Of a stretch of DNA of 64,000 bases, positions 1 through 64,000 are shown piece by piece (within the stretch, counting starts at the first letter, position 1; each line of letters starts with the position of its first letter). This stretch comes from Collibacillus ludicampi (GTDB lineage Bacteria; Bacillota; Bacilli; Tumebacillales; BOQE01). Where the stretch lies: NCBI RefSeq assembly GCF_023705585.1, contig NZ_BOQE01000001.1, positions 1 to 64,000 of the forward strand, in the 5' to 3' direction. Under the pieces are notes generated by a model that did not search any database, was not told the origin of the DNA, and saw nothing but the letters and a program-made list of their open reading frames with translations. A program made the translations under genes and the position numbers.

Positions 1-533
1 TTGAGAGCCAGAACCTCCGCAACTTTTTTGATCATCGCACTCGGATGAGACTTCCAAACGGGGTTTTTCGCACTTAGTGCTTCGTAATACTCTTTGAAAT
101 CCACCAATTCGATATGTGGTTTTCGGTTTTTCCGATAGACGATGGCGTACGCTTTCGTAATAGGTCCACTACCATCGTCTGTTTCGTGATAAATCTCACC
201 AGTAATCGGGCTGTATTTGAATGTGTCGCCTTTCCGCACTTCCTGACTGATCAGACCCTCGAAATCTTCTTGGCGTTGTGCGTAATTGCGTAGACCATCC
301 CGGCTGACCATGATGGTCGGTGTATTGCCGTACTTGATAAACCAGATCTCTTTAAGAAAGGGGTCCAACTGATACCGGTTGGCCAAATGCATGAGCATGA
401 CGAACTCAGCGTCGGTTGCTCCTTTCGCAACGGTGCCGCGGATAGCTTGCAGCTTTTGCTCGTTTGATACGTTTAAAGTCGGCATGGATGAACCGCCGGT
501 AACGACTTGCAGATTGGCTTTTGCCTCCGCCAT
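1..533 (-). CDS. bet: Phage recombination protein Bet/RecT family (3' end cut by window edge)
   Basis: The 177 codons visible read into base 1 without a stop. The segment is typical of the Bet single-strand annealing proteins: the motif LANRYQLDPFLKEIWFIKYG lies about 60 residues in, followed by TIMVSRDGLRNYAQRQ. These proteins coat ssDNA and promote strand annealing during phage recombination. The start codon (531-533) overlaps the stop of the upstream Gam-like gene in a TAATG arrangement, so the two genes are translationally coupled. The C-terminal part lies outside the window. Confidence 0.85.
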   Translation of the reverse strand, partial: MAEAKANLQVVTGGSSMPTLNVSNEQKLQAIRGTVAKGATDAEFVMLMHLANRYQLDPFLKEIWFIKYGNTPTIMVSRDGLRNYAQRQEDFEGLISQEVRKGDTFKYSPITGEIYHETDDGSGPITKAYAIVYRKNRKPHIELVDFKEYYEALSAKNPVWKSHPSAMIKKVAEVLAL

Positions 534-1063
534 TACTCAGCCACCTCCACCGAGAATTTGATGCCACAATCCACCACCGTAATGCCCTCGATCACCTGAC
601 CATTTTCGTCAACGGCGACGCCATTTTCCGTGCTGACGATCGTTCTCTTCAATGACGACCAATCAACGCTCTCCTTCACCCTCACCGCATCCGGCCGATT
701 TGCTTTCGTCCAGATTAAAAGCTTTTCTTCATCCCGAATGTAATCCGGCTCTTGTTTCCGGGCCTTCAATGTTCCGTATGGCAATTTAATGCTTTTGGCT
801 CTCGGATTCTCTTCTAAGACCATGCGATGATATGCCTGGAGCAGGCTCTCAAAGTATTCAGCATCTCTTTGAAGACCACCGTTTACGTCTTCCAGCCATG
901 CTTTGATCCGCTCGATCTCTTTTTCAGCGATGGCTTGATTTTCAGCCATCTCCTGGCGGATTTTAGCCAGTTTTCGAAGAGCCCAAACTGCTTTCTCTTT
1001 TGTATCAACCACGAAATTCTCACGAACCTCTTGGGTTTCCAGATGGTTTTCAAGTACGCTCAT
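533..1063 (-). CDS. gam: Host-nuclease inhibitor Gam-like protein
   Basis: This 176-residue, mostly helical protein has a long N-terminal coiled coil (about residues 15-75, rich in K/E/A) followed by a basic beta segment around YGTLKARKQEPDYI. That is the pattern of siphoviral Gam proteins, which bind DNA ends and block RecBCD/AddAB-type nucleases. I take the start at MSVLEN (1063) because GGAGG lies 8-9 bases upstream; the longer in-frame ATG at 1078 would overlap that site. It sits directly before Bet, as expected for a phage recombination cassette. Confidence 0.8.
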   Translation of the reverse strand: MSVLENHLETQEVRENFVVDTKEKAVWALRKLAKIRQEMAENQAIAEKEIERIKAWLEDVNGGLQRDAEYFESLLQAYHRMVLEENPRAKSIKLPYGTLKARKQEPDYIRDEEKLLIWTKANRPDAVRVKESVDWSSLKRTIVSTENGVAVDENGQVIEGITVVDCGIKFSVEVAE

Positions 1064-1164
1064 ATTTAAAACCTCCATTGTTTGATAGATTTATCCGTGT
1101 TACAATGGGGTTACCATTATCACGCATACCCCATTGCCTGGCCCGATGTTCCCCCATCGGGCCA

Positions 1165-1323
1165 CTATTTTTTAATCGAAATCCTCGCTTCTTCCGCGAT
1201 AATCTCCTGTTTCCACCGCTCGATCGGGCACGTTATGCATTCGAAAAAGCGTTCTGCCTGTCGAAATGAACACCATTCGCATATTTGCCTCTCGTAATAT
1301 CTGACCGCTTCAGCAGCGTTCAT
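1165..1323 (-). CDS. Small phage protein, Cys-containing, 52 aa
   Basis: The ORF begins MNAAEAVRYYERQICEWC and contains a C-x2-C-like set of four cysteines (CEWC, CITC), suggesting a small metal-binding fold. Its start overlaps the stop of the preceding 54-aa ORF (ATGA), which supports translation. A perfect hairpin (GGCCCGAT/ATCGGGCC) follows at about 1139-1163. I recognise no family. It belongs to the leftward early operon of prophage 1. Confidence 0.55.
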   Translation of the reverse strand: MNAAEAVRYYERQICEWCSFRQAERFFECITCPIERWKQEIIAEEARISIKK

Positions 1324-1484
1324 GAGGCCAAACCTCGAATCTTTCGATAGAGTAGGATCTTGTATTCCGACAACTCCTCACGTGCATCTTGCGCCACATC
1401 GTAAGGCAGGTTTGGAGTCCTTAAGAACGCTTCCAGCTGCATGATGTGACGTTGAATTTCCTCCACCGTTTCAAAACTCATCAT
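1320..1484 (-). CDS. Small phage protein, 54 aa, function unknown
   Basis: The ORF starts MMSFETVEEIQRHIMQLE after a strong AAAGGAG ribosome site and ends in an ATGA overlap with the next ORF. It is predicted helical. There are two adjacent ATG codons (1484 and 1481), and either could initiate. The unbroken spacing with its neighbours makes it a credible early-operon gene. I do not recognise a family. Confidence 0.55.
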   Translation of the reverse strand: MMSFETVEEIQRHIMQLEAFLRTPNLPYDVAQDAREELSEYKILLYRKIRGLAS

Positions 1485-1555
1485 GTCCCCAAACTCCTTT
1501 CACTGAATCTGAAACTTACTAAGAGCCTCAACAACATCACGCATTGCATGCATAA

Positions 1556-1750
1556 TCAAAAGGTTATACGGATCATCGCTTGTTTTTCTTGCTGTTCCAT
1601 CCATGCGTCGATGGAGTCTTTGCGGAAGAAGATCCGCCTGCGCGCTCTCATGTGCGGGATTTTCTTCTCCCGCACCATGTTATAAATGGTGTCTTCGCAG
1701 ACGCCGATGTATTGAGCCACTTCTTGAACAGTCATGGTGACGCGAGTCAA
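1556..1750 (-). CDS. Excisionase-type helix-turn-helix protein
   Basis: The 64 residues match the MerR-like HTH_17 / excisionase pattern: TVQEVAQYIGVCEDTIYNMV followed by a basic wing and FRKDSIDAWM. Such proteins bend DNA as recombination directionality factors or act as small regulators. The start is a TTG (1750) preceded by AAAGGAGG at good distance; an internal ATG lies five codons later. A 19-codon ORF overlapping its stop may follow at about 1500-1560 but is too short to call. Position near the integrase supports an Xis role, which is inference. Confidence 0.75.
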   Translation of the reverse strand: MTRVTMTVQEVAQYIGVCEDTIYNMVREKKIPHMRARRRIFFRKDSIDAWMEQQEKQAMIRITF

Positions 1751-1780
1751 AATAATTCCTCCTTTTTCGAATTCTCTATT

Positions 1781-2032
1781 TCAGCGGGCTGAGACCAACC
1801 CTTTGCTCTCATCTACAACTTGTATTTCCGTCATTTTGAGCACGTTTAAATCCAAATCTAAACAAGCCGCAATTCTAGACAACGCTTCTACGCTTGGCAT
1901 GTATCTCCCGTTTTCAATGTCAGAAAGATAATTTCTTGATAAATCAGTAGCAATGGACAGATCAATTTGTTTTAGCCCTTTTTCTTTCCGTTTTTTCTGT
2001 ATGATTGCGCCAAGAGTTTTTTTGTCCAACAT
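1781..2032 (-). CDS. XRE-family regulator (Cro-like)
   Basis: The 83-residue protein carries a single HTH_3 domain (about residues 8-62: LGAIIQKKRKEKGLKQIDLS ... YLSDIENGRYMPSVEAL). I chose MLDKKT (2032) because GGAGGTGATTTT immediately precedes it; the upstream in-frame extension to 2143 lacks a ribosome site and runs through the operator region. It is the first gene of the leftward operon and divergent from the CI-like gene, so it is likely the lytic-side repressor. Confidence 0.8.
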   Translation of the reverse strand: MLDKKTLGAIIQKKRKEKGLKQIDLSIATDLSRNYLSDIENGRYMPSVEALSRIAACLDLDLNVLKMTEIQVVDESKGLVSAR

Positions 2033-2264
2033 AAAATCACCTCCGTACCCTAAATGTACAGTATTCACGACAAATTGTAAAAGACGATTCCTGTTTAATT
2101 TTAGGCATATACATGTATTAATCAGATAAATACTTGTAATCACGTCATATAGCTTATAATTACTTGTATTTACGACATTTAATAACTTGTATGTCCGACT
2201 TTACTTGCTTATAATTGTTCTCAAACGTCGGTAATACCGACTGGTACAAAAGGAGAGCAGAAAA
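2033..2264. promoter_or_regulatory. Divergent lysis/lysogeny control region with repeated operators
   Basis: Three copies of a direct repeat with the consensus ACTTGTAnnnnnCGnC begin at 2132, 2162 and 2185, and a fourth, weaker relative (TATTCACGACA) lies near 2061. The spacing of about 30 and 23 bp and the place between two XRE genes suggest repressor-binding operators overlapping the two divergent promoters. The rightward ribosome site is GGAGAG just before 2265. Confidence 0.6.
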
Positions 2265-2699
2265 ATGTCTCTTGGTGAAAATATAAAATTTTACCGAAAA
2301 CAAAGAGGTTTGACGCAAAGTGAGTTAGCTACACAAGCAAACATGTCTAGATCCTATATTGCTGATGTTGAGCGTGATCGATACAACCCGAGTGTAGATA
2401 CTTTAAAAGCTATTTCAGAAGCTCTCAACATTCCGGTAAGTTATCTCTTGGATGGACCTGAAACAACAACGGCTAAACAAAATTACCTCCCACCCCTCTC
2501 TTCAAAGGAAGAACGTGACATCGCTCGCGATCTCGAGAAAATGCTGAGTGATCTTGAGTCGAATGAAGCGCTGTCCTTTCATGGGGAGCCATTGGATGAG
2601 CAGAGCCGAGAACTGCTTCGTATCTCACTCGAAAATTCCATGCGACTTGCAAAAAAGTTGGCCAAGCAAAAGTTCACCCCTCATAAGCACAAGAAATGA
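2265..2699 (+). CDS. XRE-family repressor (CI-like)
   Basis: The N-terminal 65 residues form an XRE helix-turn-helix (LGENIKFYRKQRGLTQSELA ... SRSYIADVERDRYNPSVDTL). The ~75-residue C-terminal tail is polar and helical with no peptidase motif. This organisation fits ICEBs1/phage repressors that are cut by a partner ImmA metallopeptidase rather than by RecA-driven autoproteolysis, and exactly such a gene follows with a 4-bp ATGA overlap. It should keep the prophage silent. Confidence 0.8.
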   Translation: MSLGENIKFYRKQRGLTQSELATQANMSRSYIADVERDRYNPSVDTLKAISEALNIPVSYLLDGPETTTAKQNYLPPLSSKEERDIARDLEKMLSDLESNEALSFHGEPLDEQSRELLRISLENSMRLAKKLAKQKFTPHKHKK

Positions 2700-3205
2700 G
2701 TTATGAAGGGTGGATGCAGTTGATTAAAGGTACAGTAGAAAAATTGATTAAAAAATACAGAACCAACAATCCATTCGAAATTGCTTCACAAAGAAATATC
2801 TTGGTTCTTTTTGAGCGACTGGGTGACATTCTTGGCTACTTTCACACATACAAACGGATCCCCATGATCCATATTAACTCTGACCTCAACGAAAGAGAGC
2901 AACGTTTTGTTTGCGCGCATGAGCTTGGTCATTCGATCCTGCACAGACATGTCAACACACCTTTTCTTAGAAAGAATACCCTTTTCTCAATCGACCGTAT
3001 CGAGCGAGAAGCAAACCAGTTTGCATTGGAGCTTCTCATACCGGATCAAGTCATATATGAATTTCAGAACACAAATATGACCATTTACGAACTTGTCGCG
3101 ACATATGGTGTACCCCAAGATTTAGCACATTTGAAACGAAAGCAAACCGGGAAACCATATATTTTTAACACAAAAACAGAACATATATTCCCATTAAGGA
3201 GGTGA
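2696..3205 (+). CDS. ImmA/IrrE-family metallopeptidase
   Basis: The 169-residue protein contains the zinc-binding HExxH motif as HELGHSILH near residue 77, with a downstream E-A-N-Q-F-A-L-E-L-L-I-P segment that supplies the third ligand, typical of ImmA/IrrE (peptidase family M78). By family knowledge it cleaves the partner repressor to induce the prophage. The ATGA overlap with the repressor gene supports that pairing. It precedes the integrase by 55 bp. Confidence 0.85.
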   Translation: MSYEGWMQLIKGTVEKLIKKYRTNNPFEIASQRNILVLFERLGDILGYFHTYKRIPMIHINSDLNEREQRFVCAHELGHSILHRHVNTPFLRKNTLFSIDRIEREANQFALELLIPDQVIYEFQNTNMTIYELVATYGVPQDLAHLKRKQTGKPYIFNTKTEHIFPLRR

Positions 3206-3260
3206 TGTCTAAAAGAAAGAGTTGTGGATCCCATACAAAAGCTAGAAAGGAGGATGCCGT

Positions 3261-4448
3261 TTGGCAAGCATCGAAAAACGTGGCAAAAATTCTTACCGAC
3301 TTGTAGTTGAACTTGGATATGATGCAAACGGGAAACGAATAAGGAGATCGAAGACGGTTCATGTGAAAACGAAACGGGAAGCGGAAAAGGAATTAGCTAA
3401 GTTTGTAACTGAGATCGAGTCCGGGGAATATATCGCACCAGAGAAGATGAGTTTCAAGAATTTCGTTGAAAACGAATGGCTGAAGAAATACGCTGAGAAA
3501 GAACTCGCTCTGACAACTCTAAATAAATACACCTCTCATTTCCGATCTCACATTCTACCTTTCTTCGGACATAAACAGTTGAACGACATCAAAACCTTGT
3601 ATATCATCAACTTTTTCAATGAAATCCAGAAAGAAGGTGAGCGTAAAGACGGAAAAAGTGGTCAACTGTCCGAAATTACCGTTCGTGATATCTATACGAT
3701 TCTTCGGAGTGTTTTTTCAAATGCTGTCGAGTGGCGTGTCATCCCAAACAACCCGATGGACGGCGTTAAACGACCAAAAGTAGGGAAAAGGAATCCTAAT
3801 TTTTACGAAACAGACGAAACTCAGGAAATCATCCGGGCTCTTTACGACGAACCCGCCTCCTGGCGGCTTTATTTTCTCGGGGCTATGCTCGGTGGTTTTC
3901 GGCGCGGGGAACTAACGGCATTAGAATGGACAGATGTGGACTTTGACGAAAATACAATCACAATCAGGAAAAGCATCTCCTACACGCTACAAGGAAAAGC
4001 TGTTGTCAAAGGTACAAAAACGAACGAGTATGAGCGGATCGTAGTGATGCCAGAGTGGTACATGCGTGAATTGCGGAAATACTATACCGAATGGAAAAAA
4101 GAACGGCTCTTGGTTGGCGACCTATGGGAAGGTGGGGACAAGCAGTATGTATTCCATGGAGGCACCGGGAAGCCATACTATTATACGACTCCTACAAAAC
4201 GGTGGCGAAAATTCTTAGCGAAGCATGATTTTCGATATATCCGTCTCCATGATCTGCGCCATACAGCTGCCACCCTGCTCATTGAGGCCGGAGTAGACCT
4301 GAAGGCCATCCAGGAACGGCTCGGTCATTCAACGTATCAGGTGACTGCCGACATCTACGCGCATGTCACCAAAAAAGTAAACAAAGCCGCGGCTGACAAA
4401 TTGGAGAGACTTGCTCCGAAAAATTTGGTCCCCAACTCGTCCCCATAA
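3261..4448 (+). CDS. int: Phage tyrosine integrase
   Basis: The 395-residue protein has an N-terminal arm-binding domain (Arm-DNA-bind_4-like, about 1-55), a SAM-like core-binding domain (65-165) and a catalytic domain with RRGELTALEW, HDLRHTAATLL, GHSTYQVTADIY and the terminal Tyr. All catalytic residues (R, K, H-x2-R, H, Y) appear present. The start is TTG at 3261 with AAAGGAGG upstream. As the last gene before host DNA it should recombine a site just beyond its own 3' end. Confidence 0.9.
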   Translation: MASIEKRGKNSYRLVVELGYDANGKRIRRSKTVHVKTKREAEKELAKFVTEIESGEYIAPEKMSFKNFVENEWLKKYAEKELALTTLNKYTSHFRSHILPFFGHKQLNDIKTLYIINFFNEIQKEGERKDGKSGQLSEITVRDIYTILRSVFSNAVEWRVIPNNPMDGVKRPKVGKRNPNFYETDETQEIIRALYDEPASWRLYFLGAMLGGFRRGELTALEWTDVDFDENTITIRKSISYTLQGKAVVKGTKTNEYERIVVMPEWYMRELRKYYTEWKKERLLVGDLWEGGDKQYVFHGGTGKPYYYTTPTKRWRKFLAKHDFRYIRLHDLRHTAATLLIEAGVDLKAIQERLGHSTYQVTADIYAHVTKKVNKAAADKLERLAPKNLVPNSSP

Positions 4449-4529
4449 CGGCTTAGAGTGGATTTTTGTTTTTCTCGAAACCCCTTCTATTCAAGGATTT
4501 CCGCGCATATATTGAGACCAGGGTCAGAC

Positions 4530-4557
4530 AAAAACCCTACTCCATAGAAGTAGGGTC
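4530..4557 (-). terminator. Rho-independent terminator of gerE
   Basis: An 8-bp stem ACCCTACT/AGTAGGGT is followed on the minus strand by TTTTTG. It lies 17 bp past the gerE stop. Confidence 0.8.
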
Positions 4558-4573
4558 TTCCCCGTTCGGTGGT

Positions 4574-4801
4574 TTATATCTGCAATTCACCAAGCCGTAC
4601 CAGCTCAACAACGGCTTGGGATCTTCCTTTTACGTTCAGTTTCTTCATGACGTTACTGATGTGATTCCGAACGGTCTTTTCGCTGATGAAGAGTATGCCG
4701 GCAATTTCTTTCGTCGTCTTATCCTGCACCAGTAACTCGAAAACCTCTCGCTCCCGGTTGGTCAAAAGAGATTTGCTGCGCATATCCTTTCCCGTTGTCA
4801 C
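4574..4801 (-). CDS. gerE: Spore coat/late mother-cell transcription regulator GerE
   Basis: The 75-residue protein is a stand-alone LuxR-type HTH (LLTNREREVFELLVQDKTTK ... EIAGILFISEKTVRNHISN, ending LVRLGELQI) and is nearly collinear with B. subtilis GerE (74 aa). GerE acts in the mother cell after sigma-K to regulate coat genes. I place the start at a GTG (4801) preceded by AAGGAGGG; a longer in-frame ATG at 4843 has no clear ribosome site. The gene is intact although the prophage integrase ends 126 bp away. Its position beside sdhB is as in Bacillus. Confidence 0.9.
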   Translation of the reverse strand: MTTGKDMRSKSLLTNREREVFELLVQDKTTKEIAGILFISEKTVRNHISNVMKKLNVKGRSQAVVELVRLGELQI

Positions 4802-5253
4802 ACTCGATCCCTCCTTGCTCGGGTCATGATCAGACAAGGTCAAGGGATACAGTCAACTTATTGTATTCGATCCTACGTACGATGGTGCAGGCAAGAAAAC
4901 ATTTAGGCCAAAACCTATGATATGTACTCCTCTGTCACTCCCCCTACACTTTTACTTGTAAGCTATGAGCGAGTGTAGAAACCGAGTTGTCGATCGTTAC
5001 AGCATACGACTCGGCAAACCGATGAGTGAATCCGCAAGGGATTTTTCCTCTCCGATTCTCGAATCCAAGCATTTCGCACAATCACAACTTCTGGGCGATA
5101 TCCGTTCACCCGGTAAATACAGGATTCACTTATTAACGGCTCCCGAAGAATCAATGATCATGACTCCCTTTTTCATACTGTAAAAAAACAAAGTTTTAGC
5201 CCTGATAAAGGCTGCCGACTTTATCGACAGCCTGAGGAGCTCCGTTCGAATAC
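4802..5253. other. Intergenic region upstream of gerE
   Basis: These ~450 bases contain no credible gene. The part next to gerE should hold its promoter; a CATATCATA string on the minus strand resembles a sigma-K -10 element, but I see no -35 at the proper distance. A hairpin CTGTCGATAAAGTCGGCAG-like around 5207-5234 probably terminates the DUF2651 gene on the minus strand. Two longer open frames here on opposite strands are uncoupled from any ribosome site. Confidence 0.4.
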
Positions 5254-5535
5254 CTATTTTTTACTTTTCCCCCTTATAATTGAGACTGCTTTATGTGCTA
5301 AATAGGCTACAAGAGCATATAACGTTCCCCATAACAGCCATGCTCCCAGATTTGCTATGAATGTATTCCAATCGGATGTGATATAGAGCAGGGGAAGCAC
5401 AAAGGATACCACAAGTGCAATGAGCTTTTTTTTTCGCATCATGGCGAACCATGCGCCGAGCAGAACCGATATCAAGGGACAGAAAACTAATGTAAGGATA
5501 AACGGGTTCACATAGTCAAACACTAGGTAAATCAT
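5254..5535 (-). CDS. DUF2651-like small membrane protein
   Basis: The 93-residue protein is almost entirely hydrophobic with three predicted membrane segments (about residues 9-32, 38-58, 63-85) and a basic tail (IIRGKSKK). The N-terminal NPFILTLVFCPLISVLLGAW resembles the DUF2651 (YbeC-like) family of Bacillus. Function is unknown. I prefer the ATG at 5535 with AAAGAGGTG upstream over the GTG three codons earlier. Confidence 0.6.
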   Translation of the reverse strand: MIYLVFDYVNPFILTLVFCPLISVLLGAWFAMMRKKKLIALVVSFVLPLLYITSDWNTFIANLGAWLLWGTLYALVAYLAHKAVSIIRGKSKK

Positions 5536-5589
5536 CGTGTACACCTCTTTCTACTCTGCGTTTCAACAGTTTGTTCTCTTGCCATCCTA

Positions 5590-5727
5590 TTACGTATCGG
5601 ATGGAGACAGTACAAAAAATCTGACCATCACTTTGTGTGATTGATAGGACAAGGGAATAACCGCTTCTTCTTTTCCTGTTTTCAGGTTATAAAGATGCAC
5701 GCCCAACGATTTCTCTGACGTATACAT
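5590..5727 (-). pseudogene. 45-codon remnant with repeat-protein flavour
   Basis: The frame reads SLGVHLYNLKTGKEEAVIPL and then a short tail. This looks like one blade of a TolB/beta-propeller-type protein. There is no ribosome site before the ATG, and the product is too short for such a fold, so I take it as a gene relic. Low certainty. Confidence 0.3.
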
Positions 5728-5749
5728 AAATACTATCCGGATAGTATTT
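5728..5749. promoter_or_regulatory. 22-bp perfect palindrome (operator candidate)
   Basis: The core ATACTATCCGGATAGTAT is extended by AA/TT on both sides to a perfect two-fold symmetric 22-mer. It sits directly before the remnant ORF on the minus strand and within an AT-rich promoter-like stretch. Such symmetry without a spacer is typical of a dimeric repressor site. Confidence 0.5.
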
Positions 5750-5843
5750 TATTATATAATATCCTAGAATTATCAACAAATTCTTGCGATGAATTTAGGA
5801 ACGTTTTCTGCAAGTAAAATTCCTACAAATCGCAAGATAAGAT

Positions 5844-5872
5844 AAAAAATCCTCCCTCAATCGAGGGAGGAT
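5844..5872 (-). terminator. Terminator of the sdhCAB operon
   Basis: A 10-bp stem ATCCTCCCTC/GAGGGAGGAT is followed by TTTTTT on the minus strand, 18 bp past the sdhB stop. Confidence 0.85.
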
Positions 5873-5889
5873 CTATCGAGTTCAACTGG

Positions 5890-6642
5890 TTACCGATTCA
5901 ACCAACTCTTAATCGCATATACGGTGGTCGCTCTGTTCATGGCTGCGATCGAAGTTGTCAGAGGAATACCTTTCGGACAAACCTGTACACAGTTTTGTGA
6001 GTTACCACACTCATGGATGCCGCCTTCACCCATCAACGCTTCCAAACGCTCATCCGCATGCATGGCACCCGTCGGATGAGTATTAAACAGACGAACCTGT
6101 GAAATCGCGAAAGGACCGATAAAGTTTGTACGTTCGTTCACATTCGGACATGCTTCCACACAACAACCGCAAGTAAAACACTTCGACAGTTCATATGCCC
6201 ATTGACGATCTTTTTCAGGCATGCGAGGACCGGGCCCCAAATTGTGGGTTCCATCGATCGGTACCCATGCCTTCACTTTTTTCAGTGCTTGGAACATACG
6301 GCTCCGGTCTACTACGAGGTCACGAACAACAGGGAACGTACGTGCAGGTTTGAGACGGATCGGCTGTTCCAATTGATCAATCAATGCCGTACAAGCTTGT
6401 CGCGGTTTTCCATTGATCACCATCATACAAGCTCCGCAAACTTCCTCAAGGCAGTTACATTCCCAAGCAACAGGAGCCACGGGTTTGCCCGACGCGTCAA
6501 CCGGGTTCCGTTGGATCTCCATAAGCGCCGCGATCACATTCATGCCCGGACGATAAGGAATCTTGAATTCTACCGTATACGGACTCGTATCGTTCCGATC
6601 TTGCCGTTCTATGATTAAGTGGACCATGCGCTTTTCACTCAT
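5890..6642 (-). CDS. sdhB: Succinate dehydrogenase iron-sulfur subunit
   Basis: The 250-residue protein carries the plant-type [2Fe-2S] cluster ligands in CNCLEEVCGACMMV (about residues 62-75, with a further Cys in RQACTAL) and the C-terminal [4Fe-4S]/[3Fe-4S] ligands in CFTCGCCVEACPNV and CGNSQNCVQVCPKG. It passes electrons from the FAD of SdhA to the membrane haem/quinone subunit. Its start overlaps the sdhA stop (ATGA), so the two are coupled. It is the last gene of the sdhC-sdhA-sdhB operon, and a strong terminator follows. Confidence 0.97.
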   Translation of the reverse strand: MSEKRMVHLIIERQDRNDTSPYTVEFKIPYRPGMNVIAALMEIQRNPVDASGKPVAPVAWECNCLEEVCGACMMVINGKPRQACTALIDQLEQPIRLKPARTFPVVRDLVVDRSRMFQALKKVKAWVPIDGTHNLGPGPRMPEKDRQWAYELSKCFTCGCCVEACPNVNERTNFIGPFAISQVRLFNTHPTGAMHADERLEALMGEGGIHECGNSQNCVQVCPKGIPLTTSIAAMNRATTVYAIKSWLNR

Positions 6643-8402
6643 TTTTTCATCGTCTCCTCCTTGTCCACGCTATAGTTACGTTCACGCGGCTTGATCAAAG
6701 AGACATCCACGTCTTTGTAATCAAACTTCGGACCGTTCGGCGTCCATGTTGCCATCGTGTGTTTCAACCAGTTCGCGTCGTCGCGTTTCGGGAATTCCGG
6801 TTTGTAATGCGCTCCCCGAGATTCGTTTCTGTTGAGTGCTCCCAGTGTAATCACGCGGGCCAATTCAAGCATATTCCACAGTTGTCGTGTAAATGGAGCC
6901 ATTTGGTTTTCCCAACGCGATTTGTCGGCGATACCGATATTCTTATAACGTTCCATTAACTCAAGAATTTTCTCATCGGTTTTCTTGAGCTTATCGTTAT
7001 AACGAACCACCGTAACGTTATTGGTCATCCATTCCCCAAGTTCACGATGAAGCTGATAGGGGTTCTCTTTACCTTCCATTTTGAGAATCGATTCATATTT
7101 TTGTTCTTGTTTTTTGCGTTCTGTCTCAAAGAAACTTTGAGCAACATCGCCAGATGCTTTCTTCAGACCACGGATATATTTCACAGCGTTTGGTCCTGCA
7201 ACCATTCCCCCGTAAACGGAAGACAACAAGGAATTTGCTCCCAGGCGGTTCGCTCCGTGTTGAGAGAAATCACATTCCCCTGCTGCGAACAATCCAGGTA
7301 TGCTGGTCCGTTGATCATAATCGACCCAAAGACCGCCCATAGAGTAGTGAACAGCCGGGAAGATTCTCATCGGTACTTTCCTTGGGTCGTCCCCGACAAA
7401 CTTCTCATAAATTTCGAGGATCCCGCCAAGTTTAACATTAAGGACTTCCGCAGGGATATGTGAAACGTCAAGGTAAACCATGTTTTCGCCGTTAATACCG
7501 AGCCCAAGATCCACGCATACGTGGAAAATTTCACGTGTCGCGATATCACGCGGGACAAGGTTTCCGTATTTCGGGTATTTTTCTTCAAGGAAGTACCAAG
7601 GTTTACCATCTTTGTAAGTCCATACGCGGCCCCCTTCCCCGCGAGCTGACTCGGACATCAAGCGCAATTTGTCGTCCCCGGGGATCGCGGTTGGGTGAAT
7701 CTGGATAAATTCACCGTTCGCGTAGATGGCACCTTGCTGATATACGGCGGATGCGGCCGTACCCGTATTGATGATCGAGTTGGTAGAACGTCCAAAGATA
7801 AGGCCGGGTCCTCCAGTTGCCAGGATCACCGCGTCGCCCACAAAGCTGTGAATCTCCATCGAGCGAAGATCCTGGGCAACGATTCCGCGACATACGCCCT
7901 CATCGTCCAACACGGCGGAAAGGAATTCCCAACCCTCATATTTTTGTACAAGGCCTTCCGCTTCGAAACGGCGTACTTGTTCGTCCAGCGCGTATAACAA
8001 TTGCTGCCCGGTGGTTGCGCCAGCAAACGCGGTCCGGTGGTGTAACGTTCCCCCGAAACGTCTGAAATCCAAAAGACCTTCCGGTGTACGGTTGAACATA
8101 ACGCCCATACGGTCAAACATATGAATAATACCAGGAGCGGCCTCACACATCGCTAATACCGGAGGTTGGTCGGCAAGGAAATCACCGCCATAGACAGTAT
8201 CATCGAAATGGATCCACGGGGAATCCCCTTCGCCCTTCGTATTGACTGCGCCGTTAATTCCACCTTGCGCACAAGCGGAGTGGGATCGCTTCACAGGTAC
8301 GAGCGAAAATAAATCGACCGGCACACCAGCTTCGCAGACTTTGATCGTAGCCATCAGGCCTGCGAGCCCGCCGCCTACAACAATAACCTTTTGCTTGCTC
8401 AT
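6639..8402 (-). CDS. sdhA: Succinate dehydrogenase flavoprotein subunit
   Basis: The 587-residue protein has the FAD-binding GGGLAGLMATIKV at residues 10-22, the substrate/flavin-attachment region TLHHRTAFAGATTGQQLL near 120-137, HPTAIP, SESARGEGGRVW and the second FAD motif GLFAAGECDFSQHGANRLGA near 370-389. It oxidises succinate to fumarate on the cytoplasmic face and belongs to both the TCA cycle and respiratory complex II. Length and sequence match the Bacillus type. It starts 18 bp after sdhC and overlaps sdhB by 4 bp. Confidence 0.97.
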   Translation of the reverse strand: MSKQKVIVVGGGLAGLMATIKVCEAGVPVDLFSLVPVKRSHSACAQGGINGAVNTKGEGDSPWIHFDDTVYGGDFLADQPPVLAMCEAAPGIIHMFDRMGVMFNRTPEGLLDFRRFGGTLHHRTAFAGATTGQQLLYALDEQVRRFEAEGLVQKYEGWEFLSAVLDDEGVCRGIVAQDLRSMEIHSFVGDAVILATGGPGLIFGRSTNSIINTGTAASAVYQQGAIYANGEFIQIHPTAIPGDDKLRLMSESARGEGGRVWTYKDGKPWYFLEEKYPKYGNLVPRDIATREIFHVCVDLGLGINGENMVYLDVSHIPAEVLNVKLGGILEIYEKFVGDDPRKVPMRIFPAVHYSMGGLWVDYDQRTSIPGLFAAGECDFSQHGANRLGANSLLSSVYGGMVAGPNAVKYIRGLKKASGDVAQSFFETERKKQEQKYESILKMEGKENPYQLHRELGEWMTNNVTVVRYNDKLKKTDEKILELMERYKNIGIADKSRWENQMAPFTRQLWNMLELARVITLGALNRNESRGAHYKPEFPKRDDANWLKHTMATWTPNGPKFDYKDVDVSLIKPRERNYSVDKEETMKK

Positions 8403-8420
8403 CTGTTACTCTCCCTTCCC

Positions 8421-9035
8421 TTACACCTGATGAGTAAACGCGAAGAGTGCGTTCACGCCTACAACTGACAAAACAACAAACACAAGGCCCATCACATAAG
8501 CGAATGTTCTCTGTGCGCGCGGACCGACCGTGATACCCCAGTGTACACAGAATGACCATAATCCGTTTGCAAAGTGAAACACCGCTGCGATGATTCCGAT
8601 GAGCATAAACCAAAATGCGATCGGATTCGCAACTGTGTTTGCTACCATGTTGAAGCTTGGTTCATTTCCGCTGAAACGCGTATTCCACAAATGCCAAACA
8701 ATGTATACGAACGTGATTACTCCAGTAACGCGTTGAAGAACAAACATCCAATTTCGGAACCAACCGTACTGGGAAGCATTATAACCTGATGTAAATGCGA
8801 CATACATTCCATAAACCCCATGATACAGTAAAGGCAAGAAGATAAAAACATACTCAATAAACACGCGAAACGGAATGTTGTAGAGGAATGCGACTGCGTT
8901 ATCGTAAGATTGCGCACCTCTCATCGCGGTAGAGTTCGTAAATAAATGCTCGATCAGAAATAGTCCAACAGGTATGACACCTAAGAGTGTGTGCAAGCGA
9001 CGAAACCAAAACTCTCTTGTAGCTTGCTGTGACAT
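8421..9035 (-). CDS. sdhC: Succinate dehydrogenase cytochrome b558 subunit
   Basis: The 204-residue polypeptide has five membrane segments and several His residues (HTLLGVIP, EHLFTNS, LYHGVYGMY, HLWNTRF, FHFANGLWSFCVHWG), as in the di-haem b558 anchor of Bacillus-type complex II (type B, no SdhD). It carries electrons to menaquinone and anchors SdhAB. AAGGAGGATCG precedes the ATG at good distance. It is the first gene of the operon. Confidence 0.95.
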   Translation of the reverse strand: MSQQATREFWFRRLHTLLGVIPVGLFLIEHLFTNSTAMRGAQSYDNAVAFLYNIPFRVFIEYVFIFLPLLYHGVYGMYVAFTSGYNASQYGWFRNWMFVLQRVTGVITFVYIVWHLWNTRFSGNEPSFNMVANTVANPIAFWFMLIGIIAAVFHFANGLWSFCVHWGITVGPRAQRTFAYVMGLVFVVLSVVGVNALFAFTHQV

Positions 9036-9493
9036 ATTAACGATCCTCCTTCCAGAATAAACCTTATACGTTTTGCATTCCCAAGTACGTGACGATTGTC
9101 ACAAACTTGATCCTAGTACAAATACGATTCCGATCCATGCGCCTCCTTCTTAGTATCCTTCCGGGATTATGTAAGCATGCAAACGGATTCGAAAATCTTT
9201 CATGATTGCATACATACATTTTTTGTAACCGCTTTAACACAGTTACTGAAATATTTGCCCGGTACCTTATGACAATCTATAGCAATTGTAATCATTGAAT
9301 TGAATATGTGTCAAGAAAATGAACGTTAGAGCTGTATTGAAACAGAGAGGATTTTGCAAAGAGAGATTCTCTTAAAAATCCTTGAAGATTTTATGTCGTA
9401 ACGATATTTAACCAGGCTGCAGCCATTCCCTTGCAAAATCCTCAATCATGAAATGCGCTTGTCTTATGTGACAATCATGATACTTTTTTATCG
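9036..9493. other. Intergenic region between hom 3' end and sdhC
   Basis: No gene is visible. The right-hand part (next to 9035) must carry the sdhC promoter; TTTGCA/TACAAT-like fragments occur but I cannot single one out. The left-hand part should contain the end of the hom transcript, yet no convincing hairpin with a U-tract is seen there. Confidence 0.4.
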
Positions 9494-10813
9494 TTACCCC
9501 GCCACATAAGCGATCTCTTTTTCCTGTACCTCACTCTCTTCCACAAAAATGAGAAGCGGTTTGCAATCCAGCCCTACATATTCCAAATCGGCTACGAACG
9601 AACGAATCACGTTTCTCTCCATTCCTCCAATTAAATAAGTTACATATGTTTGGTCATTCAAGCGACGCACATGTTTTTCCACGGTGAATCCACCCAATCC
9701 ATGGACAACTTGTTCGATCCGTTTCGACAACTCATTGCTTCGTTCATCACGTACTGCTATACGTAAATAACATGTCTGCACACGCTGTTCTTCCGAGTCG
9801 ATTTGTACGTTATCTTTGTGAAAAGCGGGTATCCGCCAACCCGCGCCGCCGCTGCACAAACATATCAAATCTTCCATGACCGCACTGGCGGTTGGCAGTT
9901 CCCCGGCACCCTTCCCAATAAACGTGAGCTCACCGACAACATCACTCGATATGGTCACCGCATTGAGGACATCATTCACTTGGGCGAGCGGGTGTGAAAC
10001 GGGCAAAAGACGCGGTCCCACGGATGCGGAAAAGAGCCCTTCCGTATAAGCGGCGCTTCCAATTAATTTAATCACATATCCCCATGCATGCGCCATTTCA
10101 ATGTCAATCGGTTCGATCTGCTGAATGCCTTCCGTCTCGATCGCAGTGGGGGGAATATGAATGTCGAACGCGAGATTGCTTAAAATTGCAAGCTTATACA
10201 TCGTGTCGAATCCGAGAACATCATTCATCGGATCTGCTTCCGCATAGCCTAGCGCTTGCGCTTCCTTCAACACATCGGCATAAGGACGGCCTGTGCGAGC
10301 CATTTCCGATAAAATAAAATTGCAAGTTCCATTTAAAATCCCGGCGATCGACTGCACACGATTCACATGAAGATAGGACTGAAGGATCCGAATGACCGGA
10401 ATGCCACCGCCCACGCTCGCTTCAAACCATAATTGCACCCCGTTCTTTTCAGCCAGCTCCAGTAATTCTGCCCCGTGTTTCGCCAACAATTCTTTGTTCG
10501 CGGTGACCACATGGCGACCGGTTTGTAAAGCCTTGCGGATGATCGAATAAGCCGGCTCGATTCCTCCCATCACCTCAATAATCACGGAAATTTCTGAATC
10601 CGAAAGCAAGTCTTCAGGGGATGTTGTGAGAAGACTCGGGTCGACAGATACCCCTCGTTTCTTTTTCAGATCACGAACCAGGATCCGCCTGATTTCTATG
10701 TGTTTTCCTGTCCGCTTCTCGATTTGATCCTGGTGCGTTTGTAAGGTTTTAACCACACCTGTGCCGACAGTACCCAGTCCAAGCAGTCCAATTTTTACAT
10801 TTTTTTGTTTCAT
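9494..10813 (-). CDS. hom: Homoserine dehydrogenase with ACT domain
   Basis: The 439-residue protein has an N-terminal NAD(P)-binding Rossmann motif (GLLGLGTVGTGVV, residues 8-20), the homoserine dehydrogenase catalytic domain with SVGGGIPVIR and GYAEADPMNDVLGFDTMYKL, and a C-terminal ACT domain (about 350-430) that commonly mediates feedback inhibition. It reduces aspartate semialdehyde to homoserine, the branch toward threonine and methionine. A ribosome site GAGGGGAG precedes the ATG. A SAM-I riboswitch precedes it, so expression is predicted to fall when S-adenosylmethionine is plentiful. Confidence 0.97.
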   Translation of the reverse strand: MKQKNVKIGLLGLGTVGTGVVKTLQTHQDQIEKRTGKHIEIRRILVRDLKKKRGVSVDPSLLTTSPEDLLSDSEISVIIEVMGGIEPAYSIIRKALQTGRHVVTANKELLAKHGAELLELAEKNGVQLWFEASVGGGIPVIRILQSYLHVNRVQSIAGILNGTCNFILSEMARTGRPYADVLKEAQALGYAEADPMNDVLGFDTMYKLAILSNLAFDIHIPPTAIETEGIQQIEPIDIEMAHAWGYVIKLIGSAAYTEGLFSASVGPRLLPVSHPLAQVNDVLNAVTISSDVVGELTFIGKGAGELPTASAVMEDLICLCSGGAGWRIPAFHKDNVQIDSEEQRVQTCYLRIAVRDERSNELSKRIEQVVHGLGGFTVEKHVRRLNDQTYVTYLIGGMERNVIRSFVADLEYVGLDCKPLLIFVEESEVQEKEIAYVAG

Positions 10814-10872
10814 ATGCTCCCCTCACTTTTGTATGTAAGATATCCTTTCATACTCACGGTAAAGATGTGAAA

Positions 10873-10904
10873 TAAAAAACCCCTCTTCAGATAAGAAGAG
10901 GGGA
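10873..10904 (-). terminator. Expression-platform terminator of the hom SAM riboswitch
   Basis: A 9-bp stem CCCCTCTTC/GAAGAGGGG is followed by six T on the minus strand, 60 bp before the hom start. Its left arm region CTTATC can alternatively pair with the 3' strand of aptamer helix P1 (GATAAG), which gives the antiterminator. Confidence 0.85.
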
Positions 10905-10926
10905 GAGTGTATACTCCGAGTGCCTC

Positions 10927-11050
10927 CTCTTATCTCTCAGAATCCAATGGATCCTGCAGGATTTAGCACCTCTCCGTCTGTGCCTCGATCGGACAGAACG
11001 GTGGTTGCCGGGCTTCATTGGGCCAGTCCCTCCACCACTCTCGATAAGAG
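10927..11050 (-). ncRNA. SAM-I (S-box) riboswitch upstream of hom
   Basis: Read on the minus strand, the stretch has the S-box landmarks in order: CTTATCGAGAGTGGTGGAGG, then GGACTGGCCCAATGAAGCCC, GGCAACC, GGTGCTAAATCC and the closing GATAAGAGG that pairs with the first CTTATC. These are the conserved helices P1-P4 and the kink-turn of SAM-I aptamers. The downstream terminator overlaps the alternative pairing. Binding of SAM should stabilise P1, free the terminator and switch hom off. Confidence 0.92.
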
Positions 11051-11142
11051 TGCGAATCGTACATTCGCTAAAGATATTCAATTATTTATCATGATTTTAC
11101 CATCCACCAAAGAATTGTCAAGTCATCTTTCTTTTTCCATAA

Positions 11143-12381
11143 TTATTTTGCAACCGTTACGGTATCCAATGCATCCAAACCAAAGGATGTATGCAGGGCT
11201 TTCACAGCATCGTGTACCTGTGAAGCATCGATTACACATGAAACTTTGATTTCCGATGTGGAAACCATTTTTATTCCAATACCCGCTTCTGTTAAAGCGT
11301 CAAACATCTGTGCGGCAACACCCGGATTTGAGATCATTCCCGCCCCGACGATCGAGACTTTTGCCAATCCCTCTTCACAGACGATTTCCGATGCATTCAA
11401 TTCCTCTTTTACACCGTTTAATACATCACAAGCTTTATCTAAATCGTCGACCGAGACGGTAAACGAAATGTCGCTCACCTCATTGTGTACGATGCTTTGA
11501 ACGATAATATCAACATTGATGTTTTCAGCAGCCAACTTTTTGAACACGAGCTGCAGACTGTTTTTTCGATGCGGAACCCCAACGAGCGCAACCTTCGCAA
11601 CATTCAAATCATGGGCGATCCCCCGTACGATCATACCTTGTTCCATTTCAGCTTCCTCCTTAACAAGCGTGCCTGGATTCTTTGTAAAACTGGAGCGTAC
11701 CCGCAAAGGAATGTTATATTGTTTCGCACATTCAACGGCGCGCGGGTGTAGAACGACCGCACCCAAATTTGCCAATTCCAACATTTCATCATAAGAAATC
11801 TCGTTGATCTTCCTCGCATGGGGAACGACGCGCGGGTCTGTCGTATATACACCTTCCACATCCGTGTAAATCTCGCAAACATCCGCTTGAATGGCTGCGG
11901 CGAGAGCCACAGCCGTCGTATCGGAACCGCCTCGCCCTAATGTTGCGATTTCACCGTCATCCGTGACGCCTTGAAATCCGGCGACAACGACCACTTTTCC
12001 ATCTTTCAACTCCCGATGGATGCGATCCGGTTGGATATCCAAGATCCGTGCCTTTCCGTGAACCGCTTCTGTCCGTATCCCCGCTTGCCCTCCGGTCAAC
12101 GAAATGCTGTCGATGCCGATTTCTTGCAAAGCCATCGAGAGCAGTGCCACAGAAACTTGTTCACCCGTGGTCACAAGCATATCCATTTCTCTCGCGGACG
12201 GTTTATTCGTGATTTGGCCTGCCATTTCAATCAATTCATCGGTCGTATCTCCCATTGCAGAAACGACGACGACGACAGAATTCCCTTCTGTTACCGTGTC
12301 CTTGATGCGTCCCGCCACTCTCTTGATATGGTCAGTTGTGCGAACGGAACTTCCTCCGTATTTCTGCACGATCAATGCCAT
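11143..12381 (-). CDS. lysC: Aspartokinase, lysine-sensitive type (LysC)
   Basis: The 412-residue protein opens with the kinase signature VQKYGGSSV (residues 5-13) and has [19 protein letters not shown] near 148-166, then two C-terminal ACT domains (about 260-405) for allosteric control. It phosphorylates aspartate at the head of the lysine/threonine/methionine pathways. I place the start at MALIVQ (12381) because GAGGTGG lies just upstream; the longer frame lacks one. Bacillus LysC makes a second, shorter beta subunit from an internal start, which may apply here. Control by an upstream lysine riboswitch supports the lysine-sensitive isozyme. It lies near uvrC as in Bacillus. Confidence 0.95.
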
Positions 12382-12431
12382 GATTTTCCACCTCAATTTG
12401 TGTCAACTTATCCTTAATATTTCCGTTAAAT

Positions 12432-12470
12432 GAAAAACAGCAATAGAAGGAATACCCTTTTATTGCTGTC
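12432..12470 (-). terminator. Expression-platform terminator of the lysC L-box
   Basis: A 9-bp stem ACAGCAATA/TATTGCTGT with a 15-base loop is followed by TTTTTCA on the minus strand, about 50 bp before the lysC start. Confidence 0.85.
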
Positions 12471-12499
12471 TAATGTCCGTTTTCAGCAGCAAAGCGTAC

Positions 12500-12720
12500 C
12501 TCCTCCCTTGTGTGAGATAGTGCTCCACAGAAAAGTAAGGGAATCTTTTCTGTGACAGTCCTGCACCTATTCGATGCAGACCCAGCCGTACGTCCCCCGG
12601 GTGAACGCAGACTTCGGCGAAGACCCCTTTCACCATGTCTCATCAAGCCCCGAACCTCTCCTCATGGCTACTCTTGGTCGTTCGCGCCTCTACCTCACCT
12701 CAAACGAGATGAGGCTTCTA
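12500..12720 (-). ncRNA. Lysine riboswitch (L-box) upstream of lysC
   Basis: On the minus strand the conserved lysine-aptamer strings appear in order: GAGGTAGAGGCGCGAAC, CAAGAGTAGCC, GAGGAGAGG, GGTGAAAGGGGTCTTCGCCG, and GGGTCTGCATCG / GGTGCAGGACTGTC in the P4/P5 arm. The five-helix junction is followed by a terminator (12432-12470). Lysine binding is predicted to cause premature termination, giving end-product control of aspartokinase. Confidence 0.9.
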
Positions 12721-12849
12721 TTGAATTTTTGGTCATTATAGCATGGAATAGAGGGAAAAATCCATCTTTTTGTTGTTGTTCTTCCAACAATTATGCATTG
12801 TTCCTATCCCTCTGCAAATGTACAATGCGTACTGGAGAGGGGTATGATC

Positions 12850-13995
12850 ATGAAATGGAAATTTTTTCTATTTAGTGTTGCCGGTATGTTATTATTCGGT
12901 TCGCTTCTTTTGAAGTCATTTGTTGTCGACGCGAGTCCGTACCCGTTTTTTCCATTTTCGATATTTGATACATCGACGTCGATTGATAAGACATCAATTC
13001 CTCCAGCCAAACAACTCGTGCAGGTGGATTCTGTCAAGTATCCGACACCCCGATTGTCAGTTATGGGATATTACACGGAAGATTGGCCAGGGGACATGCG
13101 TGCATTTCAGGATCTCGCTTCACACTCCGGCAGCATCGATGCGGTTGCCCCTTTTTCCTATACGGTCACGGAAGACGGGCATCTAAGCGGTGTGCCGACA
13201 TCCGCTCTTACCTTCGCCAAGCAAAACGGGCTGCAAGCGTATGCTCTCATACATAATTTGCAGGATAATCATCTCAACGCAGACCTGATCCATAAGATTG
13301 TAAGCGATTCGTCTTTGCGCACTACACTCGCGCAAAACATAGAACAAATGGTTGCAACCAACGGCTTTCAAGGAGTACAGTTCGATTTTGAAGGAGTGAT
13401 GCCGTCAGATCGGGCAAATTTGACAGCGCTTATACAAGAAACGGCTTCTCTGCTTCATGCGAACGGCTACAAGTTCAGTGTAGCTCTACCCGCAAAAACG
13501 GTCGATTCACTGAATGATCATTGGACGGGTGCTTATGATTACACAGCGATTGGAAATCTTGCCGATTTTGTTACGATCATGACATATGACGAACATTGGG
13601 CTGGCGATACAGCGGGACCCGTGGCTTCGTATCCATGGGTACAACAGGTGATCGCTTTTGCCATCACACATATTCCGCCGGAAAAAATCTATCTCGGTGT
13701 GGCTGCGTATGGCTATAATTGGGCTGCTGGATCTCCAGCCAAAGTCGTCATGGAAAAGTCGATGAACCAACTCGCAATCAATCATGGCGTTACATTCACG
13801 TGGGATGAACAAGAAAAGGAAAGCCATTTTACTTATGTTGATAACGGCGTTGAACATACGGTTTGGGGAGAAAATCCTGCCGGCCTCGACTTCAAAATGC
13901 AACTGGCCGTGCAAAATCACCTTAAGGGGATTGCGATCTGGAGGCTTGGTTTTACAGATGACGCCTATTGGAATGTGATCAGCGCGTACCGTTAA
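12850..13995 (+). CDS. Secreted/membrane-anchored GH18 family glycosidase
   Basis: The 381-residue protein starts with an uncleaved or signal-type hydrophobic segment (residues 3-24), then a linker and a GH18 TIM barrel. The catalytic signature is GVQFDFEG (the last E being the acid/base), and TIMTYDEHWAGDTAGP and WRLGFTDDAYW mark later strands. No LysM repeats are present, unlike the spore-cortex enzymes YaaH/YdhD, to which the barrel is otherwise similar. The second ATG (12850) is chosen: GGAGAGG is 9 bases upstream, whereas it is only 3 from the first. A role in peptidoglycan or cortex cleavage is inferred. Confidence 0.85.
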   Translation: MKWKFFLFSVAGMLLFGSLLLKSFVVDASPYPFFPFSIFDTSTSIDKTSIPPAKQLVQVDSVKYPTPRLSVMGYYTEDWPGDMRAFQDLASHSGSIDAVAPFSYTVTEDGHLSGVPTSALTFAKQNGLQAYALIHNLQDNHLNADLIHKIVSDSSLRTTLAQNIEQMVATNGFQGVQFDFEGVMPSDRANLTALIQETASLLHANGYKFSVALPAKTVDSLNDHWTGAYDYTAIGNLADFVTIMTYDEHWAGDTAGPVASYPWVQQVIAFAITHIPPEKIYLGVAAYGYNWAAGSPAKVVMEKSMNQLAINHGVTFTWDEQEKESHFTYVDNGVEHTVWGENPAGLDFKMQLAVQNHLKGIAIWRLGFTDDAYWNVISAYR

Positions 13996-14003
13996 TCATA
14001 TTT

Positions 14004-14028
14004 AGGCCCTCAGCGATGGCGAGGGCCT
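14004..14028. terminator. Bidirectional terminator between GH18 gene and uvrC
   Basis: An 8-bp GC-rich stem AGGCCCTC/GAGGGCCT lies between two convergent genes, with TTTACT on the plus strand. Confidence 0.75.
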
Positions 14029-14031
14029 TTA

Positions 14032-15810
14032 CTATTTCTGATTAAGAAACGATAAAATCTCATGTGCCAATTGATCGCCAATTCCGATCTTGCGAAACTC
14101 TTCGATCGGTGCGCTTCGGATCGCGTCAAGCGAACCGAAATGTTTCAGCAGCGCTTTGCGCCGCTTCTCTCCAACACCGGGGATTTCATCAAGAATGGAG
14201 CGCATCGCTTGTTTGTTATGAGTCGTGCGATGAAACGTGATCGCGAAACGGTGCACCTCTTCCTGAATGCGGGTGAGCAGATAAAATGCTTGTGATGTGC
14301 GGTCAATTCGTATCGGTTCCGGGTCGTCCATAAAGAAAAGTTGGGATGTACGATGCCGTTCATCTTTTGCCAAACCACAGACCGGGATATCGAGATCCAA
14401 TTCATTTTGCAGTACATCGAGCGCCGCGTGAATCTGCCCTTTTCCACCGTCAATCACGATCAGATCGGGCAACGGACCTTTTTCCTTCAAGACGCGTACA
14501 TATCTTCTGCGGATGACCTCTCGCATGGAAGCATAATCGTCCGGCCCTGTTACCGTTTTGATTTTATACTTGCGATACTCTTTCTTCGCAGGTTGACCGT
14601 CGAGAAATACAACCATAGCGGCCACCGGATTGACGCCTTGGATATTGGAGTTGTCGAAAGCTTCGATGCGGCGGGGGGTTTGGATCGCGAGAATATCCCC
14701 CAATTGTTGAACGGCGCGAATGGTGCGATCCATATCTCGATCCATCAACTTGAATCGTTCCTCGAGCGCATTCCGAGCATTCTCGATCGCCATTTCTACC
14801 AATTTTTTCTTATTTCCGCGCATCGGAACTTTGATCTTCCCTTGCAACCATTGATCGATCGCTTCGATATCGATTCCTGTAGGCAATAAAATCTCCTTGG
14901 GAAGATCGGGATTTTCATAATAAAATTGGGTAACATAGGAAAGAAAATCTTCGGTTTCATCATTATGATGCTGGAAAACGGAGACGTTTCTTTCGATTAA
15001 TTTCCCATTGCGCATGTAAAAGACTTGTACACACATCATACCCTTATCCGCGTAGTAACCGAAGATATCACGATCGATACCATCGGCCAAATCCACTTTC
15101 TGCCCTTCCATCAACCGGTCAATCTGTATGATCAAATCTCTCAGTTCCTTGGCTCGTTCGAACCGTAGCGCTTCCGCTTCCTGATTCATTTTTTCAATTA
15201 ACTGCTCTTTGATTTCTCCATGTCCTCCATTAAGAAACTTGACGATGTTTTTAATCATTTCATCATATGTCTCTTTAAGAACTGGGAATTCACACGGCGC
15301 CAGGCATTGATTGATATGATAATACAGACATACTTTCGATTTCAGCGTCCTACATTTTCTGAGTGGGAACAAGCGGTCGAGCAGTTTTTTCGTTTCATTC
15401 GCGGCTGTCGCGTTGGGATACGGACCAAAGTAGCGCGCTTTGTCTTTTTGCACCCGTCTCACGATTTCAAGGCGAGGATGCTCTTCACTCGTGATCTTTA
15501 TATAGGGATACGCCTTGTCATCCTTTAACATGATATTGTAATGCGGCGTATATTTTTTGATGAGATTACATTCGAGGAGTAGCGCTTCCACAACCGTATC
15601 GGTGATTATATATTCGAAATCCGCTATATGGCTGACAAGCGACTGGGTCTTACCGTCGTGGGATCCTGTGAAATAGGATCGTACCCGGTTTTTAAGAACT
15701 TTGGCCTTTCCTACATAGATCACACGACCTGTGGCATCTTTCATTAAATAGACACCGGGCTTCTCAGGAAGCAACTTCAATTTTTCGCGAATCTTTTCTC
15801 TTTGATCCAT
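14032..15810 (-). CDS. uvrC: Excinuclease ABC subunit C
   Basis: The 592-residue protein has all UvrC parts: GIY-YIG nuclease ([20 protein letters not shown], residues 17-36), a UVR motif near 205-236 for UvrB contact, the RNase H-like nuclease ([20 protein letters not shown]), and a tandem helix-hairpin-helix at the C-terminus ([20 protein letters not shown]). It makes the dual incisions in nucleotide excision repair. The size is normal (B. subtilis 598 aa). Confidence 0.97.
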
Positions 15811-15939
15811 CGATGATCACCAGAATCATCATAACACAGGACGCGAATCTTTCGGAACCGCGTTCCCTAAGGGAATATCAGAGAATAAACGTCAAGTGGA
15901 TGCGAGAGAAAATATTTAGTTTCCTCTGAAAGGAATGGT

Positions 15940-16101
15940 TCATCGAAATTTCCGCACATCATCGAGATCAAATAATATGGAACAATCCATCTCATCGAAG
16001 TTGACAAGAACCTTTGATTCATTGATTTCAACCACTCGACCGATCATATTTGAAAAAAAATTGTCTGAGACAACAACAACACAATCACTGATTTTGATCA
16101 T
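15940..16101 (-). CDS. Small protein, 53 aa, function unknown
   Basis: The ORF begins MIKISDCVVVVSDNFFSNMI after GAGGTGG at good spacing and ends LFDLDDVRKFR. The alternating hydrophobic pattern and GRVVEINESKVLVNFDE resemble a small beta-barrel of the KOW/SH3 type, but I do not recognise a named family. It is isolated between uvrC and an ABC-class ATPase. The 240 bases upstream, to the terminator at 16312, are AT-rich and must contain its promoter. Confidence 0.55.
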   Translation of the reverse strand: MIKISDCVVVVSDNFFSNMIGRVVEINESKVLVNFDEMDCSILFDLDDVRKFR

Positions 16102-16311
16102 GTAACCACCTCAACTCCCATCCGCCATTACAATCACATAATTACTTATCGGACTTTATGATTTTGATTAAGGGCATCTTACCGTACTCGACTATCATAA
16201 GTAAAATGATGTTTTTTAATGTTTATAATAAAAATATCTTATAGATAAAAGATTCAGAGATCTGTAAAGAACGTACCGTTTATAAACATTGAATGTCCGT
16301 ACTTGCATAAA

Positions 16312-16342
16312 ATAACCGGTTCCATAAGAGGAAACCGGTTTG
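16312..16342 (-). terminator. Terminator of the ABC-class ATPase gene
   Basis: An AACCGGTT/AAACCGGTT stem is followed by ATTTTAT on the minus strand, about 40 bp past the stop at 16374. Confidence 0.7.
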
Positions 16343-16373
16343 AAAAGGTTTGGCGTATTCCAACCCTAATGAT

Positions 16374-18086
16374 TTATTTGATCCTCAGACTTGGAAGCCG
16401 ATTCAATGCTGCCGCAAGCTCAAAAGGGCGCGGCATCGCATACTGGCCCGGGACGCTATTGGCAAATGGGCTAATCACTTGGAATCCTTCTTTCTCCAGA
16501 TCCCTCATCACACGGGCGATCACTTCCTGGAGCGTTAACGTACCGTCTATATAGTGGTTGACCGCATAGCGGATTGCATGTGCAATCGCGCGTGTTTGCG
16601 ATTCTTCAACCAACTGCGAGACGCCGCTCAGGTCTATGATTTCTTTCCCGTAGAGAATGGTTGCGAGTCCTTTCGCCTCCGCTTTCTCCCTCTCCCCTTT
16701 GAAGGCAGAAAGACCTTCCGGCAAGGGATAGCGGGGTTGCGAGGGCATGTACGGTTCGATCTTTTCCCGTTTTCGTCGGGTGGGGAGACGGGTGGCAATT
16801 TCTTTGGCTTGTGCAGTCACATCACTGGGACGATACTCATGCATCGCGATCACTCGATCGGCGACATCCAAATAGTCCCCTGCCCCGCCTAGAACTAGGA
16901 TCGTCGATACCCCCGCCACTTCATAGAATTCGCGTACTCGATCAAGAAAAGGGGTGATCGGCTCCTGTTCCTTTGTGATCAGTTCCTGCATGCGCGCATC
17001 GCGGATCATAAAATTGGTCGCGCACGTGTCCTCATCCATCAGCAAACAGCGGGCTCCCATTTCGACCGCTTCGATAATACCGGCGGCCTGCGACGTGGAG
17101 CCACTGGCATCTTGCGTGGAAAATCGTTTCGTAGACCTGCCCTGTGGCAAATGATTAATAAATGTGGTTATATCTACTCGTGACACAGGTCGTCCGTCTT
17201 CCGCACGCACTTTGACCGCCGTCCGGTCGGTAATGCAATATTCACGTCCGTCCCCACCGATATGATCGTACACACCGCGTTCGATCGCTTGTAATAACGT
17301 GGATTTGCCGTGATATCCACCCCCAACGATCAGCGTGACTCCTTCCGGGATCCCCATCCCTTTCACTGTACACCCGTTTGGCAATTCCATCTCCACCTCT
17401 AAAGAAGGGGGCGAATGAAAGGGTACGGCATTTTCTTTCATCGGGAGGTCGCTTCTTCCCGATTCCCGCGCTAAAAGCGATCCGTTCGCAATGAAAGCCA
17501 CGAGTTTTTTCTCTTTGAGTTGGCGGCGAATCGCATCCTGTTCCTCCAACAAGTTGATGTGCTTCTTCAATTGTTCCTGAGAAATATTCCGCCAATTCAA
17601 CGCCTGGTCTACCAAGTAAATGAGATCTTCACAAAATATGCGTTCCGCTGCTTTGGCAAAAATACGCCTTCCCTTTGCCGGAAGTTCCACGGTGAGACGC
17701 GCTTCCACCCCTCCGTCTCGGTTCAGAGTCATCGCGCTGCGCGTAAGCACAGTCTGCCCTGGGCGTTCAATGCGAATCTCCGCGAACGCTTTCCCTTTCG
17801 ATTTCGCTCTCTTCTCACGGATCAATTGATCGACACGACGAATGAGAAAATCTTCCGTTCCACGAATCGTAATAGCATTCGCGAGCAAATCATCGGGAAA
17901 TGAAGTAAACGAACGGGGAACCTCAATGCGTATGCGTGAAGGAGGAGCAAACGGATCCGCCTGTACATGCTCGATATGTAGGGCAAAAGGCCCAAAATCA
18001 TATGTATCTCGAATCTCTTTGTAAGCACCATACCCTTTTCCGTCAATGGAGCGAAGGATACGTAAAAATGCTGCTTTGCTTTCCAT
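16374..18086 (-). CDS. Predicted ATPase of the ABC class (COG3044 type)
   Basis: The ~570-residue protein has a P-loop GGGYHGKSTLLQAIERGVYD, an ABC-like ATP-binding core with Walker B LLMDEDTCATNFMIRD, and VLGGAGDYLDVADRVI. This matches the uncharacterised single-chain 'ATPase of the ABC class' family, which lacks transmembrane segments; its function is unknown. I start at MESKAAF (18086), preceded by AAAGGGAG; the GTG-started extension to 18122 has no ribosome site. Confidence 0.8.
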   Translation of the reverse strand: MESKAAFLRILRSIDGKGYGAYKEIRDTYDFGPFALHIEHVQADPFAPPSRIRIEVPRSFTSFPDDLLANAITIRGTEDFLIRRVDQLIREKRAKSKGKAFAEIRIERPGQTVLTRSAMTLNRDGGVEARLTVELPAKGRRIFAKAAERIFCEDLIYLVDQALNWRNISQEQLKKHINLLEEQDAIRRQLKEKKLVAFIANGSLLARESGRSDLPMKENAVPFHSPPSLEVEMELPNGCTVKGMGIPEGVTLIVGGGYHGKSTLLQAIERGVYDHIGGDGREYCITDRTAVKVRAEDGRPVSRVDITTFINHLPQGRSTKRFSTQDASGSTSQAAGIIEAVEMGARCLLMDEDTCATNFMIRDARMQELITKEQEPITPFLDRVREFYEVAGVSTILVLGGAGDYLDVADRVIAMHEYRPSDVTAQAKEIATRLPTRRKREKIEPYMPSQPRYPLPEGLSAFKGEREKAEAKGLATILYGKEIIDLSGVSQLVEESQTRAIAHAIRYAVNHYIDGTLTLQEVIARVMRDLEKEGFQVISPFANSVPGQYAMPRPFELAAALNRLPSLRIK

Positions 18087-18209
18087 CAGTTTCTCCCTTT
18101 CTTGCACAACATCGATAGGCACATTATACCATTAAACATGAATCCGTTTCTGGATTGTCTCGATGGTTCAACGAAAGAGGAGAGATGATACTTCCATCCA
18201 ATAGACTTC

Positions 18210-19319
18210 CTAAAAATGAATCACCTCGGAATCCATCGGTTGGTGTCGTTCCATCACTTGTTTTGCACGCAAGCGTACTCCATCGATTTCTTCTTCTGAG
18301 AGCGCTTTTTCATAAGAACGAAGTCCGGCCAGTCGGAACCCGTGTTTTTCCCCTAATCGATTGATCTCTTGTACTTGTTCAATCGTGATTTCCCTTCCCA
18401 AAGTAAAGCATTCGTACCGCCTTTCCAACGCGAGAATCATCGTTTCTGCCATACATGCGTAAACGATCCCGTGTGGCAGGCCAAAACGCAAATCGCTCTC
18501 GTACGATCCCGGTACTTCAACGAGACCTCCTTCAATCACCAGCACGTCATTGCGTACTTCCGCAACCTGACGCGCCACATCACGTGGTCGTGCAACATCA
18601 CACACCACCGCTCCTGGTTTCAGATCCGAAGGATGAATGAGAACATCCGGACTGCCCGATACGGTGATCACGAAGTCGGCCCGCCGTACCGCATTACGGA
18701 CATCTGTCGATATCTCGGCCACTTTGCCGGATTCACGCAAAATCAGTGAGGCCAACTCGGATAATCTTTGCTCATTCCGTGCGGCCAAAGTCATTCCTCC
18801 TACGTCGGGTGCCATGATCCGAGCACAAATCGAACCGATGGCCCCTGTTGCCCCTACCACGACCAGTTGGGACTCCTTCAACTCTTTTCCCATAAGTCTT
18901 GCAGCTTTTCGCAGCGCATGTATGGCCGTAGCCACCGTGTAACTGTTGCCTGTTGTTACGGGCGCTTTTAAGTGTTTGGCGATCGTGATACCTGCATCTC
19001 CGACAACCGATGTCATCGCACCGAGTCCGATCACTTTCGCTCCTTGTTTTTCCAATTTTTTACCGGCTGCAATAATTTTTTGTAACACGAAAGGAAGAGG
19101 CAGATATGCCATTTGTCGAGCGGTGAGTGGAGTGGCTACAAACCATCCTTCGATTTGGTTGTAAGGAGATCGTATCCCCCGCAAATGATCGGCCAAGATC
19201 GGTGGACTTTTTCGGGCCATCGCTTCAAGGATTTCGGAAGGCCATCTCTTAAGAAACGGAAATTTTTTGGCGATATCACTCGAGTCGAAAGGGTGAATGA
19301 TAAACCCGAACGTATCCAT
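18210..19319 (-). CDS. Acyl-ACP reductase-like NAD(P) dehydrogenase
   Basis: The 369-residue protein has a central Rossmann fold: VVVGATGAIGSICARIMA (around 150-168) and LAARNEQRLSEL. Upstream is VTTGNSYTVATAIHALRKAA, and downstream PHGIVYACMAETMILALE. This pattern, and the length, recall cyanobacterial long-chain acyl-ACP reductase (aldehyde-forming), with TTGN-x-x-T, VVGATG-x-IGS and LxARNxxRL in the same places. Generic annotation as shikimate- or glutamyl-tRNA-reductase-like is the alternative. It is the last gene of a three-gene operon with an SRPBCC protein and an aminotransferase (23- and 13-bp gaps). Confidence 0.65.
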   Translation of the reverse strand: MDTFGFIIHPFDSSDIAKKFPFLKRWPSEILEAMARKSPPILADHLRGIRSPYNQIEGWFVATPLTARQMAYLPLPFVLQKIIAAGKKLEKQGAKVIGLGAMTSVVGDAGITIAKHLKAPVTTGNSYTVATAIHALRKAARLMGKELKESQLVVVGATGAIGSICARIMAPDVGGMTLAARNEQRLSELASLILRESGKVAEISTDVRNAVRRADFVITVSGSPDVLIHPSDLKPGAVVCDVARPRDVARQVAEVRNDVLVIEGGLVEVPGSYESDLRFGLPHGIVYACMAETMILALERRYECFTLGREITIEQVQEINRLGEKHGFRLAGLRSYEKALSEEEIDGVRLRAKQVMERHQPMDSEVIHF

Positions 19320-19342
19320 CGGACTCTCTCCTAATTTGTATT

Positions 19343-19783
19343 TTAAACTTCCCCTTCAAAACGCCTTTTGATCGCTTTCAACATCGATTCCCCATTTTGT
19401 TTTAATTTGATCTTCGCTACAGGATTCAACAGACTGGATAACATGGGAACGCCAAACTCGAAATCGACAAGCAAGGTAACCTTGCTGATATCACCATCCT
19501 GTTCAACAATCCATGAACCCTCGAATTTTTTCAAATCACCCGACACTTGACGATACTGAATGCGATGATTGGCATGATCGAATTCATCATGTTCTTGCCA
19601 GCGAAAACGCATCCCGTTCAAAGATGTATCCCAAGCGGTTAAGGTCCAGTTGTCCCCCCGTTCCAACACATGTACGGAGTTCAAATTTTCCATGAAACAG
19701 GGATACGATTCCATATCCCGTATCAGAGTGTAAACGTCTTTTGCGTTCCCGCGGACCGTTTCTGTCACTTGTACGACAGGCAT
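19343..19783 (-). CDS. START/SRPBCC (polyketide cyclase/aromatase-like) protein
   Basis: The 146-residue protein shows the helix-grip pattern of SRPBCC proteins: TETVRGNAKDVYTLIRDMES YPCFMENL at the N-terminus, central strands WTLTAWDTSLNG and EFDHANHRIQYR, then a long C-terminal helix NGESMLKAIKRRFEGEV. These domains bind hydrophobic ligands in a deep cavity. The start at MPVVQV (19783) follows GGAGGTG; the in-frame upstream extension is noncoding. Its place between an aminotransferase and an acyl-ACP-reductase-like enzyme suggests it binds or presents a lipid intermediate, which is inference. Confidence 0.75.
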   Translation of the reverse strand: MPVVQVTETVRGNAKDVYTLIRDMESYPCFMENLNSVHVLERGDNWTLTAWDTSLNGMRFRWQEHDEFDHANHRIQYRQVSGDLKKFEGSWIVEQDGDISKVTLLVDFEFGVPMLSSLLNPVAKIKLKQNGESMLKAIKRRFEGEV

Positions 19784-19796
19784 GTACACACCTCCT

Positions 19797-21041
19797 TCAC
19801 CCGATATCCATGAGCGGCATGGAGACCGAGAGCGCCGAATCGAATGTTTGGATGACAACATCCAATTCTTCATATGTAATCGTTAATGCCGGTTCGAGGC
19901 GTGTCACTCGCAAATTGTTTAACGCAAACGCCGTAAGTACACCTTTTTGAATCCATTCACTCATCACCAGCCCACCGACCGCGTCGGAAGTAAACTCGAT
20001 TCCGATCATCAATCCCCTTCCCCTGATTTCACGAACCATTCCGGGGTACTTCTGCGCCGTCGCCCTCAATCGTTCGAGTACGTATGTTCCTTTGATTTTT
20101 GCGTCTTCCGCGAGGTTTTCCTCGACGAGAACAGAAATGGCAGCACGAGCGGCTGTGCATGCGAGCGGATTTCCCCCGAAAGTGGATGTATGAAGTAAAG
20201 GAGCTTCTTGATATGCGGTATAGACATGCGGTCTGGCGATATAAGCACCGATGGGCATCACGCCTCCCCCGAGTGCTTTGGCCAGACAGAGGATATCAGG
20301 TACAACGTCTTCCTGTTCGCACGCGAATAACGTTCCTGTTCTTCCCATTCCCGTTTGTACTTCATCAAGAATCAGCAAGACACCGCGTGCATCACACAAT
20401 TCGCGAACCTTTTTCAAATAACCGGGAGACGGTATAATCACGCCCGCTTCTCCTTGAATCGGTTCGAGCAGGACGGCAGCCGTGTCGTCATCGATCATGC
20501 CTTCCAGTATTCTTACGTCATTAAAAGGAACATGAACAAACCCCGGAAGCAACGGCAGAAACGGTTCTCTGTATGTATGATTGCCCGTAGCCGATAGAGA
20601 ACCGAGTGTCTTCCCATGGAAAGAATTGAAAGCGGAAATAATCTTGCTGCGTCCCGTGGCGATACGGGCCAATTTGATGGCGCCTTCCACCGCTTCAGTA
20701 CCCGAGTTGCAGAAAAACGAATAAGTGAGATCACCGGGCGTATATGTGGCGAGCATCTCTGCCAAGTCTGCCACCTGCGGACAAAGCATGACTTTACTTG
20801 CCAACGGCATTTTACGAAGTTGATCTTCCACTGCTTTGATGATTTTCGGATGTTTATGTCCAAGAGCAAATGTTCCGTATCCTCCTACACAGTCGATGTA
20901 TCGTTTGCCCTCCGTGTCAACGATTTGGCTTCCATCTGCCGTTTCTTCGACGGCAGATAACCCCATAAAACGAAGCAATTTAGCAAGTCCTGGATTAACG
21001 TACTTCTCGTATTTGCGCAAGACTTCTTCACTGAAGCTCAT
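19797..21041 (-). CDS. Class III PLP-dependent aminotransferase
   Basis: The 414-residue protein has the class III fold: FCNSGTEAVEGAIKLARIAT, SFHGKTLGSLSATGN, LLILDEVQTGMGRTGTLFAC and the PLP-lysine motif LCLAKALGGGVMPIGAY. It resembles acetylornithine, putrescine or 4-aminobutyrate aminotransferases, but no substrate can be assigned from sequence alone. A GGAGGTG site favours ATG at 21041 over the GTG three codons upstream. It is the first gene of a compact operon with SRPBCC and acyl-ACP-reductase-like genes, so its amino acceptor may be a long-chain aldehyde. Confidence 0.8.
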   Translation of the reverse strand: MSFSEEVLRKYEKYVNPGLAKLLRFMGLSAVEETADGSQIVDTEGKRYIDCVGGYGTFALGHKHPKIIKAVEDQLRKMPLASKVMLCPQVADLAEMLATYTPGDLTYSFFCNSGTEAVEGAIKLARIATGRSKIISAFNSFHGKTLGSLSATGNHTYREPFLPLLPGFVHVPFNDVRILEGMIDDDTAAVLLEPIQGEAGVIIPSPGYLKKVRELCDARGVLLILDEVQTGMGRTGTLFACEQEDVVPDILCLAKALGGGVMPIGAYIARPHVYTAYQEAPLLHTSTFGGNPLACTAARAAISVLVEENLAEDAKIKGTYVLERLRATAQKYPGMVREIRGRGLMIGIEFTSDAVGGLVMSEWIQKGVLTAFALNNLRVTRLEPALTITYEELDVVIQTFDSALSVSMPLMDIG

Positions 21042-21380
21042 ATGTCCCACACCTCCTTAAGGACTGGCAGATACCGCGATGTGTCTCTCCGATGGGGTCG
21101 TCCCAAAGGCATCACAGACGATCTTGATTTTCATTATGTGGAAATCTGTAAAATTTATGTATGATGAAACACGTTGCTTACGATTGTGATCACCCGGTTG
21201 AAAATCATTGGCCGTTTTTGATTTTGTTCAAAAGAAGGTCAACAAGATGCGTGAGATTCGGTTGGCAAAACGTAACATCAAATAAGCAGTATGCTCAAGT
21301 GTCCTTGAATTAAACCTCTCCAAACTTTTGCATGAACGGAGAGAATGGGAGAAAGACTGGTAATGGGGAGGTGTTTCACC
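21042..21380. other. Intergenic region, divergent promoters
   Basis: These ~340 bases lie between the aminotransferase operon (leftward) and the 83-aa ORF (rightward). I find no gene with a ribosome site and no convincing repeat; promoters for both directions must be here. Confidence 0.4.
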
Positions 21381-21632
21381 ATGGATAACATGAATCCAGA
21401 GCGCAACCGTAAAGGGGATAATGAGGAAATCTCCTTTGTACAAGCATGGAAAAAAGACATTCTTCCTGAAGAATTTCCTGAAGGTCCTTATCAGGCGTCT
21501 ATTTACAATGAACAACATCCCGGAAAATCTACCCCTTGGAAAGAAGGGCAGAAAGTCGTCTCCCGTTTCCAGGATGAAAACCCGGCTTTTTCCGATTTCA
21601 CAGTTCCCGAGAGTGACTTGCCCGATCTATGA
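21381..21632 (+). CDS. Small acidic hypothetical protein, 83 aa
   Basis: The product (MDNMNPERNRKGDNEEISF ...) is hydrophilic, proline- and acid-rich (PEEFPEGPYQASIYNEQHPG, ending VPESDLPDL) and likely disordered. GGGGAGGTG lies well placed before ATG 21381; an in-frame extension to 21345 lacks a site. A terminator follows. I recognise no family. Confidence 0.6.
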   Translation: MDNMNPERNRKGDNEEISFVQAWKKDILPEEFPEGPYQASIYNEQHPGKSTPWKEGQKVVSRFQDENPAFSDFTVPESDLPDL

Positions 21633-21646
21633 TTTTGAGAGTATAA

Positions 21647-21678
21647 GAAACGACCTCAATTCCGAGGTCGTTTCTTTG
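21647..21678 (+). terminator. Terminator after the 83-aa gene
   Basis: An 11-bp stem GAAACGACCTC/GAGGTCGTTTC is followed by TTTGT, upstream of map. Confidence 0.8.
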
Positions 21679-21719
21679 TATTATAATAAGAAGCTGAAAG
21701 GATGAACTGAGGTGAAATC

Positions 21720-22466
21720 ATGATTATTTTAAAAACAAAAGAAGAGATTGCCATGATGCGACAGGCGGGGAAAATTTTGGCCGCTTGTCATCAAGAGATT
21801 GCGAAACGGATAGGTCCCGGGGTAACAACCTGGGAGATCGATCAATTTGTTGAAAAATACTTGCAAGACCATGGAGCGATTCCTGAACAAAAAGGTTATC
21901 GGGGCTATCCTTACGCAACATGCGCTTCTGTCAATGACGTGATTTGTCACGGATTCCCAAGCAAAACACCTCTCAAAGAAGGAGACATCGTCACGATCGA
22001 TATGGTGGTGAACCTCAACGGCTGGCTGGCTGACTCGGCTTGGTCTTATGCGATCGGAAAAGTCTCCGAAACGGCGGAGCGACTGTTAAAAGTAACGAAA
22101 GAGGCGTTATACAGAGGAATCGAAAAAGCAGTCGTCGGCAATCGTATTGGAGATATTTCACACGCCATTCAATCTTACGCTGAAGCGGAAGGTTTTTCAG
22201 TCGTCCGCCAATTTATCGGACATGGGATCGGCAGGAATATGCATGAAGGGCCGGAGGTTCCACACTTCGGTTCGCCAGGCAGGGGGCCCCGTCTCAAAGA
22301 GGGAATGGTGATCACCATCGAGCCGATGCTCAATGTAGGAACTTACCATGCGATGATCGACGAAGACGGTTGGACGGCGAGGACGGTGGATGGAAGTCTA
22401 TCTGCACAATATGAACATACAATCGCCATAACAAACGAAGGTCCGCAGATTTTAACGACGTTGTAA
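21720..22466 (+). CDS. map: Methionine aminopeptidase, type I
   Basis: The 248-residue protein has the pita-bread fold metal ligands: DIVTIDMVVNLNGWLADSAW (first Asp pair), FIGHGIGRNMHEGPEVPH (His), VITIEPML (Glu) and the final Glu in SAQYEHTIAIT. It removes the initiator Met from nascent proteins. It lies apart from ribosomal genes, so it may be a secondary copy. GAGGTGAAATC precedes the ATG. Confidence 0.95.
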   Translation: MIILKTKEEIAMMRQAGKILAACHQEIAKRIGPGVTTWEIDQFVEKYLQDHGAIPEQKGYRGYPYATCASVNDVICHGFPSKTPLKEGDIVTIDMVVNLNGWLADSAWSYAIGKVSETAERLLKVTKEALYRGIEKAVVGNRIGDISHAIQSYAEAEGFSVVRQFIGHGIGRNMHEGPEVPHFGSPGRGPRLKEGMVITIEPMLNVGTYHAMIDEDGWTARTVDGSLSAQYEHTIAITNEGPQILTTL

Positions 22467-22472
22467 ACCGTA

Positions 22473-22515
22473 CGAAAAAAGTGGCATGCACATATCACGC
22501 ATGCCACTTTTTCGT
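22473..22515. terminator. Bidirectional terminator between map and acsA
   Basis: A stem of about 17 bp, CGAAAAAAGTGGCATGC / GCATGCCACTTTTTCG, serves the convergent genes; both flanks give T-rich 3' tails. Confidence 0.9.
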
Positions 22516-22529
22516 TTGAATACGCTCTC

Positions 22530-24254
22530 TTAATCTTCCATTGTCGATAGATCGCCCGTGGGCAGTCCGAGTTCCCAGGCTTTGAGGACACGGCGCATGA
22601 TTTTGCCGGAACGGGTTTTCGGCAATTTATCACGGAACTCGATTTCCCGCGGTGCTGCGTGTGCAGCCAACCCGTTTTTCACAAACTGGCGAATCTCTTC
22701 CTTCAATTCTTCGGAAGGCTTGTACCCTTCACGAAGAGCGATAAACGCCTTGATGATCTCTCCGCGCATCGGGTCGGGTTTACCGATCACCCCTGCCTCT
22801 GCAACGGCCGGGTGTTCCACCAGTTTCGATTCTACTTCAAACGGACCTACACGCTCACCGGATGTGTTGATGACATCATCAACCCGTCCTTGAAACCAAA
22901 AATATCCATCTTCATCTTTGTAGGCCGAATCCCCGGAAATATACCATGGTTCGAGACGGAAATACTCTTCATATTTAGACGGATTCTTCCAAATTTTGCG
23001 CATCATCGAAGGCCATCCTTTGCGAATCGCGAGGTTACCCATGCGATTCGGAGGCAATTCGTTTCCTTGATCATCGACGATGGTCGCATAGATACCCGGG
23101 AATGGTTTACCCATGGATCCCGGCTTAATGGGCATGCACGGATAATTGGAAATCATCTGTCCACCCGTTTCCGTCATCCACCAGTTATCATGGATGCGAA
23201 GCCCGTATACCTTCAATCCCCAACGTACGACTTCCGGGTTCAATGGTTCTCCGACAGACAGGATATGGCGAAGTGATGAAAGATCATATTTCTTGATCAG
23301 TTCATCGCCGGCACCCATCAGCATTCGGAAAGCGGTCGGGGCAGAATACCAGACGGTTACTCTATTTTTCTCGATGGTTTGATACCAGTCTTCCGGAGAG
23401 AACCGCCCGCCTCGAACGACAGAAGTCACCCCGTGAAGCCAAGGACCGAAAATTCCGTAGGAAGTACCGGTTACCCATCCCGGGTCTGCCGTACACCAAT
23501 AGATATCATCTTCACGAAGATCCAAGACCCACTTCGCTGTCTGATAATGTTGGATCATTGCGTTATGAACATGGAGAACCCCTTTAGGTTTTCCAGTAGA
23601 ACCAGAGGTATAATGAAGCAACATTCCGTCTTCCCGATCCACCCATTCGATCTCCAGATCGTCGGAAGCATGTTGCATTTCGGAATGATAAGAGATTTCT
23701 CCTGATTCCAACTCAATATTTTCATTGTCGCCGACGAGGATTACATGTTTGAGGGCAGGAAGTTCTTTTACAGGCACACGCCCTTTTAACTTGGGAGTCG
23801 TAACAATCGCAACCGCTTCCGAATCTTCCAAACGGTCCCTAACAGCAGCTTCCATGAATGCTTCGAACAACGGACCAACGATCGCCCCAATCTTCAATGC
23901 CCCCAGAACCGCTACATACAGTTCCGGACTGCGAGGCATGAAGATAAAAACGCGATCTCCCTTTTTGATCCCATATTTACGCAGAACGTTCCCGAAACGG
24001 TTCGTGAGATTTTGCAACTGGGCGAACGTATATGACTCGCTTCTCGTATCATCGCTATACAACAGTGCAATCTTATCTCCTCGGCCTTCAGCAACATGCC
24101 GGTCGATAGCCTCATAAGCGACATTGACCTTGCCTGTTTCATGCCACGTAAACGCTTTCTCGACGTCTTTCCAATCAAATGTGCGATATGCTTCTTCATA
24201 ATCCTTCAGATTGTAAGAAGTGGCCAACACCGGGATCAACTCTTGCTGTGACAT
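22530..24254 (-). CDS. acsA: Acetyl-CoA synthetase
   Basis: The 574-residue AMP-forming enzyme has the adenylation motif HYTSGSTGKPKGVLHVHNA, WWMTETGGQMISNYP, and the C-terminal catalytic-lysine motif PKTRSGKIMRRVLK. It converts acetate, ATP and CoA to acetyl-CoA. The motif lysine is the site that AcuA acetylates in Bacillus, and AcuC deacetylates; both genes are divergently adjacent here. Length matches B. subtilis AcsA (572). Confidence 0.96.
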   Translation of the reverse strand: MSQQELIPVLATSYNLKDYEEAYRTFDWKDVEKAFTWHETGKVNVAYEAIDRHVAEGRGDKIALLYSDDTRSESYTFAQLQNLTNRFGNVLRKYGIKKGDRVFIFMPRSPELYVAVLGALKIGAIVGPLFEAFMEAAVRDRLEDSEAVAIVTTPKLKGRVPVKELPALKHVILVGDNENIELESGEISYHSEMQHASDDLEIEWVDREDGMLLHYTSGSTGKPKGVLHVHNAMIQHYQTAKWVLDLREDDIYWCTADPGWVTGTSYGIFGPWLHGVTSVVRGGRFSPEDWYQTIEKNRVTVWYSAPTAFRMLMGAGDELIKKYDLSSLRHILSVGEPLNPEVVRWGLKVYGLRIHDNWWMTETGGQMISNYPCMPIKPGSMGKPFPGIYATIVDDQGNELPPNRMGNLAIRKGWPSMMRKIWKNPSKYEEYFRLEPWYISGDSAYKDEDGYFWFQGRVDDVINTSGERVGPFEVESKLVEHPAVAEAGVIGKPDPMRGEIIKAFIALREGYKPSEELKEEIRQFVKNGLAAHAAPREIEFRDKLPKTRSGKIMRRVLKAWELGLPTGDLSTMED

Positions 24255-24544
24255 GAATTCCCCTCCTGCTTTTCTAAATACTTTAAAAATATAGGCATTA
24301 GAACATTTTTAAAATTATTATAACACACAATTCTATATATCGCCATAAAAAAGGTTCCAGTGAGAACATTTCGCTTATGTACATCCTTGTTACTGAGCAA
24401 GACCTTTTCGGCATCCGTTACGACGCATCGGGATCGAAACATGTATCACCAATCATGCTTCCCCAGATTATTAATAACTCCTCGAAACACCTCGCAAAAA
24501 ACGTAAAAGATCAGCTATAATGACATCACTAGGAGGGAGAGCCC
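24255..24544. promoter_or_regulatory. Divergent promoter region acsA / acuA
   Basis: A TATAAT at 24517-24522 lies about 22 bp before the acuA ribosome site (AGGAGGGAG) and is a good -10 candidate. On the other strand TATAAT-like strings occur near 24310-24325. In Bacillus both transcripts are under CcpA control; I do not see a clear cre box. Confidence 0.5.
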
Positions 24545-25186
24545 ATGAGTCCAGTTGAACATATCAAACGGTTTCACCGGAAATTCATATACACGAAAAA
24601 AAGCCCTCTTTATGTGGAAGGCCCTGTTTTACCCGAACAACTGGCAAATTATGATTTTCATGAAGGTTTATCTGCATTCAGGCCAGCCCCCCAGCAGAAA
24701 CAAGCACTTATCAGTATCGCCGAATTACCGGAAGGACGGATCATCATCGCTCGCGAAGACAACCTGGTAGTCGGTTACGTGACATTCCTTTACCCGGATC
24801 CCCTCGAACGCTGGTCACAGGGGCATATGGAAGACTTGCTGGAACTCGGAGCGATCGAAGTCTGTTCCGCATATCGGGGTCTCGGTCTGGCCAAATCATT
24901 ACTCGAAGTTTCTTTTCTCGATGAATCCATGGAAGACTATATCGTCATCTCCACCGAGTATTATTGGCATTGGGATCTGGAAGGCACTGGGCTCTCGGTA
25001 TGGGACTACAAAGAGGTTATGAAAAAAGTGATGGGTTCTGTCGGCATGGAATACTACGCGACCGATGATCCGGAAATTACGTGCCATCCGGCGAATATGC
25101 TCATGGCACGAATCGGCAAGAATGTCCCGCAGTCATCCATCGAGAAATTTCACGATCTTCGTTTTATGAATCGTCATCTGTTCTAA
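24545..25186 (+). CDS. acuA: Protein acetyltransferase AcuA
   Basis: The 213-residue GNAT-fold protein (acetyl-CoA loop at EVCSAYRGLGLAKSLLEVSF) corresponds in length and ends to Bacillus AcuA. Family knowledge: it acetylates the active-site Lys of acetyl-CoA synthetase and switches it off. The divergent acsA gene is its expected substrate. acuB, normally between acuA and acuC in Bacillus, is absent: acuC follows after only 90 bp. Confidence 0.92.
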   Translation: MSPVEHIKRFHRKFIYTKKSPLYVEGPVLPEQLANYDFHEGLSAFRPAPQQKQALISIAELPEGRIIIAREDNLVVGYVTFLYPDPLERWSQGHMEDLLELGAIEVCSAYRGLGLAKSLLEVSFLDESMEDYIVISTEYYWHWDLEGTGLSVWDYKEVMKKVMGSVGMEYYATDDPEITCHPANMLMARIGKNVPQSSIEKFHDLRFMNRHLF

Positions 25187-25275
25187 AGGGGGCTATTATC
25201 GAGCTCCCCGGACCGATTGTTATTTCCACAGGATCATGATACCCGAGTCCTCCCGAACAATAAGGAGGAATACTA

Positions 25276-26289
25276 GTGAGCAAAAATTCAGCATTTATAT
25301 ACAGTCCTCAATTTCTTCGCTACAAGTTTGCCGATGAGCACCCGTTTAATCCAAAACGTCTCGAAATGACTTTCGACCTCCTTTCCACGCTCGGTCTCGT
25401 GCAGGAGCATCAGCTTGTGAGCCCTCGTCCTGCATCGGTAGAGGAATTGATGCTCGTTCATGATCCCGTTTACATCGACGCCGTCAAACGTGCTTCACAG
25501 GAAACAAGAGAAGAAGAACGGGAGCATTTTCGAATATTCGGCTTGAACACAGAGGATAATCCTCTCTTCCCCGATATGCACGAGGCGACTCGCCTGATCG
25601 TTGGCGGTACGATCGTTGCAGCAGATCTCGTGATGGAAGGTACTTTTGCGCACGCGTTCAATATGGCGGGCGGTCTGCATCATGCCCATCGCAGACTCGC
25701 TTCCGGTTTCTGTATCTATAACGATATCGCTGTAGCGATCGCATATGTAAAAAAGAAGTATGGTATACGTATCGCTTACGTGGATACGGATGCACATCAT
25801 GGGGATGGGGTACAGTGGATCTTTTACGATGATCCGGACGTGTTGACGATCTCCCTCCATGAAACGGGCAAATACCTTTTTCCAGGGACGGGAGCCGTAT
25901 CGGAACGCGGGATAGGACGCGGTTACGGTTATTCTTTCAACCTGCCGCTGGAAGCGTTTACAGAAGATGATTCCTATTTGGAATGCTTAATAGCCGCCCT
26001 CACGCCTTTGTTGCATAGATTTAAACCAGACTTGATCATTTCGCAGCATGGCTGTGATGTACACCGCTTTGATCCGTTGGCCCATCTGTCGACGACCACT
26101 CGCGTTTTTCGGGATATCCCGAAATTCATCCATGAACTCGCTCATGAGGTGTGCGACGGGCCTTCTTTCCCAGCGTACCAGTTTCTGATACGTGACAGGG
26201 GAGAAGGCTTCCTGTGTGCATGTGACCTTATTGGGCTGAACTCACGATTCTTTACGTACCACGAGGGTTCCCGCGATCATGTCGTGTAA
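25276..26289 (+). CDS. acuC: Class I histone deacetylase-like AcuC
   Basis: The 337-residue protein carries zinc-deacetylase motifs: MAGGLHHAHRRLASGFCIYND, YVDTDAHHGDGVQWIFYDD and ISQHGCD. It reverses AcuA acetylation of AcsA. The start is GTG (25276) behind AAGGAGG. B. subtilis AcuC is about 387 aa, so this copy is shorter at the C-terminus. Its last 48 bases overlap the convergent RDD gene. Confidence 0.92.
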   Translation: MSKNSAFIYSPQFLRYKFADEHPFNPKRLEMTFDLLSTLGLVQEHQLVSPRPASVEELMLVHDPVYIDAVKRASQETREEEREHFRIFGLNTEDNPLFPDMHEATRLIVGGTIVAADLVMEGTFAHAFNMAGGLHHAHRRLASGFCIYNDIAVAIAYVKKKYGIRIAYVDTDAHHGDGVQWIFYDDPDVLTISLHETGKYLFPGTGAVSERGIGRGYGYSFNLPLEAFTEDDSYLECLIAALTPLLHRFKPDLIISQHGCDVHRFDPLAHLSTTTRVFRDIPKFIHELAHEVCDGPSFPAYQFLIRDRGEGFLCACDLIGLNSRFFTYHEGSRDHVV

Positions 26290-26679
26290 CCCTTGTTTCT
26301 TCTTCGTCCATCCCGCCAACAAGTAACCGATCAAAAAGAGAATACTCGAAATGATCTTCGCGAAATATCTCCCTGTCGCTCTGCCAAATGTTATACGTTG
26401 GCCGTTAAGCTCGGTTACGCGAAGTCCTAGAGCCATTTTCCCAAGTGTTCCCTGTTTCGTTGAACTTTCCATTAAAGCGAAATACAACCAAGTTCCCACA
26501 AAAAGGATCCATTCATACAACATGAGAGGGCCAAGCGTCGTGTTCGGATCATGAGTGAGCGCTGCCATACCGATTGCAGATACTCCAAATATGAATGACA
26601 AAATAAAACTGCATACCCACAATAAGATCGCGTCAATCAAATAGGCGACAAATCGTAACCAAAAACCTGCGTATCTCAT
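26242..26679 (-). CDS. RDD-family membrane protein
   Basis: The 145-residue protein has the RDD signature: GFWLRFVAYLIDAILLW at the N-terminus, and GTLGKMALGLRVTELNG and GRYFAKIISSILFLIGYLLAGWTKKKQGLHDMIAG (given by parts, residues about 85-140). Three to four membrane segments are predicted. Function is unknown; some members are Na+/H+ antiporters. Its 3' end overlaps that of acuC on the other strand by 48 bp. Confidence 0.8.
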   Translation of the reverse strand: MRYAGFWLRFVAYLIDAILLWVCSFILSFIFGVSAIGMAALTHDPNTTLGPLMLYEWILFVGTWLYFALMESSTKQGTLGKMALGLRVTELNGQRITFGRATGRYFAKIISSILFLIGYLLAGWTKKKQGLHDMIAGTLVVRKES

Positions 26680-26749
26680 ATGAAGCCTCTCCTCTCAAAC
26701 GCCAGAAGCGTTTTAAGAGAATATATGTGTCGGAATACCCGTCTTAAAA

Positions 26750-26778
26750 CAAAAAATCCCGCTGATTCAGCAGGATTT
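26750..26778 (-). terminator. Terminator of the 59-aa gene
   Basis: AATCCTGCTGAATCAGCGGGATT with a T-run lies on the minus strand directly after the stop at 26787. Confidence 0.75.
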
Positions 26779-26786
26779 CGTTATTT

Positions 26787-26966
26787 TCAGCATACTTCCC
26801 TTTCTTGAATCACTCGGATCTCCCGAATGCATTTAATTCCTATGACACCGTTTCTCTTCTCCTGTTCTTGCACAGCTTTGATTTCAGCTTCTCTGTACGA
26901 TTGCGCTTTCAAGTCGATCTGTGTCGAACCTGTTAAAGTGAAGTATTCTACGATAAATTGCATCAT
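26787..26966 (-). CDS. Small protein, 59 aa
   Basis: The ORF MMQFIVEYFTLTGSTQIDLK ... is predicted beta-beta-alpha with a charged central helix (SYREAEIKAVQEQEKRNG). AGGGGTG precedes the paired ATG codons, and a terminator follows immediately. This gives a complete monocistronic unit. No family recognised. Confidence 0.6.
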   Translation of the reverse strand: MMQFIVEYFTLTGSTQIDLKAQSYREAEIKAVQEQEKRNGVIGIKCIREIRVIQEREVC

Positions 26967-27114
26967 TTGACACCCCTTTACTCATGATCGTACAAGAATC
27001 TCTGGAGTGGATAATTTCGAACACTTTTTTAATTCTATCGATTTTGGCAAAATTCCTGCGTATCATCAGGAAAAATTTTTCATACATGGCCCCTATCCTA
27101 AGTACTTAACTGTT

Positions 27115-27570
27115 TTAAAGCGATCTTTGAATTTCAACTGAACCATGAATCGGTCTGCCGATGACGCGGAATTTGTTTTTCTTCCAAAATGTCAACGCGT
27201 TTTCGTTCGAAATTTGTACATGACCGATGATCTTTTGAACATTGATTTTTCTCGCTTCGGAAATGATGTGATGAACGACTTCTGTACCTATTCCTTGATT
27301 TTGCACATGAGGGACCAGTATCAAAGAACTTAAGTACATTTCTCCTGAAGGAAATACTGTATACATATAAAAACCGATCGGTTTATTATTTCTTTCGATG
27401 ATCATAACGGTTTCATTTGCTCGAATCTGTTGACGAATGATATCTTCCGTCAAACCTATGCCTACCGACTGTTTAAACATCTCTTTCATCAAAGAAAGTG
27501 AAGTCTTAATGATAAACGGATCATCATTCTCTTGGCGTTTTCTATACGATAACGAAGTTACTTTTGCCAT
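27115..27570 (-). CDS. GNAT-family N-acetyltransferase
   Basis: The 151-residue protein shows the GNAT core: LSSLILVPHVQNQGIGTEVV (motif A, acetyl-CoA binding Q/R-x2-G-x-G/A as QNQGIG) and NENALTFWKKNKFRVIG. The substrate is unknown. AGGGGGAAT precedes the start. The 27571-27915 interval follows upstream. Confidence 0.8.
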   Translation of the reverse strand: MAKVTSLSYRKRQENDDPFIIKTSLSLMKEMFKQSVGIGLTEDIIRQQIRANETVMIIERNNKPIGFYMYTVFPSGEMYLSSLILVPHVQNQGIGTEVVHHIISEARKINVQKIIGHVQISNENALTFWKKNKFRVIGRPIHGSVEIQRSL

Positions 27571-27915
27571 CGTTTATTCCCCCTGGTTACTTGAAGCGGA
27601 ATATCCAACAAGGTGATCGGAATCACCTACTCCGAATGCAGTACTTTATGTAACCCGTTCTTTGATCGAAACGGCGATCATCTGAATTCAATCATAAATC
27701 AGCGTCTATCACACTACGTTCAACGATAGACTATTGTTTGAAAGATCGAACAGGTTGTAAATATCATGGGGGATCTGGAAAAAGATCATGAATGAAAAAG
27801 GGAAAGGTACACCCTCCGACCCGAGGGTGAAAACAACAGAGGAGGATATGAACAACTGTGCATGTAGGAGGATATCTTTTTCTCTAAAAGTTTAGGAGTT
27901 TTCATTCACCAAGCT
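27571..27915. other. Region without a clear gene; possible 15-codon peptide
   Basis: A CACCCTC/GAGGGTG hairpin (about 27812-27830) is followed on the plus strand by AGAGGAGGAT and an ORF MNNCACRRISFSLKV. Both the ribosome site and the Cys pair are suggestive, but 15 codons is too short to be sure. Confidence 0.25.
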
Positions 27916-28053
27916 TTATCCTTTCATTGACTCAAGCCATTCCACGTAACATTCACTGCATAAAAATTCGTCATGTTCGTGTTCCTTTTCGTAGAATGTG
28001 ACATACGATCCTTTCGTCGCTTCGTGGCCACAGTGATAACAGGTTTCGTTCAA
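27916..28053 (-). CDS. Small zinc-ribbon-like protein, 45 aa
   Basis: The ORF starts at TTG (28053) behind GGGAGGTTAGC and encodes NETCYHCGHEATKGSYV ... EFLCSECYVEWLESMKG, i.e. two CxxC pairs 25 residues apart plus His residues. This is a compact treble-clef or zinc-ribbon. Function unknown. Confidence 0.6.
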   Translation of the reverse strand: MNETCYHCGHEATKGSYVTFYEKEHEHDEFLCSECYVEWLESMKG

Positions 28054-28191
28054 AGTGCTAACCTCCCTACCCAGCCATTCTTAATTGCAGCCATTCATTG
28101 AATCATAATTCTTGCTGCAATATGTAGTATCTCCTCGAAAACAGCTCACTCGCTCTGAAATTATAACCATTTGTACCTTTAAAAAGTAACG

Positions 28192-28236
28192 AAGAACCGC
28201 CGGTAAACCCCACTCAATGGGATTCCGGCGGTTCTT
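28192..28236 (-). terminator. Terminator of the isochorismatase-like gene
   Basis: A 12-bp stem AAGAACCGCCGG/CCGGCGGTTCTT lies 18 bp after the stop at 28254. Confidence 0.75.
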
Positions 28237-28253
28237 GAAAAATAAATGAAACA

Positions 28254-28799
28254 TCATGTACGCAAGAATTCTTCGGCCCCCAACACTCTCGCGTACGTTC
28301 CATTCAACGCAGCTAAAAACGACAGATGAACATGTTCAGCGGGGATGGTCTCGCCATTAAATGTAAGATTTCTGCTTGCACAAGCATCATGAATCACGAC
28401 GCATTCGAAACCATAGTCAAAAGCCGCTCTCGTCGTTGCATCGATACACATATGAGTCATCATTCCGCAGATCACCAATCGGTTGATTTCTCTTTTCTGA
28501 AGTTGTGATAACAGATCTGTCTCTCGAAAACTGTTGGGATAATGTTTTTGAATGACCACTTCATCCGGAAGCGGCTCTACATTTTCATGAATCTTGATAC
28601 CGTCCGTTCCGGGAAGAAAAAACGTTGCTCCTTGGCGGATGGAGATATGTTGAATATGGAAAACGGGCCACCCTTTCTCTCGAAAATCAGTTAGTATTTG
28701 CTTTGCTCTGAGGCTTGCTTCGATCGGTTCAACGAGCTCCATCTTACCATGAGGAAAATAGTCATTTTGGATATCGATGAGTAACAAAGCGGTCTTCAT
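28254..28799 (-). CDS. Isochorismatase-family cysteine hydrolase
   Basis: The 181-residue protein has the family's catalytic D-K-C set: LLIDIQNDYF (Asp, residues 6-15), VIQKHYPNSF (Lys) and VICGMMTHMCIDATTRAAFD (Cys). It resembles YecD/nicotinamidase-like hydrolases. The true substrate (an amide or isochorismate-like compound) cannot be told. Confidence 0.85.
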   Translation of the reverse strand: MKTALLLIDIQNDYFPHGKMELVEPIEASLRAKQILTDFREKGWPVFHIQHISIRQGATFFLPGTDGIKIHENVEPLPDEVVIQKHYPNSFRETDLLSQLQKREINRLVICGMMTHMCIDATTRAAFDYGFECVVIHDACASRNLTFNGETIPAEHVHLSFLAALNGTYARVLGAEEFLRT

Positions 28800-28909
28800 A
28801 ACGGATATTCATCCCCTATATTCAAGAAAATTCGATCAAATACAGCTTATCACAATTTTACTGAATATACAATTTAAACAGAAATCTCCTTCACAGATTC
28901 CCAAATACC

Positions 28910-29374
28910 TCAAAGACAATGTTCCTCCTTTATTTTACGAAGCAAAGCTTCACACCCGCGTTCAATGAGATCATACACCTGATCAAAATTTCCAGTGTAA
29001 TAGGGATCGGGTACGTTTTTCGTTAGACTGTTGTCAACCAGATCGAGCAAACGAAATACTTTTCCTTTGGAAACGCCAAGTTTCCGTAAACCCTCGATGT
29101 TCTCCTCATCCATCGCGACGATATAATCAAATGTTTGCAAATCGTTTTTTTGAATTTGTCTGCTGTAAATTCCATCATGTGAGATTCCGTGTTTTGATAA
29201 CACCTGAATCGTACCGTAATGCGGCCGTTCTCCCGCATGCCATCCTGAGATTCCGGCCGAATCGATCTCGATTTCCTCAGCCAATCCTTCTGTTTTTACT
29301 AAGTTTCGAAATACAGCTTCTGCCATGGGGGAACGACAGATGTTGCCCAAACAAACAAAAAGTACGCGAACCAC
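28910..29374 (-). CDS. Low-molecular-weight protein-tyrosine phosphatase
   Basis: The 154-residue protein begins VRVLFVCLGNICRSPMAEAV with the C-x5-R-S phosphate loop, and VPDPYYTGNFDQVYDLI contains the general-acid Asp. Size is standard. Start GTG at 29374 behind GGAGGTATTCTT. It could be YfkJ/YwlE-like; YwlE acts on protein-arginine phosphate, and this cannot be separated by eye. Confidence 0.92.
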   Translation of the reverse strand: MVRVLFVCLGNICRSPMAEAVFRNLVKTEGLAEEIEIDSAGISGWHAGERPHYGTIQVLSKHGISHDGIYSRQIQKNDLQTFDYIVAMDEENIEGLRKLGVSKGKVFRLLDLVDNSLTKNVPDPYYTGNFDQVYDLIERGCEALLRKIKEEHCL

Positions 29375-29455
29375 AAGAATACCTCCAATCCTATACGGGT
29401 TCCATTATGGAGAATCGAATACTTGCTCATTAACAATTTATAATTCGAACAGCAA

Positions 29456-29487
29456 AAAAGCTAGCTCCCAATTGAGAACTAGCTTTT
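29456..29487 (-). terminator. Terminator of ptsG
   Basis: A 9-bp stem AAAAGCTAG/CTAGCTTTT lies six bases after the ptsG stop, usable in both directions. Confidence 0.75.
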
Positions 29488-29492
29488 CGTGA

Positions 29493-31535
29493 CTACTTAT
29501 GAATCGATACAATGTTTTCTTCCCCAAGCTTGACTTTTGAACCCACTTTCACCGAAACCTTTTCTCCATCGGCTAGGTTCGTGAAGATTACAGGTGTTGC
29601 CATCGAAGGGACTTTCTCTTTGATCACGTTGAGGTCTACGCGGAGAAGCGGTTGTCCCGCTTTTACTTTTTCCCCTTGTTCCACGAGCGCCTCAAAACCT
29701 TCGCCTTGCAGTTTAACGGTGTCAATCCCGAAATGGATCAAAATCTCCCGTCCGTTATCGGCAAGAAGTCCGATCGCATGTTTCGTCGGGAAAAAGGTTG
29801 TAACGGTACCATCCACAGGTGACACGACCAATCCATCAGATGGTTCTATAGCAAAACCATCCCCCATCAGTTTCTGGGAAAACACTTCGTCCGGAACGTC
29901 TTTCAAATCGACGATCGTACCTGCCAGCGGCGACACAAACTTATCTTCCCCCTCAACCGTTTGGCTGGTCTCTTTTCTTACAGGTACTGAAGCCGCGGCA
30001 ACCTCGCGAGCTGCTGTTCCCGTTGTTTTGCCGGCGATCACTTGCTTGATTTGTTCTTTCAACTGATCCGACTTCGGACCAAAGATCGCCTGGATATTGT
30101 CACCGACTTCAAGCACGCCCGCTGCTCCTAAACGCTTCAAAGCTTCCTTGTCCACTTTTTTAATGTCGTGTACCGATACTCGCAAACGCGTAATACATGC
30201 GTCTAAGTGTTTAATGTTTTCCTTGCCGCCAAGCCCTGCCAAGACGCCAACCGCCAGCTCATTCGCGTTTTCCTTGGTCTCGACTTGCACATCATCGTCT
30301 TCACGGCCGGGAGTCTTTAGATCCCACTTACGAATCGCAAAGCGGAACCCGAAATAATAGATCACCGCGAACGCGAGACCGACCGGAATCACGAGCCACC
30401 AATGCGTTCTGTTAGGCAGAACACCGAACAAAATGAAATCAATGACGCCTCCCGAGAATGTCATACCGATTTTGATATTCAAAAGTTGCATGATCATGAA
30501 TGAAAGCCCGGCAAAAACCGCGTGAATCGCAAACAACACGGGGGCTACGAATAAGAATGAAAACTCAATCGGTTCCGTGATCCCCGTCAAGAAGGAGGTC
30601 AACGCAGCGGAGCCCAAGATGCCCGCAACCAACTTTTTCTTTTCCGGTTTTGCTTCATGATACATCGCAAGTGCGGCAGCAGGAAGACCAAACATCATGA
30701 ATGGGAATTTCCCCGTCATAAAGGAACCAGCAGTAAACGGTACATTATCTTTTAATTGGGCAAAGAAGATGTTTTGGTCTCCATGCACGACTTGTCCCGC
30801 TTTATTCACGTAATCTCCAAACTCAAACCAGAACGGTGCGTAAAAGATATGGTGCAACCCAAACGGAATCAAGGAACGTTCTACCAATCCAAAGATAAAA
30901 GTAGCTAAAACCGGGTTTTTCACGAGCATAAAATGAGAGAATGCATTCAAACCCGTTTGAATCGGCGGCCAAATAAAAATCATAATGATTCCCAATACCA
31001 GGGAGGAAGCAGCCGTTACGATAGGAACGAACCGTTTACCGGCAAAGAATCCCAAGAACTGAGGCAATTGAATGTTATAAAACTTTTTATACATATAAGA
31101 AGCCAGAATCCCTACAATGATACCTCCGAAAACCCCGGTTTGAAGGGTTGGGATCCCCAATACCGATGCATACGCCTTATTATGGGCAACCATATCGGGA
31201 GTCACATGAAGGATATCGCCCATCACCTGGTTCATGATTAAGTAACCGATAATTGCGGCAAGACCAGCGACCCCTTCTCCTCCTGATAAACCCACCGCGA
31301 CACCGACCGCGAAGAGCAAAGAAAGGTTGCTGAATATAATGCCTCCGGCATCTTGCATCACTTGGGCCACTCTTTGAAATACATGCCCGTTAAGCGCAGG
31401 AATCCGTGAGGTTAGCGCCGGATTTTGAAATGCGTTACCGAATGCAAGCAAAATACCTGCAGCCGGCAAAAGTGCAACGGGTAACATTAAAGCCTTACCC
31501 ACTTGTTGCAAAACACCAAACATTCGTTTGAACAC
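29493..31535 (-). CDS. ptsG: PTS glucose-specific EIICBA
   Basis: The ~680-residue polypeptide has an N-terminal EIIC with about ten membrane segments (from [20 protein letters not shown] to ~430), EIIB with the phosphocysteine motif [13 protein letters not shown], and EIIA with the phosphohistidine region [16 protein letters not shown]. It imports and phosphorylates glucose. The start is a GTG (31535) with AAAGGAGAT eight bases upstream; the 30-codon in-frame extension lies in the RAT/terminator leader. The leader has a GlcT-type antiterminator, so glucose should induce it. Confidence 0.95.
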
Positions 31536-31585
31536 TTTAAGATCTCCTTTCGTTCGAGTAAGGATTTTATAATTATGAAGAAAAA

Positions 31586-31682
31586 TGAAACAGGCATGAG
31601 TGAAAGAAAACAGAATCGAATACAATTAGTATTCAATCCGTTTCCTTAACTCATGCCTGATCGAATCAGTAACACGTAAGGA
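31586..31682 (-). promoter_or_regulatory. GlcT-type RNA antiterminator (RAT) overlapping a terminator
   Basis: On the minus strand GTGTTACTGATTCGATCAGG begins a RAT-like hairpin near 31676, and CAGGCATGAGT (its 3' part) can alternatively pair with ACTCATGCCTG about 50 bases later to form a terminator followed by TTTCATTTTT. This is the layout of the B. subtilis ptsG leader, where glucose-activated GlcT stabilises the RAT and prevents termination. Confidence 0.85.
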
Positions 31683-31927
31683 TCGCACAAACTGTTATAT
31701 ATTGTGATCTACTCTGCTCGATCTTCTCGATCGAATAAAGCGGTTTCAAATGAACACTTCTAGGATCAACCATATATTTTATAGCACAAACATTCAACTT
31801 TATGCAATACCTTTCTTGTTTCAAAAAGAATGGATCGCGTCACTCCACATCCAGTATCTTTCTGTTTACCCTCCATGCGATAAGAGAATCCTATAATCGA
31901 TGTTTCTCAATCATCAGGAGGGATACC

Positions 31928-32755
31928 ATGCGGAAAGTTTTGCCCATCTTCATGTGCCTGTTGATGCTGGTCGGCTGCCAGTCTACAGGGATGCAAAAGC
32001 AAGCAAAAAATCAATCGCCTCACATCCTTCAAGTGAAAAAAGCGGATTATCATCGTCTCGGAAACGAGGTGATTATTCATACACGTTCGATCGCGGAATC
32101 GGATCTTCGCAATGTGAAAGATGAATCTCTTCTCGACATCAACAACATCGAGGCGATTCGGGATTATGTGACGTATGTTCACCCAGAGAAAAAAGTCGAC
32201 AGAATACGTGTATTAAAAGGTGACCAAGAAGCGTTAACCGTTCAAATCACGGATAGTGAGACAAAAAGACCACAGCTGCCCGTGAAAGAAGCGAGAGTTA
32301 CGAATACTCCCGTTCCGCCCCCCGGCGTTAAAATGGATAAGCATTTCACCACGATAGCCCCTCCCAACGCGAGTAGGCAGCAAAAACTGGAAGCCTTACG
32401 GAAAGTCGGTGAAGCGAAGTTGGGAGTCAAGTATATATGGGGCCATAATCAGGAACGTGGACAGGCGGGGTTCGATGCTTCGAACTACGTAGCGTATGTA
32501 TACCATCATGCTTTGGGGTATATTTTACCTACCTCAGGTCGAGAGCAGTATTCTTCCGTCGGAGTGACTGTACCTGTAAAAGATATGCAACCCGGCGATT
32601 TAGTCATTTTTAAAAATGGAGGGCATTCGGGTATCTATATGGGAGACGGGCGGATGTTACAAGTCGGCGGCGGAACCGGAACATGTACATATTTGCCGCT
32701 TAAACCCGGCTCCGAATGGTACAAGCGCATTTCAGCAGTGAAACGGCTGTTTTAG
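31928..32755 (+). CDS. NlpC/P60-like lipoprotein with altered catalytic site
   Basis: The 275-residue protein has a lipoprotein signal (MRKVLPIFMCLLMLVGC, lipobox Cys at 17). The first half is a novel region, and the C-terminal ~115 residues have the NlpC/P60 pattern (GVKYIWGHNQERGQAGFDAS, YILPTSGREQY, DMQPGDLVIF, GGHSGIYMGDGRM). The catalytic Cys of the usual FDCSG is replaced by Ala (FDASN), while the His (GGHSGIY) remains. It may therefore be a non-hydrolytic wall-binding protein. Start by AGGAGGG spacing. Confidence 0.8.
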   Translation: MRKVLPIFMCLLMLVGCQSTGMQKQAKNQSPHILQVKKADYHRLGNEVIIHTRSIAESDLRNVKDESLLDINNIEAIRDYVTYVHPEKKVDRIRVLKGDQEALTVQITDSETKRPQLPVKEARVTNTPVPPPGVKMDKHFTTIAPPNASRQQKLEALRKVGEAKLGVKYIWGHNQERGQAGFDASNYVAYVYHHALGYILPTSGREQYSSVGVTVPVKDMQPGDLVIFKNGGHSGIYMGDGRMLQVGGGTGTCTYLPLKPGSEWYKRISAVKRLF

Positions 32756-32768
32756 TAGAGAAGACGAA

Positions 32769-32799
32769 GACTCGTGCAAGTGTAATACCTGCACGAGTC
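32769..32799. terminator. Bidirectional terminator
   Basis: A perfect 10-bp stem GACTCGTGCA/TGCACGAGTC lies between convergent genes. Confidence 0.75.
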
Positions 32800-32820
32800 G
32801 ATCATGATCATTCGTTCGTT

Positions 32821-33537
32821 TTACGGGCGAACAAATTCCTGTACCCAATAGGTACCGTAGGATCCGCCATGTGCTACTCCAATACCAATTTCAGTGTAGT
32901 TCGGATTGAGAATGTTCGCACGATGACCGGGACTGTTCATCCAATCCTTCATAACGGTAGCCGCATCAGGCTGCCCTGCGGCAATGTTTTCACCTGCATA
33001 CGAGTAATGGATGCCGAATTTGGTCATCATGTCGAATGGACTGCCGTATGTCGGCGAATTATGATCGAAATAATGATGGTCTCTCATGTCTTCCGCTTTC
33101 ACTTGAGCCATGTTATCGAGAGACAGATTGATTTTCAATGGCTGGAGTCCCGCTTTTTGCCGTTCCTGGTTAACCAAATTTACCACTTGCTGCACTTCTG
33201 CCGGAACGGAAGAGTTCGCAGTCGATTTTTGTGGAACTGGTTTGGACGGCGCTGTTTGCGCCGGAGCCGGCTTCGTTACAGGTTTCTGTACAGGAATCTG
33301 TGAAGGTTGTGTGACAGGTTTCTGTACAGAAATCTGTTTCCATGATTGTTCCTTTTGGAAGAATTGTTGCAGCCAATTGTTGAAATCATTCCAATTGGTA
33401 AAGGTAAATGTTTCCGTCTTGCAGTACGTATTGAATGTCGTTGACGTAGCTGCGTAACTCGGCGCTGCAACCCCCACTCCTAATAAAGATGCAGCGAGCA
33501 AAAAAGCTGCCGTTTTCTTCGCGGTTCTTTTAAACAT
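32821..33537 (-). CDS. Secreted CAP-domain (YkwD-like) protein
   Basis: The 238-residue protein has a signal peptide (MFKRTAKKTAAFLLAASLLG ... PSYAA, cut after about 30), a linker with near-tandem units of (I)(S/P)VQKPVT (about residues 70-105), and a C-terminal CAP/SCP domain: LVNQERQKAGLQPL, DMRDHHYFDHNSPTYGSP, AGENIAAGQPDAATVMKDWM, NSPGHRANILNPNYTEIGIG. Start MFKRTAK chosen after AAAGGGGGAAAG. Such proteins are common in spore-formers and linked to the exosporium or wall; the role is unproven. Confidence 0.9.
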   Translation of the reverse strand: MFKRTAKKTAAFLLAASLLGVGVAAPSYAATSTTFNTYCKTETFTFTNWNDFNNWLQQFFQKEQSWKQISVQKPVTQPSQIPVQKPVTKPAPAQTAPSKPVPQKSTANSSVPAEVQQVVNLVNQERQKAGLQPLKINLSLDNMAQVKAEDMRDHHYFDHNSPTYGSPFDMMTKFGIHYSYAGENIAAGQPDAATVMKDWMNSPGHRANILNPNYTEIGIGVAHGGSYGTYWVQEFVRP

Positions 33538-33722
33538 GAGCTTTCCCCCTTTGTATTCAGTATAAAAGAGGGACAGGGAAGTTTCATTACAAAAATATTG
33601 GAATAGCAGGGATGAAGGATTTTCTTTCATATCTTCACTTTTGTAAATTTCCATTGATCTGGTTTACCTTTCCCGTACCAATGAAACAATAAGAGTAAAC
33701 TTGAGTATGGGAGTGATGGCTT

Positions 33723-33923
33723 GTGGAAGCAAATATGAATCAAGATGCGGTGATCTCACAGATTCGAAAACTGCATGAAAATGGGGAATCCCTGAGCAAG
33801 AAAAAAGTAAAGCAGTCACACCCTGACCTCATGAGGAACGCATTGTACTATTTTCCCAGTTGGGAACATGCACTTCAAGCATCAGGATTGGATACCGTTT
33901 CAACTACCCACAGAATCGTTTAG
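33723..33923 (+). CDS. Small homing-endonuclease-repeat-like (HNH_repeat) protein
   Basis: The 66-residue protein contains one unit of the pattern I-x2-L-x3-GE-x-LS-x2-x-VK-x-x-P-x-L-x4-YF-x-SW-x-AL-x-ASGLD (positions about 11-55). It is seen as single or tandem units in Firmicutes and near HNH nucleases, where it is thought to bind DNA. Start GTG at 33723; ATG five codons later is possible. A U-rich terminator follows. Confidence 0.65.
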   Translation: MEANMNQDAVISQIRKLHENGESLSKKKVKQSHPDLMRNALYYFPSWEHALQASGLDTVSTTHRIV

Positions 33924-33933
33924 CAAAGAGACT

Positions 33934-33976
33934 GAGAGCTTCTTTTTTCCCATTGAAAAAAGAAGCTCTCTTTTTG
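33934..33976 (+). terminator. Terminator after the 66-aa gene
   Basis: GAGAGCTTCTTTTTTC pairs with GAAAAAAGAAGCTCTC, followed by TTTTT. Confidence 0.85.
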
Positions 33977-34085
33977 AGTGACGGTTTAACTCAGTGACTG
34001 TCCAGAGACATTCCTCTTAGCAATCAGTCAGGCGACTCTAGTTTCGTTCTACCCCAAGGATGGAATGTTCATAGGAACCCATGAA

Positions 34086-34178
34086 CTACTGATTACGCGG
34101 TGTTGCTAAAAGTAAGATAAAAAGCGGAAAAACAGTAAAAGCCGTTAAAAGGATCCAAAGTACAACTTCCGGACTCAT
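34086..34178 (-). CDS. Single-pass membrane microprotein, 30 aa
   Basis: The ORF MSPEVVLWILLTAFTVFPLF ... ends ATPRNQ. It follows a strong AAAGGAG eight bases upstream and is one hydrophobic helix with polar ends. It may be a regulatory microprotein; no family recognised. The rest of 33977-34301 holds nothing else except a GAGCC/GGCTC hairpin (34233-34256) that can terminate the DMT gene. Confidence 0.5.
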   Translation of the reverse strand: MSPEVVLWILLTAFTVFPLFILLLATPRNQ

Positions 34179-34301
34179 AAAACAATCTCCTTTGCGTTAA
34201 TTTTTATTTAAGATAGCAAATCTATTATATAAAAAAGGAGCCTATTTGGCTCCCGACAAAATCGTGAACAGAGTATCCTGAAACTGTGTAACTTTTTATT
34301 C

Positions 34302-35237
34302 CTAAATTCCTTTTTGAGTGACGGTTATCACTTTTCTTTCGTTCTTTTTGGATGATAGGATCGCCACCGTAGCCATGATGCTGATGCCCCCGATCATTTC
34401 GAACAAACCAGGTACATGATGCAGCCAGATGACCGACATCACTGCCGCAGACAACGGCTCGGCGCTTCCTAACACTCCCACTTCTGCCGGGGATAAATAA
34501 CGTAAACTGTCGATATACAAATAAAAGGAAATTAACGTTCCAAACAGCACGACAAAAGCAACCAACAGCAAAGAATGTACGGATAGATGAGCATCTCGAA
34601 TCGTCCACGGAGGACTGAACAGTCCCATTCCCAAACCGCCGATCAACATTCCCCATCCTATAGTGGTCATTGATCCCCAACGGCGAATCATTTCCGACGG
34701 GTAAACGGTGTAAAAGGCGGCCGTCAACGCAGACAACAATCCCCAAACCACCGCGGGAACAGGCACGGTCAATCCTTTCAATGAACCGTTGGTCACGAGC
34801 AAAAAAGTGCCCAACAAGGCTAAAGCCAGCGCGGCAACATCTTTTCTTTGTGGCCATCTCTTAAGCCTTAAAGCCACATACAAAGTGATAAAAGCCGGTC
34901 CCAAATACTGAAGCAGTGTCGCAGTTGTGGCGTTTCCCGCCTCGATCGAAATAAAATACGTGTATTGCACTCCTAACAGGCCGATCAGTCCAAAGCAAAG
35001 AATTTGCCCCGCATCCCGCAAACTCCGCCAAACCGCCCAGATTTTCTGCTTATTCAAACTTGCCCAGATGAGCAAAACCAGTCCCGAACAAAGCAAGCGG
35101 ACAGTGACCAACCAATCGGCATGAATCCCTTCCCGATGAAACAGCGCTTGAGCAACGGTTCCCGAAATCCCCCATAGGGAAGCTCCTACCAACACCATGG
35201 CGATTCCTTTCATCCGGTCACGAAAAAACAGATGCAA
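34302..35237 (-). CDS. EamA/DMT-family transporter
   Basis: The 311-residue protein has about ten transmembrane segments in two EamA repeats: (MVLVGASLWGISGTVAQALF ... and VPAVVWGLLSALTAAFYTVY ...). These proteins export amino acids or metabolites; the substrate is unknown. The GntR regulator upstream (30-bp gap) may control it. Confidence 0.85.
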   Translation of the reverse strand: MHLFFRDRMKGIAMVLVGASLWGISGTVAQALFHREGIHADWLVTVRLLCSGLVLLIWASLNKQKIWAVWRSLRDAGQILCFGLIGLLGVQYTYFISIEAGNATTATLLQYLGPAFITLYVALRLKRWPQRKDVAALALALLGTFLLVTNGSLKGLTVPVPAVVWGLLSALTAAFYTVYPSEMIRRWGSMTTIGWGMLIGGLGMGLFSPPWTIRDAHLSVHSLLLVAFVVLFGTLISFYLYIDSLRYLSPAEVGVLGSAEPLSAAVMSVIWLHHVPGLFEMIGGISIMATVAILSSKKNERKVITVTQKGI

Positions 35238-35266
35238 ATCATTCCCTCCCCAACATTCTTGTTTCT

Positions 35267-35932
35267 CTATATCGCTTGAAGCTGAATGCGTGCCAAACTG
35301 TTTTTCCAGTTCGACTCAATCGCGTCCAATGCACCTTTCAAGTCACGCTGTTTTAATGAATTTATGATTTGGTCGTGTTCAGCACACGACACTCCTGCAT
35401 CTTTCATTCGATCAAAGTAATAAAGCTCAATTCGACGAAGCTTTACCTTAAGACCCGAAAGCAATTTATTTAATTCATCATTGTTAGCAAGATTTATGTA
35501 TACACTATGGAAGTCGTTGTCAGATTTAAGTGCTGCCATATGATCACCTGCGGCCATGGCCTGTTTCAAACAATGATTAGCAAGTTCCATTTTTTCTATA
35601 TCCTGATTCGACGTCCGGTCAAATGCAGTTGTCAAGGCTAAACGCTCAAGTGACCACACAATAGGATAAATGTTTCGAGCCTCTTCAAGGTTGATCGGGG
35701 CAACCTGGGTCCATCTATTAGGCTTGGTTTGAACGAGACCCTCATCTTCCAACCGCAGTAAAGCTTCTCGTATGGGTGTACGGCTTACGCCTAGGATCTC
35801 AGCCAGTTCCTTGTCGCGCAAATGTTCACCAGGTTCAAGTTTGCCTGTTACAATCCAATCTTGAAGTGTATGATAAACTTCCTCACGGATAAAAGTGCGT
35901 TGCAATTTATTAGTAGACTCAGGTAGAGTCAA
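35267..35932 (-). CDS. GntR/FadR-family transcriptional regulator
   Basis: The 221-residue protein has a winged HTH (LRDKELAEILGVSRTPIREA, LLRLEDEGLVQTKPNR) and an FCD all-helical ligand domain (about 85-215, with D-x3-H-like HSVY and CAEHDQIIN). I favour the TTG start (35932) with GAGGAGGT seven bases upstream. It is cotranscribed with the downstream DMT transporter, suggesting its ligand is the transported compound (inference). Confidence 0.85.
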   Translation of the reverse strand: MTLPESTNKLQRTFIREEVYHTLQDWIVTGKLEPGEHLRDKELAEILGVSRTPIREALLRLEDEGLVQTKPNRWTQVAPINLEEARNIYPIVWSLERLALTTAFDRTSNQDIEKMELANHCLKQAMAAGDHMAALKSDNDFHSVYINLANNDELNKLLSGLKVKLRRIELYYFDRMKDAGVSCAEHDQIINSLKQRDLKGALDAIESNWKNSLARIQLQAI

Positions 35933-36100
35933 AAAACGCACCTCCTCGATAACTAAGCAAGTTGCTATTTTTAATATGTAATATATCACACATTACACTT
36001 CAGTCAACATAGATATTCTGGGGAGCAACAGGCAAAAATTATGCATAGAATTATTTTCGAACAATTTTACGGCGGCATTCCGCGCGATAGAGGAAATCGA

Positions 36101-36187
36101 ATTCCACATTTATTCCACAGTTGTAAGGTATAATACTACCACTGACTCCTCATTAAGGCGTAGTCATCACGACTGCGTCTTTTTCAT
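36101..36187 (+). ncRNA. Small-RNA-like unit A
   Basis: A promoter-like block (ATTCCACATTTATTCC ... TATAAT at 36129-36134) is followed within 25 bases by a 9-bp hairpin GGCGTAGTC-ATCAC-GACTGCGTC and CTTTTT. The implied RNA is about 45 nt. Closely related blocks occur at 36303 and 36921. No ORF is enclosed. Confidence 0.45.
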
Positions 36188-36302
36188 CGGATTGTCCATC
36201 ACCCGTTATTCTCGTGCAAACGATGGAGCGGGTCAGGTGCGATAAATCTACACACTTACTTTTACAAGCTTTCTAATAAATAGCAGTAACATTTGGGTTA
36301 GC

Positions 36303-36416
36303 ATTTCACAATTGTTCCGTATTTATCATTTACAATGATTGTGATGAAATCTCTCCTTTCTTCTCAACTATGTCCCCCTTTCATGAGGCGTGGTCGTTTG
36401 ACGACTGCGTCTTTTC
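36303..36416 (+). ncRNA. Small-RNA-like unit B (leader of the 41-codon peptide)
   Basis: TTCCGTATTT then TACAAT (36331-36336) resembles units A and C. The predicted RNA contains pyrimidine-rich CTCTCCTTTC and CCCCCTTTC, then a hairpin GGCGTGGTCGT-TTG-ACGACTGCGTC with CTTTTC. It ends 33 bases before the ribosome site of the peptide, so it could be an attenuated leader. Confidence 0.45.
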
Positions 36417-36455
36417 ATTGAGGAAGACAGTAATTTAATGAAAGGAGCATAATTG

Positions 36456-36581
36456 GTGCAAAGTCTACTTGCATGTATTGATACTACTGCAACACAACAT
36501 ACGTGGATCATTCCCATGTCTATTTTCTGCATAGCACTTATCAGTTGGATCGTTACATGGTGGAACGAGCGATTTTTATGA
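36456..36581 (+). CDS. Hydrophobic 41-aa peptide, Fst/type I toxin-like
   Basis: The ORF starts at GTG (36456) after AAAGGAG and encodes a short polar lead and a hydrophobic helix (WIIPMSIFCIALISWIVTWW) ended by NERFL. A proline just inside the membrane segment and a charged tail recall the Fst/Ldr-type toxins. A hairpin (36647-36667) with a U-tract on the opposite strand and a promoter-like pair beyond it suggest a convergent antisense RNA. This is a pattern match, not proof; it could also be an unrelated membrane microprotein. Confidence 0.45.
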   Translation: MQSLLACIDTTATQHTWIIPMSIFCIALISWIVTWWNERFL

Positions 36582-36635
36582 TTCATTGAAAGACTGATCG
36601 AATCGTTTCTTGCGTATGCGCTCGCCAATATATAA

Positions 36636-36726
36636 CCTAAAAAATTAACCGCTCGTGATGAGCGGTTGTTAAGGGTGTGGGCTGTGTTGTGCTTACCCGC
36701 ACTACCGGCATGCGATTTAATTGTAT
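36636..36726 (-). ncRNA. Candidate convergent antisense RNA (antitoxin-like)
   Basis: On the minus strand TTTACA (36757-36762) and TATTTT (36733-36738) with an 18-base spacer could start an RNA of about 90 nt. It ends at the hairpin AACCGCTC-ATCAC-GAGCGGTT (36647-36667) followed by TTAATTTTTT. It would share the hairpin with the toxin-like mRNA in reverse complement, as in the Fst par locus. Confidence 0.35.
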
Positions 36727-36920
36727 CAACTAAAAATAGAATTTACGTTAACGTCATGTAAAGAAATGGACTCATTTACTTGGCACCATGGGTCGCAATC
36801 GGTAATAGTTTGTGCACAAAAGCCTCGTCTTTTCCATCACAGTCTCATGTGTGCGAAACAGATTTTTCCAACACACATTGACCACACGCTTGAGTGTTTT
36901 GTATATTTTGGTAAATCGAA

Positions 36921-37050
36921 TTACACATTTATTCCGTATTTGTTTTGTACAATGTATCTACACATATCACCCTTACCCCATTGCATTCAGAGCAACGTGT
37001 TTCATTAAACCCCCTGCCGCGCGGTCATCACGACTGCGCTTTTTTTATTG
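36921..37050 (+). ncRNA. Small-RNA-like unit C
   Basis: AATTACACATTTATTCC and TACAAT (36948-36953) match unit A, and the terminator GCGCGGTC-ATCAC-GACTGCGC followed by TTTTTTT has the same loop as unit A. The implied RNA is about 90 nt. The stretch 36670-36900 between units B and C shows no other gene. Confidence 0.45.
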
Positions 37051-37059
37051 TACATAGGT

Positions 37060-37112
37060 GTGAAATAATAACAAACTCCCTCGTTGCTACAGCAGCAAAG
37101 GGAGTTTGTCTG
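37060..37112 (-). terminator. Terminator downstream of the spo0A 3' end
   Basis: A stem ACAAACTCCC/GGGAGTTTGT is followed on the minus strand by TATTATTT. A second hairpin AGAGACACGC/GCGTGTCTCT (about 37119-37146) lies just before it. Confidence 0.6.
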
Positions 37113-37253
37113 CAGTCTGAGAGACACGCATGTAAAGCGTGTCTCTGATGTGATATGAAGAGGATGGAAGGTTGAGGTCTAACATATCATCGCCAAATCC
37201 ATCCGCCAGATCCTGTGCTGTATTCCGCTCTGAAAGCCTTGCACTGGCGTGCC

Positions 37254-37364
37254 TCACGAAATCTTCGCCTCGATCCTCAACTTATCCGCCACCATGGCAA
37301 TAAATTCCGAATTAGTAGGTTTGCTCTTGCCGATGTTTACCGTGTAACCAAATACGGAATCCAA
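37254..37364 (-). pseudogene. spo0A: 3' end of spo0A, separated from the rest of the gene by an element
   Basis: On the minus strand the frame reads [20 protein letters not shown] then [14 protein letters not shown] and stop (37254-37256). This is the highly conserved C-terminal end of Spo0A (B. subtilis [20 protein letters not shown]...). Identity begins at about 37358-37364; upstream (higher coordinates) the frame continues for 18 unrelated residues to a TAA at 37419-37421. The remaining ~230 codons with receiver and DNA-recognition helices are not next to it. A serine recombinase gene lies 0.6 kb away, so the gene is split by integration. The missing part includes everything before the last loop and helix of the effector domain. 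Confidence 0.9.
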
Positions 37365-37734
37365 GCGTAACAAGGGATTTCGGGTTTTACCAATTTCTGA
37401 TATATCCCTAATTCTTCCTTATTTCATTGGGTTCAAATTAAAGAATTGGTTGGTATACTTGTCTTTGAGTAAAATATAACCAACTGGACAAGGGATGTCA
37501 ATATTTTAAATCTTTATCACTCCAATATCGATGCGTCGTGTATCAATCGAAACAATATTAGAGGCTCTCGTTATGAACGCCTTTTAATAATGGAAACTTA
37601 AGCCAACGCCAAATTATAATCAACACATCGCAATAGGCACTTTACGTAAGCGGGGGTAAAAGTTAGAATATTATTAAAACTAAATTCATTATGATAAATT
37701 CAAGCTTGCACAATTCGCATAGGAAGGTTGAAGG
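37365..37734. other. Element end and recombinase promoter region
   Basis: These 370 bases contain the att junction and no gene. ATACTTG/ATAACCAAC strings form imperfect inverted repeats (AATTGGTTGGTATAC ... ATATAACCAACT, 37443-37488) as expected near a recombination site. A GAATATT (37666-37672) 14 bases before a CAT (37687) recalls a sigma-E promoter, but the -10 fits poorly. Confidence 0.35.
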
Positions 37735-37932
37735 ATGGTGCGTAAACGGAAGAATCCGGTGTATAAAATCATTGAAATACCCGATACAGGTTGCGGAAGA
37801 ACGCTTGACGATCTCCTTAACTCAAAAGAAGTACACGATTGGTTCAGACGAGTGATTGCGTACGGAAAGATGTTGAAAAGTCGTAGCAAGGATGGAAAAA
37901 TCAACACAGAAACTTATCAATCGTCGGAGTGA
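37735..37932 (+). CDS. Small protein coupled to the recombinase, 65 aa
   Basis: The basic 65-residue protein (MVRKRKNPVYKIIEIPDTGC ...) overlaps the recombinase start by four bases (GTGA), so translation is coupled. Such small partners can be directionality factors (RDF, like SprB or SpoIVCA accessory proteins), but I see no domain to prove it. AAGGTTGAAGG precedes the ATG. Confidence 0.6.
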   Translation: MVRKRKNPVYKIIEIPDTGCGRTLDDLLNSKEVHDWFRRVIAYGKMLKSRSKDGKINTETYQSSE

Positions 37933-39605
37933 ATGAATATATGTTGAGTACGCCTATTAGCAACAAAATAAGAATTTTCGTGATAAAAGACAAAGAACCT
38001 CCGGTATTAACAAACAATGAAATTGAACATCTTACGGAATCTATAAGAGTTGTTATTTATGCTCGTGTATCAACAACAGATCAAGCGGAACGTGGGTATT
38101 CTTTGGAGTCGCAAGTTGAGAAATGTTACGAACTGGCTAAAAAGAACGGATATAAAGATGATGAAATATTGGCGATTGTTGAAGCAGGCAAATCGGGCGA
38201 TGACCCGAATCGACCTGCTTTGAATTTTGCTTTGCAGTTACTTGAATATGGTGTTGCCAATGGCGGCAAGTTTATTTGCTTACACCCTGATCGTTTCAGT
38301 CGTTCGTCTTATCAAGGTACAAGTGTGATGTACAAGATTTGGTCATATGGAACGGACATTGAATATGTCGAAATGAACTTTGATCCCGACAATCCAGAAT
38401 CCATGTTGATGTATAACATCCAATTGGCTATAGCTCAGTACAATAAATCCAAAATACTTGCCAACTCCAGGAGAGGTCGCAGACAAAAAGTTAAACGAGG
38501 AGAGATCCCTGGATTAGCTTATATTTTCGGGTATGACTTCGATAAAGAAAATGATACGTTGATCGAAAACGTCGATGAAAAAGAATGTTATTTGACCATA
38601 GTGGATTGGTTCTTAAACGGGAAAGATAGAACGCCGATGACTTTATCCGGTATCGCACGTGAGCTAGCCAAAGAAGGATACAAACCGCCAAAAGGGAAGG
38701 CATGGTATGCTACCACGATTTATCGAATACTTAGAAATCCCGTGTATATGGGCAAGTTCTATTATGGAAAAACCGAGGTGCAACAAAAAAACGGCGAGAG
38801 AAAGCAAGTTAAAAAGGCTGAAGATGAGTGGATGATTGTTCCTGTTCCCAAATATATCGATGAGGTCACATGGATAAAAATACAAGAGAAATTAGACGAA
38901 CACGATGTTATATACGGTAACGGAGGTCGTCCGACACAAAATTACCTACTAAAGGGATTGCTGAAATGCGGTCGATGCGGGGGAAATGTTGCATATGGTG
39001 GCCATTCAAAAACAAAGACACACCATTACAGATATTATGCGTGTACAAACAAAAAGGTTTATGGGTGGGAAGTTTATACGGGATTGCCAGTTAAACAACC
39101 GTGCAGAGGCAGGAATTGGCGGAGCGACATTATTGATCATGTTATATGGTATTGGTTATTGGGAAAATTGCAGAACCCGAATCAATTGATCGAATCGATC
39201 ATGAAACAACAAGATGATCCGGAAGAAATTAAAAAACTTAAAGATAGAATGTACAAACTCGATTCCGTTCTCAGAGAAAAAGAGGACGAAAGGCAACGTA
39301 ACATTTTAGCTTTTCGTAAGGGATGGATTACGGAAGAAGAAATGGATGTCACGATGAAAAAATTAGACGCTGATATAAAATCGCTGAAAGATGAAATGGG
39401 GTTTGTATCCAACATATTGAAAAACATGTCCCTAAAATCGGACGGACTGAATGAATTGAAAGAAAGTATAGAAATTTATAACGAAATTATAAATAAAAAT
39501 GTATTGACAGTCGAACTTAAACAACAAATCGTTCGCACTTTTATTAAGCAGGTAACGCTAAAAGACGATTCCATTGAAATATTTTCAAATTGGGGCGTTA
39601 ATTAA
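37929..39605 (+). CDS. Large serine recombinase
   Basis: The 558-residue protein has a resolvase domain with VVIYARVSTTDQAERGYSLE (catalytic Ser at residue 48) and DRFSRSSYQGTSVMYKIW, a Recombinase domain (about 200-330), a zinc-ribbon (LKCGRCGGNVAYGG ... YYACTNKK) and a coiled coil (about 430-500). These are the parts of phiC31/SpoIVCA/SprA-type integrases, which recombine short attP/attB sites without supercoiling and need an RDF for excision. Location right at the spo0A junction identifies it as the integrase of this element. Start GTG 37929. Confidence 0.95.
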   Translation: MNEYMLSTPISNKIRIFVIKDKEPPVLTNNEIEHLTESIRVVIYARVSTTDQAERGYSLESQVEKCYELAKKNGYKDDEILAIVEAGKSGDDPNRPALNFALQLLEYGVANGGKFICLHPDRFSRSSYQGTSVMYKIWSYGTDIEYVEMNFDPDNPESMLMYNIQLAIAQYNKSKILANSRRGRRQKVKRGEIPGLAYIFGYDFDKENDTLIENVDEKECYLTIVDWFLNGKDRTPMTLSGIARELAKEGYKPPKGKAWYATTIYRILRNPVYMGKFYYGKTEVQQKNGERKQVKKAEDEWMIVPVPKYIDEVTWIKIQEKLDEHDVIYGNGGRPTQNYLLKGLLKCGRCGGNVAYGGHSKTKTHHYRYYACTNKKVYGWEVYTGLPVKQPCRGRNWRSDIIDHVIWYWLLGKLQNPNQLIESIMKQQDDPEEIKKLKDRMYKLDSVLREKEDERQRNILAFRKGWITEEEMDVTMKKLDADIKSLKDEMGFVSNILKNMSLKSDGLNELKESIEIYNEIINKNVLTVELKQQIVRTFIKQVTLKDDSIEIFSNWGVN

Positions 39606-39714
39606 ACAATGAAACAATCAGCACAAAAACTAATTAATCACAGGAGTGGACTTGTGCAGGTTTTATACTCTCGCACGATAACGCGTCAAAAATAGCAGGT
39701 CATTTTACGTCGTG

Positions 39715-39737
39715 TTAATTAAACACCAACCTGTTCG
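39715..39737. repeat. 23-bp direct repeat, copy 1
   Basis: The 23 bases starting TTAATTAAACACCAACCTGT are identical to 49910-49932, where they encode the last codons of the tape-measure gene (RLVFN-stop, minus strand). Here they stand alone with no gene body attached. The flanks differ, so the repeat either bounds an inserted segment of ~10.2 kb or is the scar of a deletion. Confidence 0.7.
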
Positions 39738-39749
39738 TCCCTACGATAA

Positions 39750-39780
39750 GCCTCGATCATCGCGGATCGGGGTTTTATTT
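39750..39780 (+). terminator. Terminator downstream of the recombinase
   Basis: CCTCGATC-ATCGCG-GATCGGGG followed by TTTTATTT. Confidence 0.7.
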
Positions 39781-39857
39781 ATGAAAATCGGAATTATGCG
39801 TTCCACGTCACACATAAGATTAAGTGAAAATTCCCTATAGGAAAGGGTGATATCGAA

Positions 39858-40196
39858 ATGAGTGACATAATCAACGTTATTGGCAAAGATATCGATCCCG
39901 AAAGAGATATTTTCTTGGGTGAAACAAGTGTTCAAATCACTGGTTTCTGGGATTATCCTAGTGTTCATATTGTCCGATCTTATCAAGTCCGTGACACCGA
40001 AGACGCTGGAGAAAGTGCAGGAGGATTTTATCATATTTTTCATCACAAATGCGGCACTACAGTTGTTAATTACAATCGTGCGCAATACGAACAGGTGGCA
40101 AAATTTATAGATGTATCGGATCACTGGCAAATTTTCTATTATAATGAAGAACATGGTTTCTGGCCTGTATCCAAAGATTGGAGATATACAGGATAA
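39858..40196 (+). CDS. Hypothetical protein, 112 aa
   Basis: The ORF MSDIINVIGKDIDPERDIFL ... carries a mostly beta-strand sequence rich in aromatic residues (FWDYPSVHIVRSYQV, GGFYHIFHHKCGTTVVNYNR, HWQIFYYNEEHGFW). AAAGGGTGA precedes the ATG, and a hairpin (40206-40235) with TTTTTT follows, so it is a complete single-gene unit. No family recognised. Confidence 0.6.
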   Translation: MSDIINVIGKDIDPERDIFLGETSVQITGFWDYPSVHIVRSYQVRDTEDAGESAGGFYHIFHHKCGTTVVNYNRAQYEQVAKFIDVSDHWQIFYYNEEHGFWPVSKDWRYTG

Positions 40197-40205
40197 GATA
40201 AACAT

Positions 40206-40235
40206 TCCTCCCTCACTTCTCAGGGAGGTTTTTTA
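40206..40235 (+). terminator. Terminator after the 112-aa gene
   Basis: CCTCCCT/AGGGAGG stem followed by TTTTTT. Confidence 0.8.
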
Positions 40236-40544
40236 ATCCAACATATGTTCCAATCGTCCTAATGCCTCCGCTTCTAACATTGGCAACGTGTACGGCACTT
40301 CAAATACTTTATTGTTCCATTTGAATTGTATAAACACATCCTGCTTCTTCCATTGTTTTTCCATAATAAATGTGCCGCTACGGTGCATTTGCCGTCTCAC
40401 TTGTATCAACTCATCCGATACTCTCTTTTGCAGCGATTCAAATACACCCTTTGTCCATGATTGCGATGATTGTAATTCACGTTCGATGTGTTTGAGCATC
40501 AATTCGCGAATCAACAATTGTCGAATCAAAGACATCGGTCGCAT
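40233..40544 (-). CDS. Hypothetical protein, 103 aa
   Basis: The product MRPMSLIRQLLIRELMLKHI ... is helical and charged in the N-terminal two-thirds (ERELQSSQSWTKGVFESLQK) and ends in a short beta part (QDVFIQFKWNNKVFEVPYTL). AGGTGATGAAGG precedes the start. I recognise no family; it could be a small phage structural or regulatory protein. Confidence 0.5.
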   Translation of the reverse strand: MRPMSLIRQLLIRELMLKHIERELQSSQSWTKGVFESLQKRVSDELIQVRRQMHRSGTFIMEKQWKKQDVFIQFKWNNKVFEVPYTLPMLEAEALGRLEHMLD

Positions 40545-40747
40545 CCTTCATCACCTAATACGAACATTTGTTCTCATTTTATCATAAAAGAAAACCACGC
40601 GCAAATTAGTTCGACTGTACGTGATACTATATCACCTCAATTTTGCTATACAGTTTTCCATATAATTGTTCTTTCGTTGGTTTAGGCACTGTGTTTTCTT
40701 GAGATACTCTGAATACTGCTTCTGAAAACTTCATCAAGAGGGACTCT

Positions 40748-40840
40748 TTGAATACGTTAGAAAAGAGGAAGAAGGAAGAAAGGATTGCTATATTCGGTTG
40801 GCTGAAAAAAGGTAGATCCCTCCTACAACAAATAAACTAA
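40748..40840 (+). CDS. Possible microprotein, 30 aa
   Basis: A TTG-started frame (NTLEKRKKEERIAIFGWLKK ...) follows AGAGGGA and is directly trailed by a strong hairpin (40848-40880). It may instead be the tail of a degraded gene, because the frame is open upstream. The rest of 40545-40903 shows nothing. Confidence 0.3.
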   Translation: MNTLEKRKKEERIAIFGWLKKGRSLLQQIN

Positions 40841-40847
40841 TAGATCC

Positions 40848-40880
40848 AGCCCATATCTTAGAAATAGATATGGGCTTTTA
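40848..40880 (+). terminator. Terminator
   Basis: 11-bp stem AGCCCATATCT/AGATATGGGCT followed by TTTT on the plus strand. Confidence 0.75.
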
Positions 40881-40903
40881 AACATCAAAGGGGGAAATAC
40901 CGT

Positions 40904-41827
40904 TTAAGATACCCATTTACACTCTTCCGGGTTCTTGTGAGGGAGAAACCTTTTAAAAGATGTGATCCGTAAATTGTGTTTCTCTGTTCGATCCAAATAC
41001 TGAATTTCGCAACACAACAGAGGCTCTACCCATTGTACCCCTCTTCTGTCTCGGTACGTGTGTATCTGTTTGGCCACTTCGAGAAACGCTTGTTTCTCTA
41101 CCTGATTGAAGCCCAACTCTACAGTAGCTACGGGTTTATAAGATACAGTTGGAAAATGAAGGCCAACAAGCAGACCAAATCGGGGCTTCAGACGATATCC
41201 TAAAATTACAACGTCTATACTCCGGAAGTTTTTTATTTTGATCCAATCGGAACTTCGTGTATCCAATGCGTACTTGGATCGTTTATGCTTGGCTACAATA
41301 CCCTCCCAGTGATTTTGCTTCGACCATTCCAGGAGCCAATCGCCAAGTTCGTCGACGAATAACGTTGGCGTTATGACATCATTCGGCTCAATGATTTCTT
41401 GAAGGATTTGCTTTCGAGTAACAAGATCCTGATTTATATGTTCCTTTCCATCCGTATAAAGGACATCAAAGGCGATTAATGTTGCCGGCATTCGCCTGCT
41501 TGCTTCAGTGATCTTCGCTGGATCGCTCAAACGGCCACGAGTATTAAAATCATCAAATATCGTTCGTCTGTCCCGGTAACACACGCCTTCACAGTCGATG
41601 ATTGCTTCTGTTACTTGAATGGCATCTGCAGCTGCTTGAAATTCCGGAAATTTTTCTGTAATCCGGTTCCCATGTCGGGTGAAGACTTCGATCTTCCGTC
41701 CTTGTTTATGTAGAAGACATCTCCATCCATCTGCTTTGAGTTCGTAGATATATTCAGGGTTTCTTAGATCAAATGTCTTCTGCATGGAGGCTAACATCGG
41801 TTTTATCGGTTGAAAAAGCACAAGCAC
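40904..41827 (-). CDS. ligD: ATP-dependent DNA ligase (LigD ligase-domain type)
   Basis: The 307-residue protein has the nucleotidyltransferase motif I ELKADGWR (Lys 31 is the adenylated residue), IIDCEGVCY, IAFDVLYTDGK, WEGIVAKHKRSKYAL and the closing SDWIKIKNF, followed by an OB-fold. It matches the stand-alone ligase of bacterial non-homologous end joining; polymerase and phosphoesterase domains are absent. Ku lies divergently, 127 bp away, so the two form an NHEJ pair. It sits inside the mobile element. Confidence 0.92.
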   Translation of the reverse strand: MLVLFQPIKPMLASMQKTFDLRNPEYIYELKADGWRCLLHKQGRKIEVFTRHGNRITEKFPEFQAAADAIQVTEAIIDCEGVCYRDRRTIFDDFNTRGRLSDPAKITEASRRMPATLIAFDVLYTDGKEHINQDLVTRKQILQEIIEPNDVITPTLFVDELGDWLLEWSKQNHWEGIVAKHKRSKYALDTRSSDWIKIKNFRSIDVVILGYRLKPRFGLLVGLHFPTVSYKPVATVELGFNQVEKQAFLEVAKQIHTYRDRRGVQWVEPLLCCEIQYLDRTEKHNLRITSFKRFLPHKNPEECKWVS

Positions 41828-41954
41828 ACACCTCGCTTGTGTATTTTCGCATGTAGAGAATGTGGATTCTATAGGGGATGAATGGAATCAACCATTCCTA
41901 TGATTTTCTACAACGTATTTGGGGAATTTTATGGATAAGAAATGGGGGATGGTT

Positions 41955-42842
41955 ATGAGGTCGATGTGGAAAGGAAGTATCAGCTTTGGTTTAGTCAATA
42001 TTCCGGTTAATTTGTATAAGGCTACAGAAGATCACTCCACCAGTTTCCGTAGCCTTCACGAAGAATGCCGTAGTCCGATCCAGTATAAAAAGTGGTGTCC
42101 AGTGTGTAACCGTGAAATCGCCAACAATGAAATCATACGCGGATATGAATATGCACCAGGGAACTACGTCGTTCTTACGGACGATGATTTAGAAAAATTG
42201 CCTTTACCAACCTTGCGCACGATTGAGATCCTACATTTCACCAATAAAGATGACATTGATCCGATATACTTCGAAAAAGCGTACTATATCGGGCCTGGCG
42301 AGTTTGGAGCCAAACCATACAAGCTACTTCATGATGCGATGGCGGCTACTGGCAAGGTAGCAGTCGCCAAGGTAGCATTCCGTACAAGTGAGCATTTGGC
42401 AGTGGTTCGATTACACAACCGGGGACTTGTGTTGAATATGATTCATTACCCGGATGAGGTTAGGAAAGTAGAAGGAGTACCGGGGATCACGGAGATCGAT
42501 CATATTGCGGTCAATGAAGAGGAACTTGAGATGGCTAAAACATTGATTGAGCAGATCAGCGGAGCCTTTCGAAACGACTATAAGAGTAACTATCAGGAAG
42601 CTTTAAAGGAACTCATTAACGCTAAAATAGAGAATGTCGAAATCGAGTCGCCAGTCTCTCCACGAGCTAACAATGTAATTGATCTCATGGATTCGTTAAA
42701 AAGAAGTATTGAACGAATGAAATCACAAGCAGATACGTCAGAAAAAGCGATTGAAGCAACGGGGACTGATGTAGGAACGGCTGTTGATCCGTCTCATGCT
42801 GCCCTAGAGAAACCTAAGCGGCGTAGACGGAAGAAGGATTGA
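41955..42842 (+). CDS. ku: Ku protein (bacterial NHEJ)
   Basis: The ~295-residue protein matches bacterial Ku: MWKGSISFGLVNIPVNLYKA at the start, a Cys pair in YKKWCPVCNREIANNEIIRG, YVVLTDDDLEKLP, IEILHFTNKDDIDPIYFEKA and a basic tail (KPKRRRRKKD) for DNA. Ku binds DNA ends and recruits LigD. In Bacillus the equivalent pair acts in spores. Start ATG 41955 is preceded by GGGGG; ATG 41964 is also possible. Confidence 0.93.
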   Translation: MRSMWKGSISFGLVNIPVNLYKATEDHSTSFRSLHEECRSPIQYKKWCPVCNREIANNEIIRGYEYAPGNYVVLTDDDLEKLPLPTLRTIEILHFTNKDDIDPIYFEKAYYIGPGEFGAKPYKLLHDAMAATGKVAVAKVAFRTSEHLAVVRLHNRGLVLNMIHYPDEVRKVEGVPGITEIDHIAVNEEELEMAKTLIEQISGAFRNDYKSNYQEALKELINAKIENVEIESPVSPRANNVIDLMDSLKRSIERMKSQADTSEKAIEATGTDVGTAVDPSHAALEKPKRRRRKKD

Positions 42843-43133
42843 TGAGTAATAAGAAGCATTCCAGAGTTTGCGTTCGAAGCATTTTCACGCGCACGCTTCT
42901 CGACAATTGTTTCAGTCGGCAACGATAGTAGCAGCGACGTACGACACGTTTCACATCATCGAGTGATTAGTGATTGCGCATTGTCCAGTTCACGCAGTAA
43001 CTTATCGCGTTCATATTCGGTCATTGGTGGTGGCCTCCAATCATGTGTCCCGTGAAATTGGTCAAATTGTTATTATGCGGCTGATCTTCATTCAACCTCT
43101 CCTGCCCCGACGATTTCGGTTGTTGGGGCACAA
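42843..43133. other. Interval with a possible 22-codon ORF and a hairpin
   Basis: On the minus strand GGAGG precedes an ORF MTEYERDKLLRELDNAQSLI (43024-42956). A hairpin TGCCCC/GGGGCA lies at 43102-43130. No larger gene is visible. Confidence 0.3.
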
Positions 43134-43583
43134 TCATTTATGAGAGTGTTCAATATTCTTCGTAACAATGTCGTAGTACAAATCAAGTTCATACATCGTT
43201 CTAGTATCTTTATATACCTCCCAATATGGTTTTTCGTATCTATAAGTCTCTCTGTCGAACCGATTGTGTGATGACCTATCTTCAGTTACAAAAATTTTCT
43301 CAACACCTCCAAACTGATAATACGTTAAATCAATAATGATACTTTTTTTCCACTCCAACCAAGCATGACTTTGATGTATGAGAGAGCTGCAATCAGTTCC
43401 ACCAACAACCTCCAAATTTTTATACCCCAACTCTATAAGATACCTTTGTAATATCCAAGATGTGTCCTGACAACAACCAAAAGGGAAATCGTTATACGGG
43501 AATCGAAGATCAGGTTTAGCTTTTATAATTGCATCATGAAACGTTTGTACTATTTTCTTCATCACTTCAATATCCGCTGACAT
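43134..43583 (-). CDS. Transglutaminase-like cysteine-peptidase-fold protein
   Basis: The 149-residue protein shows a Cys-His-Asp arrangement: FPFGCCQDTSWILQRYLIE (Cys about residue 41), SHAWLEWKKSIIIDLTYYQF (His, Asp). This is the order and spacing of transglutaminase-like/papain-fold enzymes. The target is unknown. GGAGGTTAGGAA precedes the ATG. It is isolated in the cargo part of the element, so a toxin, effector or protease role is possible but unproven. Confidence 0.5.
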   Translation of the reverse strand: MSADIEVMKKIVQTFHDAIIKAKPDLRFPYNDFPFGCCQDTSWILQRYLIELGYKNLEVVGGTDCSSLIHQSHAWLEWKKSIIIDLTYYQFGGVEKIFVTEDRSSHNRFDRETYRYEKPYWEVYKDTRTMYELDLYYDIVTKNIEHSHK

Positions 43584-43604
43584 TTCCTAACCTCCAACTT
43601 GTAC

Positions 43605-43798
43605 TTACTCCAACCTGAACATTTCGCCCTGCTCCACGATGAGCACATAAATCGAATCCAACGCATACTATTCACCACGTTCGATGATATACGACATGGC
43701 ATATACCCGATCCAAATCTCAGCCAACACGTCAACTTGTTCGACTACATCGATTAATATGTAGTCGTGTGATTCGTCGTAAAATAGCGGCTGAGTCAT
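43605..43798 (-). pseudogene. Frameshifted small phage gene
   Basis: The first frame gives MTQPLFYDESHDYILIDVVE then QVDVLAEIWIG; about 43702 the -1 frame continues YAMSYIIERGE-stop-YALDSIYVLIVEQGEMFRLE and stop at 43605. The plausible continuation lies in another frame with one internal TAG (43668-43670), so the gene is broken twice. Confidence 0.5.
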
Positions 43799-43826
43799 AA
43801 CTCCTCTAGTTGGGTACGATGGTTAA

Positions 43827-44003
43827 TCACCTCCTTTTCTTAGCAGCTAACGCCCATAACACTGCAAAAAATATAATACTCAATATGACACCTGACACGA
43901 AAAGAAACACATTTTTATATCCGAATATTAGTAAAGATACGATTACATGAACTGGGCCTAAAAATATCGACAGTAATAGTTTCACTTCCCAATCCTTCTT
44001 CAA
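43827..44003 (-). CDS. Two-pass membrane small protein, 58 aa
   Basis: A TTG start (44003) behind GGAGGTAC encodes KKDWEVKLLLSIFLGPVHVI ... with two hydrophobic helices and a basic tail (AAKKRR). Possibly holin-like or a small regulator. No family recognised. Confidence 0.5.
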   Translation of the reverse strand: MKKDWEVKLLLSIFLGPVHVIVSLLIFGYKNVFLFVSGVILSIIFFAVLWALAAKKRR

Positions 44004-44044
44004 TTTTGTACCTCCTTTTTATAATTCGTTCGACTTTTCTCCTT

Positions 44045-44350
44045 TCACACGCCGGATTGATCCCCATTCACCACAATTGAAATTAACAACGTTACCACTT
44101 GTAAACGTGATAGTTTGCCTACAGGATCAAGATTGATATGATCTTCATTTAACTTCAACTCATCGACAATATAAAGAGATGCCGCTGTTTTTAAAAATTT
44201 TATGGTTTCTTCTACACTTTCTTCGTCGTCAAGCTTGAAATGTCTGGTAGCTACATGTTGAACCGCTTTGGCAATTACATTTTCACCAATTATGTGTTTC
44301 GCTTTCTCAGTAATGTCACATTCAATACTCACTACCAATGAACGATCCAA
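44045..44350 (-). CDS. Hypothetical protein, 101 aa
   Basis: A TTG start (44350) follows AAAGGAA. The product has an N-terminal beta segment and helical middle (KAKHIIGENVIAKAVQHVAT, ESVEETIKFLKTAASLYIVD). No family recognised. Confidence 0.45.
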   Translation of the reverse strand: MDRSLVVSIECDITEKAKHIIGENVIAKAVQHVATRHFKLDDEESVEETIKFLKTAASLYIVDELKLNEDHINLDPVGKLSRLQVVTLLISIVVNGDQSGV

Positions 44351-44379
44351 CTCAATTTCCTTTGCAAACTAAAAGTTTT

Positions 44380-44446
44380 CGGTGTAGATAGTGATGAAAC
44401 AACGTGCCTTCGGATGAATAAGGACGGTTCTCTTGAGCGGATGTAA
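44380..44446 (+). pseudogene. C-terminal gene remnant
   Basis: The plus frame reads VFGVDSDETTCLRMNKDGSL-ERM and stop, with a terminator (44450-44478) directly after it. It overlaps the 5' end of the minus-strand 101-aa ORF. It looks like the tail of a lost rightward gene. Confidence 0.3.
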
Positions 44447-44449
44447 TAC

Positions 44450-44478
44450 CAACTCCCCTTAATGGTGGGGAGTTTTAG
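44450..44478 (+). terminator. Terminator
   Basis: 8-bp stem AACTCCCC/GGGGAGTT followed by TTAG. Confidence 0.65.
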
Positions 44479-44557
44479 TTGATTTTTATAGTGAAAAATT
44501 ACATACATTTCAATATAATGGTTACATGGGGTAATTTCTCTGAATAGGAGTGATATT

Positions 44558-44811
44558 ATGAGAGTTACGCCACTTGGTTTGACTATGGCCAGCATGATAT
44601 GTATAGGGGTTTTAAATGCTGGTGTTGGTTATGCAGATGCGCAAATCAATGTAATATTGAACGGAAAGAGTCTTGAGTTTGTTCGACCCCCTGTCATCAT
44701 AGACGGGAGGACACTGGACTGGTTCCTTTACGATCTATAGCCGAAGCACTTGGAGCTAATGTCATTTGGGATCCTAAAACAAAGACGGGAACAGCCCAAA
44801 ACATAAAATAA
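44558..44811 (+). pseudogene. Copper-amine-oxidase-like N-domain (stalk) secreted protein, frameshifted
   Basis: The frame encodes a signal peptide and INVILNGKSLEFVRPPVIID then GRTL; after a 5-bp tandem duplication (ACTGGACTGG at 44713-44722) it goes out of phase and stops. The other frame continues VPLRSIAEALGANVIWDPKT and then KTGTAQNIK-stop at 44811. Removing one ACTGG restores the typical Firmicute 'stalk' domain. GAGTGATATT precedes the ATG. Confidence 0.75.
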
Positions 44812-44904
44812 AAAACCGATAAAATCGAGTTAAGCTCCCACATAATATTTAGGGAGATATGATTGATATAGTCGATATATTTCAAAAGAAATCCTTAAAC
44901 CAAT

Positions 44905-44945
44905 AACCCACCGAGCAGGCGGCCAACCTTACGCGGTGGGTTTTC
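44905..44945 (+). terminator. Terminator
   Basis: AACCCACCG/CGGTGGGTT stem followed by TTTCTG. Confidence 0.65.
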
Positions 44946-44961
44946 TGATTATTAAACCACA

Positions 44962-45300
44962 TCATTGTTTCGCTTTTAACATCGCTAGAAAATCAGAATG
45001 ATATTCGGGATCGATCGCCATTGCAACATGGATACATCTATTTGAATCTTTTCCGTAGATAAATTGACCTTTGCTAGCATTGTATTGAAAACCGTGTCTA
45101 TAAGCAAGTGAACATGTCTTAGCGAAGTATTCTGCTTTCTCTATTGCCAATTTATAGGAATCGAAAGACACAACAGGGCCTCCTCCTCCCGCTCCGCTAT
45201 GAGGGCGTAATTCTATGGTGTATTTACCATCAGTAGTATCATTTACTACAGCAACATGATAGAAAGTGTCTTCTACAGGGATTAACATTGTAACAATCAT
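44962..45300 (-). CDS. Hypothetical protein, 112 aa
   Basis: The product MIVTMLIPVEDTFYHVAVVN ... has a Gly-rich stretch (HSGAGGGGPVVSFDSYKLAI). GGGAG touches the first ATG, so the ATG four codons later may be the true start. No family recognised. Confidence 0.5.
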   Translation of the reverse strand: MIVTMLIPVEDTFYHVAVVNDTTDGKYTIELRPHSGAGGGGPVVSFDSYKLAIEKAEYFAKTCSLAYRHGFQYNASKGQFIYGKDSNRCIHVAMAIDPEYHSDFLAMLKAKQ

Positions 45301-45550
45301 CTCCCTTGTATATACTTTATTAAATTATATTACATTTTAGTAGATTAATAAAACACACTCTATTTCACCTAATTCCATATCGGCTAATTATCTTTTTGGT
45401 AAATGACAGGCGGCTACGGCTGGCGATGCATAATTACGTCGCTTGTCAGGTCACAGGCAAATTCACGCACTGGATATGGTGCGGTTGAAGTCAAAGTCTT
45501 TGCAAGTGTGCCGATCCACCCAAACACTCGCGCAAATAAATAACCGCCCG

Positions 45551-45766
45551 TTAATAGGCGGCTTCGGGATAAAAGTAAACGCGGTGGATTCGCCTATCGC
45601 GACTATACGTTTTACCATTGACGACGAACGTTAAATCGCCATTTTGCTCCATTTCACCGACATCGATAATTTGTCTTGTGCTGGAATCTACGACAGCGAC
45701 AGGTAATCGACATGAGGTGACGAAACGAAAATCGTCGTTCGCGGTTAATTCTGTTCCCAGTTTCAT
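45551..45766 (-). CDS. Small phage protein, 71 aa
   Basis: GGGAGGGGATAAC precedes MKLGTELTANDDFRFVTSCR .... Predicted beta-rich; resembles small phage tail-region or DUF proteins, unassigned. A hairpin ACCGCC/GGCGG overlaps its end. Confidence 0.5.
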   Translation of the reverse strand: MKLGTELTANDDFRFVTSCRLPVAVVDSSTRQIIDVGEMEQNGDLTFVVNGKTYSRDRRIHRVYFYPEAAY

Positions 45767-45841
45767 GTTATCCCCTCCCTTTTGAAATGATTGTTATATT
45801 CTCATTATTCCTTATACGCACAACAATATACCAATTTACAT

Positions 45842-45895
45842 ATAACCATTTGGTGCCGTGGATTGGAATTATCCAGTCCACCCACGAGATGGTTA
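45842..45895. repeat. Nested inverted repeat
   Basis: ATAACCAT ... ATGGTTAT (8-bp outer arms) enclose TGGATTGG/CCAGTCCA (inner arms), giving a 54-bp two-level hairpin, and a second CGAGAT/ATCGTCTCG overlaps its right end. It may be an RNA structure or a protein-binding site. Confidence 0.45.
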
Positions 45896-45931
45896 TCGTC
45901 TCGATGCTGAATAGGTAAGCGCAACCGAACG

Positions 45932-45960
45932 GGCAAGGTGTCATCCCTACCTTGCCTTTT
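45932..45960. terminator. Bidirectional hairpin terminator
   Basis: GGCAAGGT/ACCTTGCC stem followed by TTTT. Confidence 0.7.
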
Positions 45961-46005
45961 CAGCATTATTTTTTACGTGAAACGGGATGAAATAATTGAA
46001 AATGT

Positions 46006-46290
46006 GTGTATTATGAAAATGGATATTTGTATGGTGTGGATTCGCGTGGAGAGTTTCGTCAACAAATAGATATAGAAACTGGCGAACTGATCGGTGAACG
46101 TGAATATCGACCACATATCTACTTGAAACCTGGTGAATTTGCGGTAAAAATTGACGCAACGAAAAAACGGCGAAAACAACATTTTCTTAAATATATTGAC
46201 GAGATTACATTGCCGTTGATTGAAGAAGATAAGATTTCAACATATGAGTGTGGCGTATTGTTAAAATTATTGCACTTGGTGGATCTTTCA
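46006..46290 (+). pseudogene. Truncated phage replication/DNA-binding protein, 5' part
   Basis: The first ~92 codons (YYENGYLYGVDSRGEFRQQI ... ATKKRRKQHFLKYIDEIT ... ECGVLLKLLHLV) read like a phage or plasmid Rep/MarR-like protein with a helical region before the recognition helix. After about 46290 the frame runs through the antisense of the next gene and is meaningless, so the original 3' end is lost. Confidence 0.4.
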
Positions 46291-46301
46291 TATGTACACC
46301 T

Positions 46302-47252
46302 CTATACTCGAAACCTGTCGCTCAATTCTTGTTCATCCAACTTCAATATATCCTTTTCATCTTTATATGCTATCAAATCACGGAAATATTGCGAGAACAA
46401 GTCTAAATTGAATATTTGCTTAATGTCCTCAATTTTAGCGTATACAATCTTGTTGAATCGAGCATAAAACAAGGCGATCTGTTTAATTTCTACCGGAAAA
46501 TCATCGTCGTACTCAGATAATAAGTAATACCCGATAAGCTGCCATATCTCGTTCTCTTTGTAATCATAATATTTTGATGTTTTAATGTCGAATATCGTAT
46601 TACCTATGATGAAATCGGCATCTGCTCCCCCAATTTCGCGGCTATATTTTTTGAATATAGGATTCAGTATTATTGACTTTTTAGTTGTAAAATAATGAGG
46701 AATTTTTTCAGTATACGTGATTATATTTAGTAAATCCTCGACATCTTCTTCTTTTACATGTAAATAATTTTCGTCCCTTATTTTTCCCGATCGATAATAA
46801 TGCTCACAATAAGCTAATATAATAGAACCTCTAACCAACTCTCTCTCAGGAATGTTTTCACCATTTATATAATCACTTCTCGTTTTCCAAATTTCATTGA
46901 CCTCTTGTTTCAATAATTCAATTTCTTCGATACGCTTCTCTTCGTACTTTCCAGTCATCACCAAAGGTACAATTTGCCCTTCCAAGCCTAAGAGTCCGGA
47001 TTCAATTATTGAGCTAAGTTCATGTTCAATGAATAATCCATTCAATCGCTGTATATAAGCTCGGAACCAAAAGTCGTATGCCGTCCCCACGACAGTCCAA
47101 TCGTAACCAGGAACAGGTTTAACTAATGGTCTGATATATTTAGGGAACGCTTCTTTGCCATCTAGCGATTTAAACAGATGTTTTATATTTGGGATGACGC
47201 TAAACAATTTTATTACAGTTTGATTATTATTTAACATCGAAGTTAGTGACAT
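46302..47252 (-). CDS. PD-(D/E)XK nuclease-like protein
   Basis: The ~316-residue protein has the nuclease core GADADFIIGNTIFDIKTSKY (D ... D-x-K) and a following QLIGYYLL (Q-x3-Y), as in Cas4/RecB-type and other PDDEXK enzymes. The N-terminal two-thirds are helical and unknown. Start MSLTSML (47252) follows AAGGTAGGGG; a longer frame to 47285 exists. It overlies the end of a truncated plus-strand gene and sits among relics, so it could be defence cargo; that is inference. Confidence 0.6.
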   Translation of the reverse strand: MSLTSMLNNNQTVIKLFSVIPNIKHLFKSLDGKEAFPKYIRPLVKPVPGYDWTVVGTAYDFWFRAYIQRLNGLFIEHELSSIIESGLLGLEGQIVPLVMTGKYEEKRIEEIELLKQEVNEIWKTRSDYINGENIPERELVRGSIILAYCEHYYRSGKIRDENYLHVKEEDVEDLLNIITYTEKIPHYFTTKKSIILNPIFKKYSREIGGADADFIIGNTIFDIKTSKYYDYKENEIWQLIGYYLLSEYDDDFPVEIKQIALFYARFNKIVYAKIEDIKQIFNLDLFSQYFRDLIAYKDEKDILKLDEQELSDRFRV

Positions 47253-47512
47253 TTGCGCCCCTACCTTACTAGTTTGATGTAACATTCAGTATATCAAACA
47301 ATGGAATTATCGGGTAGATTCTACCCAGTTTCGAAATGGCAGTGAATGCTAAGAATGAATCGGTGGAGTGTATTAGAGAAGTTAAATAAACACGGATATT
47401 GAACAATTGGTTGAAGAAGAAGAAATACCGCCACAGTATGCCGTTGCAGAGGCGGTTTGAGCGTTGCTTGAATGCTCATTATTTAGCATGTACAGAATAC
47501 GGATGGTAATCC

Positions 47513-48013
47513 TCAGCTATGCATAGGAGTTAATTCTCGGCTTCTCTGCTTATTTACTATAGCCAATTCATCGATTAATCGGTTCCTTTCCCAAAACTTT
47601 ACGCACGCACTTTCTGCGATACGTTTGGCTTTGGGTGTTAAATAGTTGTTCGTAATCACAATCATTCGCTTTGCACCGTAATATTCTCGTGCTCGAATAA
47701 CTTCTTCTACCGAACTTGCACCTACTTTATAATTCCATCGTTCTGCCTGAATCACAACACAAACGCCACTAGGTTCTCGACCAACGATATCGGCACCGTG
47801 GTCGCCTGATCTAGGGGTTATCTTCACATCCCACCCGACTTTCTGAAAGTGAAAAAACATCCGTTTTTCAAAGTCAAACCCATCCTTCTTATCTATTTCA
47901 CTTAACCTAGCAGTTAAAATTCGTACTCTTCTACACGACGTTGGTAATGAAGTAATTGCAACGTCGGCAAGTTTAATTAAAAGATAAATAGAATCGGAGC
48001 AACAAAAAATCAT
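47513..48013 (-). CDS. Mrr-like restriction endonuclease-fold protein with altered QxK motif
   Basis: The 166-residue protein matches the Mrr catalytic fold: FQKVGWDVKITPRSGDHGAD, VCVVIQAERW, VEEVIRAREYYGAKRMIVIT-NNYLT and the C-terminal FWERNRLIDEL. The usual PD-QxK lysine is Glu here (VIQAERW), which should impair cleavage. No ribosome site is clear before the ATG at 48013, so the N-terminus is uncertain. Confidence 0.65.
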   Translation of the reverse strand: MIFCCSDSIYLLIKLADVAITSLPTSCRRVRILTARLSEIDKKDGFDFEKRMFFHFQKVGWDVKITPRSGDHGADIVGREPSGVCVVIQAERWNYKVGASSVEEVIRAREYYGAKRMIVITNNYLTPKAKRIAESACVKFWERNRLIDELAIVNKQRSRELTPMHS

Positions 48014-48144
48014 TTTTTTCGTAATCCATTCATAAACGAAATATCCGATACTTGAAAGTAGTTATACTTTATTTACAATGTCGAATAAACTCTATCAAAG
48101 CCCTTTTTATCTCAAAAAAAAAGACACCCAGATTAGGATGCCGA

Positions 48145-48279
48145 TTATGCATGCTTTTTCAGTTTTTCTTTCTTTCGGGGGCTACCTACGACCGGTTTGT
48201 CACTTCTCACAACAATTTTGGTATACTTTCTGCCTTTTTTTGTTCGAAGGGTCTGATTACTTAACATTTTTACTGCCAT
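48145..48279 (-). CDS. Small basic protein, 44 aa
   Basis: AAGGAGGAGATTAAT precedes MAVKMLSNQTLRTKKGRKYT and a Lys-rich tail (KKEKLKKHA); a terminator with nine T follows (48115-48145). The charge suggests nucleic-acid binding. No family recognised. Confidence 0.55.
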   Translation of the reverse strand: MAVKMLSNQTLRTKKGRKYTKIVVRSDKPVVGSPRKKEKLKKHA

Positions 48280-48307
48280 ATTAATCTCCTCCTTCGGGTT
48301 TATCCTA

Positions 48308-49117
48308 TTATACCAAAGCATTTGGCACTTTGTCCAAATTTGCTAACAAATGCAGTAAAGAAGTCGAAATTTCAAATTCCTTTTGTTTATCTGGTTTAAC
48401 GAACCCCTCTTTCATAAAAAGGATTCCAACACCAAACTTAAACTCACCTATGTTTCGAATGAACGCAAATTCTTTAGCTTCTGTGTCGTAAGATTTTAGG
48501 TCAGTGAGATAATGAGTATTTTTTCCTCGCTTTGTAACCCCAGTATTAATGATTTCAAGTACGTTCTCAGGAACAGAGTAACCCAAAGAAATACCAACCC
48601 ATGTATAACCATCCACGCCTTCTTCATCGGCTTTTTTAGGTCGAACCCAAACACAAAGAAAATCGCGCTTGTTTTCTATAGAGAAGATTTCTGAAAAACC
48701 TTTTTCAAACTTCTTCAAGATTTCGAAAACATCATCTTGAATATCTTCGTCTTGATTACGCTCTAATTTTTTGATGATTTTTTCAATCTCTTGCTCACAA
48801 AGGAGAGTTACTAGTTTCTTTTTCCCTGTCCGTTTAAGATATTTAAGATATACGTAATAAATTCCATAACAAATAATATGTAAAAAAAGAAAAGTTGCTA
48901 ATATGTAGAGCCATTGAAACAATGGTTGATTTTTAACTAATCCCCCCAATTTAACCCACCATACAAAAGGTAAACTGATCCAGGATTGAATATTGTCACT
49001 AATTGTGGCTAAAGAGTTCTGAGCCCTTGCCCACATAATACCAAAAAGAGTACTGGAACCTATACCGGTAAACCATTTCCATCCTTTTTTCCAATATTCT
49101 TTAATTTGCTCTAGCAA
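48308..49117 (-). CDS. Membrane-anchored protein with GAF-like sensor domain
   Basis: From a TTG start (49117, GGAGGTACAAGC upstream) the ~269 residues have a membrane region (about 65-110: WLYILATFLFLHIICYGIYY), a coiled-coil (EQEIEKIIKKLERN) and a C-terminal alpha/beta domain resembling GAF (FLCVWVRPKKADEEGVDGYT ... FAFIRNIGEFKFGVGILFMK). Such architecture suits a ligand- or stress-sensing effector. No family name can be given. Confidence 0.45.
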   Translation of the reverse strand: MLEQIKEYWKKGWKWFTGIGSSTLFGIMWARAQNSLATISDNIQSWISLPFVWWVKLGGLVKNQPLFQWLYILATFLFLHIICYGIYYVYLKYLKRTGKKKLVTLLCEQEIEKIIKKLERNQDEDIQDDVFEILKKFEKGFSEIFSIENKRDFLCVWVRPKKADEEGVDGYTWVGISLGYSVPENVLEIINTGVTKRGKNTHYLTDLKSYDTEAKEFAFIRNIGEFKFGVGILFMKEGFVKPDKQKEFEISTSLLHLLANLDKVPNALV

Positions 49118-49200
49118 GCTTGTACCTCCTTTCAAAGGTAACACTTCAAAATTAGCAAAAAATGAGATTGATTTCAAATAAAAAATAACCCACTAAAGGG

Positions 49201-49359
49201 CTATTTGAACAGTCTCAAGATTCTAGTAATGAAGGATTCTTCCTTCAGAAGAGTTGGAATGGGTTTGCTGCTCTGCACCACTACCAGATGAATTTTGTCT
49301 CCCGATTTTAAATTAATAACGCTCCGTTCTAGAATGTTGATAATTTTTGTTTTTTTCAT
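49201..49359 (-). CDS. Small protein, 52 aa
   Basis: GGTGGAGATAGT precedes MKKTKIINILERSVINLKSG ...; the tail ITRILRLFK is amphipathic. It lies upstream of the membrane protein gene, separated by a hairpin (AACCC/GGGCT region near 49185-49205). No family recognised. Confidence 0.5.
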   Translation of the reverse strand: MKKTKIINILERSVINLKSGDKIHLVVVQSSKPIPTLLKEESFITRILRLFK

Positions 49360-49439
49360 ACTATCTCCACCATTCCTCAGATTTAGCACATAATATTAGT
49401 CAAATTTTTATATCATCATTACTCTTCATTCTGTACGTG

Positions 49440-49550
49440 TTATAATCCATCAAAACGTGGTACAGAAATATTTTCCACTTGTTGTCGCTTTTTCGCAAAT
49501 TCTTCCTCGCGAAGAAAAGCCCACAGAGCGTTTAATACAGATCGATTCAT
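49440..49550 (-). CDS. Small phage protein, 36 aa
   Basis: AGAGGTG precedes two adjacent ATG codons; MNRSVLNALWAFLREEEFAK is followed by a short tail (KRQQVENISVPRFDGL). Predicted helix with charged end. It lies downstream of the tape-measure gene on the same strand. Confidence 0.45.
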   Translation of the reverse strand: MNRSVLNALWAFLREEEFAKKRQQVENISVPRFDGL

Positions 49551-49553
49551 CAT

Positions 49554-49909
49554 CACCTCTAAATGAAACATTTCTATGAGCTTACTTCTTGGTCGATTAA
49601 AATATGCGACCGATGCAACATTTAGATATATCGAATCGTATATTTTTTAAATTGTTAATATTGATGAAAACGATTAATTACGAAAGTTGCACATTACGCC
49701 AATTTTCTCATCGCAACATACAAATCGGCATTATTATAATTAACGGCGAGCACCCACACCGGAGTATTCGCCGTCAGTTCACAGGCAAAAAACACCACAC
49801 GGACATTTCACTGGTAGTGGCGTGTTCAAATGGTATAGAATTGAGAAATGCGATTCCTCCGTTACGTGCGCGGTTGTATAGGTTTTACCCGTGCAACACA
49901 ATACCTCCT
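49554..49909. other. Noncoding interval with hairpins
   Basis: These ~355 bases follow the tape-measure gene. They hold ACGGCGA/TCGCCGT (about 49742-49774) and AACACCACAC/GTGGCGTGTT (about 49789-49831) inverted repeats but no ORF with a ribosome site; the second may be a terminator for genes to its right. Confidence 0.4.
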
Positions 49910-49932
49910 TTAATTAAACACCAACCTGTTCG
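49910..49932. repeat. 23-bp direct repeat, copy 2
   Basis: Identical to 39715-39737; here it encodes the final codons of the tape-measure gene. Confidence 0.7.
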
Positions 49933-52633
49933 GCCCAATTGGACGTGACATGTTATTCATACGCGTATTCACGCCGAGACGACGCATCACAGCATCAGCA
50001 ATTTGGTCAGGGCTTTGATTTGCACCGTTGATGTGGAATGTGATGTACGTATCTCCTCCACTACCAAATCCACCATACCGATCAAACGTATCAGGTACAG
50101 CAGCGTTCGCAAGTTGATTGGATGCGCTTTTCACCATATGCGCATGATCATTGATACCCAACGCCATCCCCTGCGCAACAAATTGACCGTAAGTACGCAT
50201 CAACCGAGATGGACTTTGAATGCCTAATGCTTTACGAATCGGAGCAGGAACAACATCATCTATCCATGCACTGATTTTACTTTTCAACCATCCCCACATC
50301 GATTGAATACCATTCCAAATGCCCTCAACAATGTTATGACCGATAGTAGCCATCTTATCTGGCAACGATTTAAACCAATCGACCATCTCGTTGAATTTTT
50401 GTTTGATCCACTGCACCCATTGAGCAACGTGCTCTCGTATATGTCCGAAATTCGTTTTCCACGCTGCCCATAACAACGCGATGATAGCAATTACTCCCAA
50501 AATAATCCAGCCCACCGGCCCTAATGCGATTAACCAACTAGCCGCCATACGTACTGCTTGCACAGCTAATTGCGCCGCAAATTTAGCAACACCAGCACCT
50601 AATTGCGTAATCGCCAATAATACGCGCCCACCCGCTTGCATTGCGATAGTACCGAATCTTAGGAACGCGGAACCGGCTCTTGATAACAATCCAGGCAGTT
50701 TAGATATTCCTTGCAACGCTTTACTACTGATAAATTTACCCGCTGCCATTACACCCTTACCAGCAGCCGCAAATGGAGCAGCTAATCCCATCCTCATGCC
50801 TTTGGCGATTAGGCCGGCTGGTTTGGCTATTTTTTTGGCGCCCGATACAGTTCCTTTGATTCCCTTGCCGATGCCTTTGATCAGGCCTACGGAGCCTTTA
50901 CCAATGCCACGACCGAGAAATTTGGTTGCGCCTTTAAGTCCCAATACTTCAAGCGATTTCGACAGCATACCGACGATACCAGCAAGTGAAATCAATGCAC
51001 CGCCAAACGTCAACGCACTTGCAGCTGCGAGCGAGAAAAATTTCGTTGCTTTCGGGTGATCGTTAAGGTATCCCATGAACTTGGATAGCAACGTATTTAC
51101 TTTGACCAGTACGGGAACCAACGACTCCATGAGCGGTTTGCCCAATTGCTGACCAATGGTTTGCAAGTTACTTCCCGCGATGTGTAATTGGCCGTTAAAA
51201 CTGTCACGTATCACACCAATTTGATCATGCAACGACTTCTGGATATTCATCTGTTGCATCAATTGCTCGTACATATCCTTGTGACTGCTAATTATAGCGA
51301 AGTCTTGCCCTTGCTCCCCGAATATCTTGTTCATCAGCGCCGCCCATTCAAGTTCACCGCCGGATAAGGTTTTACCGGTTAGCAATTTAGACTGTTCCTG
51401 AATGTGTTCCAGCTGATCTTTAGATAATTGCGATGCGTAATTAGTGTGTACGCCTTTCGCGATGAACTCATCGTGCTTCTGTGATAGGATATTAACAATA
51501 TCGCCATAAGATCGAAGACTGTTCTTGTCCTTCAATAGCGCAGCGTAATCAATACCGGTGATCTCCATTTTGCCCGATTTCAGCTTATGACCGTGTATCC
51601 CACTGATCAAACCGGCATCAGCCATCGCTTCGAGTTGTTTCGATCCGGTTGCGGTGCCAATATACTTGAATGGATTGATGCGCTCCGCAAAATCTTTGAT
51701 ATGCGTACCGGCCATGCTTCCTTCGACCCCTGCACGCGCCTCCATCAACGTTGCGATTAAGTTATCCTGCTCTGTCCAGCCGAGATTCTTTACAACTGGC
51801 ATAGAATACTTGAACGCTTCCCCAATCGACTCTGAATTAGCATGTGTGATATTGATACCGCGATACATCATATCCGCAAATTGCTGCATACGCTGAATAT
51901 TCTGACTGATACCGGCATCGTCAGCCATACGCGCGAAGTTGTATGCGGTCTGCTCGGCGCTTGACGACTTACCCATTCCCACCTCAACTTCGGCCAGGTA
52001 CGTTGCTTCCGGTACGATCTTCTTCAGCGCATCAAGCTGAACACCAGCGTGTGCTAGTTCCAAATTGATTTTGTATAAGTCTGTTTTTCCGAAAAGCGTA
52101 GTCTGCGACAAGTCCTGCGCCATCTTATCGATTTCTTTCAATTTGGCGCTGGTCTGATCCAGTCCATATACTCCACCCAACTGAATCTGTGCCATCTGCA
52201 CGTCACCGGCTGATTTTGCGAGCTTAAACATCCCGTAATCAACGGCGACTCCCGCAGCGGCAACGGCTACACCACCCAACGCCACTTTCTTAAACTTTTC
52301 GTATGACGCAGTAAGCGCATCTAGTTTCTTTTGTTGCTCTTCAGCCGCGTCCAATCCACGAATTGCGGTGCGTAGTTGTTGAAATGATAACCCAGCATCT
52401 TTGGATTGCTGAATCAGTTTGGACAGTTTATTACGTCGATCCAAATCTTCGAATGCCTGCGTGATCTTATCGATCTCGCTTGCGGATGTACCTAGCGCCT
52501 TTAGACCACGTTGCATATCCGCGATCTGTTTCTGTGCTAACGATGTTGTTGCCGAGACTTGTTTGAATATCGGTGTAAAATAGTCAATTGCCTTTATCGC
52601 AACCGACAATTCAAACGCCTTTTCCATCCCCAT
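49910..52633 (-). CDS. Phage tail tape-measure protein
   Basis: The 907-residue protein is of the TP901 tape-measure type: a coiled-coil N-terminus, a glycine/alanine/lysine-rich central membrane-like block (LISLAGIVGMLSKSLEVLGL ... VGWIILGVIAIIALLWAAWK), and a helical C-terminus with KALGIQSPSRLMRTYGQFVA and TYITFHINGANQSPDQIADA. It sets tail length and helps DNA entry. It starts immediately after the stop of the preceding 130-aa gene. Confidence 0.92.
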   Translation of the reverse strand: MGMEKAFELSVAIKAIDYFTPIFKQVSATTSLAQKQIADMQRGLKALGTSASEIDKITQAFEDLDRRNKLSKLIQQSKDAGLSFQQLRTAIRGLDAAEEQQKKLDALTASYEKFKKVALGGVAVAAAGVAVDYGMFKLAKSAGDVQMAQIQLGGVYGLDQTSAKLKEIDKMAQDLSQTTLFGKTDLYKINLELAHAGVQLDALKKIVPEATYLAEVEVGMGKSSSAEQTAYNFARMADDAGISQNIQRMQQFADMMYRGINITHANSESIGEAFKYSMPVVKNLGWTEQDNLIATLMEARAGVEGSMAGTHIKDFAERINPFKYIGTATGSKQLEAMADAGLISGIHGHKLKSGKMEITGIDYAALLKDKNSLRSYGDIVNILSQKHDEFIAKGVHTNYASQLSKDQLEHIQEQSKLLTGKTLSGGELEWAALMNKIFGEQGQDFAIISSHKDMYEQLMQQMNIQKSLHDQIGVIRDSFNGQLHIAGSNLQTIGQQLGKPLMESLVPVLVKVNTLLSKFMGYLNDHPKATKFFSLAAASALTFGGALISLAGIVGMLSKSLEVLGLKGATKFLGRGIGKGSVGLIKGIGKGIKGTVSGAKKIAKPAGLIAKGMRMGLAAPFAAAGKGVMAAGKFISSKALQGISKLPGLLSRAGSAFLRFGTIAMQAGGRVLLAITQLGAGVAKFAAQLAVQAVRMAASWLIALGPVGWIILGVIAIIALLWAAWKTNFGHIREHVAQWVQWIKQKFNEMVDWFKSLPDKMATIGHNIVEGIWNGIQSMWGWLKSKISAWIDDVVPAPIRKALGIQSPSRLMRTYGQFVAQGMALGINDHAHMVKSASNQLANAAVPDTFDRYGGFGSGGDTYITFHINGANQSPDQIADAVMRRLGVNTRMNNMSRPIGPNRLVFN

Positions 52634-53014
52634 CTACATCACCATCCTTTCGATATGACGGAAAACCAATTCTGCAACTGCACTTTCCACCCGATTACGT
52701 AATCGAATAGTCGCCTGTTCCATCTTTTCGCTTAAACGTTCCAAGCGTTCGCTCAATTCATCAACCTCGTGCATTTTCTCAATGAACGATACCGGATCAT
52801 CGAGCATACGTTGCCGCATCATTTGGCTTTCACGTAACGCTGCATCGGCTTCATCGCGGACTTTCGTCTCATCTGAAACGTCAAGCCGGATACTATCAAT
52901 GACGCGCCATCTGAATCCTTTACGGCGTAACAACATAAAGTCAATTGTATGATTGCGATTCTCTTTGATTTCGATTTTTTCACGATCATTCAGCATAACA
53001 GTTTGTCTGATCAT
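52634..53014 (-). CDS. Phage tail-region protein (tail-chaperone position)
   Basis: The ~126-residue helical protein (MIRQTVMLNDREKIEIKENR ... SERLERLSEKMEQATIRLRN) lies just before the tape-measure gene, where tail assembly chaperones are usual. No frameshift product is evident. Start uncertain between 53026 and 53014; it overlaps the next gene. Confidence 0.5.
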   Translation of the reverse strand: MIRQTVMLNDREKIEIKENRNHTIDFMLLRRKGFRWRVIDSIRLDVSDETKVRDEADAALRESQMMRQRMLDDPVSFIEKMHEVDELSERLERLSEKMEQATIRLRNRVESAVAELVFRHIERMVM

Positions 53015-53279
53015 CAAATTCACCACTCTCCCAAAATTCAGGTACTAGGTAACAACTCTCAAACCCACATACGTCCACATCATGCCGGCAACTGCGATAA
53101 CCCATTTGCCATGCTCGTAACTTTGCGTGCATCTGTGCTTCCTCTAGTGCCGGACTCAATTTGTTCGAAAGACCTTGCAGCGTGAACGTGTCAATGGTTT
53201 CGTTTGAATCAATCAACGCGACATCAGCGTTCCATTGCCCATCAACCCAAAACATCCGGTATTTAATAACCGTTTGCAT
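52986..53279 (-). CDS. Hypothetical phage protein, 97 aa
   Basis: Start MQTVIKYRMFWVDGQWNADV after AAGGGGTG. Contains GYRSCRHDVDVCGFESCYLV with several Cys. Overlaps the following gene. No family recognised. Confidence 0.5.
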   Translation of the reverse strand: MQTVIKYRMFWVDGQWNADVALIDSNETIDTFTLQGLSNKLSPALEEAQMHAKLRAWQMGYRSCRHDVDVCGFESCYLVPEFWESGEFDDQTNCYAE

Positions 53280-53337
53280 CACCCCTTTCAAGCGCAAATG
53301 AAATACGACCCACCACGCACATAAGTAGGTCGTAAAA

Positions 53338-53607
53338 TCACGCGAGATATTTAACACCGACGATATCTAGCTCGGGATAACCGTATATCAAAGATTCGAT
53401 CATAACGTGGCCGTTCTCCACAAAATCTTTGGCCTCAAATAGTCCTTCGTTTAGTGCTTTGTGCATGGCATCTTTGAACAAGGTACGACGATACGTTTTA
53501 GCAATCGTCCGAAGCACCTCACCCGATCCTAGCTCGACCAAACGAATCAAACTAAACCAATTGCCTCTTTCGTCGGTGTGCATTGAAACACTCACGCAAA
53601 TACGCAT
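53338..53607 (-). CDS. Hypothetical phage protein, 89 aa
   Basis: The product MRICVSVSMHTDERGNWFSL ... is alpha/beta with IESLIYGYPELDIVGVKYLA at the end. It lies between two small phage genes on the same strand; no ribosome site stands out. Confidence 0.45.
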   Translation of the reverse strand: MRICVSVSMHTDERGNWFSLIRLVELGSGEVLRTIAKTYRRTLFKDAMHKALNEGLFEAKDFVENGHVMIESLIYGYPELDIVGVKYLA

Positions 53608-53657
53608 CTATACACCCCCCAGCGTGCGCATATATGCCCAAAATTGCCGAAAATCCA

Positions 53658-53685
53658 ACGTAGCTACGTTGATTTTTGACCCTAA
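53658..53685. terminator. Bidirectional terminator
   Basis: AACGTAGCTACGTT is a perfect palindrome flanked by AAAATC and GATTTTT. Confidence 0.7.
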
Positions 53686-53708
53686 CTTTTCACGGACGAC
53701 TTATAACA

Positions 53709-53981
53709 CTACGCCCGTTTTTTGCGCCGTTTCGCAGCTAATTCACGCGCCGCATTTCGTTGCTTCTCACTCGGCCCTTTCGATGCAAATAGTCGCACTT
53801 GGCTTGCGGTTAGGTACGCATCCACCGCACGAACCGTTCCTCTGCCATCTTTATCGACTTTCTTCACGTCGCCAATCTCCACGATCTTCGCGATATGCTC
53901 CTTCACCGATGACCAAACGTGCCAGCGGTTTTCTAATTCGTCGTATCGCAATATCGTTTCGCGTTCCTCAATCGGGTACAT
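53709..53981 (-). CDS. Hypothetical phage protein, 90 aa
   Basis: Start MYPIEERETILRYDELENRW follows GGAGGTGG. The ending KGPSEKQRNAARELAAKRRK is very basic. Length and charge suggest a nucleic-acid-associated protein. No family recognised. Confidence 0.5.
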   Translation of the reverse strand: MYPIEERETILRYDELENRWHVWSSVKEHIAKIVEIGDVKKVDKDGRGTVRAVDAYLTASQVRLFASKGPSEKQRNAARELAAKRRKKRA

Positions 53982-54132
53982 CAAACCACCTCCAAATAAA
54001 TAAGCCGCCACCGTTTAGATGACGACTTGATTGCGTGAATATGAAACATTGTATATTTCCATGTATTTACAAAAAGTTTCCCCTGTTTTCTATATAATAT
54101 ATAGAAATGAGGGGAAAGTTTTTGGGAGTATT

Positions 54133-56016
54133 TTACAACAACTGAAACTTGTGATACTTTGTGCTATCGTTCACGATACGTATTCCATGCGAACAAAACA
54201 CTTCATTGATGATATTTGAGTGTTCTTTCCAGTGCTTACTGATGAAGCGTGAAAATGGCTTGCCGCACAACTTATTTGCTGTGTGTGAACCGTAACCCCG
54301 TTTCACCAACTCAGCATGCACTTTAACAGCCCACTCCGCAGCGATATCTTTGATTCGTTCGTCTGCCTGTAAATCAACAAATCGCACATTGTCGTCACCT
54401 AATCCAAACACCAAACGCACTTTATCCATCCATTCCGTTCGATTAGTGTATATGAGAATGACCACTTTTCCAGTTTCGTTGAGTTTGCGCAACGATGTTC
54501 GATGTATGATTTGCACCAATTCAGCCAGTACCATTTGCTCGAAAACACGTTGAACTCGTTCATCCTCAAACCAACGATCATATACTTTTTTGCGCCCGAT
54601 GCCTTGACAATTAATTATATTTATGTTAATATTAGGTGAGTAGATTGATATTGCTTTAAGTAGGTATGCACTTGGTTGGCGAATCGGCATACTCAACAAC
54701 GCCATAATGTCGTATTCAGCCAAATCGTTTAACCCGACAACGTTTAATAAGTGTAGAGCCATATTCTCGTCATCATCGTAGTTGCTTACGGACTTAAAAA
54801 ACTTTTCGTATTGTTCATCTGTAATGACACCGTTGTTTCTATATTTTTTGATGTCCGACTTATTCGGTAATGCAATAAGTCGGCTATTTTTTTGTTCAAC
54901 GTTGCTTCGAATTTTTCCGATATCGGCAGCAATCGTATCATGTACATTTTTATCTTTCTTTTGGCGTGATCGTGCGCCTGTATTGATGTTTTTAAACTTA
55001 ATGGATAACCGACTGTTGTAATCGTGATAGTTAGCCACTTCCTTCAATTCAAAACCACCACGATCATACAGCAACGATGTGATGTGTGCCGTACCGTCGA
55101 GAATCAAGATGTTCCCGAATTTGCGGTAATCGATCCACTCCGCACACAGCAACTTGTTTTGAAATATTGCTCCCACACCATCCTCGTTAAGCAACCGTTT
55201 GAACCACTTGAACCGTTTCAAACTTTCCGGTGACACGCCTTTCACACTTTCTAAGTTGTCCATTACCTTCTGTAATCTTTTCTCATCTTCTGTACCCTGA
55301 ATCCGACGAATGAGTCTATAGTTTGTTCCTGACGTATTCTGCGACAATTCTTCGGATACAAGTGATGAAATCAAAGCACGTACCACACTCGAATCCATAT
55401 TTTCGTTGTCGATGTTCTTCACCATTTCGTCAAACCAATCCACGCAGTTATTTTCCTTACCCACATCGAAAATTGCCTCATTCGTGAACTGCGGCATTTC
55501 ATCGATGATGATTAACCTTTTGATACATTGCTTGTCTCCGTAGTCATCAACCAGACAGTAATGTTCGAATACCTTAAACGAATCCGGATCAAGCACCGCG
55601 ATGTTAGCGAATCGTTGTTGGGTCATACATACGATGCGGTACATGCGTAAATCAGCAACGACATCACTCACATTGTCACTTTCTACGCATTGGATTGCGT
55701 TGGTGAAATTGTGTTGCGTAGCGTAATCATTGACTTGCTTATATAGCGCATCCATTGTTCTGGTGTTGTTGAAAACAAGCAATAATGCTACATCGTGTTT
55801 TTCAGATAGGATCATATTACAGAGCGCCGTCAATGCTGAGGTTTTACCGTGGCCAGGCGCAGAATTACATACCCAAGCTAAATCGTTATGCGTGGTGCTT
55901 TGATTGACAAAATTAGCGATGACATTGAACGTTTCGGTGAATGCTCGTTCGTGCAACGTTTTGACGTGATTGGGTGATAGGTACTGTTCGACTTGTTTGA
56001 TATGGGTAATGTGCAT
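54133..56016 (-). CDS. Superfamily 2-like DNA helicase/ATPase
   Basis: The 627-residue protein has Walker A VCNSAPGHGKTSALTALCNM (about residues 50-68), a DEAD-type Walker B LIIIDEMPQF (about 167-176) and later motifs (ILILDGTAHITSLL, IINCQGIGRKKVYDRW, VQIIHRTSLRKLNETGKVVI). The lack of a close family match suggests a divergent phage replication helicase. GGAGG precedes the ATG at 56016. It is the largest replication gene in view. Confidence 0.75.
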   Translation of the reverse strand: MHITHIKQVEQYLSPNHVKTLHERAFTETFNVIANFVNQSTTHNDLAWVCNSAPGHGKTSALTALCNMILSEKHDVALLLVFNNTRTMDALYKQVNDYATQHNFTNAIQCVESDNVSDVVADLRMYRIVCMTQQRFANIAVLDPDSFKVFEHYCLVDDYGDKQCIKRLIIIDEMPQFTNEAIFDVGKENNCVDWFDEMVKNIDNENMDSSVVRALISSLVSEELSQNTSGTNYRLIRRIQGTEDEKRLQKVMDNLESVKGVSPESLKRFKWFKRLLNEDGVGAIFQNKLLCAEWIDYRKFGNILILDGTAHITSLLYDRGGFELKEVANYHDYNSRLSIKFKNINTGARSRQKKDKNVHDTIAADIGKIRSNVEQKNSRLIALPNKSDIKKYRNNGVITDEQYEKFFKSVSNYDDDENMALHLLNVVGLNDLAEYDIMALLSMPIRQPSAYLLKAISIYSPNININIINCQGIGRKKVYDRWFEDERVQRVFEQMVLAELVQIIHRTSLRKLNETGKVVILIYTNRTEWMDKVRLVFGLGDDNVRFVDLQADERIKDIAAEWAVKVHAELVKRGYGSHTANKLCGKPFSRFISKHWKEHSNIINEVFCSHGIRIVNDSTKYHKFQLL

Positions 56017-56049
56017 GATCAGTCAACCTCCGTAACGTCCATCATTAGT

Positions 56050-56262
56050 TTAGCGCTTTTCACGACTTTTGCGCCGTTGTTTGATGACTTCATTCATCGC
56101 ATCAACAAATTCCGGTGTGTTTTTGAAAATGAACACGTTCAGACGTTCATCTTTTTTGTTCGGCTCGGTGCGTAACAACGCGAATCCACGTGTCATCAAT
56201 TCACCAGCAATATACATGTTCAACACCGGAAAGATATCGTGCTCCTCGTTGAATTGGATCAT
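56050..56262 (-). CDS. Small phage protein (DUF5659-like)
   Basis: Start MIQFNEEHDIFPVLNMYIAG after GGGAGGAAT. The pattern G-x-A-L-L-R ... LNVFIFKNTPEFVDAMNEVI resembles DUF5659 phage proteins. 70 residues. Confidence 0.5.
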   Translation of the reverse strand: MIQFNEEHDIFPVLNMYIAGELMTRGFALLRTEPNKKDERLNVFIFKNTPEFVDAMNEVIKQRRKSREKR

Positions 56263-56320
56263 TCGAGATTCCTCCCTTTCAAAAACGATAAGATAAATAG
56301 AAAAGGCTGACCGCGAACGA

Positions 56321-56647
56321 TCAGCCCCGTTTAAACAACAAAAGCCGCCCATCTTTGCAAATGAACGGCTGATAATATTCCTTCACTACTTTTTCAATTT
56401 CCTTGACTAGTGCATCATCATGATCACCACGAGCCATGATTTGCTTAAAATCGATCAAATACAGTTTCGGTTCCATACCATCATCCTCCAACTCGAATGG
56501 TGTGCAATAGTGTTCACGTATAAGCATTGCGATATCATCGAGATATTTCCCATCCACGACACAAACGCCGAGTTCATCAAATCTGTGCTGTGTTTGACGG
56601 GAAGTAACTAGGTTCGCTTTTTCCGGATTGATAAGTTTAACACGCAT
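56321..56647 (-). CDS. Tandem-paralogue phage protein (copy 3)
   Basis: MRVKLINPEKANLVTSRQTQ ... IAMLIREHYCTPFELEDDG, KLYLIDFKQI and YYQPFICKDGRLLLFKRG. It aligns with the two neighbours at 56668 and 57048 in an I-x2-L-x6-TPF, x-L-x-D-F/L and end -x-LLLF/Y-K pattern. AGAGGTGATATAG precedes the ATG. Function unknown. Confidence 0.6.
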   Translation of the reverse strand: MRVKLINPEKANLVTSRQTQHRFDELGVCVVDGKYLDDIAMLIREHYCTPFELEDDGMEPKLYLIDFKQIMARGDHDDALVKEIEKVVKEYYQPFICKDGRLLLFKRG

Positions 56648-56667
56648 CTATATCACCTCTACTTGTT

Positions 56668-57042
56668 TCAGTTTTTGTACAAGACTGCACGTTGCTTCTT
56701 AACCAGCAGGAATTTATATGTCCCATCAAACAACGGCTTTAACAACATTTCTAGTTGATAGTCGGGTTTTTCGCCGCCGTTCATATCCAGAATTACAAAT
56801 TGAGCCGGCGAATCGTCATGCACCACTTCAATCGGAACACAGTCGCATTGCTGCACGAACTTCAGGATATGATTAGGATCGGATGACTCAACATATCCAT
56901 CCATATCAAATGTGTAGCTCGTACTTGTTCCATCTGAGTTGGTGAAACCTACGCTCGCACCCTTGAATTGCTGTTTGTTTGCAATATTCGTAACAGCAAC
57001 ATCGAGATATGCGGAGTCTTGAATCTGCAGCTTAACACGTAT
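56668..57042 (-). CDS. Tandem-paralogue phage protein (copy 2) with apparent ATA start
   Basis: The longest ATG-started frame is only 78 codons (56904). The same frame is open upstream and encodes RVKLQIQDSAYLDVAVTNIA ... from an ATA codon (57040-57042) placed at the position where copy 3 has ATG (both read GATATAGAT(G/A)CGTGTTAA), with GGAGGTTT upstream. If ATA is used, the product is 124 aa and of normal paralogue length. Confidence 0.5.
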   Translation of the reverse strand: MRVKLQIQDSAYLDVAVTNIANKQQFKGASVGFTNSDGTSTSYTFDMDGYVESSDPNHILKFVQQCDCVPIEVVHDDSPAQFVILDMNGGEKPDYQLEMLLKPLFDGTYKFLLVKKQRAVLYKN

Positions 57043-57047
57043 CTATA

Positions 57048-57386
57048 TCAAACCTCCTTGTAATACAGCGCCACGTTTTGACGTACGCCGATGAGCTTCC
57101 ATTGCGCCAATTCACGAAGCAATGCTTCGGCGTCTTCATCCTTTGAATATGCCAGTGATTTCAAATTGACTAGCCGGTATTGCGTACCGCTCGTATCGTA
57201 TGGATCGATATGCGTTACGATAAATCCTTGATCCAGCAGCGCTTGAATGTGTTCAAGTTCTTCGACCTGAACTGTATTATCGTTGATGCAATAGAACTTA
57301 ATTTGTTTGCCGTTGTAATAAAGGGTATAGTACCTGTTTTCATCCATTGGAAGCTTGGTGTATGGTCGATGCATATATACTTTCAT
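57048..57386 (-). CDS. Tandem-paralogue phage protein (copy 1)
   Basis: The 112-residue protein (MKVYMHRPYTKLPMDENRYY ... LEHIQALLDQGFIVTHIDPY, YRLVNLKSL and the end NVALYYKEV) is the first of three tandem relatives. GGAGGGAATGAACA precedes the ATG. Confidence 0.6.
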   Translation of the reverse strand: MKVYMHRPYTKLPMDENRYYTLYYNGKQIKFYCINDNTVQVEELEHIQALLDQGFIVTHIDPYDTSGTQYRLVNLKSLAYSKDEDAEALLRELAQWKLIGVRQNVALYYKEV

Positions 57387-57404
57387 TGTTCATTCCCTCC
57401 GTCT

Positions 57405-57731
57405 CTAAATCTTCCATGGTTTATCAAGCGCCGCCGCTTTGTTGGAGTGAAATTCGGATTTTACGAACGTCATTTTTGTGATGTATTCGTTGACCGGCTC
57501 TTCTTTTGCCAAGGTATATCCCTGGAACGAGCGCGTCATCAACTGCTGGTCACGTTGCCAGTTCGACACGTTCTCAACGATCTTGTCAGCCATGTGTTCG
57601 TTTGTGGTGCTAGACTTTGAGTGAGTTGTCTTTTTCAGCTCCTCGATTTCGCGTGTTAGCTTCCGATACTCGTCTGCAGTTTCAATGAGCTTTTTGAGCA
57701 ATTGTTTTTGTGCAAATTCCTTATCAGTCAT
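57405..57731 (-). CDS. Hypothetical phage protein, 108 aa
   Basis: Start MTDKEFAQKQLLKKLIETAD after AAAGGAGAGATGATT; the ATG two codons earlier is also possible. Helical N-terminal half with coiled-coil character (RKLTREIEELKKTTH). No family recognised. Confidence 0.5.
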   Translation of the reverse strand: MTDKEFAQKQLLKKLIETADEYRKLTREIEELKKTTHSKSSTTNEHMADKIVENVSNWQRDQQLMTRSFQGYTLAKEEPVNEYITKMTFVKSEFHSNKAAALDKPWKI

Positions 57732-57744
57732 AATCATCTCTCCT

Positions 57745-57969
57745 TTAATTCGAAATAGTTGAATAATCATGTTGCCAATCCATAGCAGCGTCGATAAAGT
57801 CAATGTAAAACTTCAAAAATCGACGGCGTGCTTCTTCACTCATACGACGTTCCCCTGTTTCGATCATCGCAACGTAACTGTGACTGTATCCAACCGCTTT
57901 CGCAAATTCACGAACGCTTATTCCAAGCATCTGTCTGAGAAAGCGAAAGGTTTCTGGCTGGATTTGCAT
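57745..57969 (-). CDS. XRE-family regulator
   Basis: The 74-residue protein is a single HTH_3 domain (FRFLRQMLGISVREFAKAVG, YSHSYVAMIETGERRMSEEA). Start ATG 57969 is preceded by AAAGGGGGTG. It follows a hairpin region and leads the 57731 gene. It may regulate the small-gene operon. Confidence 0.75.
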   Translation of the reverse strand: MQIQPETFRFLRQMLGISVREFAKAVGYSHSYVAMIETGERRMSEEARRRFLKFYIDFIDAAMDWQHDYSTISN

Positions 57970-58213
57970 TTGAATCACCCCCTTTCAAGATGTAGACAGT
58001 GTTAACAAACCTCCGAAAAAATAAGAGCCCGCGTTGACGAGACGCGACCCTATTTTCCGTATATAGACAAGCTACATACGACAAAGAGAAAGGTATGGAG
58101 TGGTAGCGCATGGATGACCTGCGCCTATATATTAGTCCACTTATTCGCGCTAAAACCAACCTATATTTAATAAAATTTTTTATTATACCATAATTAACAT
58201 ATAATATAAAGTA
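57970..58213. other. Intergenic region with a GC-rich hairpin
   Basis: GTCGCGT/ACGCGGG-C with TTATTTTTT on the minus strand (58020-58055) looks like a terminator for the gene to the right. The XRE ribosome site follows. An ORF track through it is unsupported. Confidence 0.4.
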
Positions 58214-58987
58214 TCAATTTAATATTTTGGACATTTTTCTTATCGCTGCATCAGTGTTTTTACGTACTGCCTCGTCACTCACTCCCAATTTCTTTGCAAT
58301 ATCAACAAACGTGTAATCGTGCAGATAGTGCAATTCCAGACACAGACGTTGCTTTACGGTTAGTTGTTGAAGTGCGTTCCGAATATCGATCAGGATATCC
58401 AGAGCAACATGATCACCGCGCCAGATAGCTCTGTAATTGAGTTCGTCATAGTGTTCGAGTACGATGACGATTGATTCACATGAATATTTCTCTATCGAGC
58501 GAGGATCAATTGATGAATAGTTGAATTTAAACAATCCCATTCGTTGCGCATACGCAGGAACTAATTTTTCATCGTCTTCATCGTCATAGTTCATTTCATC
58601 GTCATCAGGTGATTCTAGAGGGCTACTTATGTATCGTGGGTTGTAAGGATATATTGTTTCATACATACGCTCTTCTTGACGTATAGTTTGGTACGCGTTC
58701 TTTTGACCGAGCTTTCTAGGATTTCTACTACCAGCGTAGTTGTAATCAAGCACCTCATATAGTACATCGAGCCAATATCGTGGCGGCCATACCTTAACCT
58801 TGTAATCGATAAACGCTTGATCCCATGCGTCGATTAATGTCTCAATCATACGCTTACGTTCGCGGAGTGGCACAGGATTATTCTGTTTTTTGCGTTCCAC
58901 GACCATTTTTCGCATTGTTGTAACGTAACGCCTGAATTGTACTCTTGCTTGCTCATAACCTTTTGAAAATACGTATTCCTGAGCCAC
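58214..58987 (-). CDS. Sigma-70 region 4-like phage regulator
   Basis: The 257-residue protein ends in a sigma-70 region 4 HTH: ALQQLTVKQRLCLELHYLHD and YTFVDIAKKLGVSDEAVRKN. The N-terminal part is charged and helical and lacks recognisable region 2. It could be an ArpU/late-regulator or an alternative sigma-like factor. Start GTG 58987 behind AAGGAAGGTG. Confidence 0.65.
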   Translation of the reverse strand: MAQEYVFSKGYEQARVQFRRYVTTMRKMVVERKKQNNPVPLRERKRMIETLIDAWDQAFIDYKVKVWPPRYWLDVLYEVLDYNYAGSRNPRKLGQKNAYQTIRQEERMYETIYPYNPRYISSPLESPDDDEMNYDDEDDEKLVPAYAQRMGLFKFNYSSIDPRSIEKYSCESIVIVLEHYDELNYRAIWRGDHVALDILIDIRNALQQLTVKQRLCLELHYLHDYTFVDIAKKLGVSDEAVRKNTDAAIRKMSKILN

Positions 58988-59002
58988 AGTTTCACCTTCC
59001 TT

Positions 59003-59333
59003 TTACTTAACTTTTTGTTTTTTGTATTTTTTGATTTTTTCGTTTGCTATTTTTACAGACTCAAAGAAAGCATCAAAATCAGGGGGGGTTTTTTAAGAAG
59101 CAATTTATGGCCAACTGTTTTGCACGCCCCCTTATACCTGGTCGTACAACTTTTTCACCGCCGCAATATTCAATGAGCTGGTGATATATCTTTTGACATT
59201 CAGGATCTTTGAATGCTTTTTTTCTTCGTTCTAAGTCCTCTATAGTTTTTTGACGGCAATATTCGTAATAAGCCATTTGCTTTTCGAGTTGTTTAAACTG
59301 CTCCTCGATTTGATTAAAACGTATGTTTGACAT
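59003..59333 (-). CDS. Phage protein with a homopolymer frameshift near its end
   Basis: The frame from MSNIRFNQIEEQFKQLEKQM to ...CFLKNPP stops at 59079. Directly before the stop are six A and seven C. Dropping one C (or reading +1) lets the frame run through DFDAFFESVKIANEKIKKYK and KQKVK to a TAA at 59003-59005, exactly 15 bp before the next gene's GTG and its ribosome site. I give the restored extent. Either the run is variable, the gene is broken, or the assembly has a one-base error. Confidence 0.5.
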
Positions 59334-59502
59334 TAACGTTACCGCCTTTCCCTTCGAATTTTTTCGTATCATGTCCCTGTCTTTATACTATATCAATAAT
59401 ATCATTTAGTCAATAATATATTTTGATATAATTGATAGGTGTTTATTATCGTGATATAGTTTGGTACAATAGATATAAAACCTAAACGGGAGTGTATAAT
59501 AC
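59334..59502. promoter_or_regulatory. Divergent control region with AT-rich inverted repeats
   Basis: TATATCAATAATAT ... ATATATTTTGATATA (59388-59432) and a TACAAT (about 59463) before the RsfA-like gene suggest overlapping promoter and operator for the divergent pair. Confidence 0.4.
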
Positions 59503-60114
59503 ATGGCAGGTAATCCAGGCGGCCCTCGTGTAGATTGGACGGAAGAAGAGTTTGACCGTTTGGCCGAAGTGGTGCTTGAAACGGTCGCTTCTGGCGGTAC
59601 AGTAACGGAGGCGTGTGAAAAGTTCTCTGAGGAGAGTAAGGGATTGAGATCGGTGGCCAGTTGCCGACTAAAGTGGAACACGATTCTCAGTGAGAAATAC
59701 GCAGCACAATACGAAATCGCAAAAGCACAAGGCGCTCAAGCACGAGCGAATCGTACATTAGAAGAATGCAGACGTATTAAAGTCAATCGCAGCTTGCCTA
59801 TCGTAACGAGACAACAAAAAGATGATCCTGATGAACCGATCCGAATGACTCAGCGGGAATTGATTCGCTTCTTGCGCAACGTTGAGATCGTCGATTCGAA
59901 TGCAGAACGGCTACAGAAACAATTGGACGAGGTTACACGGGAACGTGATGAATTAAAACAGCAATTGGAAAAGTTGCAGCGTGAATATGAAGAAGTTAAG
60001 GCCGAACGTGACAAGTTCTTGGAGGTATTCAATATTGCGCGGAAAAATGCGGCGGGAATCAATGACGATGAGCGAAAACTGTTGAGAATCAACAAGCACG
60101 GAGTAGTTGAATGA
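59503..60114 (+). CDS. RsfA-like (Myb/SANT) regulator
   Basis: The 203-residue protein has an N-terminal SANT/Myb-like domain: RVDWTEEEFDRLAEVVLETV, ASGGTVTEACEKFSEES and VASCRLKWNTILSEKYAAQY. This matches RsfA/YlbO, a prespore regulator of sigma-F genes, in order and spacing. The C-terminal ~85 residues are a long coiled coil (about 120-180). It is encoded inside the spo0A-splitting element, so it may link element behaviour to sporulation (inference). Confidence 0.75.
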   Translation: MAGNPGGPRVDWTEEEFDRLAEVVLETVASGGTVTEACEKFSEESKGLRSVASCRLKWNTILSEKYAAQYEIAKAQGAQARANRTLEECRRIKVNRSLPIVTRQQKDDPDEPIRMTQRELIRFLRNVEIVDSNAERLQKQLDEVTRERDELKQQLEKLQREYEEVKAERDKFLEVFNIARKNAAGINDDERKLLRINKHGVVE

Positions 60115-60119
60115 GCACA

Positions 60120-60155
60120 AAAAAGCCGACTTCATGAGTCGGTTGTTTTCTTTTC
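60120..60155 (+). terminator. Terminator after the RsfA-like gene
   Basis: CCGACT/AGTCGG stem followed by TTGTTTTCTTTT. Confidence 0.75.
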
Positions 60156-60319
60156 CTCATCTCCATCGTTACGCTTATCGCTCTTCAATTTGCGTGCATA
60201 ATCCAATGTTCGAATAACCATTTATTTTCCATACATAGTTCATCGAATTGATTTATCACTTCCAGATGTTTCTATTATCTTAAAATCATGTGATTTTCTT
60301 CCCCGTATAGCCACATCTT
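60156..60319. other. Short interval with overlapping mini-ORFs
   Basis: On the minus strand several frames of 20-30 codons follow each other (for example MAIRGRKSHDFKIIETSGSD and INQFDELCMENKWLFEHWIM). Each is too short to accept. Confidence 0.25.
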
Positions 60320-60475
60320 TCAACTCCTAATGAATTTATCTCTAGTTTCATATTTTTCATATAATTCTATCATTATTTTTAATACGTATTCCAACGCACG
60401 TCGTTTTTTGTTTTCATCTCGCGGTTTATCGCTTTTCCCAATCGTAATAATAAATTCGTCATTTTCTGCAACCAT
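60320..60475 (-). CDS. Small phage protein, 51 aa
   Basis: GGGAGGGATGACGG precedes MVAENDEFIITIGKSDKPRD .... The rest (ENKKRRALEYVLKIMIELYE) is helical and charged. No family recognised. Confidence 0.5.
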   Translation of the reverse strand: MVAENDEFIITIGKSDKPRDENKKRRALEYVLKIMIELYEKYETRDKFIRS

Positions 60476-60630
60476 CCGTCATCCCTCCCGTTTCATCGAG
60501 TCTTTCAAAAATATATAATAATAAAAATAGTATATACTATATGTTGGTGGGTCGAAAATTGGTAAGCGCAAAATAAGTTTGATGGTATTATTTTCCATAA
60601 AAGATTTCTGAACTATATTTTAGAACGCAG

Positions 60631-60735
60631 ATGGCTTTGTACGGGCCTGTGAGCGCGAAAATCAATTTTTTTCTAAAGTTTGCTCTTTCACATCGGTATG
60701 ATCGGCATAAGCGGGACGATATGGATAAGCTATAG
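60631..60735 (+). pseudogene. RusA-like Holliday junction resolvase relic
   Basis: The frame gives ALYGPVSAKINFFLKFALSH then RYDRHKRDDMDKL and a stop. GPV ... and the K-x-D-D-x-D-K-L block recall RusA resolvases (K-P-D-x-D-N-L-x-K). Both ends of the domain are missing, so this is a remnant. Confidence 0.4.
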
Positions 60736-60861
60736 GGACGATGATGGACAGTCCACGTCAAAATGAAACGAACACACCTGTTACCTTCTTTTCGATGAAT
60801 CGATTGGTAAAATTTTATTGATATTTCCATCATTTCACCGTACAATATAACCAGAAATTAC

Positions 60862-60886
60862 GTCCGATAATTAAAAGGTATCGGAC
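60862..60886. promoter_or_regulatory. Inverted repeat before the tyrosine recombinase
   Basis: GTCCGATA and TATCGGAC (8-bp arms, 9-base spacer) lie 20 bp before the start, so they could be an operator. A GTACAATA -10-like string lies at about 60840-60847. Confidence 0.5.
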
Positions 60887-60906
60887 ATAATGATGGGGTG
60901 ATCGGG

Positions 60907-61875
60907 ATGGAAATTGCATTGAAACAAACGAACGCTGTCACGATGGAACGTGTTGAGCAATTGATTCAAAAGGCCAATGAATATACAAGAAAATCGAAAT
61001 CAGACAATACGATCAAAGCGTATCAATCCGATTGGGCGCATTTCACCGCTTGGTGCGAACAGTATGGCCAGGAATCATTGCCAGCTTCACCCGAGACCGT
61101 AATGCTCTACATTACTACACTGGCCGATGAAGGATATAAAACAAGTACCATTAACCGTCGGATATCATCCATCTCGAAAGCCCATCAATCGGCAGGTTAT
61201 AAATCCCCCACACGAAATGAAAAGGTACGTGAGCTATGGAACGGTATCAAACGCACACACGGAACGGCACAACAAGCCAAAAAAGCTGCTGTTATTGATG
61301 ATGTGCGGCGTATGGTTGATACATTAGGCGACACAACCCTAGACATTCGTGATCGTGCGTTATTACTCATTGGTTTCGCCGGTGCGTTACGTCGTAGTGA
61401 ATTGGTGACATTGAACGTGGAGGATATTCAGATCACAGACGATGGATTGACAATCACGATTCGCAAAAGCAAGACAGACCAGGAAGGAGAAGGGCGTAAA
61501 ATAGGCATACCGTACGGATCATGCAGAGAAACATGTCCGGTACGTTCTTATATGAAGTGGGTAGAAGTATCCGGAATCAAATCCGGTGCAGTATTTCGTG
61601 GAGTCACTAAAGGTGGAAACGTTAAAGATGAACGATTGAGCGATAAAGGCGTCGCACGTGTGGTGAAACGTTGTGCGGAGGCAGCTGGATTAGACCCTGC
61701 CCAATACGCCGGTCATAGTTTGCGTAGTGGATTCGCTACAACCGCAGCACGTGCAGGCGCTAGTGATCGTGCTATTATGCGACAAACGGGACATAAGAGC
61801 CGTGTCATGGTGGATCGATACATCCAGGAAGGTTCTCTATTCCGTGATAATGCGGCGGCGAAAATAGGATTGTGA
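60907..61875 (+). CDS. Tyrosine recombinase
   Basis: The ~322-residue protein has a SAM-like N-terminal domain (about 10-100) and a catalytic domain with GALRRSELVTL (Arg), IRKSKTDQEGEG (Lys), AGHSLRSGFATTAA (H-x2-R), RQTGHKSRVMVDRYIQEG (His, Tyr). All catalytic residues are present. It lies mid-element, so it may be a second integrase of a composite element, or a resolvase. Start ATG 60907 or GTG 60898. Confidence 0.9.
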   Translation: MEIALKQTNAVTMERVEQLIQKANEYTRKSKSDNTIKAYQSDWAHFTAWCEQYGQESLPASPETVMLYITTLADEGYKTSTINRRISSISKAHQSAGYKSPTRNEKVRELWNGIKRTHGTAQQAKKAAVIDDVRRMVDTLGDTTLDIRDRALLLIGFAGALRRSELVTLNVEDIQITDDGLTITIRKSKTDQEGEGRKIGIPYGSCRETCPVRSYMKWVEVSGIKSGAVFRGVTKGGNVKDERLSDKGVARVVKRCAEAAGLDPAQYAGHSLRSGFATTAARAGASDRAIMRQTGHKSRVMVDRYIQEGSLFRDNAAAKIGL

Positions 61876-61914
61876 TACAATAGACTCGTGTACCCTATAC
61901 GTCCTAACCCATAG

Positions 61915-61946
61915 AAGGCGTGATCGAGTGGTCACGTCTCTTTTCT
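61915..61946 (+). terminator. Terminator of the tyrosine recombinase
   Basis: GGCGTGA/TCACGTC stem followed by TCTTTTC. Confidence 0.65.
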
Positions 61947-62099
61947 TGCGTGGAGTGGATGCGAAACAGTGATATTTATATTACTCTTTAGTATGACTAC
62001 GACGAAATCCCAGCCAACGCAAGCGCAATTTTGATTGATAAAGTGATTACTTACGTCGCCTTGGCTTTCATAAAAAGCGCCTATTCCATATACAGCCAT
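61932..62099 (-). pseudogene. Truncated 5' gene fragment, 55 codons
   Basis: GGAAGG precedes MAVYGIGAFYESQGDVSNHF-INQNCACVGWD; afterwards the sequence loses meaning. The start recalls proteins opening 'MA-x-Y/W-x-(V/I)GA ... F-x-x-x-x-x-ACVGW'. The rest of the gene is missing. Confidence 0.35.
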
Positions 62100-62740
62100 A
62101 AAATCATTCCTTCCATTGAAATTATGAGTTTATTATAATAATTACGATTTGCATTGACAATGTTCACCAATTTATCACTTGTCCATTTGCTAGGGCGTGT
62201 GTCGAAGGTATTACCATGTTGGGAATACCTGTACGTGAAGTAGATGCGAAAGTTTCTGCGCAACCGTCCGAGCGGGCGGCGAACTTAGACTTTTGGACAG
62301 TTTTGTCCAACCTCACTCCACATTGGGCTTCGTACTTCACGCCCCCCTATCCACTACACACAATCCTATTACGCCAGCGTAACGTGTCATCTCCTATAAT
62401 CCGCGCTACATCAACGATCAACGTATGCGTGTATTCTTTTACTCAATGATGAGTAAAACTCTCCTCCTTCAAGAAGGAGACTTTCTCCTATTCTCGTTCA
62501 ATTGGACACTCAATCACGAAATCCCAATAGTGACGCGGTTTTTCGGGTTTTGCGCTTCGTTAAATGTCCAACGATGTCCAATCATATACTATTAATATAT
62601 TAACTATTTACGATGATACACGCTTTATTGATTTGTAGGCGTTGCGTGTATGGGTGTATATGTATTTATATGTAGTACTTTTTTATCATAGTAAAGCATT
62701 AAAGTATATCGCATATATTACCATATTGTAACATTCTCTA
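62100..62740. other. AT-rich interval without a gene
   Basis: No convincing ORF is present. CTCCTTCAAGAAGGAG (62471-62486 region) is a short perfect hairpin. GTCCAACG/GTCCAATC strings repeat near 62566-62585. It precedes the iteron region. Confidence 0.35.
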
Positions 62741-62744
62741 ATGC

Positions 62745-62804
62745 TTACTATATTGTGCATCAGATACTTACTATAGTATACTTTAGATGACTACTATAGT
62801 GTGC
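62745..62804 (+). repeat. Three iterons, 23-bp period
   Basis: TTACTATATTGTGC (62745), TTACTATAGTATAC (62768) and CTACTATAGTGTGC (62791) are 14-bp near-copies with exactly 23-bp spacing (about two helical turns). Weaker TATAGTAAT and AACTATAC motifs continue to about 62870. The set lies about 114 bp before a winged-helix gene. Confidence 0.65.
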
Positions 62805-62917
62805 AACGTATCCCTTTTATAGTAATCATAAACTATACTCATACAACTAGACTCATAACTATACGCAATTTACTATTCGTCGCGCTATCGCTCGACGTTG
62901 ATAAGGAGTCGTACACA

Positions 62918-63349
62918 ATGTCGAATAAATCTACGATTGAAGAGTTGAAGAATGAATATGCCGAATGGAAATTTCAATCGCTGGAGCAATCGAATGAGAA
63001 AGCTAACGGTATCGGTTTTGGTGCGATATTCAACGGTTTTGCAAAATACTTACCTGATCTAACGGGCGCAGATTTAAAGGTTTTTATTACATTGTTGTTA
63101 CGTGCTCACAACAATTATGGACACACTACAGTAACCACAGAAACAATAACGGAAGATACAGGATTGAGCAAAAGCGCCGTTGACGGAGCAATTAAACATT
63201 TAACGGAACTTGGTTTGATCAAACGTTTCCGTCGTGGATTGAGTCAATCATCTATCACAATTTTACGTCCATATGATCCATCGTGGGATCGATTGAAAAA
63301 GAAAACCAATCCACCAGCAGAAATCGAAAACGATGATGAAATAAATTAA
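62918..63349 (+). CDS. Winged-helix replication/regulator protein
   Basis: The 143-residue protein carries a winged HTH (FAKYLPDLTGADLKVFITLL, TVTTETITEDTGLSKSAVDG, AIKHLTELGLIKRFRRG), as in phage replisome organisers and plasmid initiators. AAGGAG precedes the ATG at 62918. The iteron array directly upstream would be its expected binding site. Confidence 0.65.
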   Translation: MSNKSTIEELKNEYAEWKFQSLEQSNEKANGIGFGAIFNGFAKYLPDLTGADLKVFITLLLRAHNNYGHTTVTTETITEDTGLSKSAVDGAIKHLTELGLIKRFRRGLSQSSITILRPYDPSWDRLKKKTNPPAEIENDDEIN

Positions 63350-63412
63350 AAAGGTGCCATTCAATTGGCACCGGTTTTCCTCGTTCCCCAAAACAATCAG
63401 CATATATCCCCT

Positions 63413-63997
63413 TTAACTCTTCTCTGATAGCTTCATGATTTCTGCTCTTATAGATTTCTTAACGATATGTTCTAGAACAATGTAAGCACCTTTACATAAT
63501 TTTATTTCATCGTTTAATTCAGAACCATGAATTATCGGGTTTCGGATCGCATACAAGCAGAACATAAAGTTTTGGGCCGTTTTTACTTTATCTACAGATT
63601 GAATGCTTTTCGAAAGCTCATCTGAGATAGGAAAATTATCCCACAGCGTTAGCTTTGAACTTATAAGATTAAATATTATGGTATCTTTCTTCTGCACAAG
63701 TGAGTCGACATAATCTACAATAAATGGATTGCGCGCAAAATTTTTAATAGTTTGTCTTTCTGTCGTCTTTTTGTATAAATTATATATCGCATTTAAAGCT
63801 GTCCATAATAAACGGTATTTAGAAATAACTTCATATATCAGAAACCCATCAGTATGCCCAACTTGCTGCGCTCCTATTAACCAAAAAAAGGAGCGTTGAA
63901 TTGCTGAAATGCGTTCGTGGTTTTTCTGTTGTAGCGTTGCACGATCAAGTTTTATCACGAGATGAATTAGATTCTTACTGAAATCGTTTAAGTCCAA
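63413..63997 (-). CDS. HEPN-like protein (start near window edge)
   Basis: The 194-residue all-helical protein has RNPIIHG near its C-terminus (R-x4-H), the ribonuclease motif of HEPN domains, and an N-terminal region like Apea-type HEPN proteins. Such domains occur in defence and toxin-antitoxin loci. The frame may continue beyond 64000 on this strand, so the start is uncertain. Confidence 0.45.
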   Translation of the reverse strand: MDLNDFSKNLIHLVIKLDRATLQQKNHERISAIQRSFFWLIGAQQVGHTDGFLIYEVISKYRLLWTALNAIYNLYKKTTERQTIKNFARNPFIVDYVDSLVQKKDTIIFNLISSKLTLWDNFPISDELSKSIQSVDKVKTAQNFMFCLYAIRNPIIHGSELNDEIKLCKGAYIVLEHIVKKSIRAEIMKLSEKS

Positions 63998-64000
63998 TTT

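Follow-up and report, generated by a model that had tools for sequence, protein, structure and literature searches.

An apparent ATA start codon in the middle gene of a tandem array in a prophage-like element of Collibacillus ludicampi

The 64,000-nucleotide stretch analyzed here (the window; contig NZ_BOQE01000001.1, positions 1 to 64,000) carries three adjacent small genes on the minus strand. Copy 1 (57048..57386, 112 aa) and copy 3 (56321..56647, 108 aa) start with ATG, whereas the frame between them, copy 2 (56668..57042), begins with ATA at the position of its homologues' ATG (57040..57042). The start region of copy 2 reads TACAAGGAGGTTTGATATAG-ATA(57042)-CGTGTTAAG on the minus strand, with the stop at 56668, and that of copy 3 reads GAGGTGATATAG-ATG-CGTGTTAAA with the same leader end. 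A sequence-only reading of this DNA had described an ATA in copy 2 where copy 3 has ATG, a good Shine-Dalgarno sequence upstream of it, and an open frame giving a full-length product. All of this was borne out, as the two codons occupy matching positions, AAGGAGGT stands nine bases 5' of the ATA, and the frame is open from 57042 to 56668 for 124 codons. An in-frame TAG lies directly 5' of the ATA, and the copy 2 frame can therefore not be extended upstream.

The same reading called the three genes a paralogue array, a description that is borne out mainly by links through third sequences, the direct copy-to-copy BLAST comparisons being weak. Within a set of 11 sequences, copy 2 matched copy 3 at E 7, and copy 1 matched neither copy 2 nor copy 3 at E 10. 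The related gene of a second element in the same genome matched both copy 3 (E 7e-22) and copy 2 (E 1e-5), and further matches linked copy 2 to L014 (E 4e-9) and copy 1 to L013 (E 4e-6). None of the three copies had a Pfam or PHROGs match over the cut-off (Pfam lines far below it were disregarded), and a fold search of a copy 2 structure model against BFVD and PDB returned nothing at E of 0.001 or below. This model, with three rows, had a middling mean pLDDT of 71.6, with residues 9-25 below 50. The copy 2 family is flanked by an HTH and sigma-like block and by a replication-type helicase-like or primase gene, a genomic place that suggests an early accessory gene.

The second element (C1:2464335-2467714) is 96 percent identical to a block at 57041..60416 on the minus strand, and the match stops at the copy 2 start codon. 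In that element, copy 1 is followed by TACAAGGAGGGATGATATAG-ATG at the place equivalent to the copy 2 ATA; the leader is nearly the same, and the gene that it precedes is a different family member. Over the final 148 bases of copy 1 the elements differ at 35 sites, mostly synonymous (pS 0.52, pN 0.15), which suggests that purifying selection has acted on copy 1. Window positions 57200-59599 differ from the second element by 4 substitutions and 2 gap columns. Within the same genome, the two elements thus share 2.4 kb with 4 substitutions amid flanks that differ by a quarter or more, a pattern that suggests recent exchange or conversion.

Among the 22 ORFs at 43134-63997 of the window that were compared with PHROGs, a tape measure protein (49910-52633) was the sole structural phage protein, and none was named as terminase, portal, or capsid. 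The tape measure protein of the second element, likewise the sole structural phage protein among its ORFs compared with PHROGs, is split over two ORFs (L004:15646-17403 and L004:17451-18110), and the match of that element's primase-like protein to the PHROG profiles is confined to their C-terminal part. Both prophage-like elements look incomplete by gene content, and the one carrying copy 2 is apparently a mosaic, incomplete prophage.

The Shine-Dalgarno sequence of copy 2 (AAGGAGGT, 57052..57059, minus strand) lies within the 3' end of copy 1. Pairing with the genome's own 16S tail amounts to -13.1 kcal/mol for both copy 2 and copy 3, and the values for copy 1 (-13.4) and the second-element gene (-13.8) lie close by. 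A strong Shine-Dalgarno sequence at proper spacing is a feature of functional AUA-start genes, and copy 2 has it. Across the 4.09 Mb genome, the leader motif GAGG-N(1-4)-GATATAGAT has three occurrences, one each ahead of copy 2, of copy 3, and of the second-element gene. In viral contigs the leader pattern was found in 34 stretches, none of which encodes a relative; in the eight with ATA, no frame of more than 15 codons followed it, and each of the five frames exceeding 56 codons follows an ATG. A stricter pattern that includes the first codons had no match in viral contigs. The genome (G000) gave 12 full-length 16S matches and two partial ones (C1:1811490-1812371 and 1978904-1979782), the latter covering approximately positions 9-873 of the model.

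Between the ATA and the first in-frame ATG (56902..56904, minus strand), the frame contains no ATG, GTG, or TTG, the only near alternatives being CTG at 57030 and ATT at 57024 and 56985. Codons 1-46 show coding-like codon use (0.138 bits per codon, compared with 0.03 for the best of the five other frames), which is a modest result, and their openness is weak evidence alone, given that 428 of 5000 dinucleotide shuffles were also open. Close to its N-terminus, copy 2 carries some 15 to 20 inserted residues that have no counterpart in the other rows of the family alignment. A structured start region was considered for copy 2 and dropped, as folding there is no stronger than in shuffles (z 0.00).

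The sequence-only reading had offered two outcomes, either use of ATA as a start or truncation of the protein to the ATG at 56904. Translation from this ATG, the first in frame, would give a 78-residue protein, but the codon has no Shine-Dalgarno sequence, with a 16S-tail pairing of -2.2 kcal/mol that is almost nil beside the value at the ATA, and 46 residues would be lost, including the predicted strands at 2-7, 30-34, and 40-45. We regard such a truncated product as very unlikely. The proposal is supported in part, the homologues described below favoring a derived ATG-to-ATA change. The copy 1 stop lies five bases before the ATA, a proximity that might invite a fusion of copies 1 and 2 through frameshifting. 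Such a fusion is improbable in the extreme, because the TAG adjoining the ATA is in the copy 2 frame and a ribosome shifting into that frame from copy 1 would meet it.

Six of the seven family members examined start with ATG, copy 2 alone having ATA. Copy 1 of both elements is included in the seven, and as their 5' parts are identical, the ATG members amount to five independent ones; three small L013/L014 neighbours of only marginal similarity and a weak match in G062 (E 0.007, 28 percent, within an 890-codon frame) are left out of this count. A profile search of 398 genomes of the class yielded one homologue each in G395 and G160, and profile searches found no homologue in 13 other genomes of the order and no additional one in 41 genomes of the relatives' family. 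Comparison with related elements, suggested earlier as a check, thus gave ATG in the second-element gene and in the homologues of the two other genomes. In four of the five rows other than copy 2, the N-terminal motif M-x-V-(K/R/V)-L falls at the start in the alignment; in the remaining row, copy 1, a seven-residue insertion is needed at that point.

The sets searched yielded no close relative of copy 2. Searches of viral contigs for relatives of copies 1, 2, and 3, the second-element gene (P0001), and the HTH gene returned none, nor did a search of genome contigs for relatives of copies 1 and 2; copy 2 as a tblastn query against phages produced only chance-level matches, and a 2.1 kb blastn query matched nothing in plasmids or phages. 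Consequently, an ancestral ATG rests on homologues that are 24 to 32 percent identical to copy 2, and hence distant, and not on orthologous DNA. Since copy 2 is the only one of the seven members to lack ATG, its ATA is most simply read as a derived G-to-A change rather than a conserved ATA start. Canonical starts in the homologues beside a non-canonical one in copy 2 are the pattern of a start-loss pseudogene. Copy 2 has no further disabling lesion, all 124 codons being open, and the change may be recent.

A single base separates the start of copy 2 from that of its six ATG homologues, and the A at 57040 could be a sequencing or assembly error in a gene that really starts with ATG. However, the two elements clearly differ here, so collapsing one onto the other would not yield ATA, and the assembly appears sound (completeness 99.87 percent, contamination 0.27 percent, with one contig of 3.99 Mb). 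We consider an error of this kind unlikely.

Alternatively, the AUA may be a retained weak start that sets the output of copy 2 below that of copies 1 and 3, as in ccpN, with output dependent on the level of IF3, the product of a host gene, infC, that apparently has an AUU start of its own. Copy 2 keeps a strong, undamaged leader, and regulation of ccpN by an AUA start has been reported in Bacillota (PMC13009471). In the same genome, infC (L015; G000:C1 near 3004196, minus strand) has an apparent ATT start, GGAGGTGACTCACG-ATT-AGC, and no ATG, GTG, or TTG lies ahead of the conserved infC domain. As infC seems to start with ATT, a reading from its frame and its GGAGGTGA leader, this host probably uses AUH starts. 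Against a retained device, the start region lacks structure beyond that of shuffles, and none of the six other homologues has ATA; a functional AUA-start gene would be expected to keep its AUA in homologues, and these are distant (24-32 percent). With ATA unconserved in the homologues found, the comparison gives no sign of such a device. Tuning of copy 2 below its neighbours by a retained AUA is therefore a doubtful proposition, and dependence of that tuning on IF3 is equally doubtful.

The explanation we hold to be probable, if far from assured, is a recent ATG-to-ATA change in an accessory gene that is otherwise intact and belongs to a mosaic prophage-like element. The change would leave AUA initiation leaky and at a low level, or the gene nearly silent. 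The observed parts of this explanation are the frame, the Shine-Dalgarno sequence, and the ATG of the other homologues examined; initiation at the AUA is what we infer. Ribosomes would be recruited by AAGGAGGT and by the end of copy 1 translation five bases before the AUA; with fMet-tRNA they would initiate there far less often than at an AUG, or not at all. The copy 2 protein would then be present at a low level or lost, and the inner ATG at 56904 would serve to no useful extent. With a leader this strong, leaky initiation at AUA is plausible. Truncation is less likely than weak initiation, which in published cases runs at roughly 1 to 30 percent of the AUG level, or than effective loss of the protein. 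Copy 2 is probably dispensable, with more decay to be expected; as a counterpoint, it carries no second lesion that would mark decay. Most likely, copy 2 is an ordinary dimmed or dying gene.

AUA has been described as a rare start (PMC9094748). The AUA of S. aureus ccpN and citZ gives about 10 percent of AUG, and in rich medium that of ccpN reaches up to 30 percent (PMC13009471); an ATG-to-ATA change in rpoS of E. coli O104:H4 reduces its protein by as much as 5-fold (PMC12864459, which cites Hecht 2017 for AUA initiation of at most 1 percent). An ATA has likewise been reported for ralp3 in emm4 Streptococcus (PMC11238559), and the starts reported for phage SPP1 are AUG, GUG, and UUG (PMC6316719). 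An aUA without a Shine-Dalgarno sequence fails as a coupled start (PMC9955659), a result that argues against coupling alone but is not directly applicable to copy 2, which has one.

As in S. aureus infC, ccpN, and citZ, the AUA of copy 2 stands behind a strong Shine-Dalgarno sequence. Unlike that of ccpN, which is reported as conserved to B. subtilis and was reporter-tested (PMC13009471), it occurs in one gene and is known from sequence. Similar to rpoS and ralp3, copy 2 would have ATA replacing ATG in an otherwise intact gene; for those two, versions of the gene with ATG are known (PMC12864459, PMC11238559), whereas the ATG of copy 2 comes from distant homologues only. AUA starts and ATG-to-ATA changes are already in print for Bacillota and E. 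coli (PMC13009471, PMC12864459, PMC11238559), and copy 2 would be at most one further case of an AUA start or of start-codon loss within a mobile element. Its ATA is a real yet ordinary oddity. Gene callers restricted to ATG, GTG, and TTG would place the start at 56904 and miss the first 46 codons, and the adjacent copies 1 and 3 form a natural internal control for reporter work.
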